Shown piece by piece: positions 1-45,510 of a stretch of DNA of 45,510 bases. This DNA is from Erysipelotrichaceae bacterium. Lineage in GTDB: Bacteria; Bacillota_I; Bacilli_A; Erysipelotrichales; Erysipelotrichaceae. The position numbers were made by a program, and so were the translations under genes. The notes beneath the pieces are model-generated. The model saw only the letters and a program-made list of their open reading frames with translations, searched no databases and was not told the origin of the DNA. Positions within the stretch are counted from its first letter, which is position 1. Each line of letters begins with the position of its first letter. The DNA lies in the NCBI GenBank assembly GCA_017397025.1, contig JAFQKG010000178.1, positions 1 to 45,510 of the forward strand, given 5' to 3'.

Positions 1-1
1 C

Positions 2-145
2 TTCTATATAGACCAAAGTCATTATAGAAAAAGGTATTTATTCCAACAACGAGTGTGGAAAAACAGCTCCACACAATTTGACGGAGAATATCCACAAACA
101 CAGAGAGTGGTGGATACTTTTAACATTAAAGGACTCTATCAGTAA
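2..145 (+). CDS. 3' end of an unidentified protein (partial)
   Basis: An open frame enters from the left edge and runs 47 codons to a TAA at 143-145. The visible C-terminus is rich in Tyr, Gln and Arg and ends in FNIKGLYQ. I do not recognise the family. The frame is supported by the rho-independent terminator directly at its end: the stop codon lies in that hairpin. It converges on gyrA. The start and most of the protein lie outside the window. Confidence 0.5.
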   Translation, partial: FYIDQSHYRKRYLFQQRVWKNSSTQFDGEYPQTQRVVDTFNIKGLYQ

Positions 146-158
146 GTCCTTTTTATTT
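128..158 (+). terminator. Terminator of the left-edge gene
   Basis: The stem AAAGGACT (128-135) pairs with AGTCCTTT (145-152) across a 9-nt loop and is followed by a T-rich tract on the plus strand. The stop codon of the partial gene falls at the loop/stem junction. Confidence 0.7.
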
Positions 159-190
159 ATAAGAAAAGCTGTCTAAAAAACTAGACAGCT
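158..190 (-). terminator. Terminator of gyrA
   Basis: A perfect 9-bp stem (AGCTGTCTA 167-175 with TAGACAGCT 182-190, loop 6) is followed on the minus strand by TTTTCTT. It begins 12 nt past the gyrA stop and ends the gyrase transcript. Confidence 0.85.
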
Positions 191-201
191 AAACAATAAA
201 A

Positions 202-2679
202 CTATTTTAAATCTGAATTATGTTCCTCTGAGGACTCTTCCACCTTTTCAACAATTGCCACTGTTGAAACCTTGCTACCTTCACCAGTAGAAATGAGACG
301 AACACCTTGAGTTGCACGACCATAGACAGATACTTTTTCAAGAGAAATACGAATCACAATTCCATCATCAGTCATGATCATACAGTCTTCATCTCCTCGA
401 ACTGCACGAAGACCAACAAGCTCACCGTTCTTGTCTGTGATGTTAATGGTCTTAACACCCTTTGCGCCACGGCTAGTTAAACGATATTCTTCAAGTTCAG
501 ATTTCTTTCCATAACCCTTTTCTGTGACAACAAGAATGTATTTTCCTTCTTTATCTGTTGTCATACCAATGACATGACTTCCATCAGGATTAAATCCACG
601 TACACCAGAGGCTGTTCTTCCCATTGGACGAACATCTACTTCTTTAAATCGAACTGCTTTTCCATTTGCGCCGGCAATGATAATTTCATCCTCACCCTGT
701 GTTTGTTTGACTGCAACAAGTTCATCTCCATCCTTCAGTGTAATTGCAATCTTACCAGACTGTCGAATATTCTCAAATTCAGTCATTGCAGTACGCTTAA
801 CCAATCCATCTTTCGTGACAAAGAACAGATATTCTTTTGAAATATTTTCTGTTACATGAACACGAACCATTGCCTTGATCTTTTCTTCTTTATCAAGATT
901 CAATAGATTAACAACAGGAATACCCTTCGCAGTTCTTGATGCCATTGGTACACGATAACCTCGAATACGATAAACTTTTCCTTTATTAGAGAACATCAAT
1001 AAATCTTCATGAGTACTCATTGTAAGGAACTGATCAATGATATCATCTTCATTCACTGACATGCCCTTAATTCCCTTGCCACCTCTATTTTGTGTCTTGT
1101 AGGTATCTACTGGAATACGTTTAATGTATCCATTAGTTGTCATCGTAATGACAATATCTTCAACAGGAATCAAATCTTCATCTTCAATATCAAGAGCACC
1201 TTCAACAATTTCAGTACGCCTTCTATCTCCATATTTTTCTTTTAATTCAAGAAGATCATGTTTAATAATTTCAACAACACGACTATGATTTGCAAGAATA
1301 TCTTTCAAATCTGCAATCGTAATCATCAAATTATCATATTCATCTTCAATTTTCTGACGTTCAAGTCCAGTCAAACGTCTCAACTGCATATCTAAAATAG
1401 CTCGAGCCTGCACTTCAGAAAGCTGGAATCGATCCATCAATTCAATCATTGCAGTTTGATTATCTTTTGAATTACGAATCAAAGTGATAATTTCATCAAG
1501 ATGATCCAATGCAATTTTTAATCCAGCCAGAATATGAGCTCGTTCTTCAGCCTTTCTCAGTTCATAACGAGTTTTACGTACAATTACATCAATCTGATGT
1601 TCAGCATAATAATGAAGAACTTCTTTAATACCTAACTGTTTAGGAGAATTATTAACCAATACAATCGTATTAACTCCATAAGAAACCTGAAGTGAAGTCA
1701 AACGATACAACTGATTTAATAATACATCAGCCTGTACATCTCTTCTTAATTCAATGACAATACGAATACCTTCACGATTGGATTCATCACGTAAATCTGT
1801 AATACCGTCAATCACCTTTTCGCGTACAAGACTAGCTATTTTTTCAACCAGGACAGCTTTGTTTACTTGATATGGAATTTCAGTAACAATGATTCTTTTT
1901 TTACCATTGTCCATTTCTTCAACATCACATTTAGAACGAATTAGAATACTTCCACGCCCTGTTTCATAAGCTTGACGAATTCCGCTGCGTCCAAGAATCA
2001 TTCCACCAGTAGGAAAATCAGGTCCTGGAAGATAATTTTCCATCAATTCAGGAACTGTTATATCAGGATTTTCCATGATTGCAATTGTAGCATCGATTGC
2101 TTCTTTTAAATTATGAGGTGGAATATTCGTAGCCATACCTACTGCAATACCAGTCGCACCATTGACTAAAAGATTTGGAATTCGACATGGCATAACTGCT
2201 GGTTCACGTTCTTCTCCATCATAGTTATCCTGCCAATCAACTGTCTCTTTTTGAATGTCTCTAACCATTTCCATTGAGATTTTAGACATTTTCGCTTCTG
2301 TATAACGCATATGAGCAGCTCCATCTCCGTCGATAGATCCAAAGTTGCCATGTCCATCAACAAGAGGATAACGATAACTGAAATCCTGTGCCATGCGTAC
2401 CATTGCTTCATATACAGCAGTATCCCCATGAGGATGATATTTACCAATAACTTCCCCAACAATACGAGCAGATTTTTTGTGAGGTTTATCTGCAACAATT
2501 CCTAAATCATTCATCGCATGCAGAATTCTGCGATGAACAGGTTTTAATCCATCACGTACATCAGGAAGTGCACGTGCAACAATAACTGACATTGAATAAT
2601 CCAGAAATGAAGTGCGGATTTCACTGGAAATATTCGTTTGTCTTATTTTTCCATGATTATGGTTCAAATGATTTTCCAT
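202..2679 (-). CDS. gyrA: DNA gyrase subunit A
   Basis: Breakage-reunion subunit of DNA gyrase, which introduces negative supercoils with GyrB. The 825-aa length is typical. The QRDR segment [12 protein letters not shown] spans residues about 82-93, the catalytic Tyr is Y126 in [10 protein letters not shown], and the GyrA box is QNRGGKG at 530-536, one change from QRRGGKG, leading into the beta-pinwheel C-terminal domain. The start follows AGGAGGAAGC. The gene is last in the yaaA-recF-gyrB-gyrA run, 12 nt after gyrB. The residue matching E. coli Ser83 is Thr87, which is a natural variant in some Firmicutes (C. difficile wild type has Thr) and not evidence of resistance. Confidence 0.98.
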
Positions 2680-2691
2680 GCTTCCTCCTCA

Positions 2692-4632
<1,941 letters not shown>

Positions 4633-5718
4633 TTATTTAATCATTCCTTGATTTACTTTGAAAATCTTTGGACTTTTCACTAAACTTCCATGAATCTCAT
4701 CCAAATCTGTTGTAGTAATTAAAGTTTGAACAGATTGATCTAAAATCTGAAACAAACGTATTCTATTCTGCTGATCTAGTTCACTTAAAACATCATCTAA
4801 AATTAACACAGGAGATGTTTTCTTTGTCATCCTTACAAAATCAATAAGACATAATTTAATAGCCAGCAACACCATTCTTTTCTGTCCCTGCGATGCAATT
4901 TCATTCAAAGGAAATCCTTTCATCATAAATTCAATATCATCACGATGAACACCATTTCCAGTCACTTTCAATATCATATCTCTCTCACGAGTATCTTGAT
5001 ATTTCTTTTTCATTAAATCTCTTATCTGAGATGGATCTGAAATATCAACCCAGCTTTTATATTTCACAGCAAGTTCAAGATTTTCATTACAAAGTTGCTT
5101 CATTTTAAATGATAAACGCTGATGAATAAATTCAACAAATACTCTTCTGCTTTCAATAATTTGCATTTGATATTCAATCATTTGACTTTCTAAAGAAGTT
5201 AATAGGATTTCATCACAATTCATTTTCAATGCATTGTTTCTTTCTTTTAAACATTTTTGATAATTTAACAAAGCATTGTTGTATTTCATGGATATCTTTC
5301 CAATTTCAATATCCATCAATTTTCTTCTTTCCTTTGGAGAAATATTAAACATTTCTAAATCATTTGGAGAAAATAAAACAACATTTAATTTTCCAATAAA
5401 ATCACTAGCTTTAGGAACTTGTCTAGAAGAAATAAACAATGACTTTCCTTTTGAATGAATAACTGAAGAAAGAACAAATTTTTTTTCTTCATCTTCAACA
5501 TGGCACTCAATAGATGTAAAAGGGCAATCATGACGAATCATAGCAGCATCATTGCTTACACGAAATGATCGTGTTGTTGATGAAAACATAACACTTTCAA
5601 TACAATTTGTTTTACCTTGTCCATTGTTTCCTAAAAAAACATTAATTCCTGAATCTAATAAAAGCTCACAATGTTCAATATTTCTGAAATTTCGCAGTTT
5701 CAGTTTCTTTAAAATCAT
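4633..5718 (-). CDS. recF: DNA replication and repair protein RecF
   Basis: SMC-like ATPase that helps load RecA at gaps with RecO and RecR. It is 361 aa, the usual size. Walker A is GNNGQGKT (30-37), the ABC-type signature is in ASQGQKRM, and Walker B is LILDD (305-309) followed by the D-loop SELD. Its ATG overlaps the yaaA stop by 4 nt (ATGA), which indicates translational coupling. It lies in the canonical origin operon between yaaA and gyrB. Confidence 0.97.
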   Translation of the reverse strand: MILKKLKLRNFRNIEHCELLLDSGINVFLGNNGQGKTNCIESVMFSSTTRSFRVSNDAAMIRHDCPFTSIECHVEDEEKKFVLSSVIHSKGKSLFISSRQVPKASDFIGKLNVVLFSPNDLEMFNISPKERRKLMDIEIGKISMKYNNALLNYQKCLKERNNALKMNCDEILLTSLESQMIEYQMQIIESRRVFVEFIHQRLSFKMKQLCNENLELAVKYKSWVDISDPSQIRDLMKKKYQDTRERDMILKVTGNGVHRDDIEFMMKGFPLNEIASQGQKRMVLLAIKLCLIDFVRMTKKTSPVLILDDVLSELDQQNRIRLFQILDQSVQTLITTTDLDEIHGSLVKSPKIFKVNQGMIK

Positions 5719-5918
5719 GATTCAATCTGATATTTCTTTCCTTCAATGACAATCATATCACCAGGATAAAGTTTTCTTCCGCGACGATTTTCTTTTTCAT
5801 TGTTTACTTTGATATCAAGTTCTTTCACTGCAAATTTGGCTTGACCACCTGTATCAATCCAATCAGTCATTTTTAAAAACTGTCCTAAAGTTACATATTC
5901 AGTATCAATTTTAATCAT
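5715..5918 (-). CDS. yaaA: S4-domain RNA-binding protein YaaA/RlbA
   Basis: A 67-aa S4-fold RNA-binding protein conserved between dnaN and recF in Firmicutes. In B. subtilis it is linked to ribosome assembly. The S4 signature appears as TLGQFLKM, then GGQAK, the basic stretch RRGRKLYPGD and the terminal strand VIEGKKYQI. It is the first gene after its own promoter (5956-5964) and overlaps recF by 4 nt. Confidence 0.92.
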   Translation of the reverse strand: MIKIDTEYVTLGQFLKMTDWIDTGGQAKFAVKELDIKVNNEKENRRGRKLYPGDMIVIEGKKYQIES

Positions 5919-5955
5919 GCTTTACCCTCTTTTCCGATATTAACGCATCGTATAC

Positions 5956-5964
5956 ATTATAACA
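5956..5964 (-). promoter_or_regulatory. Extended -10 promoter for yaaA-recF-gyrB-gyrA
   Basis: On the minus strand TGT-TATAAT forms an extended -10 about 38 nt before the yaaA start; no strong -35 is visible. With terminators after dnaN, this suggests the recF-gyrase genes have a transcript separate from dnaA-dnaN. The rest of the 293-nt gap (5919-6211) is AT-rich and holds only the two hairpins listed separately. Confidence 0.6.
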
Positions 5965-6027
5965 TAAAACAGCTTTAATTTCTTATTTTTTAAGTAATAA
6001 TCAATAGAAATACAGGGATACTTACAA

Positions 6028-6068
6028 TATAAAAAAACGCTTAAATTGAATTTAAACGCATTTTTTCT
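6028..6068 (-). terminator. AT-rich hairpin between dnaN and yaaA
   Basis: The palindrome TTAAATTGAATTTAA is flanked by A and T tracts, giving a weak hairpin followed by seven T on the minus strand. It may be a second terminator or attenuator after dnaN. Confidence 0.4.
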
Positions 6069-6175
6069 TCTATTTAAATCATAAATATGACTTTTGACTC
6101 ATTGTTTCTAAAATACATAGTTACAAATCTAAATCTACATCTCTTATTTAATAAATAAGCTGTAAATAAGAAACT

Positions 6176-6208
6176 ATATAAAAAAGAAAACTGCATCAAA
6201 TGATGCAG
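6176..6208 (-). terminator. Terminator of dnaN
   Basis: CTGCATC (6191-6197) pairs with GATGCAG (6202-6208) over a 4-nt loop, followed on the minus strand by TTTTCTTTTTT, immediately after the dnaN stop. Confidence 0.8.
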
Positions 6209-6211
6209 AAA

Positions 6212-7333
6212 TCAATTATATGTTCTAACAGGAAGAACAAGCTGGAGAATTGAATCATCATCAATATTTGTAATAATGAATGGTTTCATTTCACCGGAGA
6301 AAGAAATCTTAATTGTACTTGCATTCAATACACGAATAGCTTCATAAACATAACGTCCACTGAATGAAATATTAATACCTTTTCCATCAAATGATTCAGC
6401 CATAATTTCTTCCATAGAAGACCCAACTTCCTGTGAACGTGTGCTAATGACAACTTTCTCAGGATGAGCTGATAAACGAATAATAGAAACTCCATCGTTT
6501 TTAATGAAACTTGCACGGTCAATTGCATTCAGAAGATCACGACTATCAACAACAAGTTCATTTTCAAAAACAGTAGGAATCAAACGCTGAGTTTCAGGAT
6601 AAAATCCATCAATCAATCGTGTCTGAATCAAAACTTGATCAACCCAGAATTGAGCTTTTTTATCTGAAACACAAATCTGAACTTTAGAATCTTTTTCAAT
6701 AATTTTAGAAAGCTCATTTAAGCTCTTTGCAGGAATTGTAATATTGAAAGAAGAATCACTATTCAAATCAACAACTTTCTTAGCAAGACGATAGCTATCA
6801 GTTGCAGTACATTCTAATTTACCACCATTTGCTTTAAAATTAACACCAGTAAGAACAGGACGAGTTTCTTTATCGCTGGTTGCAAATGTTGTTTGATTAA
6901 TAATTTTAACAAGAAGATCCGCATCTAATTCAAATTGCTGAGATGGCTTAGTAAAATCTAATGTTGGATAATCAGAAGCTCTAACACCATTAATTTCAAA
7001 TTTAGCATTGTTTCCACTGATTTTTGTCAAAGATCCATCAACGATACGAAGATCAATTTCATCAGCATCAATTTTTCTTACAATTTCAAGAATATATTTA
7101 GCTTCAATAACAATGGAACCTGTTTCTGAAATCACTAAATTGATGTCTTCATCATCAGCTGTCAGTGTTTTTTGAATGGAAATATCAGAATCACTTCCTG
7201 TAAGGATGATAGAATCTTCTAATACATCAATTTTTACACCAGTCAATGATGGAATTGGTGAATTTGAAGAAATAGCACGTGATACAGTCTGAAGTGAGCT
7301 GTAAAACACTTTCTTGGAAATTTTGAAATTCAT
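6212..7333 (-). CDS. dnaN: DNA polymerase III beta sliding clamp
   Basis: Ring-shaped processivity clamp of the replicative polymerase, 373 aa, the standard length. Recognisable segments include an N-terminal MNFKISKKVF, the middle-domain FATSDKETRPVLTGV, and the C-terminal LVLPVRTYN, a typical clamp ending. The start follows GGAGGAACCTCA. It lies 153 nt downstream of dnaA in the canonical order; the gap carries DnaA boxes and a probable unwinding element. Confidence 0.97.
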   Translation of the reverse strand: MNFKISKKVFYSSLQTVSRAISSNSPIPSLTGVKIDVLEDSIILTGSDSDISIQKTLTADDEDINLVISETGSIVIEAKYILEIVRKIDADEIDLRIVDGSLTKISGNNAKFEINGVRASDYPTLDFTKPSQQFELDADLLVKIINQTTFATSDKETRPVLTGVNFKANGGKLECTATDSYRLAKKVVDLNSDSSFNITIPAKSLNELSKIIEKDSKVQICVSDKKAQFWVDQVLIQTRLIDGFYPETQRLIPTVFENELVVDSRDLLNAIDRASFIKNDGVSIIRLSAHPEKVVISTRSQEVGSSMEEIMAESFDGKGINISFSGRYVYEAIRVLNASTIKISFSGEMKPFIITNIDDDSILQLVLPVRTYN

Positions 7334-7367
7334 TGAGGTTCCTCCTGTAGTATTTAATATTTATTCT

Positions 7368-7489
7368 TTATCATTATTATTAAGAGTGTGGAAATGTGGA
7401 TAACTATTGAAAACACCCTTAATCTAAGTATATTTTATCACTTTCTAGTGTGGAAATAAAGTGGGAAACTTTGTGGACTCTGTGGATTA
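7368..7489. other. dnaA-dnaN intergenic origin segment: DnaA boxes and DnaA-trio-like DUE
   Basis: A perfect DnaA box (TGTGGATAA, 7395-7403) lies beside degenerate ones (TGTGGAAAT 7449-7457, TGTGGACTC 7472-7480, TGTGGATTA 7481-7489). On the minus strand the perfect box is followed, past TTTCCACACTC, by TAATAATAATGATAA (plus coordinates 7368-7382) in very AT-rich DNA. This matches the DnaA-box plus DnaA-trio arrangement known at the B. subtilis oriC unwinding site, which is also in the dnaA-dnaN gap. The assignment as the unwinding site is inference. Confidence 0.6.
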
Positions 7490-8881
7490 CTTGGAGCGAA
7501 TCTGTTTTTCAAGTTCATTTACAGCCTGACGATAGAAAGTATCTTTCTTCATATTTGCTTCTACTTTTCGACAAGCGCTCATGACTGTAGAATGATCTCT
7601 TTTTCCAAATTCTTCACCAATTTTGACAAATGGCAGATCAATAATTAATCGGCATAAATACATTGCAATTTGTCTTGCATTGGCAATGTTGCTGGTACGT
7701 GATTTTGAAATCAGCTGCTGCTTTGTTAATCCATAATAATCTGCAACAATTCGTTTAATAGTATTAGCAGTTACTTCCTGTCCTTCTGCAGGAGTTTCAA
7801 CTTGACCTTTAAATGTTTCAATAGCTAGAGACATATCAATATGATCGCGATTAGAAAATTGAATAGCATAGAATAACAAACGCTTGATGCATCCTTCTAA
7901 GGAACGTACGTCTTTAGAAAAATTTGATGCAAGATAAGATATTACATCATCATCAATAATGACGTCTTCACTCACTTGATTAGCGATTTTAAGTCTTAAA
8001 ATTGCGACAGCTGTTTCAAATTCAGGTGAATCCAATCCAACAGATAGGCCCGATGAGAAACGACTGATTAAACGTTCTTCTAAACCTTTGATTTCAGTTG
8101 GATGTCGATCAGAAGTAATTACAATCTGTTTGCGATTATTGACTAATTCATTAAAAAGTGAAAAGAATATTTCATGACTTTTTTCTTTTCCTGCAAGAAA
8201 TTGAATATCATCCATTAAAAGAACATCAATGTCATAAAGTTCTTTTTTTAATTGATCAATGCTTTTATTTTGAATACTGTTTACAACTTTCTCAACAAAA
8301 TCTAATCCAGAAGTATAATATACTTTCTTATGAGGATCGCTAGTTAACACAAAATTACCAATTGCATTCAATAAATGAGTTTTACCTAAACCACTGTTGC
8401 CATAAATAAATAATGGTGTATAGATATTACCAGGATCATAAGCACAGCCTAAAGCCGCTGCATGACATTCACGATTGCTGGCACCAACTACAAAATTATC
8501 AAAACGATATTCAGAAAGAATATTATTATAATTCAGTAAATAATTTTGTGTATTTTGAGAAGTATAATCAGAAACAATCTGTTGAACAGGTGCAGATATA
8601 TTTAATTTTTTGTATTCAGCCTGTGTTAAAACTTCACAAGTGATAGAGTTGCCATCGATACTTTCAAAGAATTCACTAATCATGAGAATCTCTTTCATGA
8701 TGATTTGTTTAGATACTTCACTGTTTCCAACAATAATAGCTTTAGAATCTGTTAATGATACTAAAGATGAAGTTCTATAAAATGAATCAAGAATTACTTT
8801 ATCTATTTTTCCAGAATTTTGAATTTCATCGATGACTTTGTTCCATTTTTCGGAATAATAAGTTTCCAATGAAGACATCAT
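7487..8881 (-). CDS. dnaA: Chromosomal replication initiator DnaA
   Basis: AAA+ initiator that binds TTATCCACA boxes and opens oriC. With the start chosen here it is 464 aa: Walker A GNSGLGKT (161-168), Walker B LLMDDIQFL, and the domain IV signature GKRDHSTVMSACRKV near the C-terminus. The reading frame opens earlier (GTG at 8941), but AAAGG at 8888-8892 gives good spacing only to the ATG triplet at 8884/8881/8878. Product MSSLETYYSEKW resembles normal DnaA N-termini. The TAA stop lies inside the degenerate DnaA box 7481-7489. Confidence 0.97.
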   Translation of the reverse strand: MMSSLETYYSEKWNKVIDEIQNSGKIDKVILDSFYRTSSLVSLTDSKAIIVGNSEVSKQIIMKEILMISEFFESIDGNSITCEVLTQAEYKKLNISAPVQQIVSDYTSQNTQNYLLNYNNILSEYRFDNFVVGASNRECHAAALGCAYDPGNIYTPLFIYGNSGLGKTHLLNAIGNFVLTSDPHKKVYYTSGLDFVEKVVNSIQNKSIDQLKKELYDIDVLLMDDIQFLAGKEKSHEIFFSLFNELVNNRKQIVITSDRHPTEIKGLEERLISRFSSGLSVGLDSPEFETAVAILRLKIANQVSEDVIIDDDVISYLASNFSKDVRSLEGCIKRLLFYAIQFSNRDHIDMSLAIETFKGQVETPAEGQEVTANTIKRIVADYYGLTKQQLISKSRTSNIANARQIAMYLCRLIIDLPFVKIGEEFGKRDHSTVMSACRKVEANMKKDTFYRQAVNELEKQIRSK

Positions 8882-8935
8882 CATCAACCTTTCTATTGAT
8901 TTAATTAATGGTTTGCTATTAAACAATACAACACT

Positions 8936-9358
8936 TTCCACAGGAAATCTATAAGAAAATCAGAGGTAAAAAAGTTATCCACAGGATAAAATTGAAATAA
9001 TGCTTTTAAATAGTATGTTTTTTAAAGTTTTCCACAATATCCACATCTTTTATTATGTGGATAAATTGTTGATAACTTTGTTAACATATATTAAATGTGG
9101 ATAATTGTGGATAAAAATAAATTAACCACATCTTTATTAACATTCTAATGATTAAATATTTCCCAAGAAATAAGGACTATTTAAGTTTTTCAACATATCC
9201 ACATATTGTGGATAAACTCTATTTGTGGAATGTGGATAGGGTGTGGATAATCATTTTAATTACAACGATGAAATAAATATTTATCAACAATACTTTACAT
9301 ATTTCTATAGATTGTGGATAATTCATAATAAATGGATTAAAATAAGTGTTAGGATGTG
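8936..9358. other. oriC: oriC: dense DnaA-box array upstream of dnaA
   Basis: This 420-nt gene-free stretch has seven perfect DnaA boxes: TTATCCACA at 8975-8983 (+), and on the minus strand 9056-9064, 9096-9104, 9106-9114, 9207-9215, 9242-9250 and 9313-9321. Near matches are at 9028-9036, 9037-9045, 9068-9076, 9195-9203, 9231-9239 and 9281-9289. The boxes at 9096 and 9106 are spaced 10 bp, one helical turn. The rest is strongly AT-rich. Position next to dnaA makes this the upstream half of a bipartite origin; dnaA's own promoter is presumably inside it but cannot be pinned down. Confidence 0.93.
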
Positions 9359-10063
9359 ATGATAATAATGAAAAAGACATTTGTATTTTTTCTTTTATTT
9401 TGCTGTTTTGGATGTACTGCAGAAAATAAAATTCTTTCAACCTCAATAAAAAACATAAATATCATTGAAAAAGCATCAACAATTGAAATAGACATTATTG
9501 ATTTAGAAAGTTTTGATTCAATTCAAATTTTAGTGAATAAAAATCATTCTCTTCCTGAAGATTATGAACCAAAAGATTTGATTGAACCAAATGTCAGTAC
9601 AACAAAAAAATTATTTGTTAGAGAAGTATTGCATGATGATTTAATGGAGATGTTTAAAGAAGCAGAGAATGATGGTGCTTATCTTAGTATTTCAAGTGGA
9701 TATAGATCTTACCAATATCAAAAAACACTTTTCAACAATTATGTAGCACGTGATGGTATTGAAGCAGCCAGTAGATATAGCGCCAGACCAGGACAAAGTG
9801 AACACCAGACAGGTTTAGCGCTGGATATTGCAGCAAAAAGTGGAAAATGTACTTTAAGCAGCTGTTTTAAAGAAACAGATGAAGGAAAATGGCTGAATGA
9901 AAATGCATGGAAATATGGCTTTATTTTAAGATATCCTGAAGGAAAAGAAGAAATTACGGGATATATGTTTGAACCTTGGCATTTTCGCTATGTTGGGAAG
10001 AAAGAAGCAAAAAAAATATTTGAATCAGGATTAACAGTAGAAGAATACTATGATGTAAAATAA
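9359..10063 (+). CDS. D-alanyl-D-alanine carboxypeptidase family lipoprotein (VanY-like)
   Basis: Predicted zinc peptidase trimming the peptidoglycan stem peptide at the cell surface, 234 aa. An N-terminal lipoprotein signal (MKKTF, hydrophobic run, CCFGC) precedes a spacer and the M15B VanY domain, with SGYRSYQYQ, the metal motif SEHQTGLALD (SxHxxGxAxD) and EPWHFRYV with the catalytic Glu/His. The start is uncertain: AGGA at 9351-9354 is near ATG 9359, but the signal peptide proper begins at ATG 9368. It is the first gene on the plus side of the origin and is probably a housekeeping enzyme, not a vancomycin-resistance gene, as no vanRS or vanHA neighbours exist. Confidence 0.88.
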   Translation: MIIMKKTFVFFLLFCCFGCTAENKILSTSIKNINIIEKASTIEIDIIDLESFDSIQILVNKNHSLPEDYEPKDLIEPNVSTTKKLFVREVLHDDLMEMFKEAENDGAYLSISSGYRSYQYQKTLFNNYVARDGIEAASRYSARPGQSEHQTGLALDIAAKSGKCTLSSCFKETDEGKWLNENAWKYGFILRYPEGKEEITGYMFEPWHFRYVGKKEAKKIFESGLTVEEYYDVK

Positions 10064-10091
10064 AAACTATGTCATTTTGACATAGTTTTTT
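10064..10091. terminator. Bidirectional terminator
   Basis: An 11-bp stem AAACTATGTCA / TGACATAGTTT (10064-10074 with 10078-10088) with a T run on the plus strand and an A/T flank on the other side. It separates the convergent carboxypeptidase and AT-hook genes. Confidence 0.8.
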
Positions 10092-10779
10092 AATGAATCT
10101 GATTAATTTTTCCATTCTTATCTGCAAGAAGAACACTGAAGTTTAATTTATCTTTTAATACTTTAGGATATTCATTCCATTGTCTTCGATAACTGAGTGA
10201 GTCATTAAAAGCAATACTATATAGTGCTTCTTCACCAATCATTTCAGAGAGAATGTGATTGATTTTAACAGGAAGTTTTTGCTTTCTTCCTCTTTGGGAT
10301 CCCTGAACACTGATAATCCATAATTGATCATCTTTTATAGCTCTAAGAAATGAATTTTGTGATTCCACTGTCCACCCTCTTTCTTCTAACCAAAGGGTAA
10401 TCAATTCTTTTAAATCATCTGTTGTGCGATTGATTTTCATCATTCTTGCACGTTTTTTTTCTTCTTCTGTTTTAGTTGGTCTTCCGCGTTTTTTTGCCGG
10501 AAACAAATTGTTTCGATTTTCAAGATGATCAACATAATAACGAACTTTTAAACGACTTCCAAATCCAGTTTGACCCCTTGGAGTGTCAATAATTTCATCG
10601 CCTTCAAGCATTAATTTATAAATTGCCTGACAGCATGTTGGCATAGTTGCATGTTCAGGAGAAATAATGTTATGCAAATCACGTGAACTGATTTCAATGT
10701 ATTGTTTTCCTTCCTGATGGGCTTTAAATTTGATTTCTTGTAAATAATTAATATATTCTTTAATTCCTGGTCCTTTCAT
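10090..10779 (-). CDS. Unrecognised protein with AT-hook motif next to oriC
   Basis: I do not recognise the family. The 229-aa product starts at ATG 10779 (an upstream GTG at 10788 is poorly spaced from any SD). Residues about 25-85 (ISSRDLHNII through GFGSRLKVRYYV) could be a winged-helix-like fold. Next comes a strongly basic segment with the AT-hook core KRGRPTK near residue 97-103 and KKRARMMK, and later QRGRKQKLP around 163. The C-terminal part (ALYSIAFNDSLSYRRQW) is mixed alpha/beta. No signal or membrane segment is seen. DNA binding is likely from the AT-hook and charge; its role is unknown. Its promoter overlaps two direct TTTCGAC repeats. Confidence 0.75.
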   Translation of the reverse strand: MKGPGIKEYINYLQEIKFKAHQEGKQYIEISSRDLHNIISPEHATMPTCCQAIYKLMLEGDEIIDTPRGQTGFGSRLKVRYYVDHLENRNNLFPAKKRGRPTKTEEEKKRARMMKINRTTDDLKELITLWLEERGWTVESQNSFLRAIKDDQLWIISVQGSQRGRKQKLPVKINHILSEMIGEEALYSIAFNDSLSYRRQWNEYPKVLKDKLNFSVLLADKNGKINQIH

Positions 10780-10807
10780 GAAACTCACTCTCTTTCTTGT
10801 TGAATGT

Positions 10808-10843
10808 ATTGTATGATAGGTGCAGAGTCGAAATGTGTCGAAA
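10808..10843 (-). promoter_or_regulatory. Promoter with tandem TTTCGAC repeats
   Basis: On the minus strand TACAAT (10808-10813) is a -10 box for the AT-hook gene. The -35 position is poor, but two direct repeats TTTCGAC (10827-10833 and 10837-10843) with 10-bp period cover it, so a DNA-binding protein probably acts here. Confidence 0.5.
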
Positions 10844-10851
10844 AAAGAAAT

Positions 10852-10892
10852 TGTAACAAAAAAGTTTCTCAGCTTTCACAGTGAGAAACTTT
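10852..10892 (-). terminator. Terminator of the first MATE gene
   Basis: An 11-bp stem AAAGTTTCTCA (10861-10871) with TGAGAAACTTT (10882-10892), followed on the minus strand by TTTTTTG. Confidence 0.85.
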
Positions 10893-10912
10893 AATTTATG
10901 GTTATTAGATGA

Positions 10913-12265
10913 TTAATGAACAATTTTTCTTGTCCATGGAAAAATGAAATATAGAATTTGTCCAATGCTGCAAACAACAAAATTACTTAAAACCATAGAC
11001 AGCCAGATTCCAGTAGGACCTAATGAAGTAAATTGACCAAAAGCCCAAATCATTGGAATTCTACATCCCCATAATCTAAATGTAGAAAGAATCATAGTAA
11101 TTGAAGTATTCCCTGAACCTTCAAATATAGCACAAATGATTTGATACCATCCCATGAAAAAAGCAGTTCCTACAGCATAATAATTGTATTCTAATGCCAT
11201 ATCAAGAAGCTGATCAGAAGCATTTTTTACAAATAACTGCACACACATTTTAGAAGAAAGAAGTCCAATGATTGTACAGACTACAGCAATTTCACTCATA
11301 AGAATCATAGCTTTTTTAAAGCATTCCTTTGCACGATCTGGCTGATCTGCACCAAGACTCTGACCAATGAATGTTGATAATGCAGAACCAATTCCATTCA
11401 CAGGAATATAGAATAGAGATGAAATACGATTGCCAATACCATATGCTGACATGGCAATTGATCCATAGGCCACAATATTTTTTGACATCATTACAAATCC
11501 AAACGAACTGAGAAATTGTCCTAATGAGGCTGGAATTGCTACCTTGACAATGCTGATCATTGTAGAAAATGAAAATCTATGTTTTTTAAATGAAATGGAA
11601 GTATAGTCTTTATCATGTAAGAGAATATAAATAGCTATTGGAGAAACAAGTGCTTTAGAAACAGTTGTTGCCAAAGCTGCTCCAAAGATACCTAAGTCAA
11701 AAGTAAAAATAAATAATGGATCTAAAATGACATTCAATATTGCAGAAATTGTATTGAGTTTTACACCAGTTTTTGAATCACCGTTGCTTTGTCGAATACA
11801 CTGAAAAATTGACAATAAAAATAAAAATAGAAAGTCAAGACTGATACCAAGCAAATAATAATAAGCATCCTGATAAATATCTTGAGGAGTATCCAGCCAA
11901 TTCAAAATAGGTTTTGCAAAAGCAATGCAGATAATGCCAATCAGTACACCAAGAAACATACATAAAGTAACTAAGTGAGTAGCAATATTATCAGCTTTTT
12001 CATAGTTTCTTTCACCAATGGATCGGGAAATCATGGCAATTCCAGCCGCACATAATCCTGTTGCAAAAGCTGTACCACATCCCATAATAGGAGAAATTAA
12101 AGATACTGCCCCAACTTGAAGTTCACCAATTTGACCAACAAAATATGTATCAACAATACTGTAAAAAGTATTAATCAAGTTTAAAAACATCAATGGAATA
12201 GACAAATGTAGAAGACCTTTGACTATATTACCATGAAGTAAATCATCTCGAGTAATACCACGCAT
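10913..12265 (-). CDS. MATE family efflux transporter
   Basis: Multidrug and toxic compound extrusion family, a cation-driven antiporter of 12 membrane helices; 450 aa is the usual size. The N-terminal signature is LLHGNIVKGLLHLSIPLMF, followed by STVDTYFVGQ-like text (SIVDTYFVGQIG). An internal half-repeat shows VAIPASLGQFLSSFGFVMMS. The start follows AAGGTGATTGT. Substrate cannot be predicted. A second, more distant MATE gene is at 43981. Confidence 0.93.
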   Translation of the reverse strand: MRGITRDDLLHGNIVKGLLHLSIPLMFLNLINTFYSIVDTYFVGQIGELQVGAVSLISPIMGCGTAFATGLCAAGIAMISRSIGERNYEKADNIATHLVTLCMFLGVLIGIICIAFAKPILNWLDTPQDIYQDAYYYLLGISLDFLFLFLLSIFQCIRQSNGDSKTGVKLNTISAILNVILDPLFIFTFDLGIFGAALATTVSKALVSPIAIYILLHDKDYTSISFKKHRFSFSTMISIVKVAIPASLGQFLSSFGFVMMSKNIVAYGSIAMSAYGIGNRISSLFYIPVNGIGSALSTFIGQSLGADQPDRAKECFKKAMILMSEIAVVCTIIGLLSSKMCVQLFVKNASDQLLDMALEYNYYAVGTAFFMGWYQIICAIFEGSGNTSITMILSTFRLWGCRIPMIWAFGQFTSLGPTGIWLSMVLSNFVVCSIGQILYFIFPWTRKIVH

Positions 12266-12325
12266 ACAATCACCTTCTTAAATACATTATGAAACAGAGA
12301 AGATAAAGATTCAATAATACAAAAA

Positions 12326-12361
12326 GATTCTATTTTAAGTTAATGAATAAATAGAATCTTA
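12326..12361 (-). terminator. Terminator-like hairpin between flavo-diiron and MATE genes
   Basis: AAGATTCTATTT and AAATAGAATCTT form an 11-12 bp stem with TTTTTG after it on the minus strand. It ends the flavo-diiron transcript, separating it from the MATE gene. Confidence 0.8.
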
Positions 12362-12392
12362 AAATGTAAAATTTTCAGCATTATAAACTACA

Positions 12393-13562
12393 TCATGTTG
12401 ATTGAAGAGATAAAATAATCTCATCAGCTAATTGCTGAATTTGATTTAATGTGTTTGAATCAATGACAGAAGTAATTTGAACAGTAGAATTAGTATAGTG
12501 TATGTTTTTACACATTGAAAGAATATTTTTCATTGACTTTATAGACATTGGGGACCAGGTACTATTCTCAATCAATGAAATTGTATGATTTGAAAAATTT
12601 CGATCTGTCAAATGATGAAGAAAATTTTTCATAGCCGCAGAACAAGTTCCGTTATATGTTGGAGAAGCAAGAATTAAGTGACTGTTTTTAAAAGACTCTG
12701 ATACTGCATAAGATAAGTCATCACGAACTAGATCAATGAATGAAATATTTTGTATCCCTTTCTTTTGAAGATAGTTTTTTAATAAAAGAACAGCTTGTTT
12801 TGTGTTTCCATAAAAAGATGTATAGGTTATGGTAACTCCACTTTGTTCAGGCTGATATGAAGACCATTTATCATAAAGATGAACATAATAGGAAAGTTGA
12901 GTTTCTAAAATAGGACCATGCAAAGGACAAATCATTTGTATTTCAACAGTAGATAATTGATTTAAAATTTGCTGAACTTGAACTCCATATTTTCCTACAA
13001 TATTGAAATAATAACGTCTAGCTTCATTTTTCCAGTTATCTAATGAAGAAGTACATCCAAATGAACCAAAAGCATCGGCAGAAAATAAAATTTGTTGAGT
13101 TGATTCATAACTCATCATAACTTCAGGCCAATGAACAAAAGGAGCACAAAAAAAATGCAAACAATGGTTTCCTAAATTGAGATTATTTTGATTTTTTAAA
13201 ATGAGTCGGCGATTTGAAAAATCTGTATGAAACATGTTTTTCATCATTGTAAAAGCTAATTGAGAGGCTGCAATCGTACATTCTGGATAGAGATTCATAA
13301 AATGCATGATACTTCCAGAATGATCAGGTTCCATATGTTGAATAATCAGATAATCAGGTTTTTTGTCACCGATTAATTTTTTGATATGAGACAGCCATTC
13401 ATTAGAAAAAGAAATTTCAACTGAATCGATGACTGTTATTTTTTCATCTAGGATGAGATAAGAATGGTAAGACATACCATCAGGAACAGGAAATTGACCT
13501 TCAAATAAATCAATTTGAGTATCGTGAACACCTATCTGATAAATACTTTGTGTTATCTGCAT
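12393..13562 (-). CDS. Flavo-diiron protein (FprA/A-type flavoprotein)
   Basis: Two-domain oxygen or NO reductase of anaerobes, 389 aa. The N-terminal metallo-beta-lactamase-like domain carries the diiron ligands HMEPDH (76-81), then H in FVHWPEV, D in SADAFGSFG and H in PLHGP. The C-terminal flavodoxin domain starts near residue 240 with TYTSFYGNTKQA, an FMN phosphate loop. No rubredoxin domain is fused. The start follows GAGGTGAAAC. It likely protects an anaerobe from O2; O2 versus NO preference cannot be read from sequence. Confidence 0.93.
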   Translation of the reverse strand: MQITQSIYQIGVHDTQIDLFEGQFPVPDGMSYHSYLILDEKITVIDSVEISFSNEWLSHIKKLIGDKKPDYLIIQHMEPDHSGSIMHFMNLYPECTIAASQLAFTMMKNMFHTDFSNRRLILKNQNNLNLGNHCLHFFCAPFVHWPEVMMSYESTQQILFSADAFGSFGCTSSLDNWKNEARRYYFNIVGKYGVQVQQILNQLSTVEIQMICPLHGPILETQLSYYVHLYDKWSSYQPEQSGVTITYTSFYGNTKQAVLLLKNYLQKKGIQNISFIDLVRDDLSYAVSESFKNSHLILASPTYNGTCSAAMKNFLHHLTDRNFSNHTISLIENSTWSPMSIKSMKNILSMCKNIHYTNSTVQITSVIDSNTLNQIQQLADEIILSLQST

Positions 13563-13709
13563 TGTTTCACCTCAGCATTATTGTGGGATAAATGTAGATA
13601 TTCAGACATATTTATTCATCAAAGTAATAGAGGAAATAAAAGGAAAAGTAAGATTAGTGCAATTCATAAATTTTACTAATTTTATCAGCAGAATGAAGAA
13701 AGAAAACAA

Positions 13710-14423
13710 TTACTTTGTTTGATACATCCATCCTTCATCATTGTGATAAATCATTTGTTTAGTCATGCCGCCATCAATACAGATATTTTCTCCGTTGATA
13801 AAGCTTGTCTGATCTGAACATAGAAATAGAACCATATTTGCGATATCTAATGGATTTCCTACTCTTCCTGATGGATGCTGAAAAGCATCTGCTCCAGTCC
13901 ACTCAAATCCTTGAGTATCGATCCACCCGGGTGATATTGAATTGACACGAACACGATGAGAAAGCGAAACAGCTAAAGCATGAGTTAATGCATGAATGCC
14001 GCCTTTTGCAGCTGTATAGCTCTCAGTTTCTCTTTGACTCATCCTATCCCTGCTAGATGAAATATTGATGATGCTTGCACCTTCACGAAAATGATTCATG
14101 AAAAGCTTGCTTAAATAAAATGCAGCAGTTACACCAGTATTCAAAGCATAACAAAATTCTTCATAAGAGCAATCCGTAATTCCCTTAGAAAGAGGTGCAG
14201 CATTGTTGATTAGAATATCTACATATCCATAATCTGAAAGAACTTTTTGAGCAAAATCTTCAAGTATCTCTTTCTTTGAAATATCACCCACATAGTAATC
14301 ATTGTCTTGAATGTCAATGATGCAGACAGATGCTCCTTCTTTTTTAAATTCTTGAGCGATGCATTTTCCAATTCCCTGTGCTGCTCCTGTGATGACAACC
14401 ACTTTGTTTAAAAATCTTTTCAT
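13710..14423 (-). CDS. Short-chain dehydrogenase/reductase
   Basis: Classical SDR, 237 aa, NAD(P)-dependent oxidoreductase. The cofactor motif TGAAQGIG is at 12-19, NNAA at 73-76, the catalytic Ser in the SSS at 122-124, and YTAAK with Y136 and K140. The acidic D36 after the second strand favours NAD over NADP. The C-terminal FINGENICIDGGMT is standard. Substrate unknown. The SD is AAAGGTG. The methyltransferase-like gene upstream is 48 nt away and may be in the same transcript. Confidence 0.9.
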   Translation of the reverse strand: MKRFLNKVVVITGAAQGIGKCIAQEFKKEGASVCIIDIQDNDYYVGDISKKEILEDFAQKVLSDYGYVDILINNAAPLSKGITDCSYEEFCYALNTGVTAAFYLSKLFMNHFREGASIINISSSRDRMSQRETESYTAAKGGIHALTHALAVSLSHRVRVNSISPGWIDTQGFEWTGADAFQHPSGRVGNPLDIANMVLFLCSDQTSFINGENICIDGGMTKQMIYHNDEGWMYQTK

Positions 14424-14471
14424 AAAACACCTTTCTTAAACTTTTGATAATGATTATTGTTTTTATAAATA

Positions 14472-15017
14472 TCAAATTAATCTTTCTTTAAACGCATCAA
14501 GAATAATAGATACCATTCCAAGCTGAACCTCAGAATTTCTAGTATCAAAGCGATAAGAACGACCTATTTTTCCATCATTTTCATTCCAGTAGGAATAATG
14601 AAAGGTACCTTTTTCATCACAATATTCTAGTAACGTTACTTGAAATCCAGCTTGTAAAAACACTTCACAAAATGTTTTATAATCATAGACAACCTTGTGA
14701 GAATATGCAGGGTGATTGGGATCACCATTCCCTCCGACTTTAACCATGTTTTGATACCAGTCATTTCTGAAATTTGCATCAGGAACTGCAACACGCAGAT
14801 AGCCTCCATCTTTCAGAAATTCGTAACAATGTTTAGCAGCTTGAATTCCCTCATCAATGGTCATATGCTCCCATACATGTTCAGCTAAGAAAGCATCAGC
14901 TTTTTCATCATGAAACATCTTTTCAAAATCAGAACGATTCAATAAATTGAGTTCATCTTCTTGTGTTGAAATCCAGCCATCATAAGTAGTTTTTCCTGCA
15001 CCTAAAATTACTTTCAT
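14472..15017 (-). CDS. SAM-dependent methyltransferase-like protein
   Basis: A 181-aa Rossmann-like protein resembling small class I methyltransferases. It begins MKVILGAGKTTYDGWI (a degenerate motif I, starting directly at the glycine-rich loop), followed by AEHVWEHM (motif II/III region) and LKDGGYLRVAVPD (motif IV-V). The N-terminus is short because the protein begins at the first strand. Substrate unknown. It precedes the SDR gene on the same strand by 48 nt. Confidence 0.8.
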   Translation of the reverse strand: MKVILGAGKTTYDGWISTQEDELNLLNRSDFEKMFHDEKADAFLAEHVWEHMTIDEGIQAAKHCYEFLKDGGYLRVAVPDANFRNDWYQNMVKVGGNGDPNHPAYSHKVVYDYKTFCEVFLQAGFQVTLLEYCDEKGTFHYSYWNENDGKIGRSYRFDTRNSEVQLGMVSIILDAFKERLI

Positions 15018-15052
15018 TATTCATCACCAATTTTATCTTATCATAAACAACA

Positions 15053-15077
15053 ATTGAAAAGACAGCCTTTTCAGCTG
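15053..15077 (-). terminator. Terminator of the PBP-domain membrane gene
   Basis: On the minus strand GGCAGC pairs with GCTGTC (one G-U pair) over a TGAAAAG loop, followed by TTTTC. It is directly after the stop codon. Confidence 0.6.
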
Positions 15078-15078
15078 C

Positions 15079-16593
15079 CTAATTTAAAGGACTATAACCT
15101 GTTTGTTCGATAATGTATTGACCATCTTCCGAAAGCAGAAAATCTAGGACATTCTGTACATTGGGATGATCATTACCTTTGACAGTGATGCAGTAGAGCG
15201 AAGTAGTAATAGGATAAGTGCCATTTTGAATTGATTGATTAGAAGGATAAACGTCGTTTATTTTCAGCATTTTAACATTGTCTACTTCATTCAATCCTTC
15301 TAAAAAATAACGGAATGAATAACCGATTGCCCCTGCTTCATTTTCATATTCAGCTACTTTGGTAATAATACCCATCATGGCAGATTCCATTTCAAAAGTC
15401 ATTGGTTCTTTAAGAGAAATATCACCCATGAAGTGAACCATCATGGATTGGCTGCCAGAACGTTCAGGTCTTTGGAATGCAACTATCTTTTCATTCTTTC
15501 CACCGAGTTCTTTCCAATTCGTGATGGAACCATGATAAATAGAACGAATTTGATTCTCTGTTAAAGAATCAACAGGATTATCTTCTTCTACAAAGAAAAC
15601 AAAGGCTTCTTTCCCAATTGGTGTATAAACTAATTCAACGTTATGTTCTTTTGCATATTCTAATTGAGAAGCAGATGGCTTTGCACCAAAGAACATGTCT
15701 ACATCCCCGTTGACCAATCGTTCAAAACCAACAGCGGTATTATAGAAGGTAACAATGGTTCCATTTTCATTTGTACCATATTTAATATCTTCACTAGTGT
15801 TTTTAAATTTAAGTTCAATCTGATCAATATTTCGATAAATATTCTTAGCGACTGCAGCATATACTGGATAGCAGGCTTCAGCTCCATCAAGAATTGGCAT
15901 ATCTTTTGGGTTGTCTATAATCAATGAAGGCTCATGATCAAGCATTACTAGCTTATTGCTGTCACTATAGACAGTATAATCACTTAAATCTGTACTAGAA
16001 AATCCTCCCATATAAGAGAAGTCATGATTTTGATCTCTATATTTATAATTTGGAGAATTAAAATAAGTTAACAAACATATTCCAGCACAGCCAAGGCAAA
16101 CAAATGAAGATAAGCTTAATATCCATTCTTTTTTTATTAAAATGTATAGAGTAAAAGAGCAAAAAAGCATCGAGCCAATGACAATGATGGCATAATAGCT
16201 GCCATATAATAAAAGAAAAACCAAAAGAGGAAATAAAGGAAAAATCAGCACAATAGGAAGAATGAGGGTACTTCCTAATAAAGAGGCTTTTTCAACAAAG
16301 AAAACAATACTAAATAGTATAAAAACAAGAGCAAGATATCCTGCTTTCAGCTTATTGTAGATAGGATTGAAACGTTTTCTTTTGCTGAACCATACAGAGT
16401 AGACCAAATCTGCAAGAGCACCAGAAACACCAAAATAGATAAGTGATAGAGTCATATTATAAGGAATTGATATCACTGAATCAATCATAGGCAAGATAAA
16501 TAACATCATTGCAAGGGATACAAGTCCTGCAAGAAAATATCCAAGAAACATGAAGAAGCATGTTGAGGCAATACCATATTGTTTATGTTCCAT
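15079..16593 (-). CDS. Membrane protein with C-terminal PstS-like substrate-binding domain
   Basis: A 504-aa protein. Residues about 1-180 hold five or six hydrophobic helices and no signal peptidase site. Residues about 190-500 look like a phosphate-type periplasmic binding domain: DMFFGAKPS, IGKEAFVFFV, the typical NQIRSIYHGSITNWKELGG, and RPERSGSQSMM (an anion-binding-like loop). The C-terminus ends LLSEDGQYIIEQTGYSPL, also PstS-like. There is no pstCAB or phoU nearby. The fusion suggests a membrane-anchored sensor or scavenging protein; ligand unknown. The start follows GGAGGAACACTT. Confidence 0.8.
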   Translation of the reverse strand: MEHKQYGIASTCFFMFLGYFLAGLVSLAMMLFILPMIDSVISIPYNMTLSLIYFGVSGALADLVYSVWFSKRKRFNPIYNKLKAGYLALVFILFSIVFFVEKASLLGSTLILPIVLIFPLFPLLVFLLLYGSYYAIIVIGSMLFCSFTLYILIKKEWILSLSSFVCLGCAGICLLTYFNSPNYKYRDQNHDFSYMGGFSSTDLSDYTVYSDSNKLVMLDHEPSLIIDNPKDMPILDGAEACYPVYAAVAKNIYRNIDQIELKFKNTSEDIKYGTNENGTIVTFYNTAVGFERLVNGDVDMFFGAKPSASQLEYAKEHNVELVYTPIGKEAFVFFVEEDNPVDSLTENQIRSIYHGSITNWKELGGKNEKIVAFQRPERSGSQSMMVHFMGDISLKEPMTFEMESAMMGIITKVAEYENEAGAIGYSFRYFLEGLNEVDNVKMLKINDVYPSNQSIQNGTYPITTSLYCITVKGNDHPNVQNVLDFLLSEDGQYIIEQTGYSPLN

Positions 16594-16661
16594 AAGTGTT
16601 CCTCCTTTTTTCTAGCTTTATCATAGCATAAAGAAAGAAAAACAAAATAAAGTTATTCTAA

Positions 16662-16693
16662 AGAAACCAAAAAGACAGCCATTTGGCTGTCTT
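16662..16693 (-). terminator. Strong terminator of the putative small RNA
   Basis: Perfect 9-bp stem AAGACAGCC (16672-16680) with GGCTGTCTT (16685-16693), loop of four, followed on the minus strand by TTTTTGGTTT. Confidence 0.85.
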
Positions 16694-16767
16694 GAATCTT
16701 TGTATATAAATCGATGAGTGCTTTCCTTAGCTCATGTACTTTCATTGCTGTGTACCTCATCGAAGAC
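16664..16767 (-). ncRNA. Putative small structured RNA, unknown class
   Basis: A self-contained unit: a near-consensus promoter (TTTACA 16797-16802, 17-bp spacer, TATATT 16774-16779), about 100 nt of transcript, and a strong terminator. The body contains a perfect 8-bp long-range stem (CTCATCGA plus-strand 16756-16763 with TCGATGAG 16711-16718) enclosing a smaller GTAC/GTAC hairpin (16736-16739, 16752-16755). It does not match any riboswitch or sRNA consensus I know. A 30-35 codon frame crosses it, but its stop lies beyond the terminator, so RNA function is favoured. This unit fills most of the 302-nt gap between flanking genes. Confidence 0.55.
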
Positions 16768-16773
16768 TCAGTT

Positions 16774-16802
16774 AATATATCATCTGAAAATCCTTTTGTA
16801 AA
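16774..16802 (-). promoter_or_regulatory. Promoter of the putative small RNA
   Basis: -35 TTTACA and -10 TATATT, each one base from consensus, with the optimal 17-bp spacer on the minus strand. Confidence 0.75.
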
Positions 16803-16825
16803 GCACTTTTTTAACAATTTTTACC

Positions 16826-16839
16826 TGTAATCGGTTACA
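16826..16839. promoter_or_regulatory. cre-like operator (CcpA/LacI family)
   Basis: TGTAATCGGTTACA fits the catabolite-responsive element consensus TGWNANCGNTNNCA at every fixed position and is an almost perfect inverted repeat. Its centre is about 65 nt upstream of the predicted small-RNA start, a position typical of CcpA activation. A different LacI-family protein could equally bind it. Confidence 0.55.
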
Positions 16840-16895
16840 TTAAAAAATTATTTTATTTTCACGATCAAAAGAGTTATTTTATGTTTGGAAAACAT

Positions 16896-18062
16896 CTACT
16901 TTAAAATATTCCGAGCATAAGCTTCATAGAGTTCTGAGGCCATAAGAACAGCCTTTTCATTGATATTAAACTGAGGATGATGAAGAGGATAAGATGTATT
17001 TGTACCTTCACCATCAGAAGATCCTACCCAGACATACATCCCTTTGGTATCAGTTAAAAATTCTGCAAAGTCGTCTCCTAGCATGACCTTACTATAATTG
17101 TGTTCAGAGATAGAAGGACCAAATAGTTCAATGGCAGTTTCTTCTACTTCTTTTGCAGCCTCAGCATCATTGATCAAAGGAAGGGTGTATTCAATGATTT
17201 CAACTTCTGTCTCCGCATTGTAAGCCATTGCGATTCCTTCAGAGATTTTTTTAATGTTACTATTAAGTTGTTCACGAACTGCTTGACTAAATGCTCTGGT
17301 TGTTCCTTCAATAACACAGGTATCTGGAATGATATTATAAGCAGTACCAGAATGAATGCTGCAAACACTGACAACGCCTGTTTCAATTGGATTGATTTGG
17401 CGAGATAAGATGGATTGAAGATTGACGACAATTTGTGTTCCGATATAGAGTGCATCTACTGCATGATGCGGAGTAGCAGCATGAGCACTTTTTCCATGTA
17501 CACGAATAGTAAATTTATCACAGCTGGCAGAACATTCGCCACTTCTCAGTGACATTTTTCCGACAGGCAAAGAACTGCACATATGCACTGCAAGTATACG
17601 ATCCATGTTGCTGACTACCCCGGATTGAACAAACTCTTTTGCTCCCTGACAGATTTCTTCAGCATGCTGAAAAATAAATTTTACAGTGCCATTAAGTGTT
17701 TCTCTATTTTTAGAAAGTCGCTTGGCAGCACTTAAAAGTGCTGCAGCATGTGCATCATGACCACAGGCATGCATTACGCCTTTATTCACACTTGCATAGT
17801 CAAGATTTGTTGCTTCAAGAATTGGCAATGCATCAAAATCAGCTCTAAGGCCAATAGTTTTAGCTGTATTTATGTCTGTAATATGTGACAACTCAGCATA
17901 AATACCTGTTTTTCCAATACGTTTTACAGAAAGACCACATTTTTGAAGTTTATTTTCAATGAATGAAGCAGTTCTTGTTTCCTGCATGGAGCATTCAGGA
18001 TTCTGATGAAAGAATCTTCTCAGTTGGATGAGTTCATCTTGTTCGTGTTTTGTTAAAGTCAT
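16896..18062 (-). CDS. M20 family amidohydrolase
   Basis: Metal-dependent N-acyl amino acid or hippurate-type hydrolase, 388 aa. The start at 18062 has GAGGTGA correctly spaced; an in-frame ATG 18 nt earlier would contain that SD. Motifs are GLRADFDALP, the metal-binding HACGHDAHAA and HAEE, and the dimerisation-domain GKSAHAATPH. The family includes IAA-amino acid hydrolase, aminoacylase and N-acetyl-diaminopimelate deacetylase; the exact substrate is open. A weak promoter-less stretch and then the small-RNA unit follow. Confidence 0.93.
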   Translation of the reverse strand: MTLTKHEQDELIQLRRFFHQNPECSMQETRTASFIENKLQKCGLSVKRIGKTGIYAELSHITDINTAKTIGLRADFDALPILEATNLDYASVNKGVMHACGHDAHAAALLSAAKRLSKNRETLNGTVKFIFQHAEEICQGAKEFVQSGVVSNMDRILAVHMCSSLPVGKMSLRSGECSASCDKFTIRVHGKSAHAATPHHAVDALYIGTQIVVNLQSILSRQINPIETGVVSVCSIHSGTAYNIIPDTCVIEGTTRAFSQAVREQLNSNIKKISEGIAMAYNAETEVEIIEYTLPLINDAEAAKEVEETAIELFGPSISEHNYSKVMLGDDFAEFLTDTKGMYVWVGSSDGEGTNTSYPLHHPQFNINEKAVLMASELYEAYARNILK

Positions 18063-18094
18063 GAAAATCACCTCTGTCATTCATATTATAACAG

Positions 18095-18120
18095 AAAAGA
18101 ACCTGCCTAAGACAGGTTCC
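18095..18120 (-). terminator. Terminator of the frameshifted gene
   Basis: GAACCTG and CAGGTTC form a 7-bp stem with TTTTC following on the minus strand, just after the gene's stop. Confidence 0.7.
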
Positions 18121-18125
18121 CTCAG

Positions 18126-18670
18126 TTATTCGCTTAATCTGCTATAATTCTCCATTATCCATTCTATGATTTCAGGCTCAACTATTTCAGAGTTTATTCT
18201 TTCTTGAAGAGTAATATATATTTCTTTTGTTTCTAAAAGGATTCGATAGTATTTGTAGTTCTCTTCTTCGCTGTAAGACAGAGAAGATTTGTCAGTTTTT
18301 TCTAATAATTCCCAATTTTTATCAAATCGAACAGGATTGTATTTATCTGTTTCAATGAGTTGAATCTGTGAAGCTAAAGAATTGTTGTGAAAAAGATAGG
18401 TAGTAATAAAGGTTTGAACTGCATTTCGATTGTACAGAGCTAAAACAGGAATAAATGTATCTGTTGTAATCAAATAGTTTGTACCTTGAGCATTTTTAGG
18501 AAGCTGAAAACTATGATGAGGTTCTTCAATAAAAAGACCTTGCTGAACTGATACAGTTTGATATTCAGCATTCTTTTCGTAAAAACAAGTGATTCTCTGA
18601 TTTCGATAAAAAAGAAGACTACCAATGCAAAATAAACATGCAATAAAATTATTGTTATTTTTTTCATCAT
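18126..18670 (-). pseudogene. Frameshifted single-pass membrane protein, unknown family
   Basis: The 5' part has GGAG-spaced ATG at 18670 and encodes MMKKITIILL, a hydrophobic signal or anchor. After about 20 codons the sensible frame changes: a different frame reads YRNQRITCFYEKNAEY and continues without a stop through LITTDTFIPVLALYN to the end at 18126. Joining both gives about 180 aa. One extra base in the A7 run (near 18659-18665) or the T6 run (plus strand A6 at 18608-18613) would restore it. Cause could be a sequencing error, a real mutation, or slippage. Family unrecognised; likely an extracytoplasmic protein. The terminator directly after it supports one gene. Confidence 0.7.
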
Positions 18671-18720
18671 TTTCACTCCTTCAATTACACTATAGCAAAG
18701 AAAAACCATGAAATAAAGAA

Positions 18721-19599
18721 TCACTTCATGGTCTTGGTTTTAATTTGAAACTCACTCAGCAAAGCTGCTCCTAAAATAAGAATCATACCAATGATTTCAT
18801 TGAAGGGGATATTTTCTTGTAAGAAAATTGCAGAAAACAGAATAGCTGACATTGGATCAATGTAACTGTAAACAGCAATCGTTTCAGTCTTCAGACCTTT
18901 GATGGAATGGAAATAAAGTGCATATGCAACACCTGTATGCACAATTCCAGTAATGAACAGAAGCAAAAGTACAGTTCCATTTAATTCTAAGGAGGTCAGG
19001 TTTTCAATCATGAAAGTATATGGAAACAACACCAATGCAGAAGTACCAAGCTGCAGAACAGTTCTGTCAAAAGCTTCAATATCAGTAAGTTTCTTGTTGA
19101 TTAAAATGACCGAAGCATAAAGGATGGCTGCTGATAAACCAAAAACAACACCTTTCATTTCTTGGAAACCGGTAAAAGCTGTATCAAAAATTCCTGACAC
19201 AAGAAGTATGCCTGCAAGGGCAGCTAAAGAACAGATCACTTTCTTTTTTGTCAGTGGTTCCTGAAAAAGAACCGGGGCGGCTAGAATAACAAAGATAGGA
19301 GCCATATAGTAACAAACCGTTGAAACAGCAACAGATGTATAATTATAAGATTCAAACAGAAGAATCCAGTTAAATCCCATAAGTGTTCCTGAAATAATCA
19401 GAGGAAGCAGATTCTTTTTGATTTTAGTCCAAGAAAGTTTTTGATGAGTCATTTTCAAAAAAATCAAAAGAAAAAGTGTACCAATGAAACCTCTGGAAGC
19501 AGCAATCAAACTAGATGGAAAAGGAATGGATCTTCTGAATAGACCTATGGTTCCAAATATCAACATAGCTGCAAGAAATTCAAGTTTTGATTTATTCAT
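18721..19599 (-). CDS. EamA/DMT family transporter
   Basis: A 292-aa, ten-helix drug/metabolite superfamily permease built from two EamA repeats. Recognisable are the N-terminal FGTIGLFRRSIPFPS, SGTLMGFNWILLFESYNYTSVA and the second repeat with ALYFHSIKGLKTETIAVYSYIDPM. Direction and substrate are unknown, commonly amino acid export. The start overlaps the GNAT stop by 8 nt, so the two are translationally coupled. Confidence 0.92.
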   Translation of the reverse strand: MNKSKLEFLAAMLIFGTIGLFRRSIPFPSSLIAASRGFIGTLFLLIFLKMTHQKLSWTKIKKNLLPLIISGTLMGFNWILLFESYNYTSVAVSTVCYYMAPIFVILAAPVLFQEPLTKKKVICSLAALAGILLVSGIFDTAFTGFQEMKGVVFGLSAAILYASVILINKKLTDIEAFDRTVLQLGTSALVLFPYTFMIENLTSLELNGTVLLLLFITGIVHTGVAYALYFHSIKGLKTETIAVYSYIDPMSAILFSAIFLQENIPFNEIIGMILILGAALLSEFQIKTKTMK

Positions 19600-20326
19600 A
19601 CATATCAGACTCTTTTCTATCTAAATAATAATACAAAAGATCAACAGGCTTGTTTTCATCCACATACCAAAAAGCTTTGTGTTTTCTTCCTTCAAAGGTA
19701 AAGCCAAGTTTTTGAATCATGGAAAGAGAAGCGGTATTTTTTTCACACGCCCCTAAAAGAATTAAATCCAATTTGCCTTCTTTCATCAAAAAACGAATCA
19801 TAGCAGATACAGCTTCTTGTGCATAACCTTTTCTTCTTTGAGATGGATTGATTAAATAACCAATTTCCATGGCTTCAACTTGGCGGTCATTAACTGGCAT
19901 TAGATGAAGCATGCCAATAGCTTGGTTCGACGTTTTAAGTGCAATAACAAATCGATGAGGATCTTGAATAAACTCATCTATGGAAGCAATATATGTTTCA
20001 TCCAGAGAAGATTCTGGATCATAACCGCCATCCATGGCACAAGTTTCTTTATCACTCATGGACTCAAACAAATGCTCAGCATCTCCCTTTTGAAAATGTC
20101 TAAGTATTAGACGTTCTGTTTCAAGGCAAAGATGTGGAATAAGTGCATTTCGTGCCATGTAAAAAAGAGCTGCATCGATATCAGGATATTTTGATGGATT
20201 GATGTAAAGCTTCAAAACATTATCTTTGAACTCTGTAGTAAAACTTTGAGAATCTGAGCAGTCTAAAAGATGAAGTTCAGAGTGTATACCATATTGAATT
20301 AAAAAGTCAGTAACTATATGTTTCAT
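19592..20326 (-). CDS. GNAT acetyltransferase with N-terminal extension
   Basis: RimJ/RimL-type N-acetyltransferase, 244 aa. The GNAT domain begins near residue 85 (ETERLILRHFQKGDAEHLFE) with the acetyl-CoA loop QRRKGYAQEAV. Then comes the typical CEKNTASLSMIQKLGFTFEG and a C-terminal LLYYYLDRKE. Residues 1-80 (MKHIVTDFL to FYMARNALIPHL) are an extra domain that I cannot assign. I use M29 of the open frame because an extended -10 (TGTTATAAT, plus 20354-20361) lies upstream of it inside the longer frame. Substrate unknown. Confidence 0.85.
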   Translation of the reverse strand: MKHIVTDFLIQYGIHSELHLLDCSDSQSFTTEFKDNVLKLYINPSKYPDIDAALFYMARNALIPHLCLETERLILRHFQKGDAEHLFESMSDKETCAMDGGYDPESSLDETYIASIDEFIQDPHRFVIALKTSNQAIGMLHLMPVNDRQVEAMEIGYLINPSQRRKGYAQEAVSAMIRFLMKEGKLDLILLGACEKNTASLSMIQKLGFTFEGRKHKAFWYVDENKPVDLLYYYLDRKESDMYE

Positions 20327-20353
20327 AAAGGATCTTCTTTCTAAGATGAATAC

Positions 20354-20361
20354 ATTATAAC
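20354..20361 (-). promoter_or_regulatory. Promoter for GNAT-EamA transcript
   Basis: Extended -10 TG-T-TATAAT on the minus strand about 28 nt before the GNAT start; the -35 is weak. Confidence 0.55.
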
Positions 20362-20397
20362 AGGAATTTTTAGAAAAGAACGATAGAATGGTATCAA

Positions 20398-20447
20398 CGA
20401 AAAAGAGCACCCAAATATTAATGCCTAGACATTGAAATGAGTACTCT
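20398..20447 (-). terminator. Terminator of the P1 peptidase gene
   Basis: AGAGTACTC (minus) pairs with GGGTGCTCT (two G-U pairs) over a 26-nt loop and is followed by TTTTTC. It lies about 90 nt after the P1 peptidase stop. A second, 9-bp hairpin (20480-20488 with 20506-20514) without a T run lies between. Confidence 0.5.
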
Positions 20448-20537
20448 AATTCTTTTGATAAAATTTATTTTATGATGTATATTCATTGCGAAAGTAAAAT
20501 TTAAACAATGAATAAATAATTGATAACGAGAATAATG

Positions 20538-21515
20538 TTACATAAAGCTTTGTGCAGATTTATAACCATAGATTTCTTTGGTTTCTGTTACTGCACGATT
20601 AATTGCTTTTGCCATGACATGTGCAGCAAGCGTTCCTACAACATCTGCGTTAGATTTGATTTTTCCTGTACACAGTGCATAAACACTATCTCCATCCATG
20701 GATGTGTTGATTGGTCGAATGGTACGAGCCATGCCATTGGATGCCATTTCCGCTACTTTGTTCATCTCAGCTTTGCTTAGATTTGCATTGGTAATGATTG
20801 CTGCAATGGTGGTATTAAGACTGAACATGGACATCATCTGAAGAAGTTTTACAGCTTCTGTTTCACTGTTCAGCATTTTTTCTTTTTTCTTATCCAATAA
20901 GCCTGCAAGCTGCTTGTTGGAATCCATTTCGTAGACATCTCCAATTGCATTGACGACAACAATGGCACCTACTTGAAGTGCTCCAGCCTGAACTGCATAG
21001 CAGCCAAGTCCTGACTTCATTGCATGATCATTACCATGCATTTTACCAACAGTAGCTCCCATACCGCCACCAACATTACCGTTTCGTTCAACGTTTTTTT
21101 CAGCATCCACACAGGCAGCATAACCCATATCAGCATCAGGACGAACAGAACCATCAACACAGCCTAAATCAAAAATGCAGGATCCAACAACAATAGGAAC
21201 AATTGAATTTCCAACTTTAACACCTTTTCCTTGTCGTTCTAGATATTTCATGATGCCCCCTGCACAATCCAACCCATAGGCACTTCCTCCACTGAGGAAA
21301 ACTGCATTGACACCATCATTGGATTTAAGAGGATTTAACAGTTCAGTTTCTCTGCTGGCTGGACCTCCCCCTCTTACATCAACACCGCAGACTGCTTTTT
21401 TATCACAAAGAATGACACTGACACCTGTGGCATGTTCCTCATCTTGAGCATGTCCTATTTTAATCCCTTTGATGTCGTTCAGACTGATTTCTTTCCATTC
21501 ACTCACACTAATCAC
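20538..21515 (-). CDS. P1 family peptidase (DmpA/BapA-like aminopeptidase)
   Basis: Self-processing N-terminal nucleophile hydrolase that cleaves N-terminal residues from peptides, 325 aa. N-terminal SLNDIKGIKIGHAQD and GVDVRGGGPASRET are family hallmarks, with FLSGGSAYGLD in the core. NTTIAAIITNANLSK at 234-248 holds the probable nucleophilic Thr after autocleavage. The first codon is GTG with a poor SD, so the true start may be a few codons later. Cytosolic; specificity not predictable. Confidence 0.9.
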   Translation of the reverse strand: MISVSEWKEISLNDIKGIKIGHAQDEEHATGVSVILCDKKAVCGVDVRGGGPASRETELLNPLKSNDGVNAVFLSGGSAYGLDCAGGIMKYLERQGKGVKVGNSIVPIVVGSCIFDLGCVDGSVRPDADMGYAACVDAEKNVERNGNVGGGMGATVGKMHGNDHAMKSGLGCYAVQAGALQVGAIVVVNAIGDVYEMDSNKQLAGLLDKKKEKMLNSETEAVKLLQMMSMFSLNTTIAAIITNANLSKAEMNKVAEMASNGMARTIRPINTSMDGDSVYALCTGKIKSNADVVGTLAAHVMAKAINRAVTETKEIYGYKSAQSFM

Positions 21516-21615
21516 TCACTTTCTATGCGTTTATTATATCATCATTGAAGTGCAACTGATATGATTTTGTGAGAATGGAAAGTGTGCTAAAATGATATCA
21601 AAAGGAGGATGTATT

Positions 21616-22200
21616 ATGCTGGAAGAAATAAAGCAGCAAATAAAGAACTGCAGAGATTGTGAAAGTATTTTTGGCTTTGAGCCTCATCCTGTATTTTGGG
21701 GACATGAAGATTCAAAAATTGTTCAAATTAGTCAGGCTCCTTCTTTAAAGGTTCATCAAAGCGGAAAACCTTTTACTGATATGAGCGGAAAAACATTGAA
21801 GCAGGAGTGGTATCAGATTAGTGATGAGGATTTTTATAATCTGGATAATTTTTATATTGGGGCAATGGCTCACTGTTACCCAGGAAAAGATAAAAATGGA
21901 AATGACCGAAAACCACCAAAGCGGTGTTTTCAGAAATGGGTGCACCAGGAAGTAAAGTTGATTCACAATGAAATCTATATTATCATTGGTGCATCTGCAG
22001 CAAAAGAATTTTTTCCTAAATCGTCATTTGAACAGCTCGTATTTGAAAATCAAGTATGGAACAATAAATTAACGTTTGTATTACCGCATCCATCCCCATT
22101 AAATCGCAGGTGGCTTAAAAATCATCCTGAATTTACTGAAAAAAGACTCCCAGAAATAAGAGAGACCCTTCATCAGATTATTAGAAAGAGAGATAATTAA
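21616..22200 (+). CDS. Uracil-DNA glycosylase superfamily protein with Fe-S-type cysteines
   Basis: A 194-aa member of the UDG fold. Motif 1 region is QISQAPSLKVHQSGKPFTDMSG and motif 2 is HPSPLNRR near the C-terminus. Cys12-x2-Cys15 and two later cysteines (in AHCYPG and KRCFQK) match the four-cysteine 4Fe-4S pattern of family 4/5 enzymes. The usual family 4 GEAPG is replaced by SQAPS, so activity on uracil is not assured. The start follows GGAGGATGTATT; an upstream in-frame ATG overlaps that SD. It ends 1 nt before the next gene. Confidence 0.85.
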   Translation: MLEEIKQQIKNCRDCESIFGFEPHPVFWGHEDSKIVQISQAPSLKVHQSGKPFTDMSGKTLKQEWYQISDEDFYNLDNFYIGAMAHCYPGKDKNGNDRKPPKRCFQKWVHQEVKLIHNEIYIIIGASAAKEFFPKSSFEQLVFENQVWNNKLTFVLPHPSPLNRRWLKNHPEFTEKRLPEIRETLHQIIRKRDN

Positions 22201-22201
22201 A

Positions 22202-22879
22202 TTGAAAGATAAAAAAATATTTATTATTGGAAGCGTCCTGATTTGTTCCATTGTTATGAGTGGAATTGATGCATTTATAGAAATCAACTATCTCTATCGC
22301 TCAATTTTAAAAATGATTCTGTTTTTGTTTTTTCCTTTCTGTTATTTTTTAGTGAATAAAGAGGAAGCAAAAAAAATGAAACAGCTTTTCATATTAGATA
22401 AAAAGAATCTTTTGTTTTCTTTTGGTCTTGGAGCTTTTGTATATTTTGTTATTATGTCAGCCTATTTCATTTTTAGAAATATGATTGATTTAAATACAAT
22501 TCAAAATGCACTTTTGTCCAATGTTGGAGTCAGTGCAGAAAATTTTCTTTTTGTGGCGCTTTATATTTCTTTCATCAATTCATTTTTAGAAGAATTCTTT
22601 TTTAGAGGATATGCGTTCATTTTGTTGAAGGATCATGTAAAACCTAGCTTTGCCTATTTGTTTAGTGCATCATTGTTTGCGTTCTATCATGTTGGAATGA
22701 CAATCTCTTGGTTTCATCCAGTGATTTATGTGCTGGCAATGCTAGGACTTTTGTTAGGAGGAATGATTTTTAACGCATTAAATGATCGTTTTGGAACGAT
22801 TTATTCATCGTGGATAGTGCACATGTTCGCAAATTTCGCTATTAATACAGTTGGGTTTATATTGTTCGGTATTTTGTAA
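22202..22879 (+). CDS. CPBP family intramembrane glutamic endopeptidase
   Basis: Abi/CaaX-type membrane protease, 225 aa, about seven helices. The first motif is EEFFFRG (E130, E131, R135), the second FAFYHVG (H163), the third HMFANF (His plus Asn). The start is a TTG at 22202, 1 nt past the UDG stop; the next in-frame ATG would remove the first helix, so TTG is preferred. Coupled to the UDG gene. Physiological substrate unknown; some relatives protect against bacteriocins. Confidence 0.88.
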   Translation: MKDKKIFIIGSVLICSIVMSGIDAFIEINYLYRSILKMILFLFFPFCYFLVNKEEAKKMKQLFILDKKNLLFSFGLGAFVYFVIMSAYFIFRNMIDLNTIQNALLSNVGVSAENFLFVALYISFINSFLEEFFFRGYAFILLKDHVKPSFAYLFSASLFAFYHVGMTISWFHPVIYVLAMLGLLLGGMIFNALNDRFGTIYSSWIVHMFANFAINTVGFILFGIL

Positions 22880-23004
22880 AAAGGTATTTGAGTTTGTATT
22901 CAATAATTCTTTGTTGCTGAGATGGTAAAAGCAAATGTATTTGCAATGGTCAGAAAAATGGACGTTTAGAATGCAGGTGTAAATAGTGATAAACTGCGAA
23001 TAGC

Positions 23005-23034
23005 TTGACAAGAATTACAGTCCGGGAATATAAT
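23005..23034 (+). promoter_or_regulatory. Promoter of the phosphatidyltransferase gene
   Basis: Perfect TTGACA (23005-23010) and TATAAT (23029-23034) with an 18-bp spacer. Between the CPBP stop and this promoter is about 125 nt in which I see only a small GCAAATGTATTTGC palindrome. Confidence 0.8.
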
Positions 23035-23066
23035 GCGAAATATGGAACATAAACCATGGAGGTTCT

Positions 23067-23666
23067 ATGGAATCACAAGCGTCAAATCACATTAAGACAC
23101 CAAAAGAATTATATAAAGAAAGCAAGAAATTTACGATTCCAAATCTATTGACATGCATGAGAATTGTGATGATACCCCTTTTTATCTGGCTGTACAGCGG
23201 AACACAGCAGTATGAACTGGCTGCACTTGTGCTGTTGATTTCTGGATTGACAGACATCTTGGATGGATTTGTCGCAAGAAAGTTCAATATGATCAGTGAC
23301 TTGGGAAAATTTCTAGACCCAGTAGCAGACAAATTGACTCAAGCAGCGATTCTGGTTTGTCTATCTGTAAGATATCCTCTTATGCTTGGGATTTTCGCTC
23401 TAATGTTCGTTAAAGAAATCTATGCTTTTTATTCAGGACTTCAGGTTGTCAAGAAAACTGGTATAGTTTTAGGAGCACAATGGCATGGCAAAGCGGCAAC
23501 AGTATTACTGTATACAATGCTTCTGCTTCATGCATTCTGGTTTGATATTCCAGCAGCAGTTTCTTTTTTGTTAATGGGGGCTTGCATTACGATGCTGATT
23601 CTTTCTGGAATTCTATATCATATTCGTAATATTAGTTTTATACAAAGTAAAACCACTGATTTATAG
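23067..23666 (+). CDS. pgsA: CDP-alcohol phosphatidyltransferase (PgsA-like)
   Basis: Membrane enzyme, 199 aa, probably CDP-diacylglycerol--glycerol-3-phosphate phosphatidyltransferase, the committed step of phosphatidylglycerol synthesis. The full CDP-alcohol motif is present: D63-x2-D66-G67-x2-A70-R71-x8-G80-x3-D84-x3-D88 (DILDGFVARK and SDLGKFLDPVADK). Helices flank it on both sides. A 22-residue charged N-terminal extension is unusual compared with typical PgsA. The SD is GGAGG. Synthesis of another phospholipid cannot be excluded. Confidence 0.85.
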   Translation: MESQASNHIKTPKELYKESKKFTIPNLLTCMRIVMIPLFIWLYSGTQQYELAALVLLISGLTDILDGFVARKFNMISDLGKFLDPVADKLTQAAILVCLSVRYPLMLGIFALMFVKEIYAFYSGLQVVKKTGIVLGAQWHGKAATVLLYTMLLLHAFWFDIPAAVSFLLMGACITMLILSGILYHIRNISFIQSKTTDL

Positions 23667-23677
23667 TCAGTGGTTTT
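23649..23677. terminator. Bidirectional terminator between convergent pgsA and ABC operon
   Basis: A perfect 11-bp stem AAAACCACTGA / TCAGTGGTTTT with a 7-nt loop containing the pgsA stop. A- and T-rich flanks on both sides. Confidence 0.85.
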
Positions 23678-23731
23678 AAAACGCTTTAATAAAGATAGAA
23701 ATTAATGTTTCTAAGAATGATAATCATTTAA

Positions 23732-24376
23732 TTATGCAGTAAGTTCATCCAAGCGAATGATTTTTGTGCTGACTTCTTCAGCAAAATGCTCATCATGAGT
23801 CACAATAAGAATACCTATTTCTTTTTTTGACAATTCTTTGATCATTGCAGCGACTTTTCGAGCAGATTCAGCATCCAATGCCGAAGTAGGTTCATCGAAA
23901 CATAAGATTTTAGGATCCAGCATGCAGGCTCTAACAATGGCAGCACGCTGTTTTTGTCCTCCAGAAAGAGTATTTGGATAACTGTTCTTTTCTTCTAGAA
24001 TCTGCATTTCTTGAAGCAGGCTTTCAGCCTTTTGAATAGCCTCTTTCTTACTCATAAGCTGATGATAGACAGGAGCGTTGATGCAGTTTTCAAGTATCGT
24101 CCAGTGAGGAAAAAGGTTGTAGTTCTGAAAGACAAGGCCAACCGCTTTTTGGAAAGCTTTGTCTTTTTTTTGTCCGGTTGAAAGTGTCAGGCCATTCAGC
24201 TGAATTGTGCCAGAATCAATGGTTTCAAGCTGATTTAAACAGCGTAAAAGTGTAGTTTTTCCCATACCGGATTTCCCCATCAGACAAACAATTTCATGAT
24301 CATCCATACAGAAGGAGACATTGTTGAGAACTTTCTTTTTCCCAAAAGATTTTGATAAGTTTTTAATTATCAGCAT
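23732..24376 (-). CDS. Polar amino-acid ABC transporter ATP-binding protein
   Basis: ATPase of the GlnQ/HisP class, 214 aa, somewhat shorter than the common 240. Walker A GKSGMGKT (34-41), Q-loop FQNYNLFPHWT, ABC signature LSGGQKQR, Walker B ILCFDEPTSALD and H-switch VTHDE are all intact. Third gene of the T-box operon, 3 nt after the permease. The SD AGGGGGAAT is strong. Confidence 0.95.
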   Translation of the reverse strand: MLIIKNLSKSFGKKKVLNNVSFCMDDHEIVCLMGKSGMGKTTLLRCLNQLETIDSGTIQLNGLTLSTGQKKDKAFQKAVGLVFQNYNLFPHWTILENCINAPVYHQLMSKKEAIQKAESLLQEMQILEEKNSYPNTLSGGQKQRAAIVRACMLDPKILCFDEPTSALDAESARKVAAMIKELSKKEIGILIVTHDEHFAEEVSTKIIRLDELTA

Positions 24377-24379
24377 AAA

Positions 24380-25024
24380 TTATTCCCCCTGTACAGGATC
24401 CATCTTCTTTTCTGTTTTTTTCAGAAGAAATTCAGCTGTTGTAGTAAGCATTAGATAAATGATGCCTACATAGATGAATGGAACTGCAGTTCCATAAGTG
24501 TTGACTGCGCTGCGACCAGCTTTTAAAAGTTCAGAAGCACCAAGAACAGTAATTAAACTCGTATCTTTGATCAGTGTCAGAACTTCATTTCCAATCGATG
24601 GAAAACATGCCTGTAAGGCCTGAGGAAGAATAACTCGAACATAGGAAGCAAAACGCGAATAGCCTAATACCTGGCAAGCTTCCAGCTGACCGGAATCAAC
24701 AGAATTGATGCCGCCTCGCAGGATTTCCATGAAATAAGCAGTGTAGTTTAGAACAAAAGCTAGGTAAATGGATGTTTCTCTATCAAGTGTGACTCCCATA
24801 TAAGGAAGTCCAAAAAAGACAAACATCATCTGTAGAAGAAGTGGAGTTCCTCTTTCAATCATGATAAAGAGTTGAAAGAACAGATTGATAATTTTTATTC
24901 TTGCTGCTTGAATGCTTGCGAGCAGGATTGCCAGTGGCAATGACACTGCAAATGTTATTGCAAACACTTGCAGTGTTACCAAAGTTCCTTCAAACAGCGG
25001 CAGTATCAGTTTTCCAATTAGCAT
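24380..25024 (-). CDS. Polar amino-acid ABC transporter permease
   Basis: HisM/GlnP-type permease, 214 aa, about five helices. The EAA loop appears as QLEACQVLGYSRFASYVRVILPQAL, typical of the family, contacting the ATPase. ERGTPLLLQMMFVFFGLP is also diagnostic. It lies between the binding protein and the ATPase with gaps of 3 nt on both sides. Only one permease gene is present, so a homodimer is likely. Confidence 0.94.
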   Translation of the reverse strand: MLIGKLILPLFEGTLVTLQVFAITFAVSLPLAILLASIQAARIKIINLFFQLFIMIERGTPLLLQMMFVFFGLPYMGVTLDRETSIYLAFVLNYTAYFMEILRGGINSVDSGQLEACQVLGYSRFASYVRVILPQALQACFPSIGNEVLTLIKDTSLITVLGASELLKAGRSAVNTYGTAVPFIYVGIIYLMLTTTAEFLLKKTEKKMDPVQGE

Positions 25025-25027
25025 GAT

Positions 25028-25792
25028 TTATTCCGCAAACCATTTTTGATAGAGAGTATCGTAGCTTCCGTCGCTTTTTGCATCTTTTAGAGCAGTGTTG
25101 AGTTTTTCAAGAAGTTCAGTATCTGATTTTCGAACACCGATACCATATTCTTCTTCACCAAAATTGTCCTCGAGTACACGGTATTTTTCAGCACCGCGCT
25201 GTTTCATCACATAGCGTGCCAGAACTTCATCACAGACAATTGCGTTTGATCTTCCTGCTTCTAAATCCATAAAACAGTCGATGTTGGTATCAAATTCAAC
25301 AGGAGCACCGTCTTTCAAAGAGGCTGCAAGATCAGCTTCTTTAAGCACAGCTTCCAAAGCACTCGATTCTTTCTGCACTGAAAGAGACTTTCCAGCAAGA
25401 TCAGCTTTATAATTGATGTCTGAATCTGCAAGAACAACGATAATCTGTCTGTTTTCAAGATAAGGTGTTGTAAAATTGACTTGTTCTTTTCGTTTGTCAG
25501 TAATAGTATATCCATTCCAGATGAGGTCAATGTTGTTTGAGTTTAATTCAGTTTCTTTCATAGCCCAGTCAATTGGCTGAAATACAATTTCAATACCGAT
25601 TTTTTCTGCAATCATTGTAGCTAAGTCAATATCAAAGCCAACAAGTTCATTGTTTTCATCTCTGAATCCCATTGGTGCAAAAGTGTCGTCAACGCCAATG
25701 ATGAGTTTTTCGTTAGAGTCCGTGTTAGATGATGTTCCACATCCTGCCAGTACAAACAAAAGTACTAGTGCTGCTGTAAGTAGTTTTTTCAT
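25028..25792 (-). CDS. Amino-acid ABC transporter substrate-binding lipoprotein
   Basis: Extracytoplasmic SBP, 254 aa. Signal peptide with lipobox LAGC (Cys18). Family 3 binding domain with IGVDDTFAPMGFRDENNELVGFDIDLA, the usual start of the ligand cleft. C-terminal DAKSDGSYDTLYQKWF is typical of glutamine/histidine/cystine-type proteins. Ligand cannot be fixed from sequence; the T-box upstream should report it. First gene of the operon; SD AGAGAGGAA. Confidence 0.93.
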   Translation of the reverse strand: MKKLLTAALVLLFVLAGCGTSSNTDSNEKLIIGVDDTFAPMGFRDENNELVGFDIDLATMIAEKIGIEIVFQPIDWAMKETELNSNNIDLIWNGYTITDKRKEQVNFTTPYLENRQIIVVLADSDINYKADLAGKSLSVQKESSALEAVLKEADLAASLKDGAPVEFDTNIDCFMDLEAGRSNAIVCDEVLARYVMKQRGAEKYRVLEDNFGEEEYGIGVRKSDTELLEKLNTALKDAKSDGSYDTLYQKWFAE

Positions 25793-25868
25793 AATGAGTT
25801 CCTCTCTTCCATCTGTGATATAAATTCAGCAATGAAAGTCAGGACCACGGACTGTTTTTCTCGGCCGT

Positions 25869-25903
25869 AAAAAACAAAAACTCCCGTCCAATAAGGACGA
25901 GAG
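25869..25903 (-). terminator. T-box regulated terminator
   Basis: Stem of nine pairs (CTCCCGTCC 25881-25889 with GGACGAGAG 25895-25903, one G-U) and T5-G-T6 on the minus strand; it competes with the antiterminator that includes the T-box at 25912-25925. Confidence 0.9.
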
Positions 25904-26131
25904 TACTCTTTCGTGGTTCCACCTTAATTCATCAGTACCTCACGATACTGACCTCTTCGGGTACTAACATACCCTAGTTCTATAACGGGAACACCCGGTT
26001 CAACCTACTGTTTCTTCAGCGAACTGCTCCAAGAGGTGTTTCAATGCAGCCTTCACTTCCCTTTTCACCACCCAGGGACTCTCTACGCATCTTTCTGCAT
26101 CTACTCTTCTTTTCTTTGCATTTATATCAGC
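25869..26131 (-). ncRNA. T-box leader (tRNA-sensing riboswitch)
   Basis: On the minus strand AAGGTGGAACCACG (plus 25912-25925) is the T-box that pairs with the uncharged tRNA acceptor end, followed by a terminator. Stem I is recognisable: AGTAG facing TGAAACAC, closed above by ATGCAG/CTGCAT and below by AAGAG/CTCTT, with the apical GGTGGTGAAAA. The specifier lies in AAACAC (plus 26036-26041). It reads AAC (Asn), ACA (Thr) or CAC (His) depending on register; AAC followed by A is structurally attractive, but I cannot resolve it. Controls the ABC transporter operon. Confidence 0.93.
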
Positions 26132-26137
26132 AACTAC

Positions 26138-26166
26138 ACAATAACTCTGTTACAGAAAAATGTCAA
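26138..26166 (-). promoter_or_regulatory. Promoter of the T-box operon
   Basis: Consensus -35 TTGACA (26161-26166), 17-bp spacer, -10 TATTGT (26138-26143) on the minus strand. Transcription should start near 26131. Confidence 0.75.
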
Positions 26167-26175
26167 TACATTTTC

Positions 26176-26189
26176 TGAAAGCGATTACA
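26176..26189. promoter_or_regulatory. cre-like site upstream of the T-box promoter
   Basis: TGAAAGCGATTACA matches TGWNANCGNTNNCA at all fixed positions. It ends 10 bp upstream of the -35, centred near -51, and sits just past the stop of the hydrolase gene. Suggests CcpA input, probably activating by position. Confidence 0.5.
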
Positions 26190-26191
26190 AA

Positions 26192-27004
26192 TTATTTGGT
26201 TTGCGGATTAAAACATGTTTGTAGAGCTTTTTGAAATCGCTTTTCAAATTTACATGCAGCTTGTCTGCTTACTTTTTTCCATGGCATCAGCATATCAAAG
26301 GCGTGAAAACAGTTTGGATAAATATCCACTTCAGCATCGACACCTGCAAGTTTCAAGTTTTCAACATAGGTGAGTGTTTCGCAGTAAAAAGGTTCAATGT
26401 CCCCCACAAAGGTATAACAAGGAGGCAAATTTCTATAATCAGTTTCTCGTGCAGGAGCAGCGTAGGAAGGAATTTCATCTTTGAGGTTTTTTAGATATTT
26501 GTTCCAGGCGAAGTGATTGCGTTTTGTGTTCCACACTGGGGCATGGTTGTTTCTGGAGGATTCTGTATCACGATCATCAATCATAGGGTACAGCGGGAAC
26601 TGTGCAGCAATGTTGACTTGTTTTTGATCTCTGGCATAAAGGCATAGAGCTGCAGTTAATCCTCCTCCAGCACTCTCTCCTCCTACCATCAACTGATCAG
26701 ATCGAATGTTAAGTTCATCTGCATGTTCTTTCATATAGAGTAGTGCTTCATAACAATCCAAGAGCGGATAAGGATAAGGTGCTTCGTGACTCAGACGATA
26801 TTCGGGGGAAATAACAGTAATGCCAAATTGATCAACAAGATTTTTAGCACGAGACATGTACACCATCGATGCCATCCCAGTTATATACCCTCCTCCATGG
26901 ATCCATAGAAGTCCTGCTCCTTTTTCTTTTCTTTTTGAGGGTTTCAGAATTAGAAGTTTCATTGTCCCGCCTGGAATTTTAATGAATGCTTTGGATTTTT
27001 TCAT
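26192..27004 (-). CDS. Alpha/beta hydrolase (HSL-like esterase)
   Basis: Carboxylesterase of the hormone-sensitive lipase family, 270 aa. Oxyanion-hole HGGGYITG, nucleophile GGESAGGG, and catalytic His in YPNCFHAFD are visible; the acid lies in the preceding GDIEPFYCE region. Start follows AAAGGATAAATC, 3 nt after the zinc-ribbon gene. Natural substrate unknown. No terminator is seen before the T-box operon promoter. Confidence 0.9.
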   Translation of the reverse strand: MKKSKAFIKIPGGTMKLLILKPSKRKEKGAGLLWIHGGGYITGMASMVYMSRAKNLVDQFGITVISPEYRLSHEAPYPYPLLDCYEALLYMKEHADELNIRSDQLMVGGESAGGGLTAALCLYARDQKQVNIAAQFPLYPMIDDRDTESSRNNHAPVWNTKRNHFAWNKYLKNLKDEIPSYAAPARETDYRNLPPCYTFVGDIEPFYCETLTYVENLKLAGVDAEVDIYPNCFHAFDMLMPWKKVSRQAACKFEKRFQKALQTCFNPQTK

Positions 27005-27007
27005 GAT

Positions 27008-27238
27008 TTATCCTTTCGTGTTTTTACATAATCGTATTTTTTCTAAATCTTTCTTGTCTATCCATTCTTCGGTATAGCCACATTCACAACATATATATCG
27101 ATTAATTTTCACAAGTTCCCATACAGGATTGCCTAAAGCGATGCTATTAGAATAAGATTTTGAGCTTGTGTTATCGTTTCCTGAATATCTTACAAGATTT
27201 GCACTATGACATTTTGGGCATTGTTTAGATTGCTTCAT
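27008..27238 (-). CDS. Small zinc-ribbon protein
   Basis: A 76-aa protein with CPKC near the N-terminus and CCEC in the middle (CPKCHS...RYICCECGYTEEW), a treble of paired cysteines typical of a zinc ribbon. Start at ATG 27238, 7 nt from GGAGGA; a TTG two codons earlier is too close to it. Function unknown. It precedes the esterase by 3 nt and is probably co-transcribed. Confidence 0.8.
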   Translation of the reverse strand: MKQSKQCPKCHSANLVRYSGNDNTSSKSYSNSIALGNPVWELVKINRYICCECGYTEEWIDKKDLEKIRLCKNTKG

Positions 27239-27343
27239 ATCCAATTCCTCCTAAGTGAATGTAAATGTATTATATCAAAGCTGATGCTTCAAAAAGTGAT
27301 TTGTTGATGAAAATGTTTTATACTTATTTCAGGGTGTGATGGT

Positions 27344-27652
27344 ATGAATATACGACAAGAAGAATTTGAGGTACTGGCACTGGCAGCAGTAAGTGAAATT
27401 CCATATGGCAAAGTAGCTACTTATTCACAGATTGCAGAATTGATAGGATATCCTAAACATGCACGTCATGTGGGAAGAGCTTGTGCAAATAGCTGGTATT
27501 ATGGAAATTATCCATGTCATCGTGTTGTAAATGCTCAGGGAAGGCTTGTCAGAGGATGGGATGAACAGAAAACACTTCTTGAAGAAGAAGGTATCCTTTT
27601 GAATAAGAATGGCTGTGTGGATTTAAAAAAGTTTCAGTGGAAAACAAGTTAA
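27344..27652 (+). CDS. MGMT-family protein, single-domain, with active-site Cys
   Basis: A 102-aa protein consisting only of the DNA-binding domain of O6-alkylguanine-DNA alkyltransferases. The motif is YPCHRVV with Cys58, not the PWHR of alkyltransferase-like (ATL) proteins. IPYGKVATYSQIAELIG and GRACANS are the recognition-helix and arginine-finger regions. The N-terminal domain of Ogt is absent. It may repair alkylated bases or signal lesions to NER. It overlaps the convergent next gene by 4 nt. Confidence 0.92.
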   Translation: MNIRQEEFEVLALAAVSEIPYGKVATYSQIAELIGYPKHARHVGRACANSWYYGNYPCHRVVNAQGRLVRGWDEQKTLLEEEGILLNKNGCVDLKKFQWKTS

Positions 27653-27984
27653 GCTTCAAGCAGTATTCGCAGATGTTCAAATAAAGAGTTTAAGGAATTA
27701 TATTCGTTGTAGTTTAAAATGATATTTTGATGAGGTGGGTAATTTATTGTACATGAATGCACGCTAAAAACAATCTCACAATTCAAAGAGTTCAATGTTG
27801 AATGAACTTTTATCAGAATGGGCTCCTCTTCAAAAAAATCTAGATGAAACTGTATTTTCTTCATTCCCCAGAAGCGTAAGACTTCTTTCATGTGAATGGT
27901 TGTATAAAAATTCAGCAGCTCATCAAAGAAAGAAAAAGATTCAATCGTATTGAGGTATTTTTTAACTTTAGCTTTTGTAAACAT
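27649..27984 (-). CDS. Unknown small protein
   Basis: A 111-aa protein with no family I recognise. The start ATG 27984 is preceded by GGAGG; an earlier ATG overlaps this SD. It is rich in aromatic residues (FSFFDELLNFY, LRFWGMKK), with acidic and hydrophobic alternation suggesting a mixed alpha/beta soluble fold. No signal peptide or cysteines in pairs. It is convergent with the MGMT gene and overlaps its stop by 4 nt. Confidence 0.65.
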   Translation of the reverse strand: MFTKAKVKKYLNTIESFSFFDELLNFYTTIHMKEVLRFWGMKKIQFHLDFFEEEPILIKVHSTLNSLNCEIVFSVHSCTINYPPHQNIILNYNEYNSLNSLFEHLRILLEA

Positions 27985-28126
27985 ATAAACCTCCATGGCA
28001 ACATGATTGTACTACTATTTTAACACGAAGAAAGCTAGAAATAGTCTTTTCTTGTTTTTGAAGGTTTTGTTTTGAAAAAAAGAGCTTTTATGATAACATT
28101 AAAATGATGTTTAGGAGAAATTACTT

Positions 28127-29059
28127 ATGGGAATTGTTGTTATTGGTGCAGCATTTGTGGACATCAAAGGATTTCCACATAACATTTACATTCCAGAAGG
28201 AAGGAATGTAGGTAGAATTGAATATATTCATGGCGGTGTAGCCAGAAATGTAGTTGAAGACATCGCGAATGTTGAGCTTCGTCCTACATATGTTGGGATT
28301 GTAGATGATACTCCCCTTGGGGATGCAGTTTTACAAAAATTAAAAAATCATAAAATCAATACAGATTATGTACTGACGATTCCGGATGGCATGGGAACAT
28401 GGCTGGCTGTTTTTGACAACAATGGAGATGTTGCTGGATCAATTTCAAAAAGACCTAATATGCTTCCAGTTGTTGAACTTCTTGAAAGAAAGGGCGATGA
28501 AATCATTTCTCAGGCGGATTCTGTAGTCTTGGAATGTGATTTGAATAAGGCATTGGTCAAGAAAGTGATTGAACTATGTCAGAAGTATCACAAAAAACTG
28601 TTTGCATTGGTTTCTAATATGTCCATTGCTGCAGAAAGAAGAGATCTGCTCAAATATTATGACTGCTTTATCTGTAATCAGCAGGAAGCAGGACTTTTGT
28701 TTGCGGATGATTATAGTGAATACACACCTGAACAGATGTGTGAAGTACTTGATAAAAAAGTACATGCAGCACATATCCCTGCAATGGTTGTGACAATGGG
28801 GGCTCAGGGTGCTGTGTACTCAAATCTTCAGGGTGATAAAGGCATCTGTGCAGCACGCAAAGTACATGTGAAAGATACAACTGGAGCTGGTGATGCATTC
28901 TGTGCAGGGGTTTCAATCGGATTAACCTATGGCAAGACGATGCCGGAAGCCATTGAAATTGGTTCTTATCTGGCAGCATCTGTAATTACATCATCTGAAA
29001 ATGTTTGTCCTCGTTTTATGCCAAAGGAAATCGGCTTGGACATTGAAGTGAAAGACTAA
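28127..29059 (+). CDS. PfkB-family carbohydrate/nucleoside kinase
   Basis: Ribokinase-like kinase, 310 aa. GGVARNVVED (36-45) is the first PfkB signature and DTTGAGDAFCAGV (250-262) is the second, with catalytic Asp256. The N-terminus IGAAFVDIKGFP and the GGVARN form are seen in enzymes annotated as pseudouridine kinase, but no psuG glycosidase gene is adjacent. Sugar or nucleoside substrate is open. SD AGGAGAA. Confidence 0.9.
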   Translation: MGIVVIGAAFVDIKGFPHNIYIPEGRNVGRIEYIHGGVARNVVEDIANVELRPTYVGIVDDTPLGDAVLQKLKNHKINTDYVLTIPDGMGTWLAVFDNNGDVAGSISKRPNMLPVVELLERKGDEIISQADSVVLECDLNKALVKKVIELCQKYHKKLFALVSNMSIAAERRDLLKYYDCFICNQQEAGLLFADDYSEYTPEQMCEVLDKKVHAAHIPAMVVTMGAQGAVYSNLQGDKGICAARKVHVKDTTGAGDAFCAGVSIGLTYGKTMPEAIEIGSYLAASVITSSENVCPRFMPKEIGLDIEVKD

Positions 29060-29091
29060 AAAAGTCATCGCAAAGCGATGGCTTTTTTATG
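29060..29091 (+). terminator. Terminator of the PfkB kinase gene
   Basis: AAAGTCATCGC pairs with GCGATGGCTTT over AAA (one G-U pair), followed by a T run. Confidence 0.8.
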
Positions 29092-29256
29092 GGGTGTTTG
29101 CTGTTTTTTGACGAAATACGGATGTGCAAAAAATAGTATATGTTTGTATTTAGAAATAGAATCAAATAAGAAATATATTTGATTGAATCATGTTTTTTCG
29201 TCATAGATAAGCCATTTAACAGCATCACAGGACAATCGATGCAATTAACGTTTTTC

Positions 29257-29285
29257 TTGAAACACTTCATTCTTTGTCATACAAT
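29257..29285 (+). promoter_or_regulatory. Promoter of asnA
   Basis: TTGAAA (29257-29262), 17-bp spacer, TACAAT (29280-29285). The upstream gap 29091-29256 holds only an AT-rich 9-bp inverted repeat (29160-29168 with 29176-29184) and no T-box. Confidence 0.75.
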
Positions 29286-29314
29286 AATGAAATGTAAAAA
29301 GGAAGTCTAAGTGT

Positions 29315-30319
29315 ATGAACTATACTGTCAATAACTATCAGTCTGTTTTGAATGTCAGAGAAACTCAAGATGCTATCAAATTGATAAGAGATAAGTTTCA
29401 AAAAGAATTAGGTTTGCAGCTAAATCTTGAAAGAATCAGTGCACCGCTTTTTGTTGAGAAAAGTTCAGGATTAAATGATGATTTAAATGGAGTTGAACGC
29501 CCTGTCAGCTTTGATATGAAAGATTTTAAAGAAGACCCTATTGAGGTTGTCCATTCTTTAGCCAAATGGAAACGAACGGCTTTAAAAAAATATGGTTTTG
29601 AAGCACATGAAGGTCTATATACCAACATGAATGCAATTCGAAGAGATGAGGATTTGGATAATCTGCATTCAGCTTATGTAGATCAATGGGATTGGGAAAA
29701 AGTCATTCTAAGAGAAGAACGTACAGAAGAGATGCTGAAAGAAACAGTAAAAACAATTGTGAAAGTCATCAAGCATATTGAACATGAAGTGTGGTACAAA
29801 TATCCACATTCTGTTTATCATCTTCCTGAAGATGTTTATTTCATTACTTCTCAGCAGCTTCTTGATATGTATCCTGAAATGACATCCAAGGAAAGAGAAA
29901 ATGCTATCACCAAAGAACATGGTTGTGTATTTTTGATGAAGATTGGAGAAAAACTCTCAAATGGAGAAAGTCATGATGGGCGAGCTCCAGATTACGATGA
30001 CTGGCAACTCAACGGAGATTTGCTGTACTGGTATGAGCCATTGAATTGTGCACTAGAAATTTCATCTATGGGAATACATGTGGATGCACACTCACTTGAA
30101 GAACAATGCAAAAAAGCAGGATGTGAAGAACGTTTAAGTCTTCCTTATCATCAAGCTGTTCTAAAAGATGAGCTGCCATTTACAATTGGCGGCGGAATTG
30201 GACAAAGCCGTTTGTGTATGATGCTTTTGAAAAAAGTACATATTGGTGAAGTACAGGCCAGCTTATGGTCCAAAGAAATACATGAAGAGTGCAGAAAGAA
30301 AAACATTTCACTATTGTAA
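29315..30319 (+). CDS. asnA: Aspartate--ammonia ligase (asparagine synthetase A)
   Basis: Makes asparagine from aspartate, ammonia and ATP. 334 aa, close to the usual 330. Class II synthetase-like fold: [27 protein letters not shown] and the late [18 protein letters not shown] with the ATG 9 nt on. A consensus promoter precedes it. If the T-box specifier of the transporter operon is AAC, both would serve asparagine supply, but that link is inference. Confidence 0.97.
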
Positions 30320-30342
30320 AAAGCTCCATAGGGAGTTTTTTC
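30317..30342 (+). terminator. Terminator of asnA
   Basis: AAAAGCTCC and GGAGTTTTTT form a stem over ATAG directly at the asnA stop, with a T run. Confidence 0.75.
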
Positions 30343-30344
30343 TA

Positions 30345-30353
30345 TGATACAAT
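30345..30353 (+). promoter_or_regulatory. Promoter of the ORF-3-like gene
   Basis: Extended -10 TGA-TACAAT right after the asnA terminator. The predicted start leaves only about 12 nt of leader before the TTG start codon. Confidence 0.5.
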
Positions 30354-30371
30354 CAAGGATTAGGAAGCCAT

Positions 30372-30722
30372 TTGTTTGTGCTGAATTATAAAAAAGACAG
30401 ATTCAGCTTAAGTGATGATGATGAATCATTTCCTGCTGAAATGATTCCATTAGGCAATCTGGAAATGAGAAAAGGAAGCACATTGAAACTGATTTATGAT
30501 TATGGAGAAAACTGGGAATTTATTATTAAGTATGAAGGAAAAAAGAAAGTAGATTATATTGCAAACATTCCAGAGCTCATTCAGGGTGAAGGATATATTC
30601 TTTGGGATGATGAAAGATACCTGCTTGAAAAGCTAGTAATCAATCCAGATGAAGTTGTAGAAGATTTTGAGGGGCAGCCGATTACAGTTCAGGAGTGTGC
30701 TGATGGAGAATATCAAGTATAG
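30372..30722 (+). CDS. Short pRiA4b ORF-3-like protein
   Basis: A 116-aa protein with the conserved core of the plasmid pRiA4b ORF-3-like family: KLIYDYGENWEFIIKYEG, then a glycine/trp-rich segment (GEGYILWDDER). The usual N-terminal half (a domain starting with an IKPPIWRR-like segment) is absent, and the promoter just upstream excludes a hidden extension. Start TTG with AGGA 6 nt away; a GTG two codons on is an alternative. Function of the family is unknown. Confidence 0.7.
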   Translation: MFVLNYKKDRFSLSDDDESFPAEMIPLGNLEMRKGSTLKLIYDYGENWEFIIKYEGKKKVDYIANIPELIQGEGYILWDDERYLLEKLVINPDEVVEDFEGQPITVQECADGEYQV

Positions 30723-30738
30723 AAGTAATTGATATAAA

Positions 30739-30782
30739 AAAGAGCGAATCACTAAATGAAAGTGAGAATCGCTCTTTTTTAT
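30739..30782. terminator. Bidirectional terminator
   Basis: Long hairpin of AAAAAGAGCGA with TCGCTCTTTTT plus an inner CACT/AGTG stem; strong in both directions, between the ORF-3-like gene and the convergent flavodoxin. Confidence 0.85.
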
Positions 30783-30808
30783 ATCGTAAAATACCTTATT
30801 TAAGGTTT

Positions 30809-31279
30809 TTATAATGTTTCCATAATTCTGTTAATATCAGTTCCTTTCATGTTGGCAGTTACTAAAAACCCTTCTTTTAAGGCAGCTTCAGGACAGCTGT
30901 TTTTAAGATGATCTATGGTTTTTCCAAATCCGCTGCTTCCTGAAGTAGCAAATAAAACAATGTTTTTCCCTTTGCTGTCGAAGCTTTCAAGGAATGTGTT
31001 GATGATAGATGGTGCAATGTACCACCAGATTGGAAATCCGATATAGATTGTATCAAACTTTTCCATTGCTGGAATGTCCTGAATCATTTCGGGACGGAAA
31101 GAAAGATTCTTCATTTCAACTGAACTTCTGCTTTGAGGATTTCTCCAATCAAGATCTTCTGACGTATATTTGTTAATAGGTTTGATTTCGTAGGTATCGG
31201 CATTGATTGCCTTAGAAAGTTTTTTTGCAATTTCAGCAGTTGTGCCAGTTGCCGAAAAGTAAGCAATAAGCTGATTCAT
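30809..31279 (-). CDS. Flavodoxin
   Basis: FMN-binding electron carrier, 156 aa. FMN phosphate loop FSATGTTAEIA near the N-terminus, later the IGFPIWWYIAPSIINTFLE segment that stacks on the isoalloxazine, and FATSGSSGFG. SD GGAGGAACATCTT. Located 15 nt after the PEBP gene, likely in the same transcript. Redox partner not evident. Confidence 0.92.
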   Translation of the reverse strand: MNQLIAYFSATGTTAEIAKKLSKAINADTYEIKPINKYTSEDLDWRNPQSRSSVEMKNLSFRPEMIQDIPAMEKFDTIYIGFPIWWYIAPSIINTFLESFDSKGKNIVLFATSGSSGFGKTIDHLKNSCPEAALKEGFLVTANMKGTDINRIMETL

Positions 31280-31293
31280 AAGATGTTCCTCCT

Positions 31294-31764
31294 TTATTTC
31301 TTGTATGTGAATGTAAGGCTTCCTTGCTGCAAAACATGACCTTCCATCGCTTTGATCAGGTGCTGTTTTTCTGCAGAGAAAATGAGATCAAGCATTGTAT
31401 CTAGAGCATAAACATTGATGGCATACTGATGCTCATTGATCGAAAGAAGCCCTTTTTTTGGACCTCGATATCTATTGACTCCTAGTGCAACACCCTGCTG
31501 AGCATTGCTTAATGATTCTACCAAAGGGCCATGAGGGATATTTTCGGGAATGAAAGACATTGGGGGAATATTCCAGATGATCCAATGAACGACAGGATGA
31601 TGGAAAGGATTATCTGTTTGTTCCATAATAATAGCGATAGATTGACAGCTAGGGCTTAAATCATCGACTTGAAGCGCAGGAGATTTTCCTTTTTTACCAG
31701 CAAATTCTTCGGGTATTTTTTCGCCATCTAAAAAGGATGGGCTAGTGATTTTTAATGGTTTCAT
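31294..31764 (-). CDS. YbhB/YbcL-type PEBP family protein
   Basis: Phosphatidylethanolamine-binding-like (Raf kinase inhibitor-like) protein, 156 aa. VVHWIIWNIPP, GVALGVNRYRGP and YAINVYALDT are the family core. No signal peptide, so cytoplasmic. Ligand in bacteria is unknown. It directly precedes the flavodoxin and has its own SD AGGATATAGT. Confidence 0.92.
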   Translation of the reverse strand: MKPLKITSPSFLDGEKIPEEFAGKKGKSPALQVDDLSPSCQSIAIIMEQTDNPFHHPVVHWIIWNIPPMSFIPENIPHGPLVESLSNAQQGVALGVNRYRGPKKGLLSINEHQYAINVYALDTMLDLIFSAEKQHLIKAMEGHVLQQGSLTFTYKK

Positions 31765-31781
31765 ACTATATCCTCGTTCAA

Positions 31782-31806
31782 TAAAAGGCAGAGAACATCC
31801 TCTGCC
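31782..31806 (-). terminator. Terminator of tdk
   Basis: GGCAGAG (31787-31793) with CTCTGCC (31800-31806), followed on the minus strand by TTTTATT. Confidence 0.75.
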
Positions 31807-31812
31807 TGTCTG

Positions 31813-32385
31813 TTATTTCTCTTCGCCGTATAATTTTCCTTCAAGGAAATGTTTTCTGCATAAAGCAATATAATCGTCGTTGGCTCCCAGCATTACCTGA
31901 GCACCAGAGCGTACAATGCCATCTTTGTTGTAGCGGGCGTTGCAGATGGCTTTCTTTCCACACCAGCAGACAGTTTTTACTTCTTGAATCACATCAGCTA
32001 AAGCAAGGAGGCGTTCAGATCCTTCAAACAAATTCAGCTGAAAATCTGTTCTCAACCCGTAGCAGATAACAGGAACATTCAAATCATCAACTATGTGAGC
32101 TAAAAAATCAATCTGCGCTGCTGTTGCAAACTGTATTTCATCAACGATGATGGCATCATAGCGTTGCAATGCTTCATCTTCCATGCTGCAGATATCTGTC
32201 AGAAGAATACATTCTTTTTCCAGTCCAATTCTAGATTTGATTTTGTACACACCATCACGTGTGTCAATGTTTGTTTTCCCAAGCAGAGCTTTCTGCCCTC
32301 GTTCTGCATAGTTGTATTCAGTCATGAGTGCATTTGCAGTTTTGGAGCTTCCCATTGCCCCATGATAAAAATAAAGTTTTGCCAT
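31813..32385 (-). CDS. tdk: Thymidine kinase (type II)
   Basis: Salvage enzyme phosphorylating thymidine, 190 aa. P-loop GAMGSSKT (9-16), Walker B-like IIVDEIQF with catalytic Glu, lasso and zinc site with CWCGKKAICNAR and the late CRKHF. SD GAGGATTAGACT. Likely in a transcript with the upstream phosphatase gene. Confidence 0.96.
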   Translation of the reverse strand: MAKLYFYHGAMGSSKTANALMTEYNYAERGQKALLGKTNIDTRDGVYKIKSRIGLEKECILLTDICSMEDEALQRYDAIIVDEIQFATAAQIDFLAHIVDDLNVPVICYGLRTDFQLNLFEGSERLLALADVIQEVKTVCWCGKKAICNARYNKDGIVRSGAQVMLGANDDYIALCRKHFLEGKLYGEEK

Positions 32386-32443
32386 AGTCTAATCCTCTTT
32401 TTGTTATCTTTATTGTCCTTGAAATTTGTTCTTTTTTCAAGAG

Positions 32444-33061
32444 TTAATCCGTAATTTGATGAAACACTCCAGATGCATAATCGAAAATCAATGGCTTAGC
32501 GTTTGGAATCATTAAATCAAACATGGAAAGATTGAATTCTATTTGTGTGATGACGTAAATCATGCATCGCAGCAAATGGAAATGAGCGACAACAGCAATG
32601 GTCTTTTCTTCTTCCATGTTGAATTGACTGAGAAATTGACGGCAGCGCTCCATGACCATCAGATAGTTCTCTCCATCCAAAACACGTTTTGATAGACGTT
32701 CATCCAAAGAATCCAATTCTGAATTGACATGATATTTCCAGATTTTTTCATCTAAGAAAAGCTCTTTTGCCTTTTTCCCTTCATCTGATCCAAGACTTCT
32801 TTCTCTTAAAAGTGCAGTAGCATGAATTTGTCTTTTTGGGAAGATGATGGATGCAGTTTCCAAAGTACGTCCTAAATCTGAACAATAGATTTCATCAATA
32901 GAAATTCCTTGCAGCATTCTTTGAGCTTCATACGCTTGTTTTCGTCCAGTTTCATTAAGCTGTGTCAATTCATTGTCCAATGCTCCAATTAAAATTCTTT
33001 CATCAGTGTCATAGAGAACGTTGGCATGGGTTTCACCATGGCGTATCAGAATCAGTTTCAT
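32444..33061 (-). CDS. Histidine phosphatase family protein
   Basis: Phosphoglycerate mutase-like phosphatase, 205 aa. Catalytic RHGET at 7-11, second His in VVAHFHLLR, and YCSDLGRTLETA. Too short for a glycolytic mutase and lacks the mutase insertion, so a phosphatase of unknown substrate is more likely. SD AGGAGACC. Confidence 0.9.
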   Translation of the reverse strand: MKLILIRHGETHANVLYDTDERILIGALDNELTQLNETGRKQAYEAQRMLQGISIDEIYCSDLGRTLETASIIFPKRQIHATALLRERSLGSDEGKKAKELFLDEKIWKYHVNSELDSLDERLSKRVLDGENYLMVMERCRQFLSQFNMEEEKTIAVVAHFHLLRCMIYVITQIEFNLSMFDLMIPNAKPLIFDYASGVFHQITD

Positions 33062-33092
33062 AGTTGGTCTCCTTTAAGTGTAGTATATCACA

Positions 33093-33120
33093 GAAAAAAA
33101 TCCCGATGGAGAATCGGGAT
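33093..33120 (-). terminator. Terminator of the M20 dipeptidase gene
   Basis: ATCCCGAT (33100-33107) with ATCGGGAT (33113-33120) and TTTTTTT following on the minus strand. Confidence 0.85.
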
Positions 33121-33126
33121 TAATAA

Positions 33127-34542
33127 TTATAGAACATCATCAACACTCAAAAGCATTTTCGCAAAGAGCTTGATGCCATCCATGAATCCTTTGATTGAAA
33201 TGAATTCATCTGGCTGATGTGCACCACCGTGTCCAGGCTGGATGTAATCTGGTGTTTCTTCAGGATTTCGTAAAACCATGCCTACTGCAACAGAATTTGG
33301 AATCTTCCCTGCATAAGTACCACCCTTTGAAATCTGTGGAGATCCATCTGATCCGGTCCAATCCTGATAAATCTGAGTGATGGCCTTTACAATTGGGCCA
33401 TTTTTATCAATATAATAAGGCTTTGATTGCCCACGTACAACTACATCGAAATCGTATTTTGCGCTGTTTTCTTTCAATGTTTCAATGATGTGCTCATTAG
33501 AGTCAGTGACACAGTGACGGCAGTCATTCAGCAGTGAAACAAATCCATCTTTGAATCCAATTACCGTTCCGCTTGAAACTGTCTGTCCTGAAATATCATC
33601 TGTTTTATCGATACCTAGGAATGTTCCATAAGAATCGTTGTTGACATTGGTTAGGAATTGGAAAATCTTTTTGTCTTCTTCGCACAATCCAGGAAGTTCG
33701 CATAGCACTTTTGTCAGCTGATGAATTGCATTGACACTGCCTTCGGGCTGTGCTGCGTGTTTCGATACACCTGTAGCCAGTATTGTAATTGTGCCATTTT
33801 CTTTTGTAACAGTATAGCCTTCTTCAGGAATGAGAGAAGTATCAATTTCCCCATTGTCTTCTAGTACAATCAGCGCTTTGTTTGGAATGATATTAAAGAC
33901 AGATCCGGCACTGAAATCTTTTACCTGTGAAGAAAGAGGCTTCTTAGAAACGAGGTAATATTGAACACGTCCAAATTCACCACATCCTCCTGGGAACCCT
34001 GCATCTGGGACGAAAGAGAACTTAGGTGCTGGATAATGATGGATATAGTATTCAACATCGGCCATGCCTGTTTCTTCGGCTGTACCTAAAAACAGTTGAA
34101 GATTATGCTTCATCGGAATGTTTAGTTCACGGATAGCTTTCTGAATGTACATGCCTCCAATTGCAGCAGATTTGTTGTCGCCAACACCGCGCCCAAACAA
34201 AAGCCCATCACGAACAACAGGGCTGTAAGGATCACTCAGCCATCCTTCGCCTTCTGGGACGACATCTAGATGAGCCCACATTCCAATGTTTTCTTTGGCA
34301 CCGTTATCCAGAAGAATACTTCCTACATAATTTTCATAATTGTGGGTGATGAATCCTTCCTTTTCACCTTTCTTCAGCATGCATTCAAGGACATCTCTGC
34401 ATCCCTGTCCATGTGGCTTCACATCACTGGATGCATCAGAAACGCTTTTGATGGATGCAATATCACTTAACTCTTTAATGATTTCTTCTTGATGTGCATC
34501 AAGATAGGCATACACATCACTTAATGTTTTTTCATTGATCAT
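33127..34542 (-). CDS. M20 family metallopeptidase (Sapep/PepV-like dipeptidase)
   Basis: Di-zinc dipeptidase, 471 aa, the size of PepV and Sapep. Metal site text: MWAHLDVVPEGEGW, FGRGVGDNKSAA, TAEETGM, and the late HGGAHQPDEFIS. The lid domain spans about 180-340. SD GAGGAAAA. An extended -10 (TGC-TATAAT) lies about 24 nt upstream. Probably hydrolyses dipeptides from the environment or turnover. Confidence 0.93.
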   Translation of the reverse strand: MINEKTLSDVYAYLDAHQEEIIKELSDIASIKSVSDASSDVKPHGQGCRDVLECMLKKGEKEGFITHNYENYVGSILLDNGAKENIGMWAHLDVVPEGEGWLSDPYSPVVRDGLLFGRGVGDNKSAAIGGMYIQKAIRELNIPMKHNLQLFLGTAEETGMADVEYYIHHYPAPKFSFVPDAGFPGGCGEFGRVQYYLVSKKPLSSQVKDFSAGSVFNIIPNKALIVLEDNGEIDTSLIPEEGYTVTKENGTITILATGVSKHAAQPEGSVNAIHQLTKVLCELPGLCEEDKKIFQFLTNVNNDSYGTFLGIDKTDDISGQTVSSGTVIGFKDGFVSLLNDCRHCVTDSNEHIIETLKENSAKYDFDVVVRGQSKPYYIDKNGPIVKAITQIYQDWTGSDGSPQISKGGTYAGKIPNSVAVGMVLRNPEETPDYIQPGHGGAHQPDEFISIKGFMDGIKLFAKMLLSVDDVL

Positions 34543-34608
34543 ACCATTTTCCTCACTTAATGAGATTATTATAGCACAAAGCGCTTACAAAAAACATGAA
34601 AATTGTTT

Positions 34609-34638
34609 CATTAAGAAAAGCAGAAATTAATCTGCTTC
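34609..34638 (-). terminator. Terminator of the MupG gene
   Basis: AAGCAGA (34618-34624) with TCTGCTT (34632-34638), then TTTCTT on the minus strand; the stem runs into the coding end. Confidence 0.65.
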
Positions 34639-35733
34639 AATGAATTCATAGGTGAATCCTTCTCTAAAAAAGGAAAATTTCATCAAATCACTTTGTCTTT
34701 TCAATTTGGCAACGACATTGACACGATGATCTTCTTTGGCGTCTTTTAATACGACCTGAAGTTCGCCGCTGTATCTTAAATAGTGCTCATTGTCGATAGT
34801 AATAGACCCTGCTTTACGAATTACACAGTTATTTGGATTGATTTTATAGGCAAACTCTGCCATTTCCCTGCTTGATCGACTTCTTAGAAAGGAAGTGTTA
34901 GAATCATAGCGGAAAATATGCTTTTTGAGAATGATTCTCTTTTCTATTTCTGTAAGATTTTTGTTTAAAACAACAGGTATTTGAATTGCACGTTTCTCTA
35001 TTGTCTGATGAATGATTTTGAATAGATTTTCACTCATCCATTCGTCAGAATATAAAATTCCTTGAGCCTGGTAAGTGGTCATCACATCCATTAAGATGTA
35101 ATCGATCTCTTGAAAACGATGATGTTCTAAGGTAGGAAGTCCAAGATGAAGAGGCCCACGAGGATGTATGTAAGATGGCACGCAGAAATAGACGGGTACG
35201 TTGTATTTTTTGAAGAGTTTGGTCTGAGCCAGAGCAAATTCCTTATCTAAACCAGACTCTTCTCTAACATAAAAGTTATGACAAGCTCGTATGAAAATGT
35301 TTTCATCCAAGCTCTTAAAAAAGTTCATGTGCTGCTGCAACTGAGTTTCGTTAACCATGGAAGCATTGATCACAAAGCCTTTGAGATGCAAGTGATGATA
35401 GAGATTTCTGAGCTGATCTTGACTGTAGCCATAGTCCAAACGAAGATAGTCAAGATGAACGTTTTTCAGACGGTCGAGTGTTTCTTTGTCTTCGAGAGCT
35501 TTTCTGATAAATGGACCACCAATATCTGCAGTCAATTCCATTTTTAAGTGATGTGCAGCCTTCGCTGTCAATTCTAAAAAGGAAAGCTGATCTTCCATAG
35601 AGTACTCGGGAAGATGGATGGAAGTAAAGACTTCATGGATTCCATATTGCTGGGCTAATTGTAAGTATTGATTTAATTGTGTGATGGTTTGTTCAGTGAT
35701 TGAACATGGATAAACAGAAATACATTGATGCAT
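34627..35733 (-). CDS. mupG: MupG family protein (DUF871, 6-phospho-N-acetylmuramidase-like)
   Basis: TIM-barrel hydrolase family, 368 aa. MupG of S. aureus cleaves MurNAc-6-phosphate-GlcNAc in cell-wall recycling. Seen here: SVYPCSITEQ, HEVFTSIHLPE, ADIGGPF, LRLDYGYS, INASM, ACHNFYVREESGLD and a C-terminal beta domain with YSGELQVVLKD. The start ATG at 35733 follows GAAGG with 7-nt spacing; three earlier in-frame ATGs lie in the end of the previous gene. No MurQ or PTS gene neighbours it. Confidence 0.9.
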   Translation of the reverse strand: MHQCISVYPCSITEQTITQLNQYLQLAQQYGIHEVFTSIHLPEYSMEDQLSFLELTAKAAHHLKMELTADIGGPFIRKALEDKETLDRLKNVHLDYLRLDYGYSQDQLRNLYHHLHLKGFVINASMVNETQLQQHMNFFKSLDENIFIRACHNFYVREESGLDKEFALAQTKLFKKYNVPVYFCVPSYIHPRGPLHLGLPTLEHHRFQEIDYILMDVMTTYQAQGILYSDEWMSENLFKIIHQTIEKRAIQIPVVLNKNLTEIEKRIILKKHIFRYDSNTSFLRSRSSREMAEFAYKINPNNCVIRKAGSITIDNEHYLRYSGELQVVLKDAKEDHRVNVVAKLKRQSDLMKFSFFREGFTYEFIEAD

Positions 35734-35758
35734 GGCAATACCTTCTTTCATCAGCATT

Positions 35759-36166
35759 TTAAAAGTGAAGTTCATAACGGATTCCATCATCATAAAGAAC
35801 CCCTGTTTTTAGATGAACGCATAGAAGGACAATCTTTTTGTCTGTTTCATCAATATGACCTTCTTGAATCCAGTTTTCAAAAGATGTTTTCAGTTTTTTA
35901 TAGATAGGAAGGTTTTCTTCTTTTAAGACATGACCTAGATTTTCTGCAAAACCATGACCATTGAACCATTCTCCGCAGATAGCAACTTGTGGATTGTGTT
36001 CAATTTGTTTCATTTTGGATGATTGATCATGTGTAATCATATAAAAGCATCCATCCTGATACACACTGTTGACAGCACGAACATAAGGCACATTGTTTTC
36101 AGATGTTGCTAATGAAATCAGACGGTCATGACCAAAACGTTCATTCATTATTTTTTGTGGTTCCAT
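35759..36166 (-). CDS. Pyridoxamine 5'-phosphate oxidase-like flavin-binding protein
   Basis: Split-barrel FMN-binding family, 135 aa, like the general-stress/PNPOx-related proteins. N-terminal ISLATSENNVPYVRAVN and FYMITHDQSSKMKQIEHNPQVAICG are the family core. No catalytic role can be assigned. SD AGGAGTC. Lies 25 nt before mupG on the same strand. Confidence 0.85.
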   Translation of the reverse strand: MEPQKIMNERFGHDRLISLATSENNVPYVRAVNSVYQDGCFYMITHDQSSKMKQIEHNPQVAICGEWFNGHGFAENLGHVLKEENLPIYKKLKTSFENWIQEGHIDETDKKIVLLCVHLKTGVLYDDGIRYELHF

Positions 36167-36261
36167 AGGAAGACTCCTTTTGCAATGAAATTGATTTGTT
36201 CAAAAAAATTATACTGAGTTTTATGATACTGAACAAGTCAATTAGTGAATCCACTGTCCGC

Positions 36262-36290
36262 AAAGGAAAAGAAAATCAGCTTTCGCTGAT
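36262..36290 (-). terminator. Terminator of the XRE/TPR regulator gene
   Basis: AAATCAGC with GCTGATTT over a short loop, followed by TCTTTTC on the minus strand; overlaps the coding end. Confidence 0.7.
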
Positions 36291-37280
36291 TTGATGATGA
36301 AATTCCTGTTGATATGACTGCATCAGCTTTTGTTTAAGATCCTGAATGAAATCAGTGTCTTGCGGTTTAAATGACATATGCTGATAGAGTGGCGAAGAGG
36401 TAAAGCTGGAAATCGTATCAATACACTCAATCATTTCTTTGAACAACTCTTCTGCTTTTGCAATGTCTTTATCTGCAGTGGCTAAATCCAGCTGACAGGC
36501 AACTTCGTGATATCTGCCCATTTCAAAAATTCGAGCTAGCTGGACCATTTTGTTTGTCAGAATCTTCGATTTCTGCAAGTCATTCTGCGTAATTGATATT
36601 GCATTCATTGAAGCAAAGATTGTTGAAATTAGCTGATACTCCTGGAAAAGAAGTTCTTCATAAAGCTTTAGCGCCTCTTCAGTTTTACCTGTTTTTTCAT
36701 AAAGAAATGCCTGATACTGTTTTCTAAGAGGGTTCTGAGTTGAAAAGAACTGCAGGATTTCTTCTGCCTGATTGTATTGTCCGTCATTCAAGAAGCGATG
36801 ATATAAGGAAGTAGCAGCATGGAAGCGTACAGTTTCATCTTGGCTTTGAAGAAGATGGTTAAACCAATTGTGAATTTGGTTTTCGATTTCAGATGTTCTT
36901 ATTTCTTCGTGTGTTAAACAAAAAGCATTTGCTAGTACAGCCATCTGCAAAATCAAAGAATCACAGTTGGGATACATGTGAACTTTTTGAAGCATCCATT
37001 TCCAAGCATCATCAAAAGACTGATGTTGAAGTCGATGGTTTGCTTCTTTAGCAAGATTTTCAATATCCTTGTTTGAAAGCTGACGTTCAAAAGACAAAAG
37101 TGTATCCAATGAAATCTCTAAAAGACGTGCCAGCGGAGCAAGCAGGCTAATGTCTGGACAGGAAATGCCGTTCTCCCACTTGTTGACAGCAGGGGTTGAA
37201 ATACCTAGAGCAGATGCCATTTCTTCCTGAGTCATATTTTTCTGTTTGCGATAAAATCGAATTGTATCTTTTAACTCCAT
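36276..37280 (-). CDS. XRE-family regulator with TPR-like C-terminal domain
   Basis: A 334-aa protein. N-terminal HTH (residues 5-62: MTQEEMASALGISTPAVNKWENG) is a Cro/C1-type DNA-binding domain. Residues about 80-320 are all-helical, with TPR-like repeats (EKTGKTEEALKLYEELLFQ, NDGQYNQAEEILQFF). Such C-terminal domains can bind peptides or partner proteins. The promoter region holds an inverted repeat, so autoregulation is plausible. Target genes unknown. Confidence 0.88.
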   Translation of the reverse strand: MELKDTIRFYRKQKNMTQEEMASALGISTPAVNKWENGISCPDISLLAPLARLLEISLDTLLSFERQLSNKDIENLAKEANHRLQHQSFDDAWKWMLQKVHMYPNCDSLILQMAVLANAFCLTHEEIRTSEIENQIHNWFNHLLQSQDETVRFHAATSLYHRFLNDGQYNQAEEILQFFSTQNPLRKQYQAFLYEKTGKTEEALKLYEELLFQEYQLISTIFASMNAISITQNDLQKSKILTNKMVQLARIFEMGRYHEVACQLDLATADKDIAKAEELFKEMIECIDTISSFTSSPLYQHMSFKPQDTDFIQDLKQKLMQSYQQEFHHQISES

Positions 37281-37307
37281 AATAACCTCCTTGTTGGGCC
37301 CAGTTTT

Positions 37308-37341
37308 ATTGTAGCAAACAAAAAGAGACTCAACAATTGAG
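37308..37341 (-). promoter_or_regulatory. Promoter and inverted repeat before the XRE/TPR gene
   Basis: -35 TTGTTG (37331-37336), 17-bp spacer, -10 TACAAT (37308-37313). The perfect inverted repeat CTCAACAATTGAG (37329-37341) covers the -35 box, as expected for an operator. Confidence 0.6.
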
Positions 37342-37379
37342 GAAATGTTAACAAATAAATCATATTAATTAACTAATAG

Positions 37380-38243
37380 TTAAAAGAGTGTGAGCTGTTC
37401 AGATTGTGAAGGAAATTCATGAAGGAACTTAAACACTTCTTCAGTGCCAAATAGAATGTCATTTTGCGTACAGAATGTACGACAAAATGACATGAGTTCA
37501 GAGTTTCTTTCGCTAACAATCTCATAAGCATTGCCATATTTTTTCTGGTACATCTGCTTTATCCCTGGGAAAAGACGATCCAGAGCAGCATAGAAATACT
37601 CTCGATTTCCCTCTCTCAGAGTGAGTCCCATGCCAAAACATAAGATTGCCTGAACCCCTGCATCCTTACAGGCAATTAAAAGAAATTCAATGTTTTCCTT
37701 TGTGTCATTGATGTAAGGAAGAATCGGACACAGCCAAACGACAGTAGGAATGTTGTGACTTTTTAGAATCTTTAAAGTTTCAATACGTTCTTTTGTTGTA
37801 GAGACATATGGCTCAATTTTTTGGCACAATGCATCATCATAAGTTGTAAGTGTCATCTGAACAACACACTTTGATTTTTGATGAATACTTTTGAGTAAAT
37901 CAAGGTCACGAAGAATATCAGATGATTTGGTCTGAATAGCTAAGCCAAACCCATATCGATCAATGATTTCAAGGCATTTTCGTGTCAGCTTTAGTGTTTT
38001 TTCACAATGCATGTAAGGATCACACATTGATCCAGTACCAATCATGCATTTTTTTCTTTTTGCGCGCAGTGCACGTTCCAACAATTCAGGAGCATTCAGC
38101 TTTACTTCGATATCTTCAAAATCGTGGTCCATTTGATAACATGTGCTTCTTGAGTCACAATAAATGCAGCCATGAGTACATCCGCGGTAGATGTTTATGC
38201 CATTATGAGTGGAGAGGATTCCTTTTGCCTGAATGAAATGCAT
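37380..38243 (-). CDS. Radical SAM protein (SPL-type, CxxxCxxC)
   Basis: A 287-aa radical SAM enzyme. The cluster motif is CTHGCIYC (C22, C26, C29), followed by the SAM-binding-like MIGTGSMCDPY. The ordering and spacing resemble the Rv2578c/spore photolyase-like family. Extra cysteines (FCRTFC) near the C-terminus may hold another cluster or be structural. A 17-bp hairpin is encoded in this C-terminal part. Reaction unknown. SD AGAAGGTCAGCTT. Confidence 0.87.
   Translation of the reverse strand: MHFIQAKGILSTHNGINIYRGCTHGCIYCDSRSTCYQMDHDFEDIEVKLNAPELLERALRAKRKKCMIGTGSMCDPYMHCEKTLKLTRKCLEIIDRYGFGLAIQTKSSDILRDLDLLKSIHQKSKCVVQMTLTTYDDALCQKIEPYVSTTKERIETLKILKSHNIPTVVWLCPILPYINDTKENIEFLLIACKDAGVQAILCFGMGLTLREGNREYFYAALDRLFPGIKQMYQKKYGNAYEIVSERNSELMSFCRTFCTQNDILFGTEEVFKFLHEFPSQSEQLTLF
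37456..37493. repeat. Near-perfect inverted repeat within the radical SAM gene
   Basis: ATGTCATTTTG (37456-37466) and CGTACA (37467-37472) pair with TGTACG (37476-37481) and CAAAATGACAT (37483-37493), giving 17 bp with one bulged base and a 3-nt loop. It is inside the coding sequence and encodes FCRTFCTQND. Confidence 0.8.
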
Positions 38244-38258
38244 AAGCTGACCTTCTTT

Positions 38259-38657
38259 CTATAATATATGCAGAGAAATAATGTTCTGTATAAGAATATG
38301 AGTGCCATCAATAAGTATTAATTGGTGATAAAGCTCATCTATTTTTTTAACTTGACCTGTTATTTTCAGATAATGCCCTCCCTTTTTTCTTGAATCGGGT
38401 TCAAAATAAATCATTTCGACAGCATGATTCAAATTCTGTTTCAGTATTTTAAGCTGATCGTTGATATCTGCAATCTGGTCTTCTCCTAGAAAGATTTGTG
38501 AATCAGTCCAGCGAGCAGCTTCTTTTACCGATTCCTCATAGCCTGTCAATGCAGCAAAAGGAGAAAACTGTGCTGCACGGTTTGTGATGGGCATCCTACG
38601 ATGAGTTTTTGAATCTGGGTGGGGAAGAAAAATCAAATCTGAATATTTGTTTTTCAT
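38259..38657 (-). CDS. YolD-like protein
   Basis: A 132-aa protein. N-terminal FLPHPDSKTHRRMPITNRAAQFSPFAALTGYEE is the YolD-like family core (B. subtilis YolD accompanies UvrX). C-terminal half has FEPDSRKKGGHYLKITGQVKKID. Its ATG overlaps the polymerase stop by 4 nt, with GGAGG in the polymerase end, so it is translationally coupled. Presumed partner of the polymerase; biochemical role unknown. Confidence 0.88.
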   Translation of the reverse strand: MKNKYSDLIFLPHPDSKTHRRMPITNRAAQFSPFAALTGYEESVKEAARWTDSQIFLGEDQIADINDQLKILKQNLNHAVEMIYFEPDSRKKGGHYLKITGQVKKIDELYHQLILIDGTHILIQNIISLHIL

Positions 38658-40180
38658 GCTCGGTGTCCTCCAATCTGTTCGTTTCTTTGAATCATGGTCG
38701 CTCCCTCTTCAAAATTATTCAATTTCAATATTTTGTTTTTTCCATATTTTCTTTTGATTTCTAGCAATGTTTTCTGAAGGTTTCTCTCTTTTTCTAACTG
38801 AACTTTTTCTTTTTCACTACGTTCTTTTAGTGTTGTGAAATCAGAAAAAAGGCTAATTTGATCAAATGCAAATTCATTGTGAGCTTCTGATTCAGGAAGA
38901 ACGTTGCAGGCTGTCATCATGATGCGTCGTGTAAGGAGCCGAGAATCTACAATTCGATCATAAAGCTCTGTAAAAGCATGGGTAATCAAAGTAATAGAGG
39001 CTGTTCTAATAGGTAAGTGAGTTGTACCATGGGCGTGTTTTGGAATCTTCCTTCCGTAAAAATCAGTCTTGATTTCTCCAGTAACAAAATTTCTTAGGAC
39101 GGGATTTTTAAGATTATCAATATCATAACCGATAGTTAATACAAATTGGCTGCTGACAAGACCTTTATCTAAAAGATCAAGCGCAAGCTGTTCAGACATT
39201 TCCTGAACAACCATTCGAGTTTTGTCACTGGTATAAGCACAATGAAGGACTTGTCCGGTACCGACAGAATTGTTAGAGGGCTGGTAGGATTTAATGTCTT
39301 TCATAGTGCAGGGCTCCCATCCCCAGGCGTGATCAATCAAAAGTTCTGCGTTGATTCCAAACATCTGATAGAGAAGGTCTTCATTGTAAAATTCATGAGA
39401 TTTCCCAACAGAACAGCGTGCAATATCTCCCATCGTGTAAATTCCATTCTCTTCCAGCTTTTTGGAAATTCCATGTCCAATTCTCCAAAAATCAGTCAGT
39501 GGCTGATGATGCCATAAAGTTTTACGGTAAGTGAATTCATCCAGTTCGGCAATTCGGACACCATATTTATCAGGTTCAGCATGTTTTGCTAAAATGTCTA
39601 AAGCAACTTTACAGAGATAAAGATTGGTCCCAATTCCTGCAGTAGCAGTGATACCAGTTGTAGTTTGAACATCTTGAATCATAAGAGATGCATACTCACG
39701 GGAGGTCATTCCAGAATGCTTTAAGTATGGAGCTAAATCGATGAAAACTTCATCAATGGAGTAGACATGAATATCTTCAAAAGCGACATATTTCAGATAA
39801 ATCTGAACAATTTGTGCACTTACTTCCATATAACGTGCCATTCTTGGCGGAGCAGCAATGTAGGTCATTTCAAGGTTTGGGTTTTGATCCAATTCATCTA
39901 ATTGATGAGATTTTCCAGTTAATTTCCCATAAGGAGTCTTAAGTTTTCGTGTCTGATTGATTTCTTTTAGCTTTTGGTTGACTTCAAACAAGCGTGCTCT
40001 TGAGGAAAAACCCAAAGATTTCATTGCTGGGGTTGCAGCTAAACAAATGGTTTTTTCTGTTCTTTCAGCATCAGCGACAACAAGGCAGGCAGACATAGGA
40101 TCCAGATCACGATCTCGACATTCTACAGAGGCGTAGAAAGATTTCAAGTCAATGGCAAGATAGATGCTATTTTCACTCAT
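38654..40180 (-). CDS. Y-family DNA polymerase (UvrX/DinB-like)
   Basis: Translesion polymerase, 508 aa, longer than DinB and similar to UvrX. Catalytic residues: AIDLKSFYASVECRDRD (first Asp) and VYSIDEVFIDL (Asp-Glu). SACLVVADAERTEKTICLAATPAMK is typical of the UvrX branch. C-terminal region has FDQISLFSDF, resembling a beta-clamp-binding motif. ATG 40180 follows GGAGGT with a 6-nt spacer; the preceding TTG is too close. No LexA box of the GAAC-N4-GTTC type was seen upstream. Confidence 0.93.
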   Translation of the reverse strand: MSENSIYLAIDLKSFYASVECRDRDLDPMSACLVVADAERTEKTICLAATPAMKSLGFSSRARLFEVNQKLKEINQTRKLKTPYGKLTGKSHQLDELDQNPNLEMTYIAAPPRMARYMEVSAQIVQIYLKYVAFEDIHVYSIDEVFIDLAPYLKHSGMTSREYASLMIQDVQTTTGITATAGIGTNLYLCKVALDILAKHAEPDKYGVRIAELDEFTYRKTLWHHQPLTDFWRIGHGISKKLEENGIYTMGDIARCSVGKSHEFYNEDLLYQMFGINAELLIDHAWGWEPCTMKDIKSYQPSNNSVGTGQVLHCAYTSDKTRMVVQEMSEQLALDLLDKGLVSSQFVLTIGYDIDNLKNPVLRNFVTGEIKTDFYGRKIPKHAHGTTHLPIRTASITLITHAFTELYDRIVDSRLLTRRIMMTACNVLPESEAHNEFAFDQISLFSDFTTLKERSEKEKVQLEKERNLQKTLLEIKRKYGKNKILKLNNFEEGATMIQRNEQIGGHRA

Positions 40181-40229
40181 CAAGTTACCTCCTTGAAAGA
40201 AAAAGTAAAGCAGATAAACTGCGTTGACT

Positions 40230-40290
40230 GCTTCCTTGTATGTTTATTATAAGATAACTAGATTTATTTTCAAGTATTGACAAATGGAAA
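40230..40290 (-). promoter_or_regulatory. Promoter of the Y-polymerase/YolD operon
   Basis: On the minus strand TTGAAA, 16-bp spacer and TATAAT lie about 50 nt upstream of the polymerase start. Both boxes are near consensus. Confidence 0.55.
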
Positions 40291-40320
40291 TAATTGAAAA
40301 CACAGTTCAATAAAGAACTG
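40289..40320 (-). terminator. Terminator of the XRE membrane protein gene
   Basis: CACAGTTC with GAACTGTG over a 6-nt loop, then TTTTC on the minus strand, right after the stop. Confidence 0.75.
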
Positions 40321-40322
40321 TG

Positions 40323-41354
40323 CTATAGAAATAAGATTGAGATAACAATGCAAATCAACAAGGGAATGGCCAAATTGGCTAAATCGGATGAGTTATGAGA
40401 TGTTTTTAAGCGTTGATCCATATCGTAATTCATCTCAGAGAGTTCATTAGAGACATCCATACCTATTTTAAATTCGAATGTTCGGAAGCTGATGCCATCA
40501 GAATAAACATAGATTAGACCGATGACTGCAATGCCAATCCATAAATATAGCTGGATATTCAGTTGATAAAATGTACAGATCCCAAAAATAGAGAATATCA
40601 ATAGATTCCAAAAAGCAAGAAATATTTTATAGGATAAATAAGCGTGAGAATGTTTAGAAAGCTTAGAAATAAATTTTAAGCCAAGTACAATTAGAAAAAC
40701 AGAGATAGAAATTAGAAAGGGAGTAACCTTGTTGATTTCTTGTGTCAATAAAATCGTAGTAAGAGAATTATGATCCGAACTAAGAACAGGAATAATATGA
40801 TAAGCGCCATTTCCGGAATAGCAAAGAACTAAAACAGCATAGAGGATAAGTGAAATAATCCAATGTATCCATGAATTAGAAATCAAAAACACTCCAATAA
40901 AAATCAGGAATACAAAAGACGTGATGTAAAGCAGCGCAGCAGGGAGACTTTTAGGAAATATTTCAGGAAAGCAAGAAGGAAAAGCAAAAAACTGAATGAA
41001 ATAAAGAACAATGGTACTTAAAATAAGTCCACATGCTTTAAGAATTGATTGAATAGGTAGATTACGCTGCATTTTTGAAATAGTAATTGTTTTTTGAACA
41101 ATTTTTTCCATCTCAACAGGTTCAATTTGAGCAGGTAAATGCTTTCCCTGAAGCAATTCAGCTGTACTAACACCTAGTACTTCTGCAATAGGCATGAGTA
41201 GGTTGATGTCGGGAAGACTGACGCCCGTTTCCCATTTGCTGACAGCTTTAGCAGAAATGTTCAATTTTTTAGCTAAATCTTGTTGAGTCATGCCCTTTTC
41301 TTTTCGGATTTCTGCGATAAAGCTTCCAAATTGTTTTTTGTCGATATTTTCCAT
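40323..41354 (-). CDS. XRE-family regulator fused to a membrane domain
   Basis: A 343-aa protein. Residues 8-68 are an HTH (GMTQQDLAKKLNISAKAVSKWETG). Residues about 100-343 hold around seven hydrophobic helices, including the last LAIPLLICIVISILFL. Start 41354 follows AGAGGTAAGCC; an open frame extends 55 codons upstream, but it would include the promoter. A consensus promoter (41373-41401) precedes it. It may sense a membrane or envelope signal and control the divergent azlCD; target not shown. Confidence 0.88.
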   Translation of the reverse strand: MENIDKKQFGSFIAEIRKEKGMTQQDLAKKLNISAKAVSKWETGVSLPDINLLMPIAEVLGVSTAELLQGKHLPAQIEPVEMEKIVQKTITISKMQRNLPIQSILKACGLILSTIVLYFIQFFAFPSCFPEIFPKSLPAALLYITSFVFLIFIGVFLISNSWIHWIISLILYAVLVLCYSGNGAYHIIPVLSSDHNSLTTILLTQEINKVTPFLISISVFLIVLGLKFISKLSKHSHAYLSYKIFLAFWNLLIFSIFGICTFYQLNIQLYLWIGIAVIGLIYVYSDGISFRTFEFKIGMDVSNELSEMNYDMDQRLKTSHNSSDLANLAIPLLICIVISILFL

Positions 41355-41372
41355 AGGCTTACCTCTGATTAA

Positions 41373-41401
41373 ATTGTAAGAGAAAGGCAAAAATGGGTCA
41401 A
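41373..41401 (-). promoter_or_regulatory. Promoter of the XRE membrane protein
   Basis: TTGACC (plus 41396-41401), 17-bp spacer and TACAAT (plus 41373-41378) on the minus strand. Confidence 0.75.
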
Positions 41402-41502
41402 CCGATAGATAGTCGATATGTAAAAAAAGGAAATTAACTGCTAATAGAGAATCAATAGTGATACAATAAGATTCATAAAGAAAAATTTGAGGGGGAAAAA
41501 TC

Positions 41503-42225
41503 ATGACTCTTGTTGACAAAGAGGCTTTTCAAAAAGGTATAAAAGATGGAATTCCGATAGCGCTGGGATATGCTGCTGTATCTTTTGCACTGGGGATTGC
41601 AGCCAGAAATCATGGATTCAGCTGGTTAGAAGCAACTGTCATGAGCCTTATGAACAACACTTCAGCAGGTGAGTTTGCAGCTTTAGAGTTGATTCGGGTG
41701 AATGCTCCTTATGCAGAACTGGCATTAACACAGCTTATTATTAATCTAAGATATCTTTTGATGTCGTGTGCTTTATCACAAAAGCTGGATGAACATCTTC
41801 CATTTTATCATCGCTTTTTAATAGGATTTGATGTGACAGATGAAATATTTGGCATTTCCATAGGATATCCCGGGAAATTAAATCCATTTTACAGTTATGG
41901 AGCAATGGCGATATCAATTCCCTGCTGGGCATTTGGAACCTGTATGGGTGTGCTTTTAGGGAATGTTTTACCCCAGAGTATTGTTTCGGCTTTAAGTGTT
42001 GCACTATATGGCATGTTTTTGGCTATTGTAATTCCACCTGCTAGAGAATCTAAAGTGTTGGCGTCAGTTGTGCTTGTTTCAATGGCTGCAAGTATCGTGT
42101 TTGACTGGATTCCGTTCCTATCATGGGTGAGCGGAGGAATGAAAATCATTGTACTGACTGTCCTCCTTTCTTTAGGTGCAGCCATCTTATTCCCAATTGA
42201 GGAGGAAGTGTCGCATGAGAAATAA
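41503..42225 (+). CDS. azlC: AzlC family branched-chain amino acid exporter subunit
   Basis: Membrane subunit of the AzlCD exporter, 240 aa. DGIPIALGYAAVSFALGIAARN at the N-terminus, NNTSAGEFAALEL and LRYLLMSCALSQKL are family hallmarks. About seven helices. SD GAGGGGGAAAAATC. The divergent XRE membrane protein starts 148 nt away. Works with the AzlD subunit overlapping by 11 nt. Confidence 0.93.
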   Translation: MTLVDKEAFQKGIKDGIPIALGYAAVSFALGIAARNHGFSWLEATVMSLMNNTSAGEFAALELIRVNAPYAELALTQLIINLRYLLMSCALSQKLDEHLPFYHRFLIGFDVTDEIFGISIGYPGKLNPFYSYGAMAISIPCWAFGTCMGVLLGNVLPQSIVSALSVALYGMFLAIVIPPARESKVLASVVLVSMAASIVFDWIPFLSWVSGGMKIIVLTVLLSLGAAILFPIEEEVSHEK

Positions 42226-42520
42226 AGTATTGTTTGCAATTCTTGTTATGGCAGCAGTTACTTATCTGATTCGAGTACTTCCGCTTATCTTTTTAAGAAA
42301 ACCAATTAAAAGCCGTATATTTAAATCTTTTCTATATTATGTACCTTATGTGACATTGTCAGTAATGACGGTGCCAGCAATCTTTACAGCAACATCAAGT
42401 CCTATTTCTGGTGGGGTTGGATTGATTACCGCAGTTGTGCTGGCTTACAGAAAAGCATCGCTTATTCAGGTTGCAAGCATTGCATGTGTTGCGGTATATT
42501 TGATAGAGTTTATTCTCTAA
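42215..42520 (+). CDS. azlD: AzlD domain protein
   Basis: Small membrane subunit of AzlCD, 101 aa, three to four helices. Contains YLIRVLPLIFLRKPI, the typical start of the family, and YVPYVTLSVMTVPAIFTAT. Start ATG 42215 is preceded by GAGGAGG inside azlC; a longer upstream frame overlaps azlC further without an SD. Confidence 0.92.
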   Translation: MRNKVLFAILVMAAVTYLIRVLPLIFLRKPIKSRIFKSFLYYVPYVTLSVMTVPAIFTATSSPISGGVGLITAVVLAYRKASLIQVASIACVAVYLIEFIL

Positions 42521-42529
42521 GAGACTGTA

Positions 42530-42557
42530 TTGCAATTTTAACTGAATCGAATATACT
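42530..42557 (+). promoter_or_regulatory. Promoter of the antisense RNA
   Basis: TTGCAA (42530-42535), 16-bp spacer, TATACT (42552-42557). Transcription would begin near 42563. Confidence 0.65.
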
Positions 42558-42562
42558 ATAGG

Positions 42563-42668
42563 TGAAGGGTTGCTTAGAGCTACCCGTCATGCGTTATCTC
42601 TTACAAGAGAAACGGTGGACAGATAAAGACTGAGTTGGTTTCTGAGGCCGTGATTCAGTCTTTTTTCT
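42563..42668 (+). ncRNA. Putative antisense RNA antitoxin (RatA/RNAII-like)
   Basis: A consensus-like promoter, then about 105 nt with a 5' hairpin (GGGT-t-GCT-tag-AGC-t-ACCC, 42567-42585), a second small hairpin (TCTCTT/AAGAGA, 42597-42610), and a 9-bp terminator stem (AAAGACTGA 42625-42633 with TCAGTCTTT 42655-42663) followed by T's. The 3' part is antisense to the last 25 codons of the small membrane peptide gene, the layout of Fst/TxpA-type type I systems. Confidence 0.65.
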
Positions 42669-42782
42669 TTTGAAATCTATAATCAGAAGTACAACAGTGA
42701 TGATGTCACATATACATGTGAATACAATGCACACATTGGAAATTGAAAAAGAAGTCAGAAGTTCTATGTAAATTGTGATCAT
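42594..42782 (-). CDS. Putative type I toxin: small single-pass membrane peptide
   Basis: A 62-aa peptide. MITIYIELL followed by a hydrophobic run (VCIVFTCICDIITVVLLII) and a basic tail DFKRKKTESRP matches the general plan of Fst/TxpA/BsrG-class toxins: one membrane helix, then positively charged residues. The start ATG 42782 has GGAGGG 6 nt upstream; an earlier ATG overlaps the SD. Its 3' coding end is covered by an antisense transcription unit. Toxicity is inferred, not shown. Confidence 0.65.
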   Translation of the reverse strand: MITIYIELLTSFSISNVCIVFTCICDIITVVLLIIDFKRKKTESRPQKPTQSLSVHRFSCKR

Positions 42783-42879
42783 AGAAAGCCCTCCTTTCAT
42801 TCATGTGGTATGCATAAAGTCCAGACGGGCAAGCTTAAACAAATCCCTTCAATCTATTCTTGTATAGAATTGATGAAAA

Positions 42880-42912
42880 CCTAAAAAAATCCCAACATTT
42901 TGTTGAGATTTT
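42880..42912 (-). terminator. Terminator of the ElaA-like GNAT gene
   Basis: ATCCCAACA with TGTTGAGAT (one G-U pair) over a short loop, followed on the minus strand by seven T. Confidence 0.75.
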
Positions 42913-43348
42913 ACTTTGTAAATGTCATTTGAATGTGCGGGATGCCATCTTCAAGGAACTCATCTGAAGTTTGGATAAAACCTTGTTTTTCATAGAATGT
43001 TTTAGCATATGTTTGGGCTTCAATAATAATTTTCTCTGCCTGGTAGATTTCCTTTGCGGCTTGGATACCAGCTTTTAGAATCAGTGTACCTAATCCTTGT
43101 CTTCTATATTTAGCAATTACCCTTCCAATACTAACTTCATCAAAAGAAATTCCTTTTTCAATCACTCTAAGATAAGCGACAATTTCATCTTGTTCTTTGA
43201 GAAACACATGAAGTGAACGCTTATCTTTGTCATCAATATCAGGATAAATGCAATTCTGTTCGATAATAAAGACCTCAGCTCTGAGTTTAAGGATCTCATA
43301 CAATTCATCTATGTTTAATTCATAAAAAGACTTAATTATGGTTTTCAT
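42911..43348 (-). CDS. ElaA-like GNAT acetyltransferase
   Basis: N-acetyltransferase, 145 aa. N-terminal YEILKLRAEVFIIEQNCIYPDIDDKD is the ElaA hallmark. Acetyl-CoA loop in KYRRQGLGTLI, and FYEKQGF near the end. Start overlaps the NUDIX gene by 17 nt, with its SD (AGAAAGAAGAT) inside that gene, so the two are translated from one message. Substrate unknown. Confidence 0.92.
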   Translation of the reverse strand: MKTIIKSFYELNIDELYEILKLRAEVFIIEQNCIYPDIDDKDKRSLHVFLKEQDEIVAYLRVIEKGISFDEVSIGRVIAKYRRQGLGTLILKAGIQAAKEIYQAEKIIIEAQTYAKTFYEKQGFIQTSDEFLEDGIPHIQMTFTK

Positions 43349-43856
43349 GATAATCTTCTTTCTGTTTCAAATAGATTCGATACAATGCGTGCATGGTATT
43401 TCCTGGACGTTCAGGAAAGAAATAGTTTCTAGCTTCTATTGAAGAAAACCATTCGGCATTTTGAACTTCACACGAAAGTGAAAACTCTTGTTTTTTTGCG
43501 TGGCCAATGAACCCATGCATTAGCTGACCTCTTTTTTCAAACCAATAAGTCCCTGCATAATCCAGTCTTTCTAACTCAATTCCAAGTTCTTCTTTCACTT
43601 CACGACGGGCACATTCTTCTGCATTTTCTCCAGGAGTGATGTAGCCAGAAACAAAGGTTTTATGAATTGTAGAAAGATGAGGCTGTGTAAGAAGTGCAAT
43701 TTCATCCTGTTCATTCGCAACTAATACAATGATGCAGCTCGCAAAGGAATCGAACCAATAAGTTTCACAGCTGGTGCAGTAAGGTACAAGACCATCATCC
43801 CCTGCTTCTTTGTCAATTAGTTTCTGTCCGCATTCCGGACAGTATTTATAATGCAT
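43332..43856 (-). CDS. NUDIX hydrolase with zinc ribbon (NudC-like)
   Basis: A 174-aa protein. N-terminal four-cysteine ribbon (CPEC and CTSC) precedes the NUDIX box GYITPGENAEECARREVKEELGIE. Hydrolyses a nucleoside diphosphate derivative; the zinc ribbon suggests NADH pyrophosphatase relatives, but it is shorter than NudC and lacks a clear SQPWPFPxS motif. SD AGGGAGAA. First gene of a two-gene unit with the GNAT. Confidence 0.88.
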   Translation of the reverse strand: MHYKYCPECGQKLIDKEAGDDGLVPYCTSCETYWFDSFASCIIVLVANEQDEIALLTQPHLSTIHKTFVSGYITPGENAEECARREVKEELGIELERLDYAGTYWFEKRGQLMHGFIGHAKKQEFSLSCEVQNAEWFSSIEARNYFFPERPGNTMHALYRIYLKQKEDYHENHN

Positions 43857-43980
43857 AGTTTTTCTCCCTGTTCTTTATGGATTTATGATAGAAATTTTAA
43901 GTTCAAGAGTCAAGTAAAAGAGATTTCTTTGACTATGAAAGTATGTTATGATAGTTCTATATTTTTTAGCAGGTAATTGT

Positions 43981-45336
43981 ATGGAAAAGAAACAGACACA
44001 AGCTATTGATATGATTAACGGGTCGCTATTGGCTAATGTTTGGCGATTTGCAGTGCCTTTGATGCTGACAAACTTTTTGCAGATGCTGTTCAATGCTGCA
44101 GATACGGTCATCGTAGGGCGCTTTGCAGGAGAACAAGCGCTGGCTGCTGTTGGGGCGACAGGTTCTTTGTGTTTTCTGTTGATTTCTTTGTTCAATGGGC
44201 TAAGTATCGGAAGCAATGTTCTGATTGCGAGATATCTTGGAGCACAGGATCATGAGAATGTTAAAAAAGCGGTTCATACTGCAGTTACAATGGCAGGAAT
44301 CAGCGGTCTGCTTTTGAGTGGGCTTGGATTCTTTTTGTCAAAGCCAATGCTTCAGCTGATGTCAACACCAGCAGACATCATTGATCTAAGTGAGCTGTAC
44401 ATGCGCATTTACTTTTTCGGCACATTTTTTGGGCTGACTTATAACTTTGGAGCTTCCATTCTTCGTGCCAAGGGGGACACAAAACGTCCATTGTATTTTC
44501 TGGGGATTAGTGGGGTAACGAATGTTGTCTTGAATATGCTGTTTGTCATTGTGTTTCAAATGAGTGTAGCAGGCGTAGCTATTGCAACGGTCATTTCCCA
44601 GGCAATCTCTGCAGCTCTTGTCTGCACAACGCTGATGAAGGAAAAAGATGCAACGCGCCTCAATTTGAAAGAACTTGGAATTGATGGAGAAATGGCTTGG
44701 AATATTATAAAAATTGGTGTTCCAGCAGGTATTCAGGGAATGGTGTTCTCACTCAGCAATGTTGTTGTACAGTCTAGCATCAATTCGTTCGATTCATCAA
44801 CAATTGTTGCAGGTAACAGTGCAGGTGCAAATATTGAGAACTTTGTCTATATTGGAGTCATGGCCTTTACTCAGGCGTGTATTACTTTTACAAGTCAAAA
44901 TATAGGTGCGCACAACTACAAGCGTGTTAAAGAAATTTTTGTAACTACCATGATTTTAACTATCGTCGCATCAGGAACGCTGGGTTTGCTTGTATATCAC
45001 TTTGGAGAATTCTTCCTTGGATTCTATACGAGTGAAGCAGCTGTCATTGAAGCTGGAATGATTCGTATGAGATGGGTTGGACTGTTTCTTGTGATTAACG
45101 GTATTCTTGATGTGTTTGTTGCATCCATGCGAGGAATGGGTTATTCCACTTTGCCGACGATTGTCATGGTGATAGGTATCTGCGGTGTTCGTCTTGGATG
45201 GCTGTGGACAGTGTTCCCTATGTTCCGTGAACTTCAGGTGATTTATATGTGTTTCCCAATCAGCTGGACAGTGACAAGCATCATCCAGTGTTTCTTCTGG
45301 CTTCAATGCCATCGTAAACTGCTAAAAACTGTTTAA
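43981..45336 (+). CDS. MATE family efflux transporter (second copy)
   Basis: A 451-aa MATE exporter with about 12 helices. LANVWRFAVPLMLTNFLQML, ADTVIVGRFAGEQALAAVG and the internal ILRAKGDTKRP are family marks. Distinct from the protein at 10913, with low apparent similarity outside these motifs. Start 43981 is preceded by GCAGG; an in-frame ATG 33 nt earlier has no good SD. Substrate unknown. Confidence 0.93.
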   Translation: MEKKQTQAIDMINGSLLANVWRFAVPLMLTNFLQMLFNAADTVIVGRFAGEQALAAVGATGSLCFLLISLFNGLSIGSNVLIARYLGAQDHENVKKAVHTAVTMAGISGLLLSGLGFFLSKPMLQLMSTPADIIDLSELYMRIYFFGTFFGLTYNFGASILRAKGDTKRPLYFLGISGVTNVVLNMLFVIVFQMSVAGVAIATVISQAISAALVCTTLMKEKDATRLNLKELGIDGEMAWNIIKIGVPAGIQGMVFSLSNVVVQSSINSFDSSTIVAGNSAGANIENFVYIGVMAFTQACITFTSQNIGAHNYKRVKEIFVTTMILTIVASGTLGLLVYHFGEFFLGFYTSEAAVIEAGMIRMRWVGLFLVINGILDVFVASMRGMGYSTLPTIVMVIGICGVRLGWLWTVFPMFRELQVIYMCFPISWTVTSIIQCFFWLQCHRKLLKTV

Positions 45337-45337
45337 A

Positions 45338-45372
45338 TGGAAAAGTGAGTGAACAGACTCACTTTTTCTTTG
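45338..45372 (+). terminator. Terminator of the second MATE gene
   Basis: AAAGTGAGT with ACTCACTTT over a short loop, followed by T's. Confidence 0.8.
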
Positions 45373-45394
45373 AAAAAATCAAAAAGTATTTTGA

Positions 45395-45400
45395 TATAAT
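45395..45400 (+). promoter_or_regulatory. -10 box before the right-edge gene
   Basis: Consensus TATAAT 18 nt before the start codon; the best -35 candidate (TTGAAA, 45370-45375) is 19 bp away, so spacing is loose. Confidence 0.5.
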
Positions 45401-45417
45401 GATTTTGAGGGTAACTT

Positions 45418-45510
45418 ATGACAACGTACCGATGTGAAATTCTACAGCTTCATAATATTCCTTTGTCTGTTTCTCATGACCATAAACAGATTGTTTTTGT
45501 GTTAAAGGGA
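45418..45510 (+). CDS. 5' end of an unidentified gene (partial)
   Basis: ATG 45418 follows GAGGGTAACTT and is open to the window edge (31 codons). The text ILQLHNIPLSVSHDH followed by IVFVLKG resembles the start of a cupin domain, as in AraC-type regulators, but the fragment is too short to be sure. Confidence 0.6.
   Translation, partial: MTTYRCEILQLHNIPLSVSHDHKQIVFVLKG

What the first reader, a model, noticed from the sequence alone, without database searches (positions are those of the whole stretch)
10090..10843. AT-hook protein encoded next to oriC
An unrecognised protein with the classical eukaryote-style KRGRPTK AT-hook and a second RGRK motif is immediately beyond the VanY gene, within 2 kb of the DnaA-box array. 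AT-hook proteins binding AT-rich minor groove near an origin would be candidates for origin structuring or regulation of replication or nucleoid organisation. The function is unproven.
Basis: partly seen in the sequence, partly recalled or inferred. Interest (0 to 1): 0.5.

Follow-up and report, generated by a model that had tools for sequence, protein, structure and literature searches.

The report
Spo0A-linked AT-hook protein of spore-formers
A previously unnamed DNA-binding-type protein, encoded near the replication origin of a gut bacterium, turns out to be carried almost exactly by those members of its family that have the spore-formation master switch Spo0A, and its gene has that switch's binding site in its promoter, so it is probably a new early sporulation factor.

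Summary
In detail: a 229-aa basic protein (window 10093-10779, minus strand) beyond VanY, 1.15 kb from dnaA. Its AT-hook (KxRGRPxK) is invariant in 32 of 32 orthologues aligned, and RGR of the second motif too. Pfam, NCBIfam, PHROGs and PADLOC hold no family for it. AlphaFold2 predicts a winged-helix-like N-domain, the AT-hook linker, and a PD-(D/E)XK-fold C-domain lacking the canonical catalytic lysine.

Adjacency to dnaA is local to this genus and one sister genome. Elsewhere the gene mostly sits by yabP-yabQ-divIC, often head-to-head with an HNH endonuclease gene, 15-193 kb from dnaA where both share a contig.

The main finding lies elsewhere. Among 272 family genomes the gene is in 39, strong Spo0A in 39, and 38 are the same genomes; both exceptions are incomplete. 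An exact Spo0A box (TTCGACA) lies upstream in 35 of 35 genomes tested, against 1 of 478 control upstreams. Most likely this is a lineage-specific early-sporulation DNA-binding protein under Spo0A control. Whether it shapes the chromosome, regulates genes or restrains replication is not shown. My searches listed no paper that describes it.

The parts
10090..10779 (-). ORF of the 229-aa AT-hook protein (pI 9.4, 26.9 kDa), ATG start, stop included
   Evidence: MKGPGI start invariant in 32 of 32
10516..10779 (-). N-terminal domain, residues 1-88, read as winged-helix-like (H-E-H-H-E-E); relatives occur free-standing (~100 aa) and at the end of a DUF6884 protein
   Evidence: AlphaFold2 pLDDT 92.7, pTM 0.83; best structural matches a Rep protein 8ac8 Z 6.5, RepE54 6.1, VanR 5.8, CtsR 5.6, all below 8
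10471..10494 (-). AT-hook KKRGRPTK, residues 96-103, in the linker
   Evidence: K96, R98-P101 and K103 invariant in 32 of 32
10093..10422 (-). C-terminal domain, residues 120-229, predicted PD-(D/E)XK fold without the canonical catalytic signature
   Evidence: (XisH 2inb Z 10.1, rmsd 2.7, 105 aligned)
10282..10293 (-). second basic motif RGRK, residues 163-166, loop after the third strand of the C-domain
   Evidence: RGR 32 of 32, RGRK 29 of 32
10836..10842 (-). distal Spo0A box TTCGACA (reverse complement of TGTCGAA), 22 bp before TACAAT
10826..10832 (-). proximal Spo0A-like box TTCGACT, 12 bp before TACAAT; exact TTCGACA at this place in G001 and G002
10808..10813 (-). -10-like TACAAT (an alternative TATCAT at 10813-10818 lies 17 bp from the distal box read as a -35)
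10062..10090 (-). intrinsic terminator-like hairpin between the convergent VanY and AT-hook genes
8975..9321 (.). DnaA-box array between dnaA and VanY (neighbour, not part of the gene)

Best explanation
The gene encodes a lineage-specific early-sporulation DNA-binding protein of the Spo0A-bearing members of one Erysipelotrichales family. Shown by computation: near-perfect co-occurrence with Spo0A, an exact Spo0A box in the promoter, an invariant AT-hook, a predicted winged-helix-like domain, and a predicted PD-(D/E)XK fold without its canonical catalytic lysine. Inferred: phosphorylated Spo0A switches the gene on at the start of sporulation; the protein, perhaps a dimer through its nuclease-fold domain, grips AT-rich DNA with the AT-hook in the minor groove and the winged helix in the major groove. 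Its most likely task (about 0.45 given the rest) is to organise or mark the chromosome for spore formation, as RacA (recalled) or RefZ do in Bacillus; gene regulation is nearly as likely (about 0.35). The position near oriC looks inherited from the yabPQ-divIC neighbourhood and is not by itself evidence of acting at the origin.
For: Of 272 family genomes: gene 39, strong Spo0A_C 39, both 38; exceptions G635 (66% complete) and G739 (79% complete). The gene's presence changes at least 5 (best 7) times on a DnaA tree. TTCGACA at -46 to -64 in 35 of 35 upstreams against 1 of 478 controls, and in none of 17 upstreams of its shorter or distant relatives. The same exact box, in either orientation, lies near the start of spoIIGA in 9 of 26 loci with a called ORF. 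The genome's own Spo0A aligns to the solved Spo0A DNA-binding domains without gaps (E 2e-51 and 4e-51). Neighbours YabP, YabQ and DivIC are confirmed by Pfam. AT-hook invariant in 32 of 32. Spo0A box TGTCGAA: passages of PMC5295017 and PMC3485338. spo0A presence goes with sporulation gene content in gut Firmicutes, this family included: passages of PMC8340488.
Against: The box lies 12 bp from the -10, closer than in spoIIGA (21 bp in the three measured), and could repress rather than activate. The window's own spoIIGA upstream has no exact box. The cut between strong and weak Spo0A was chosen after seeing the gap; counting all hits over Pfam's cut-off adds 12 Spo0A-like genomes without the gene. 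Only 5 independent contrasts are forced by supported branches (p 0.0625). The gene was not found in 24 genomes of the sister family or outside the family in the samples, so it is not needed for sporulation in general; Spo0A was not tested in the sister family. I have no expression, binding or knock-out data. Domain orientation is uncertain (pTM 0.56).
Confidence: 0.68

Rival explanations
1. It is a transcription regulator of early sporulation genes: the winged helix reads a specific operator, the AT-hook strengthens binding, and it tunes genes behind Spo0A. This shares the Spo0A link with the best explanation and differs in the output.
For: Winged-helix-like N-domain with weak structural likeness to the regulators VanR and CtsR (Z 5.8 and 5.6); free-standing relatives of the N-domain exist; head-to-head gene pairs are common for regulators (the generality is recalled). 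A GCGTG or GCGGG stretch just before the box in 17 of 35 upstreams could be a second operator.
Against: That stretch is missing in 18 of 35, the window's genus included, where a second Spo0A-like box stands instead. An AT-hook and a nuclease-fold domain are unusual for a simple repressor (recalled).
Confidence: 0.3
2. Origin regulator: the protein binds AT-rich DNA at oriC and, when made at sporulation, blocks re-initiation or holds the origin, doing the job of SirA or Spo0A itself in Bacillus.
For: Gene within 193 kb of dnaA in 18 of 18 same-contig genomes; AT content of 8942-9355 is 76% against 65% for the window; SirA, made under Spo0A~P, restrains DnaA in B. subtilis, and Spo0A~P itself binds oriC (passages of PMC5295017).
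Against: The neighbourhood is explained by the yabPQ-divIC operon in most loci. In G026 contig lengths put the gene at least about 149 kb from dnaA, and in four genomes of genus g58 it stands beside genes that read by eye as gatCAB. Genes need not lie near their targets. No exact TTCGACA lies in 8942-9355. No binding data.
Confidence: 0.15
3. It is a leftover or accessory of a restriction or defence module: winged helix plus nuclease fold, paired with an HNH endonuclease that it represses or guides.
For: An HNH_2 gene is adjacent and divergent in 25 of 25 genomes having both. A relative of the N-domain ends a DUF6884 protein and another lies just before an ORF that by eye resembles DUF262/GmrSD proteins on a plasmid. 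The C-domain fold resembles XisH and, more weakly, restriction enzymes.
Against: 14 of 39 genomes keep the AT-hook gene without this HNH subfamily, the window's genus among them, and 10 have the HNH gene alone. No PADLOC hit. Defence genes would not be expected to track Spo0A this tightly.
Confidence: 0.12
4. The TTCGACA box is the protein's own operator (self-control), not a Spo0A site.
For: The box is far better conserved here than by spoIIGA (35 of 35 against 9 of 26).
Against: It is letter for letter the known Spo0A box (passages read), it occurs by spoIIGA in some of the same genomes, and the gene is absent where strong Spo0A is absent, one incomplete genome apart.
Confidence: 0.1

Closest known systems
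RefZ (B. subtilis; passages of PMC6657595 read)
   Same: DNA-binding protein made early in sporulation under sigma-H and Spo0A~P; acts on the chromosome and on septum placement
   Different: RefZ is a TetR-family protein; this one has a winged-helix-like domain, an AT-hook and a PD-(D/E)XK-fold domain. No target sites are known here.
SirA (B. subtilis; passages of PMC5295017 read)
   Same: made under Spo0A~P control
   Different: SirA acts on DnaA by protein contact; the window protein matches no Pfam family at E 10
XisH, fdxN element excision controlling factor (PDB 2inb, 2okf)
   Same: predicted fold of the C-domain (Z 10.1 and 9.7)
   Different: no sequence family match, canonical catalytic lysine absent here, extra N-domain and AT-hook
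AT-hook proteins (Pfam PF02178) and bacterial AT-rich DNA binders such as Lsr2, Rok and MvaT (search listing only)
   Same: RGRP core of the AT-hook; the RGR-type motif of Lsr2 is recalled
   Different: single AT-hook in a linker of a two-domain protein; below Pfam's cut-off

Membership tests
AT-hook protein | basic RGRP core flanked by K or R | tested here: met
   K96-x-R-G-R-P-x-K103 invariant in 32 of 32 orthologues
AT-hook protein | passes Pfam PF02178 gathering score | tested here: not met
   14.0-15.1 bits against 17.4 in three orthologues; no hit for the window copy or P0008
AT-hook protein | binds AT-rich minor groove | not testable with these tools
   needs gel shift or structure
PD-(D/E)XK nuclease superfamily | alpha-beta-beta-beta-alpha-beta core fold | tested here: met
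   predicted order H-EEE-H-E-HH-EE; XisH Z 10.1, rmsd 2.7 over 105; AF2093 Z 9.2; a model, not a solved structure
PD-(D/E)XK nuclease superfamily | catalytic D and (D/E)XK on the second and third strands | tested here: not met
   residue 157 is N21 D5 E3 plus others, 159 is Q26 H4 E1 Y1, lysine in 0 of 32. Placement was judged from the model's strands, not by superposing active sites; a migrated lysine (K172 invariant, K162 in 23 of 32) is not excluded.
XisH family | sequence match to a known Pfam family | tested here: not met
   0 Pfam families at E 10 for the window copy; that Pfam holds a XisH model is recalled
Spo0A regulon | 0A box TGTCGAA in the promoter | tested here: met
   35 of 35 upstreams; 1 of 478 controls in the same orientation, 9 of 478 in the other
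Spo0A regulon | Spo0A present in the genome | tested here: met
   38 of 39 genomes; the miss is 79% complete
Spo0A regulon | expression changes with Spo0A | not testable with these tools
   needs RNA-seq or reporter
RefZ family | all-helical TetR fold | tested here: not met
   models have strands in both domains
SirA family | sequence match to a known Pfam family | tested here: not met
   0 Pfam families at E 10 for the window copy; that Pfam holds a SirA model is recalled
Nucleoid-associated or origin-binding protein | binds the chromosome or oriC in cells | not testable with these tools
   needs ChIP-seq

The most novel reading that the evidence does not exclude
A restriction-type module (winged helix plus a nuclease fold that lost its canonical catalytic residue, beside an HNH nuclease) was domesticated by spore-forming Erysipelotrichaceae as a Spo0A-switched chromosome protein, an independent invention doing the work of RacA, RefZ or SirA: holding or silencing origin-proximal AT-rich DNA while the spore chromosome is set up.
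Probability: 0.25. Interest if true: 0.8.

Novelty: new variant of a known kind. Interest (0 to 1): 0.58.

Why it matters
Spore formation helps many gut bacteria survive and spread, and this family has lost it several times (passages of PMC8340488). A gene that comes and goes with Spo0A and carries a perfect Spo0A box is a ready target for study and a possible marker of spore-formers. If it manages the chromosome, it would show that different spore-formers use different DNA-binding proteins for one step, and that a nuclease fold can be retired into another role.

Tried and rejected
Family libraries gave nothing above chance for the window copy: Pfam 0 families, NCBIfam one hit of 13 bits against a cut-off of 150, PHROGs two hits at E 0.20 and 0.23, PADLOC none. 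The Pfam HSDR_N match of one orthologue (E 0.0046) is below its cut-off and was used only as a hint of the nuclease fold. PDB sequences: one match at E 0.65 to ARM1, taken as chance.

Phage origin: no match in 50,697 phage records with the whole protein or with the related N-domain piece of L075; in viral contigs 36 pattern hits, none a relative; two plasmid records matched, over the N-domain (the longer match runs on into the next ORF). The annotated surroundings of the second told nothing. Viral structure library: no match at E 0.001.

The box-plus-spacer-plus-TANAAT pattern was sought in six genomes to find other genes with the same promoter. Of 10 hits 5 are this gene, in 5 of 6 genomes; the other 5 are fewer than the 25 of the reversed-pattern control, and the two whose surroundings were read showed by eye no known sporulation gene. 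G000 has no exact match because its proximal box ends in T.

TTCGACA alone is not rare in the window (8 against 4.8 expected); only its place upstream of this gene is unusual.

The shorter N-domain proteins and the distant paralogues of G009 do not carry the box (0 of 17 read).

A Rep protein and RepE54 top the N-domain list (Z 6.5 and 6.1), but all Z are below 8; not used as evidence of a replication role. Foldseek alone found no match to the N-domain at E 0.001.

Tree: 71 rows. Two fetched DnaA loci (G563, G261) were dropped because a sequence motif used to pick the frame was missing, and four of 42 genomes gave no DnaA hit. In the pair test the same label was given as both traits, because the gene and strong Spo0A coincide on the 68 family rows (three or more of the non-carriers bear weak Spo0A_C matches); Spo0A was not tested in the three outgroup rows.

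Mended: the Rep proteins' names, the spoIIGA wording, the stretch before the box, the migrated-lysine caveat and several 'all' or 'most'.

Full report
What is there. It runs on the minus strand from ATG 10779 to the stop at 10090, 229 residues, pI 9.4. The GTG at 10788 is an unlikely start, since MKGPGI from the ATG is invariant in 32 of 32 aligned orthologues. It lies beyond VanY (Pfam E 6e-46), with which it converges on a terminator-like hairpin at 10062-10090, and 1.15 kb from dnaA. Seven TTATCCACA boxes lie at 8975-9321. It is single copy in its genome.

Family and domains. Pfam, NCBIfam, PHROGs and PADLOC have no family for it. Full-length relatives were found only in the window's own taxonomic family: 39 of 272 genomes at E 1e-30, one of them (G412) a partial match. 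Full-length matches in the class sample (395 genomes) and the phylum sample (392 genomes) were all in that family too; a few genomes of other families matched over the N-domain only. The 24 sister-family genomes among 60 relatives had no match at E 0.001. Of the 8 named relatives, 6 are labelled Erysipelotrichaceae or Erysipelotrichales, one Eubacterium and one only 'Bacterium'. AlphaFold2 on 15 sequences gave mean pLDDT 88, pTM 0.56; the N-domain alone on 19 sequences gave 92.7 and 0.83. I read the N-domain as winged-helix-like; its best structural matches (a Rep protein 6.5, RepE54 6.1, VanR 5.8, CtsR 5.6) are too weak to name a family. The C-domain has the PD-(D/E)XK order of elements and matches XisH (Z 10.1 and 9.7) and AF2093 (Z 9.2). 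At the expected catalytic place on the third strand lysine occurs in 0 of 32 sequences, so cutting is unlikely; the place was read from the model, and a lysine that has moved (K172 is invariant) is not excluded. K96, R98-P101 and K103 of the AT-hook are invariant; RGR of the second motif is invariant too, in the loop after the third strand.

Is it tied to the origin? Coordinates give the distance to dnaA where both genes share a contig, 18 of 39 genomes: 1.1, 1.3, 1.4, 2.6, 6.4, 15, 16, 26, 27, 28, 28, 37, 38, 46, 69, 72, 82 and 193 kb. Two of these are one-contig genomes (G009, 3.88 Mb, 72 kb; G561, 2.49 Mb, 193 kb). In 18 other genomes dnaA is on a different contig and in 3 it was not found. 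So the gene tends to be origin-proximal, but among these 18 only the window's genus and G032 have it within 7 kb. The neighbourhood explains this: in 22 of 32 distinct loci a YabP, YabQ or DivIC gene lies within 5 kb upstream on the same strand; the other ten include three of the window's genus, five of genus g58, and one at a contig's end. This operon is about 70 kb from oriC in B. subtilis (recalled). G003 and G032 show DivIC, this gene, VanY and dnaA in one short stretch, an intermediate to the window's arrangement. In four g58 genomes the gene sits beside genes that read by eye as gatCAB, and in G026 contig lengths place it at least about 149 kb from dnaA.

The HNH neighbour. An HNH_2 endonuclease gene (Pfam E 2e-12 in the two tested) lies head-to-head with it in 19 of 32 loci. 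In the 272-genome search (E 1e-40) 25 of 39 carriers have this HNH subfamily, always adjacent and divergent by their coordinates (gap about 100-480 bp, 1.8 kb in G013), 14 lack it, and 10 genomes have the HNH gene alone. The window's genus lacks it. The two genes may share control, but neither needs the other.

The Spo0A link. Upstream of the start codon in 35 of 35 genomes examined (of 39; G412, G699, G735 and G739 were not extracted) lies an exact TTCGACA, at -46 to -64; from a TTCGAC box to a -10-like TA(C/T)(A/T/G)AT the spacer is 11-12 bp in 31 of 35 (in G000 this is the box that ends in T). The same stretch upstream of 478 other ORFs of at least 100 aa in these loci held TTCGACA once and its reverse complement nine times (ORFs were called by length, so some starts are wrong). 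TTCGACA is the reverse complement of TGTCGAA, the Spo0A box core (passages of PMC5295017 and PMC3485338). Four genomes (G000, G001, G002, G032) have two TTCGAC boxes 10 bp apart; 17 of 35 have instead a GCGTG or GCGGG stretch just before the box, whose meaning I do not know. In some of the same genomes spoIIGA, a classical Spo0A target, has the exact box in either orientation near its start: 9 of 26 loci with a called ORF (in two of these the box falls after an over-long called start; the window's own spoIIGA has none), 21 bp from the -10 in the three measured. The genome's Spo0A aligns over its DNA-binding domain to the two solved Spo0A structures without gaps, the stretch TTASRVERAIRHAIEVAW identical.

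Co-occurrence. Pfam Spo0A_C has a strong match (E 1.4e-31 or better) in 39 of the 272 genomes; the gene is in 39; 38 are shared. The exceptions are G635 (Spo0A only, 66% complete) and G739 (gene only, 79% complete). Twelve more genomes have weaker Spo0A_C matches (E 1e-20 to 3e-24) and one (G689) a match under the cut-off, all without the gene. The cut between strong and weak was set after seeing the gap. Of 42 genomes searched for spoIIGA, 26 of 36 carriers matched at E 0.001 (18 over Pfam's cut-off), and 0 of 5 weak-Spo0A genomes and G635. On a DnaA tree of 71 rows the gene needs 7 changes, at least 5 on well-supported branches, in step with strong Spo0A on the 68 family rows; 5 independent pairs give p 0.0625, so the tree agrees with parallel change but is short of proof. 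Browne and colleagues (passages of PMC8340488) report that Erysipelotrichaceae hold spore-formers and former spore-formers in several clades and that spo0A presence goes with sporulation gene content in 98.9% of 1358 genomes. The shorter relatives of the N-domain do not follow this pattern: they occur in carriers and non-carriers, and none of 17 shorter or distant relatives checked has the box.

How it most likely works. Shown: the Spo0A box, the co-occurrence, the invariant AT-hook and the predicted folds. Inferred: Spo0A~P acts at this promoter, probably as an activator because outside the window I see no clear -35 element and the gene is missing where Spo0A is missing; the product binds AT-rich DNA; the nuclease-fold domain serves binding or pairing. 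Whether the outcome is chromosome shape, gene regulation or restraint of replication cannot be told from sequence. RefZ (passages of PMC6657595) and SirA show that Bacillus uses Spo0A-controlled proteins at this stage, but they are of other families.

Origin of the protein. A relative of the N-domain also ends a protein that begins with DUF6884, and another stands just before an ORF resembling (by eye) DUF262/GmrSD proteins on plasmid CP017949. With the XisH-like C-domain and the HNH neighbour this hints at descent from a restriction-like module; that is inference.

In print. Searches of the paper library for AT-hook with bacterial nucleoid terms, AT-hook with Spo0A (one unrelated paper), AT-hook motif with Erysipelotrich- and spore terms, Erysipelotrichaceae with Spo0A, Clostridium innocuum with Spo0A and Erysipelotrichia with sporulation genes listed no paper that by title or abstract start describes this gene. 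Only passages of six papers were read, and supplementary tables were not searched.

Noticed in passing
L075 304-1677 (-) (G135); same domain found in a 467-aa frame of G077 (L076): A 457-aa protein with DUF6884 at its start, a middle part that by eye resembles GIY-YIG nucleases, and a relative of the N-domain at its end: a possible undescribed restriction-like fusion.
   Followed up: partly
L090 5998-6243 (plasmid CP017949.1): A relative of the N-domain alone as an 81-aa protein directly before an ORF, not in the gene table shown, that by eye resembles DUF262/GmrSD proteins.
   Followed up: partly
L104 8741-9784 (-) and 24 other genomes: HNH_2 endonuclease subfamily head-to-head with the AT-hook gene in all 25 genomes of 272 that have both; the HNH stretch is well conserved.
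   Followed up: partly
G009 (L023, L030); G547, G698, G699, G700: Second, divergent full-length copies of the protein (26-30% identity in G009); the two of G009 lack the Spo0A box.
   Followed up: partly
L013-L022, L024-L029: A free-standing ~100-aa version of the N-domain occurs in many genomes of the family, including ones without strong Spo0A; function unknown.
   Followed up: partly
G748, G752, G010, G759, G761 and relatives (genera g8, g25, g249): Weak Spo0A_C-like proteins without the AT-hook gene, and no spoIIGA match in the 5 of them tested: possibly repurposed regulators.
   Followed up: no
upstream of the AT-hook gene in 17 of 35 genomes: A GCGTG or GCGGG stretch within 12 bp before the Spo0A box, absent in the window's genus; unexplained.
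   Followed up: no
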